Part shown: positions 1 to 7,517 of the stretch, one piece after another
Position numbering within the stretch: position 1 is the first letter of the stretch
How the letters are laid out: every line of letters begins with the position of its first letter
NCBI GenBank assembly: GCA_947484245.1
Contig: CANKOT010000109.1
Location: 1 to 7,517 of the forward strand
DNA length: 7,517 nt
Origin: Comamonadaceae bacterium
Lineage (GTDB): Bacteria > Pseudomonadota > Gammaproteobacteria > Burkholderiales > Burkholderiaceae
Direction of reading: 5' to 3'
Notes under the pieces: generated by a model
Databases searched by the model: none
Seen by the model: the letters and a program-made list of their open reading frames with translations, nothing else
What the model was told of the DNA's origin: nothing
Program-made: the position numbers and the translations under genes

Positions 1-21
1 ATTAATTGTTGACCAATCCAC

Positions 22-27
22 TATACT
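22..27 (+). promoter_or_regulatory. Possible -10 box for erpA
   Basis: TATACT lies 26 bases upstream of the erpA ATG, which would place a transcript start near 34 and give a short leader containing the GGAG ribosome site. The matching -35 would fall at or before the window edge, so it cannot be checked. Support is limited to the hexamer and its position. Confidence 0.3.
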
Positions 28-53
28 ACTCACCTAGTTCCCGGAGAAAACCC

Positions 54-419
54 ATGAGCGCCTTAGCCGAAACAATTCCTACAGAAATGCCCGAAGCCAT
101 TGTCTTCACCGACAGTGCTGCCGCCAAAGTTGCAGACCTCATTGCCGAAGAAGGCAATCCAGAGTTGAAACTGCGCGTGTTTGTGCAAGGTGGTGGTTGC
201 TCTGGCTTCCAGTACGGCTTCACGTTTGACGAAATCGTCAACGAAGACGACACCACCATGACCAAACATGGCGTGTCATTGCTTATCGATGCCATGAGCT
301 ACCAGTACCTGCTGGGTGCCGAAATTGATTACAAAGAAGACCTGCAAGGCGCGCAGTTTGTCATCAAGAACCCCAACGCCACCAGCACTTGCGGTTGCGG
401 TTCATCTTTTTCAACCTGA
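54..419 (+). CDS. erpA: Iron-sulfur cluster insertion protein ErpA (A-type carrier)
   Basis: A 121-residue protein of the HesB/IscA/ErpA family, the usual length. It carries Fe-S clusters in the cytoplasm and hands them to apo-enzymes. The three cluster-ligand cysteines are visible: C49 in the [11 protein letters not shown] block, and C113 and C115 in the C-terminal STCGCGSSF block. The start is ATG at 54, with GGAG at 43-46 giving a 7-nt spacing. An in-frame TTG at 6 would add 16 residues, but it lacks a Shine-Dalgarno and the extension does not look like the family. In Burkholderiales this A-type protein next to anmK is usually called ErpA; IscA or a generic A-type carrier are the alternatives, and the ErpA subgroup is inferred from length, motif and context. 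It converges with anmK, leaving 21 bases between the stops. Confidence 0.93.
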
Positions 420-437
420 TCCATTCAGTTTGATCTA

Positions 438-460
438 GGGCTATCTTGGGTAGATAGCCC
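438..460. terminator. Hairpin between convergent erpA and anmK (possible terminator)
   Basis: A 9-bp perfect stem, GGGCTATCT (438-446) with AGATAGCCC (452-460), has a 5-nt TGGGT loop. It starts 19 bases after the erpA stop and covers the last codons and stop of anmK, which reads the other way. No T-run follows on either strand, so this is not a canonical intrinsic terminator. It could block 3' exonucleases or, with the next hairpin, act at the junction of the two transcripts. Confidence 0.45.
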
Positions 461-1670
461 CCAACACACGGGCGCCTCGAGCGCCCGTAACGCTTACTAG
501 GCTGCCTGTTTCTCGCTTCATGGCTTTGGCGGCCAGCCATGCAAAGGCTGCGGCTTCTACTTGTAAAGGCGGCAAGCAGTGTGCTTCTGTTGAAGCCACT
601 TGTATGCCTGGCGCATGCGCTTGCAAGCGCGACATGAGTTGCGCGTTGAGTGCACCACCCCCACACACCCACAATTGTTTTGCTTCAGGCGCACGGCGTT
701 TTAAATCTTGAGCAATGGCCATGGCAGTGAACTCGCACAGCGTGGCTTGCACATCGACGGCTTGATGGCTGGCGCGCAAATGTTGTTGCAACCAAGTGGG
801 GTTGAACAAATCGCGGCCTGTGCTTTTGGGAGGTGATTGATGAAGGAAGCCTTCGGTCAACAAGCTTTGCAAGAGTGAAGGAATGACTTGGCCTTGCGCG
901 GCCCATTGGCCGTTGGCATCGTAATCTTTGCCTTGATGCACATGAGTCCAGTGGTCCATGAGCGCATTGCCAGGGCCGCAATCGAAGCCAATGATTTCTG
1001 CGTTGTGCATTGAAGCATTTCGCAAAATACTGATGTTGGAAATGCCGCCAATGTTGACCACCGCCACGGTGTGAGCAGGGTTACCAAAAACTTCTGCATG
1101 AAAGGCCGGTACCAAGGGCGCGCCTTGTCCACCTGCTGCCAAATCGCGTGTTCTAAATTCGGCCACCACATCAATGCCTGTGAGCTCGGCCAACAGAGCA
1201 GGGTTGTTGAGTTGCAAGGTATAGCCCACTGCGGCTTGGCCTGTATGAGGGTCTGCATCAAACTCAAGGGGGCGATGGCGCACAGTTTGGCCATGTGCGC
1301 CAACAGCTTGAATGTCATTGGCTTGCATGCCACTGGCTTTGAGTAAGGCATGCACTACTTGGGCGTAGCTTCTTGCCAAGCGATTGCCAGCCAATGCGGC
1401 GCGATGCAACTCGTTGTTGCCAGGTGTATTCAAACTTAAAAGTTCGGCGCGAAATTCAGCATCAAATGGCTGAAAGACATGTTGCAACACTTTCAGTTGG
1501 CGCGTGTTGGACAACAAAGAAGGAGACGAGTTTTGAATCAAAACACCATCTACACCATCGAGCGAGGTGCCGGACATCAAGCCAATGAAGTATTGCAAGT
1601 GAGCTTCAGTCGCCGTTGTGAGCGGTGGGGAGATTGGCGCAGAGGAGGAGGTCAACCTGGCCCCTGCCAA
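441..1670 (-). CDS. anmK: Anhydro-N-acetylmuramic acid kinase
   Basis: AnmK phosphorylates and hydrolyses 1,6-anhydro-MurNAc to MurNAc-6-phosphate in the cytoplasm, recycling murein fragments released by lytic transglycosylases. Family marks in the 409-residue reading are: the N-terminal phosphate loop IGLMSGTSLDGVDG (29-42); HGQTVRHRP (126-134); RDLAAGGQGAPLVP with the likely catalytic Asp at 176; VNIGGISN (205-212); FDCGPGNALMDHW (229-241); CGGGALN (336-342); and a late EAAAFAWLA (372-380). This is the ASKHA (hexokinase/Hsp70-like) fold. The start is uncertain: the longest frame begins at a TTG 9 bases after the M23 stop. TTG at 1655 (codon 6) has CAGGGG a few bases upstream and is an equal choice, and TTG at codon 25 would match the usual family start. 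The gene follows the M23 peptidase on the same strand and is probably cotranscribed with it. Confidence 0.93.
   Translation of the reverse strand: MAGARLTSSSAPISPPLTTATEAHLQYFIGLMSGTSLDGVDGVLIQNSSPSLLSNTRQLKVLQHVFQPFDAEFRAELLSLNTPGNNELHRAALAGNRLARSYAQVVHALLKASGMQANDIQAVGAHGQTVRHRPLEFDADPHTGQAAVGYTLQLNNPALLAELTGIDVVAEFRTRDLAAGGQGAPLVPAFHAEVFGNPAHTVAVVNIGGISNISILRNASMHNAEIIGFDCGPGNALMDHWTHVHQGKDYDANGQWAAQGQVIPSLLQSLLTEGFLHQSPPKSTGRDLFNPTWLQQHLRASHQAVDVQATLCEFTAMAIAQDLKRRAPEAKQLWVCGGGALNAQLMSRLQAHAPGIQVASTEAHCLPPLQVEAAAFAWLAAKAMKRETGSLVSVTGARGARVLGAIYPR
468..488. terminator. Second hairpin in the erpA/anmK convergence zone
   Basis: An 8-bp GC-rich stem, ACGGGCGC (468-475) with GCGCCCGT (481-488), has the loop CTCGA. 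It lies inside the anmK C-terminal codons (the GARGARV stretch) and 48 bases past the erpA stop. It has no T-run. It may add to the preceding hairpin as a structural barrier for erpA transcripts, or may simply follow from the Gly-Ala-Arg coding sequence. Confidence 0.35.
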
Positions 1671-1679
1671 CGCTGAAAA

Positions 1680-3077
1680 TTATTGAACGTTGCCTTGGCG
1701 CATTTGCGCCGCAGCCATTAACTGTGAACGGGCGTATTGGGCGCGTTGGTTGAACTGTGGGCGCATGGCAGCAGAAATAGGCTCGGCTGAGCCTTGCTGC
1801 GCCAAGGTGAGCGGATCGACGTGGCGGCCATTGATGCGAAACTCGAAGTGCAAGTGAGGGCCAGTAGACAAGCCTGTTGAGCCTACAGCGCCAATGTTGT
1901 CGCCTTGTTTGATGGTTTGACCTTTGCGCACATTCATGCGGCTGAGGTGTGCATACACGGTGCTTTGACGGGCATTGTGTTGAACCACAACCATGTTGCC
2001 ATAGGCGCCTTGGTAACTGCTTTCTGTAACCACGCCATCGGCCACCGACATCACGGGCGTGCCAGTGGGTGCCGCGTAGTCAACACCGGTGTGCGCGCGT
2101 TGGGTGTGCAAAATGGGATGCAAGCGCATGCCAAAACCACTGGTGCGCCTAGAGTAAGGCACTGGCGACGCCAAGAAAGCGCGGCGCAGGCTGTCGCCAC
2201 CCATGGTGTAGTAAGCCCCTTTTTGTCCGGGTTCTTGGAACCAGACAGCGTCGTAGGTTTTTTTATCGTTGGTAATTTCAGCGCTGAGCAAGCGGCCTGT
2301 GCGCAGGGGCTCGCCTTCGGCTTCTAGCGTTTCGTACACCACAGAGAACACAGCGCCTTTGCGCAAGGCACGGTGAAAGTCAATTTGGCCTGAGAACACG
2401 TCGGCCAATTGGCGTGTGACGGTGTCGGGCAGGCGGGCTTCGTCGGACGCCGCATACAAGGAGGACGCCACAGTGCCACCCGCCATGCGCACGCTGGCTA
2501 TCAAAGGTGCGGTGTCGGTGCGAACGCTGAACTGGTTGTTGGCATTGCGCGTGACCACCATGCGCTGAAACTGGCTGTCGCTGTCGCTTTTGAGCCAGCG
2601 CGTGGTGAGGGTGAGCAGTTGTTGTTGTTCGTTGGCCTCGACCGACACATTGCGACCCGAGCGGTTAAGCAAAGCTTGCCGAACTTCGGGTGTTTTGCGG
2701 ATGTAGTTGGCCGCAGCAGAGTCGACCAAGCCTAAGCGTCTGAGCAGGCTTTCGGCGGTGTCGGAGCCGCGCGTGATGTCATTGCGATAGAGCTTGAGGG
2801 TTTGCTGCTCTAGGATTGCAACTTGGGCTTCCAGATTGGGTGTTTGGAGGGTTTCAACCAGAGTGCTGACCGGCAAATTGGCGGCATCAGGTCCTAGGTT
2901 TGCAACCGCGAATGCACCACCGCCGCCACCCAATAGCACTGCGGCCAAGACGGTGGTGACGTGTTTGGGATGACGCGCAACAAAGCCCCGCAGCGATGTG
3001 CTGTGGTCTTTGGCCATTTCCAACAACGCTAGGCTGTGGGGTTTGGCGCATGTCAACAAGTGCTTGATGAAATTCAT
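1680..3077 (-). CDS. Membrane-anchored M23 family murein endopeptidase (LytM-type)
   Basis: A 465-residue protein predicted to cut peptide cross-links of murein in the periplasm. Residues 44-61 form one hydrophobic, Gly-rich segment (VLAAVLLGGGGGAFAVA), read as a signal anchor after a basic cytoplasmic N-terminus. A middle region (about 100-290) resembles the OapA/Csd3-like domain that precedes many M23 domains. The M23 domain spans about 312-425 and carries a full active site: HTGVDYAAP (Zn ligands H329 and D333), YAHL (H377) and HLHFE (H408 and H410). The start is ATG at 3077, with GGA four bases upstream; an in-frame TTG at 3086 is possible but lacks a ribosome site. The family resembles the MepM/NlpD/YebA group, but no precise symbol is justified. 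It is divergent from tyrS, and anmK follows within 9 bases. Confidence 0.9.
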   Translation of the reverse strand: MNFIKHLLTCAKPHSLALLEMAKDHSTSLRGFVARHPKHVTTVLAAVLLGGGGGAFAVANLGPDAANLPVSTLVETLQTPNLEAQVAILEQQTLKLYRNDITRGSDTAESLLRRLGLVDSAAANYIRKTPEVRQALLNRSGRNVSVEANEQQQLLTLTTRWLKSDSDSQFQRMVVTRNANNQFSVRTDTAPLIASVRMAGGTVASSLYAASDEARLPDTVTRQLADVFSGQIDFHRALRKGAVFSVVYETLEAEGEPLRTGRLLSAEITNDKKTYDAVWFQEPGQKGAYYTMGGDSLRRAFLASPVPYSRRTSGFGMRLHPILHTQRAHTGVDYAAPTGTPVMSVADGVVTESSYQGAYGNMVVVQHNARQSTVYAHLSRMNVRKGQTIKQGDNIGAVGSTGLSTGPHLHFEFRINGRHVDPLTLAQQGSAEPISAAMRPQFNQRAQYARSQLMAAAQMRQGNVQ

Positions 3078-3129
3078 TCGGTCCAAAAAACGGTGCTGAG
3101 CATCAAAACTTCAATCGCTTTGACTCGGC

Positions 3130-3160
3130 TTTAAACAAAGGCAAGGTGAGCCCTTAAAAT
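3130..3160 (+). promoter_or_regulatory. Possible promoter of the tyrS operon
   Basis: TAAAAT at 3155-3160 is a fair -10 box. A weak TTAAAC or TTTAAA at 3130-3136 lies 18-19 bases upstream. A transcript start near 3167 would give a leader of about 55 bases. The -10 box sits exactly between the 5-bp inverted repeat GCCCT (3150-3154) and AGGGC (3161-3165). No T-box or attenuator leader is visible in the 135 bases before tyrS. I found no convincing promoter for the divergent M23 gene here; TAGAAT on the minus strand lacks a -35 partner. Confidence 0.3.
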
Positions 3161-3221
3161 AGGGCAAACAATCCTGCACATTCTAACGCCTGTGGCGAGA
3201 GACGCATACTGGAAAACCCTT

Positions 3222-4457
3222 ATGAATTCACCCATTTCAACCTCCTATCCAGTGACAGATGGCGTCAAGGCAGCATTGGCGGTCACTTTGCGTGGCTGTG
3301 AAGAGCTGATTCCGCAGGACGATTGGCTGAAGAAATTGGCCAAATCGGAGGCCACAGGGGTGCCTTTGCGCATCAAACTGGGTTTGGACCCGACAGCACC
3401 CGACATCCATGTGGGCCATACCGTGGTGCTGAACAAAATGCGCCAGTTGCAAAACTTGGGTCACCAAGTGATATTTTTGATTGGCGATTTCACCAGCCTT
3501 ATTGGCGATCCTTCTGGCCGCAACTCTACCCGCCCGCCTTTAACGCCCGAGCAAATCAAAGCCAATGCCGAAACCTATTACCGTCAAGCCAGCTTGGTGC
3601 TCGACCCCGCCAAAACCGAAATCAGGTACAACAGCGAGTGGAGTTTGCCGCTAGGTGCCATGGGCATGATTCAGTTGGCGGCCAAGTACACCGTGGCACG
3701 CATGATGGAGCGCAACGATTTTCACGACCGCTACAAAGCCGGCACGCCCATCAGCGTGCACGAGTTTTTGTACCCGCTCATGCAGGGTTACGACTCGGTG
3801 GCTTTGAAGTCTGACCTGGAGTTGGGCGGCACCGATCAAAAATTCAATTTGCTCATGGGCCGCCATTTGCAGGCCGAGTATGGCCAAGAGCCGCAATGTA
3901 TTTTGACCATGCCTTTGTTGGAAGGCCTAGATGGCGTGGACAAAATGTCCAAGTCTAAAAACAATTACATCGGCATCAGTGAAGAGCCCAACACGATGTT
4001 TGCCAAGGTGTTGTCTATCTCTGATGTGCTCATGTGGCGTTGGTACACCTTGTTGTCCTTCAAGTCGATGGCTGACATTGAGGCTTTGAAGAAACAGGTT
4101 TCTGAAGGTCTGAATCCTAAAGAAGCCAAAGTAGCGTTGGCCAAGGAAATTACCACGCGCTTCCATGGCGCAGCTGCTGCAGAGGCTGCCGAGCAAGACT
4201 TTATCAACCGCAGCAAGGGCGGCGTGCCTGATGACATTCAAGATGTTCATTTGAGCGGCGCACCTTTGGGCATTGGCAACTTACTCAAAATGGCCGGCCT
4301 GGCGCCTTCGGGTTCTGAAGCCAATCGATTGATTGATGGCGGCGGTGTGCGTATCGACTCGTCGGTGGTGAGCGACAAGGGCTTGAAATTAGAAGCTGGC
4401 ACGTATGTGGTTCAGGTGGGCAAGCGCAAATTTGCGCGTGTGCATTTGAGCGCTTGA
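3222..4457 (+). CDS. tyrS: Tyrosine--tRNA ligase (TyrRS, KMSKS subtype)
   Basis: A class I aminoacyl-tRNA synthetase that charges tRNA-Tyr with tyrosine using ATP. The 411-residue protein shows LGLDPTAPDIHVGH (54-66, with the HIGH-type signature HVGH at 63-66), GDPSGRNSTRPPL (96-107), the substrate pocket segment QGYDSVALKSDLELGGTDQKFN (188-209), and KMSKS at 241-245. An S4 RNA-binding domain lies at about 346-411 (GNLLKMAGLAPSGSEANRLI onward). KMSKS rather than the KFGKT of E. coli TyrS places it in the TyrZ-like subgroup. The start is ATG at 3222, with GGA eight bases upstream; a GTG at 3192 would add ten residues without a ribosome site. The stop TGA overlaps the ATG of the next gene by one base. 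Confidence 0.96.
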   Translation: MNSPISTSYPVTDGVKAALAVTLRGCEELIPQDDWLKKLAKSEATGVPLRIKLGLDPTAPDIHVGHTVVLNKMRQLQNLGHQVIFLIGDFTSLIGDPSGRNSTRPPLTPEQIKANAETYYRQASLVLDPAKTEIRYNSEWSLPLGAMGMIQLAAKYTVARMMERNDFHDRYKAGTPISVHEFLYPLMQGYDSVALKSDLELGGTDQKFNLLMGRHLQAEYGQEPQCILTMPLLEGLDGVDKMSKSKNNYIGISEEPNTMFAKVLSISDVLMWRWYTLLSFKSMADIEALKKQVSEGLNPKEAKVALAKEITTRFHGAAAAEAAEQDFINRSKGGVPDDIQDVHLSGAPLGIGNLLKMAGLAPSGSEANRLIDGGGVRIDSSVVSDKGLKLEAGTYVVQVGKRKFARVHLSA

Positions 4458-5383
4458 TGCTTTCAAAATTACCTGCATGGTCACCGCGCACCCTCATGTG
4501 GGCGTCGGTGGTGGTGGCCATCATGACCATCACCCTCAAAACTTTGGCTTGGTGGATCACAGATTCTGTGGGTTTGTTGTCAGACGCCATGGAGTCTTTG
4601 GTCAATTTGGCCAGTGCAGTTTTTGGCTTGGTCATGGTCACGGTGGCCGCGCAGCCGGCCGATGCAGAACACCCTTATGGCCATCACAAAGCAGAATATT
4701 TTTCATCTGGCTTTGAAGGCATTTTGATCATTGTGGCGGCCGTTGGCATTATCTGGGCGGCCAGCCATCGTATTTTTGACCCGCAGCCCATTGAGCAAGT
4801 GGGCTTGGGTTTGGCTTTGTCGGTCATCAGTTCTGTTTTAAATGGCGTGTTGGCTTGGGTGATGTTTGGTGCGGCCAAGACGCACCGGTCTATTGCTTTG
4901 GAGGCCGATGCCAAGCATTTGGTGACTGATGTGTGGACGTCGGTGGGGGTGGTCATAGGCATTGGCTTGGTTAGCCTAACGGGTTGGTTGTGGCTGGATG
5001 CGGTGGTGGCCATTGCGGTGGCGCTGAATATTTTGAAAGAAGGCGTGCACCTTATTTGGCGTTCGTCGCAAGGGTTGATGGACGAGGCCGTTGAGCCAGA
5101 GGCTATTACCAAAATCAATGAAACATTGGCGGGGTTTGAGTATCAGCGCGGTGAGGTGTCGATCATCCGCTTTGACCACATCACCACGCGCCAAGCGGGG
5201 CAACGTTTGTTTGTCGATTTGCACATGCACATGCCCGCTTCATGGACCTTGGGCCGCGCGGCGGCGCTTCGAACCAGTGTGGAGCAGGCCCTGATGAGTA
5301 CGGTGCCTGGTTTGCGTGCTTCCATTCAGTTGTTGCCTTCCGACGTGGAAGCCCACTTTGATTCAGAAAGAGATTTGCTGTGA
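4457..5383 (+). CDS. Cation diffusion facilitator family metal efflux transporter
   Basis: An inner-membrane antiporter of the CDF family (FieF/YiiP-like), 308 residues, expected to export divalent metals such as Zn, Fe, Cd or Mn for protons. About six membrane segments are visible (roughly 12-34, 38-63, 84-103, 114-138, 156-176 and 178-195), followed by a cytoplasmic domain (about 205-295) ending the core in a DLHMHMP strand. Likely metal residues are D43 in TM2 ([12 protein letters not shown]), H154 and D158 in TM5 (the HxxxD of AKHLVTDVW), and the HPYGHHKAE loop (72-80) typical of the family. The D45 partner seen in E. coli YiiP is a glycine here, so substrate choice cannot be read off. 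ATG at 4457 overlaps the tyrS stop (TGATG). A TTG at 4454 is the alternative start. Confidence 0.92.
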
Positions 5384-5832
5384 TTGGTGTAGCGCAACGT
5401 GTGCTTGAAGCACGAGTGGTAGTGGATGGCCAAGTGATTGGGCAAATTCAAAAGGGTTTGTTGTTGCTACTTTGTGCAGAGCAAGGTGACACAACTGCCA
5501 ATGCTGACAAGATGCTGAGCAAGCTTTTGAAGTTGCGTGTTTTCAGTGACGAAAACGGCAAGATGAACCGTTCAATTCAAGATTTGGATGGCAATGGTTT
5601 GCAGGGCGGTTTGTTGGTGGTTAGCCAATTCACCTTGGCCGCTGATGTGAGCGGTGGCAACCGCCCCAGCTTCACCCGCGCTGCGTCACCTGCAGATGGC
5701 CAACGCCTGTACGACTACTTCGTAGCCCAAGCCCGCGAAGCCCACCCCATTGTGCAAACCGGCCAGTTTGCCGCGGACATGAAAGTTCACTTGATCAACG
5801 ATGGCCCTGTGACCATTCCATTGCAAATGTAA
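5380..5832 (+). CDS. dtd: D-aminoacyl-tRNA deacylase
   Basis: Dtd hydrolyses D-amino acids (classically D-Tyr) and glycine mis-attached to tRNA, in the cytoplasm. The 150-residue protein begins [17 protein letters not shown] and carries both signature blocks: SQFTLAAD (82-89, containing the active-site Thr region) and NDGPVT (140-145, the Gly-cisPro motif that rejects L-aminoacyl substrates). DENGKMNRS (57-65) is also typical. It is about five residues longer than the E. coli protein, owing to a small insertion near LDGNGLQGG (69-77). The start is GTG at 5380, overlapping the transporter stop by four bases (GTGA), so translation is probably coupled. It shares an operon with tyrS, whose product can generate its substrate. 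Confidence 0.95.
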
Positions 5833-5848
5833 TCGTGCAAAATTTTTT

Positions 5849-5862
5849 TCTCTCCGGAGAGA
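5849..5862. repeat. 14-bp perfect palindrome after dtd
   Basis: TCTCTCCGGAGAGA is fully self-complementary and starts 17 bases after the dtd stop. A run of seven T (5843-5849) comes before it rather than after it, so on neither strand does a T-run follow the hairpin. Its role is unknown; it could be a protein-binding site or a minor RNA hairpin. Confidence 0.5.
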
Positions 5863-5872
5863 GCAAAACAAT

Positions 5873-5966
5873 TGGGGTCAGATCAACATTAATTTCCAAT
5901 CAAAGGAGATAAAGGCTAAGGGGGCTGACAAATAAATGGGGTCAGATCAACATTAATTTCCAATCA
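5873..5966 (+). repeat. Two direct copies of a 30-nt repeat block in the left arm
   Basis: The block starting TGGGGTCAGATCAACATT and ending AATCA occurs at 5873-5902 and 5937-5966, identical over 30 bases with a period of 64. Both copies carry CC at the bubble position. Confidence 0.85.
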
Positions 5967-6077
5967 GTGAGGACTGAAGCCAAGGGGGGCTGAACGATTT
6001 CTGGTACTCCAGTATGAGGAAGCCCCCCTTGGCTTCAGTCCTCACTGATTGACCAAATTAATGTTGATCTGACCCCA
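5937..6077. repeat. Inner hairpin copy nested in the long inverted repeat
   Basis: The inner tier runs from TGGGGTCAG at 5937 to CTGACCCCA at 6077 and by itself forms a complete hairpin with the 29-nt loop. It shares the first 30 bases of each arm with the outer tier. Beyond them the sequence differs (GTGAGGACTGAAGCCAAGG against AAGGAGATAAAGGCTAAGG), while keeping a G-run followed by CTGA. Removing it would leave the outer tier as a hairpin with almost no loop, as expected if this copy had inserted at the tip of an older one. Confidence 0.6.
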
Positions 6078-6143
6078 TTTATTTGTCAGCCCCCTTAGCC
6101 TTTATCCCCTTTGATTGACCAAATTAATGTTGATCTGACCCCA
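6046..6143 (-). repeat. Two direct copies of the 32-nt form of the block in the right arm
   Basis: The same block occurs inverted at 6046-6077 and 6112-6143, with a period of 66. Both copies carry GGTC (minus-strand reading) where the left-arm copies carry CC, making them two bases longer. The two right-arm copies are identical to each other. Confidence 0.85.
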
Positions 6144-6170
6144 ATTGTTTTTTCCCCAAACACACACACG

Positions 6171-6176
6171 CATAAT
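6171..6176 (+). promoter_or_regulatory. Possible -10 box for dbpA, next to its start codon
   Basis: CATAAT ends seven bases before the dbpA ATG, and a T-rich stretch at 6148-6153 stands 17 bases upstream as a poor -35. Transcription would start at or within a base or two of the ATG. No Shine-Dalgarno sequence precedes the ATG (the local bases are CGACGC), which fits a leaderless message but does not prove it. Confidence 0.3.
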
Positions 6177-6182
6177 CGACGC

Positions 6183-7517
6183 ATGAACGAAAACAAAAAT
6201 GATTTTGCGAAGCTGAGTTTGTCGGCTTCGATGTTGGGCAATTTAGAGCAGTTGGGCTATTTGCAAATGACGGCTATTCAGGCGGCCAGTTTGCCTGTCA
6301 CTTTGGCGGGCAAAGATTTGATTGCGCAGGCCAGCACGGGCAGTGGTAAAACTGCTGCGTTTGGTATTCCGCTTGTAGAAAAAATTCTGCCTGCAGACTT
6401 TGCTGTGCAGGCCATGATTTTGTGCCCCACTCGCGAGTTGGCCGATCAGGTGAGTCAAGAGATTCGCCGCCTGGCGCGGGCTGTGGGCAATGTGAAGGTG
6501 GTTACTTTGTGCGGCGGCGTAGCGTTGCGCGGCCAAGTGCTGAGCTTGGAGCACGGCGCGCATGTGGTGGTGGGCACGCCGGGTCGCATCATGGATCATT
6601 TGGAGCGCGGTTCTTTGAAACTCAAGGGCCTTCAAACCTTGGTACTGGACGAAGCCGATCGCATGCTCGACATGGGTTTTTTTGACGATATTGCCACCGT
6701 GGCCAGACAGTGCCCACCAAAGCGTCAAACGCTGTTGTTCTCGGCTACTTATCCTGAAGGCATTGCCAAGTTGGCCACGCAGTTCATGAAAGATCCGCAA
6801 ACTGTGAAAGTGGAAACGCAGCACAGCGCCAACAAAATCAAACAAATATTTGTGCAGGTGAAAGAGTCCGAACGCTTGCATGCGGTGTCGATGGTGCTCA
6901 ATCATTTCCGTCCTACTTCTACTTTGGCGTTTTGCAATACCAAAGTGCAGTGTCGCGATTTGGTGGCCGTGCTTCAAGCGCAAGGCTTCAGTGCGCTGGC
7001 GCTGTATGGTGAGCTTGAACAACGCGAACGCGATCAAGTGCTGATTCAATTTGCCAATCGCAGTTGCTCTGTGTTGGTGGCCACCGATGTGGCTGCACGC
7101 GGCTTGGATGTGGCGCAACTTGAAGCTGTGATCAATGTGGATGTCACGCCAGATTCAGAAGTGCACATTCACCGCATTGGTCGCACGGGCCGCGCCGATG
7201 CAGAAGGCTTGGCAGTGAGTTTGGCCAGCATGGACGAGATGGGCTATGTGGGCAAAATTGAAGTGTTGCAAGGGCGCGAGTCTAGCTGGCAAGAGTTGAG
7301 CACTTTGACGCCTGCAGGCAAAGACATGCTGGTGCCCGCTATGGCTACCCTGCAAATTGTGGGCGGACGCAAGGAGAAAATTCGCGCGGGTGATGTGTTG
7401 GGAGCCCTAACGGGTGATGCAGGCTACACGCGCGAGCAAGTGGGCAAGATCAATGTGAATGAATACTCTACTTATGTGGCAGTGGCTCGTGACATTGCGC
7501 GTGAGGCTGCGGCTAAA
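6183..7517 (+). CDS. dbpA: ATP-dependent 23S rRNA DEAD-box helicase DbpA (3' end outside window)
   Basis: DbpA unwinds RNA around hairpin 92 of 23S rRNA during 50S assembly. The frame is open from ATG 6183 to the window end, giving 445 residues; E. coli DbpA is about 457, so roughly a dozen are missing. Helicase motifs in order: Q motif with Q33 (GYLQMTAIQ), Walker A ASTGSGKT (50-57), PTRELA (82-87), GG (111-112), TPGR (132-135), DEAD (156-159), SAT (187-189), FCNTK (250-254), ATDVAARGLD (300-309) and HRIGRTGR (330-337). The C-terminal RNA-binding domain that sets DbpA apart from other DEAD-box proteins begins near 386 (MATLQIVGGRKEKIRAGD) and includes VLGALTGDAG (405-414). A 291-codon open frame on the opposite strand (6243-7118) is a shadow of this gene. 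It stands 31 bases past the long inverted repeat. Confidence 0.95.
   Translation, partial: MNENKNDFAKLSLSASMLGNLEQLGYLQMTAIQAASLPVTLAGKDLIAQASTGSGKTAAFGIPLVEKILPADFAVQAMILCPTRELADQVSQEIRRLARAVGNVKVVTLCGGVALRGQVLSLEHGAHVVVGTPGRIMDHLERGSLKLKGLQTLVLDEADRMLDMGFFDDIATVARQCPPKRQTLLFSATYPEGIAKLATQFMKDPQTVKVETQHSANKIKQIFVQVKESERLHAVSMVLNHFRPTSTLAFCNTKVQCRDLVAVLQAQGFSALALYGELEQRERDQVLIQFANRSCSVLVATDVAARGLDVAQLEAVINVDVTPDSEVHIHRIGRTGRADAEGLAVSLASMDEMGYVGKIEVLQGRESSWQELSTLTPAGKDMLVPAMATLQIVGGRKEKIRAGDVLGALTGDAGYTREQVGKINVNEYSTYVAVARDIAREAAAK

Follow-up and report, generated by a model that had tools for sequence, protein, structure and literature searches.

A nested palindrome between dtd and dbpA probably belongs to a REPIN-like hairpin family linked to a single-copy Y1 transposase in Limnohabitans-type bacteria

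Long palindromes are usually thought to be unstable in bacteria. The REPINs of Pseudomonas, as presented in the passages used here of Bertels and Rainey 2011 (PMC3116915), have two inverted conserved ends around a variable spacer with compensatory changes, form hairpins, are extragenic, and are tied to the gene of a Y1 transposase, the RAYT. TIRtrons (TIRYTs) are described in the corresponding passages of Di Nocera et al. 2013 (PMC3733652) as a Y1 gene lying between inverted TIRs that carry the motif GGGGWSAS, accompanied by moderately abundant, dispersed TIR families with many dimers; as far as these passages go, the main text mentions neither Limnohabitans nor Polaromonas nor Comamonadaceae. 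In Quentin et al. 2018 (PMC6006769, passages), the enzymes of TnpAY1 subclass 2.1 have a median length of 238 amino acids, low copy numbers and members in betaproteobacteria; no REP-like sequences near their genes are reported there, and the link to TIRYTs is left to be confirmed, as is the question of whether mobile hairpins cognate to the TIRYT (subclass 2.1) enzymes exist, like those of the GTAG RAYTs. For the TnpAREP of Escherichia coli, an irregularity in the stem of the REP hairpin is needed for recognition (PMC8266576, passages).

The DNA analyzed here (7,517 nucleotides from a Comamonadaceae bacterium; this whole stretch is referred to as the window) contains a 287-bp palindrome between dtd and dbpA, at 5865-6151 (inverted-repeat analysis and DNA fold). 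A left arm of 127 nt (5865-5991) and a right arm of 131 nt (6021-6151) surround a loop of 29 nt (5992-6020), and the near-perfect palindrome described in an earlier note on this DNA is real: its predicted fold energy is −145.9 kcal/mol, whereas 100 dinucleotide-preserving shuffles average −33.4 and none of them folds as well (z = −26.8). Pairing is near complete, as that note had counted (122 of 127 left-arm bases), with the predicted single-strand DNA fold giving the slightly higher figure of 124 of 127. There are 128 pairs in total, 4 of them within the loop, and the three unpaired left-arm bases are 5907, which is mismatched, plus a single base from each of the two 1×3 internal loops (5896 versus 6118-6120, and 5960 versus 6052-6054). 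The architecture, as that note had not recognized, is nested, with an outer shell and an inner hairpin that both start with the 22-mer GGGGTCAGATCAACATTAATTT; the repeat end (TIR) common to both shells is AAWTGGGGTCAGATCAACATTAATTT. Each arm carries two 22-mer copies (5874 and 5938 on the plus strand, 6055 and 6121 on the minus strand), and the spacings between successive copies are 64, 117, and 66 (Table 1).

Table 1. Parts of the nested palindrome and its neighboring genes, in window positions
Feature	Position	Strand	Evidence
Entire nested palindrome with its outer W-rich ends	5865..6151		Inverted repeats; DNA fold, z −26.8
Outer left TIR: 8-nt W-rich end plus GGGGTCAGATCAACATTAATTT (22-mer 5874-5895)	5866..5895	+	22-mer in at least 117 genome stretches and in Y1 gene flanks
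Outer shell arm, contributing a single base (5896) to the conserved internal loop	5896..5937	+	Arm comparison, fold
Inner left TIR 22-mer	5938..5959	+	22-mer match
Inner arm (class I), contributing a single base (5960) to the second internal loop	5960..5991	+	Arm comparison, fold
Class I loop with its own CTGG/CCAG hairpin	5992..6020		Sequence common to most class I copies; fold
Inner arm, right side; 6052-6054 is the three-base side of the internal loop	6021..6054	-	Inverted repeats, fold
Inner right TIR 22-mer	6055..6076	-	22-mer match
Outer shell arm, right side; 6118-6120 is the three-base side of the internal loop	6077..6120	-	Inverted repeats, fold
Outer right TIR (22-mer 6121-6142) plus 8-nt W-rich end	6121..6150	-	Inverted repeats, paired-copy comparison
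dtd (D-aminoacyl-tRNA deacylase), upstream neighbor	5380..5832	+	TIGR00256, 166.4 bits
dbpA, downstream neighbor, runs off the window	6183..7517	+	NF008744, 699.5 bits

Two open reading frames (ORFs) of at least 60 amino acids enter the palindrome, which had been described as free of ORFs: one is dbpA extended to a TTG start at 6111 (long-start dbpA), the other a minus-strand ORF of 61 amino acids (5686-5871) that overlaps the first 7 bases. Because the DbpA model fits the protein read from the ATG at 6183, we nevertheless take the palindrome as non-coding, as the earlier description implied. A search of the window against Rfam gave no matches, and a promoter scan of it found none. The terminator scan found no site on the plus strand, with a loop limit of 8 that would miss this hairpin, and two sites on the minus strand, both outside the palindrome. 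A run of T follows the palindrome.

The 22-mer is dispersed in related genomes. The exact sequence occurs in at least 117 stretches of the genome collection, and the matches listed are nearly all labelled Limnohabitans, Comamonadaceae or Burkholderiales, mostly freshwater metagenome bins. All six genomes of relatives that were searched contain it; with up to 2 mismatches allowed, the counts are 60, 52, 23, 56, 56, and 37, and the reversed pattern, used as a control, gave 0 copies in the same six. The palindrome had been proposed to be a non-autonomous hairpin element with further copies elsewhere, and these 23 to 60 copies per genome are in line with that proposal, as is the mostly intergenic position of the listed paired copies. 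Viral contigs contained no exact 22-mer, and plasmids gave no blastn match to the palindrome with its flanks. We also observed the Limnohabitans-type repeat in bins labelled Cryomorphaceae and Singulisphaera (L001; L006, L038, L061, and L110), which likely reflects mis-binned contigs.

In the 117 listed loci and the window, 115 copies are paired, and 67 more TIRs are solitary. Among these paired copies, 75 are single hairpins with TIRs 114 to 119 bp apart (class I), 18 are shorter hairpins with a TIR spacing of 52 to 60 (class II), and the remainder are 15 mini-hairpins and 7 nested copies. Classes I and II are defined by TIR spacing alone; L018 falls in class II by its spacing, but its arms are class-I-like and it lacks a loop. 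Variants of the class I loop (5992-6020 in the window) read TGGGGTACC, which is similar to the TIR start; class I may perhaps be a nested element with a collapsed inner hairpin. Among the listed paired copies, 97/115 lie between two ORFs, 6 overlap an ORF (≥100 amino acids; these include the window element, via the long-start dbpA), and 12 are unresolved on one side. Within 60 bp of these copies there are 101 gene 3′ ends and 37 gene 5′ ends. The hexamer GGGGTC was found just outside the ends of 21/115 listed paired copies (9 left, 7 right, and 5 both), where it resembles a truncated further shell; its presence at so few copies led us to reject it as an insertion target.

One Y1_Tnp gene is present in each of six repeat-bearing relatives (6/6), and in all six genomes the 22-mer brackets it on both sides in inverted orientation (at most 1 mismatch), so that the Y1 (RAYT-type) gene flanked by the same block, which had been envisaged for such an element, was found in these relatives. 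Inverted TIRs bracket the gene in 12/14 clade A loci, a count in which loci L166 and L167 were not parsed. In addition, all six cassettes (L118 to L123) have a degenerate second TIR end, GATCTGTCCCC, between the Y1 gene and the right TIR, and the right end of the Y1 cassette is thus also doubled. The Y1 protein is 230 to 233 amino acids long and contains the motifs NHFH (HUH), WEGRYKS, and YIDLNP in all six genes. PF01797 is present in 40/40 Y1 proteins; Pfam detected the Y1_Tnp domain alone, and the C-terminal helices are predicted at low confidence. Against the NCBIfam model REP_Tyr_transpos, the protein scores 78.4 bits, just under the cut-off of 80. A single-sequence search of solved structures gave no match, a profile search gave 4er8 and ISDra2 entries, and the first fold match of the structure model (blocks of residues 11 to 100 averaging 83 to 95 pLDDT; overall mean, 69.1) is E. 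coli TnpAREP 4er8 (E value of 2e-8).

Sixteen of 60 genus genomes carry the repeat (at most 1 mismatch). All 14 genomes with a close Y1 (≥88% identity) are among them, and 44 of the 46 others have none; the exceptions are G008, with 32 copies and no Y1 match, and G059, with one copy and no close Y1. Since the repeat-bearing genomes form one clade, common descent explains part of this association. Most other genomes of the genus have a Y1 of about 58 to 64% identity, and 14/15 such loci carry a different TIR, GGGGTCAGATCCCAATTAA, which reaches 0 to 16 copies per genome (at most 1 mismatch, Y1 flanks counted). A third TIR type, GGGGTCAGATTCCAATTA, was found at 13 of 21 parsed Y1 loci elsewhere in the family, a count that leaves out 7 family loci not parsed, and the other 8 have no recognized TIR; overall, 9/51 parsed Y1 loci lack one. 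On the Y1 tree, TIR types A, A′, B, and C require 3 changes, the minimum (42 labelled rows); with the nine unlabelled rows as their own group (51 Y1 proteins), 12 changes are needed, versus 28.8 in shuffles. The clade A TIR folds at 0 kcal/mol alone, whereas the clade B and C TIRs do fold.

The gene downstream of the clade A Y1, which we take to encode a gltB-like protein, was matched in the Y1 locus in 12/14 cases in clade A, 16/16 in clades B and A′, and 27/28 in the family. The upstream gene of clade A was matched in 14/14, 3/16, and 20/28 loci, respectively. As the Y1 gene keeps one chromosomal neighborhood, it looks vertically inherited, and because this neighborhood is fixed, the Y1 cassette itself does not appear mobile. 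Counted over the loci L154 to L183 and L204 to L231, the gltB-like neighbor stands beside Y1 in 55/58. A Y1 match at an E value of 1e-30 or better was obtained in 138/150 family genomes, where it appears as a widely kept single gene.

The two arms of a copy resemble each other far more than they resemble the arms of other copies. Complementarity reaches 8 nt beyond GGGG, outward, and at the variable positions 2, 5, 6, 7, and 8 the two sides match in 93, 96, 87, 89, and 71% of cases within a copy, compared to 64, 69, 45, 51, and 53% between copies (matches listed). In a sliding comparison of 71 distinct class I copies among the matches listed, which have 67 different arm cores, agreement was 97% between the two arms of a copy (median, 100%) and 66% between arms taken from different copies; ignoring the 2-nt offset of the bulge gives a weaker contrast (88% versus 74%). 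In 64/71 of these copies, no arm from elsewhere gives a better match than the partner arm within the copy. The internal loop just inside the TIR is nonetheless asymmetric, CC versus GGTC, in 65/71; one of the exceptions has CC on both arms, and five are unclassified. In these listed class I copies, the bulge is carried on one side or the other in 34 versus 31 cases, and the orientation of the loop relative to the bulge is split 35 versus 30. For 24/75 listed class I copies, the nearest arm relative comes from the same genome, compared to 9.7 expected, and 0/1,000 shuffles gave a value as high. Template switching has two outcomes according to the passages used of PMC8604942, homogenization of the arms and inversion of the spacer; arm identity together with flipped loops would be as expected of this process. 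Because the asymmetry persists beside homogenized arms, we argue, by inference, that the asymmetric bulge is under selection.

Direct TIR repeats at nested spacing occur in 10/90 genus genomes and in none for the reversed control. Among the matches listed there are 11 further complete nested copies, all with a class II hairpin inside (TIR spacing of 52 to 53); the dtd-dbpA element alone has a class I interior (117), and it is the longest nest (269 bp from TIR to TIR). In another nested copy, L254 (1501 onward), one junction is the usual one and the other retains 14 nt of class I loop. Such a remnant would be left by an element that had inserted into a class I loop or recombined with one, and the copy is a possible nesting intermediate.

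The dtd loci of 30 relatives were inspected, and dtd and dbpA were locatable together in 24. The gap contains an element in 7/7 close relatives in which the genes are adjacent (Dtd, 85 to 97% identical) and lacks one in 17/24, the more distant relatives (Dtd, 65 to 74%), whose gaps are too divergent for alignment. Five of the seven interiors are class I hairpins, one is class II, and one is a mini-hairpin; the elements of L126 and L127 lie at a slightly different point of the gap, and interior size spans a 55-bp mini-hairpin to the 269-bp nest and differs in nearly every genome. In G023, a close relative, dtd and dbpA are apart, and the element is at neither. G024 gave no Dtd match. Here the cation-efflux gene and dtd are absent, tyrS is immediately next to dbpA, and the junction carries a degenerate TIR end (L234, reverse strand, just before dbpA); the sequence looks as if a deletion had ended in an element. 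Since occupancy of the gap is common to the clade, recent arrival at this site, which the earlier note had offered beside active maintenance or function, is not supported, and a recent insertion at dtd-dbpA was rejected on the strength of the seven occupied gaps with their differing interiors.

Other sites are shared as well: 61/115 listed paired copies fall into 18 groups, of which 13 mix classes, although the loci were picked for holding the 22-mer and say nothing on the frequency of empty sites. A search for empty sites reduced 713 flank-pair rows to 31 that passed the filter and 6 distinct ones without a TIR start, none of them a clean empty site; all 6 are in locus L103, and 5 represent one site with a remnant TIR end.

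The data reveal a TIR family, its link to and co-divergence with a Y1 gene, intergenic scatter, shared sites, arm identity, loops in both orientations, and nesting. We consider it probable, at roughly 0.78, that this non-autonomous element is REPIN-like in layout, is of the TIRYT kind, and is spread by a single-copy Y1 enzyme (TnpAY1 subclass 2.1) acting on the hairpin. The two inverted TIRs would form a hairpin in single-stranded DNA, which would be recognized by the Y1 enzyme, encoded elsewhere between the same TIRs and beside the gltB-like gene. Judging from the IS200/IS605 and TnpAREP relatives, the enzyme would then cut, move, and spread the element at low frequency. The pattern across copies suggests that template switching during replication keeps the arms complementary and flips the loop and that the conserved internal loop may be retained as a recognition mark, while the nested form might go back to an element that inserted into, or recombined with, a second element's loop. 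Several results weigh against this reading: no target duplication and no clean empty site were found, the clade A TIR does not fold alone whereas those of B and C do, the dtd-dbpA element has no GTAG guide, G008 carries 32 copies with no Y1 match and G059 one copy with no close Y1, 9/51 parsed Y1 loci show no recognized TIR, the co-distribution lies within one clade, and the Y1 cassette does not appear mobile.

The most serious competitor, possible though clearly less likely, is that Y1 once spread the elements and now does other work, so that present change (interior swaps, nesting, and arm identity) is due solely to host recombination and template switching between copies. It would account for sites common across species with changed interiors (13/18 listed site groups), for the nearest arm relatives in the same genome (24/75 versus 9.7 expected, matches listed), and for the fixed neighborhood of the Y1 gene; it does not sit well with the exact preservation of the TIR in many copies and its divergence in step with the Y1 gene or with a bulge that is asymmetric in 65/71 listed copies, since homogenization alone should erase that asymmetry. 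We think it unlikely that the palindrome is a fixed regulatory structure, such as a terminator of dtd transcription or a leader or insulator of dbpA. Occupancy of the gap in 7/7 close relatives with adjacent genes, the T run, and the excess of listed copies near gene 3′ ends over 5′ ends (101 versus 37 within 60 bp) would suit this role, but the same element occurs at many unrelated sites, its interior here varies from 55 to 269 bp, 17/24 relatives with both genes do without it, and the scan, with the loop limit noted above, gave no plus-strand terminator. A further, rather improbable idea is that the TIR serves as an address at which Y1 repeatedly swaps or nests hairpin interiors at occupied sites more than it inserts at new ones; if true, this would be a slow, site-specific exchange of hairpin cassettes, with the one-sided bulge as a strand mark.

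Two other explanations were rejected as having very little probability. The earlier note had offered a REP/RAYT or MITE assignment or an undescribed family; the link to a RAYT-type Y1 gene was supported in relatives, and a MITE with target duplication was not. The family is short, non-coding, and multicopy with inverted ends, as a MITE of an ordinary DDE transposon would be, but these ends flank a Y1 gene instead of a DDE gene, and no target duplication was found outside the palindromic ends: a 6-nt direct repeat at offsets 8 to 13 outside the TIR was present in 0/112 listed copies, and 4-nt direct repeats at offset 8 in 3, compared to 0.4 expected. The window may come from a metagenome record, but a chimeric inverted join in the assembly is equally hard to credit, as similar nested copies occur in megabase contigs labelled isolates (L041 and L080) and in the single-contig 2.9-Mb genome G011, and the site and its flanks match those of relatives.

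On the preferred reading of a Y1-spread hairpin family, Limnohabitans is a natural test, having a single-copy enzyme with matched repeats, sister clades with another matched repeat, and isolate genomes. Long palindromes are held here at fixed sites over the lifetime of the clade while their interiors change, which makes it possible to test what a domesticated transposase and template switching during replication each contribute. The literature searched, judged by titles, contained no description of a Limnohabitans-type repeat family; no title concerned such repeats for GGGGTCAGATC or for Limnohabitans palindromes, and a search for tyrosine transposases with REPINs in Burkholderi* gave Pseudomonas work only. 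Nested palindromes, interior changes at shared sites, and the conserved one-sided bulge appear to be new here.

Compared to E. coli TnpAREP and REP (Corneloup et al. 2021, PMC8266576, passages), the family has in common the Y1 fold (4er8) and a conserved stem irregularity, and it differs in forming one long duplex instead of a short bulged hairpin and in the absence of the GTAG motif. With the REPINs of PMC3116915 (passages), the listed paired copies share inverted conserved ends, a variable self-complementary spacer, and hairpin form at extragenic sites, and the partner Y1 gene is single copy in six genomes and, by its gltB-like neighbor, looks vertically inherited. Unlike in REPINs, the ends are not GTAG-tagged REP hairpins, and the Y1 is of another subclass; the dtd-dbpA element has neither GTAG nor CTAC, which occur elsewhere in 4/115 listed copies, and a classical GTAG REP was therefore rejected. 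The likeness to the TIRtrons of PMC3733652 is closer, comprising a Y1 gene between inverted TIRs, an end (GGGGTCAG) that satisfies GGGGWSAS, and dispersed TIR copies that are often dimers; nested palindromes, interior changes at shared sites, and TIR types that track the Y1 tree are found here and not in the passages used of that paper. The enzyme resembles TnpAY1 subclass 2.1 (PMC6006769, passages) in its length of about 230 amino acids, its low copy number, its betaproteobacterial hosts, and its motifs (NHFH, WE, and YIDLNP, compared to NH[YF]H, W[EQ], and Y..LNP in Table 1 of that paper), although the C-terminal HTH of the subclass was not detected in the Y1 proteins by Pfam. In contrast to subclass 2.1 as described in those passages, the enzyme is clearly tied to a dispersed hairpin family in Limnohabitans-type genomes.
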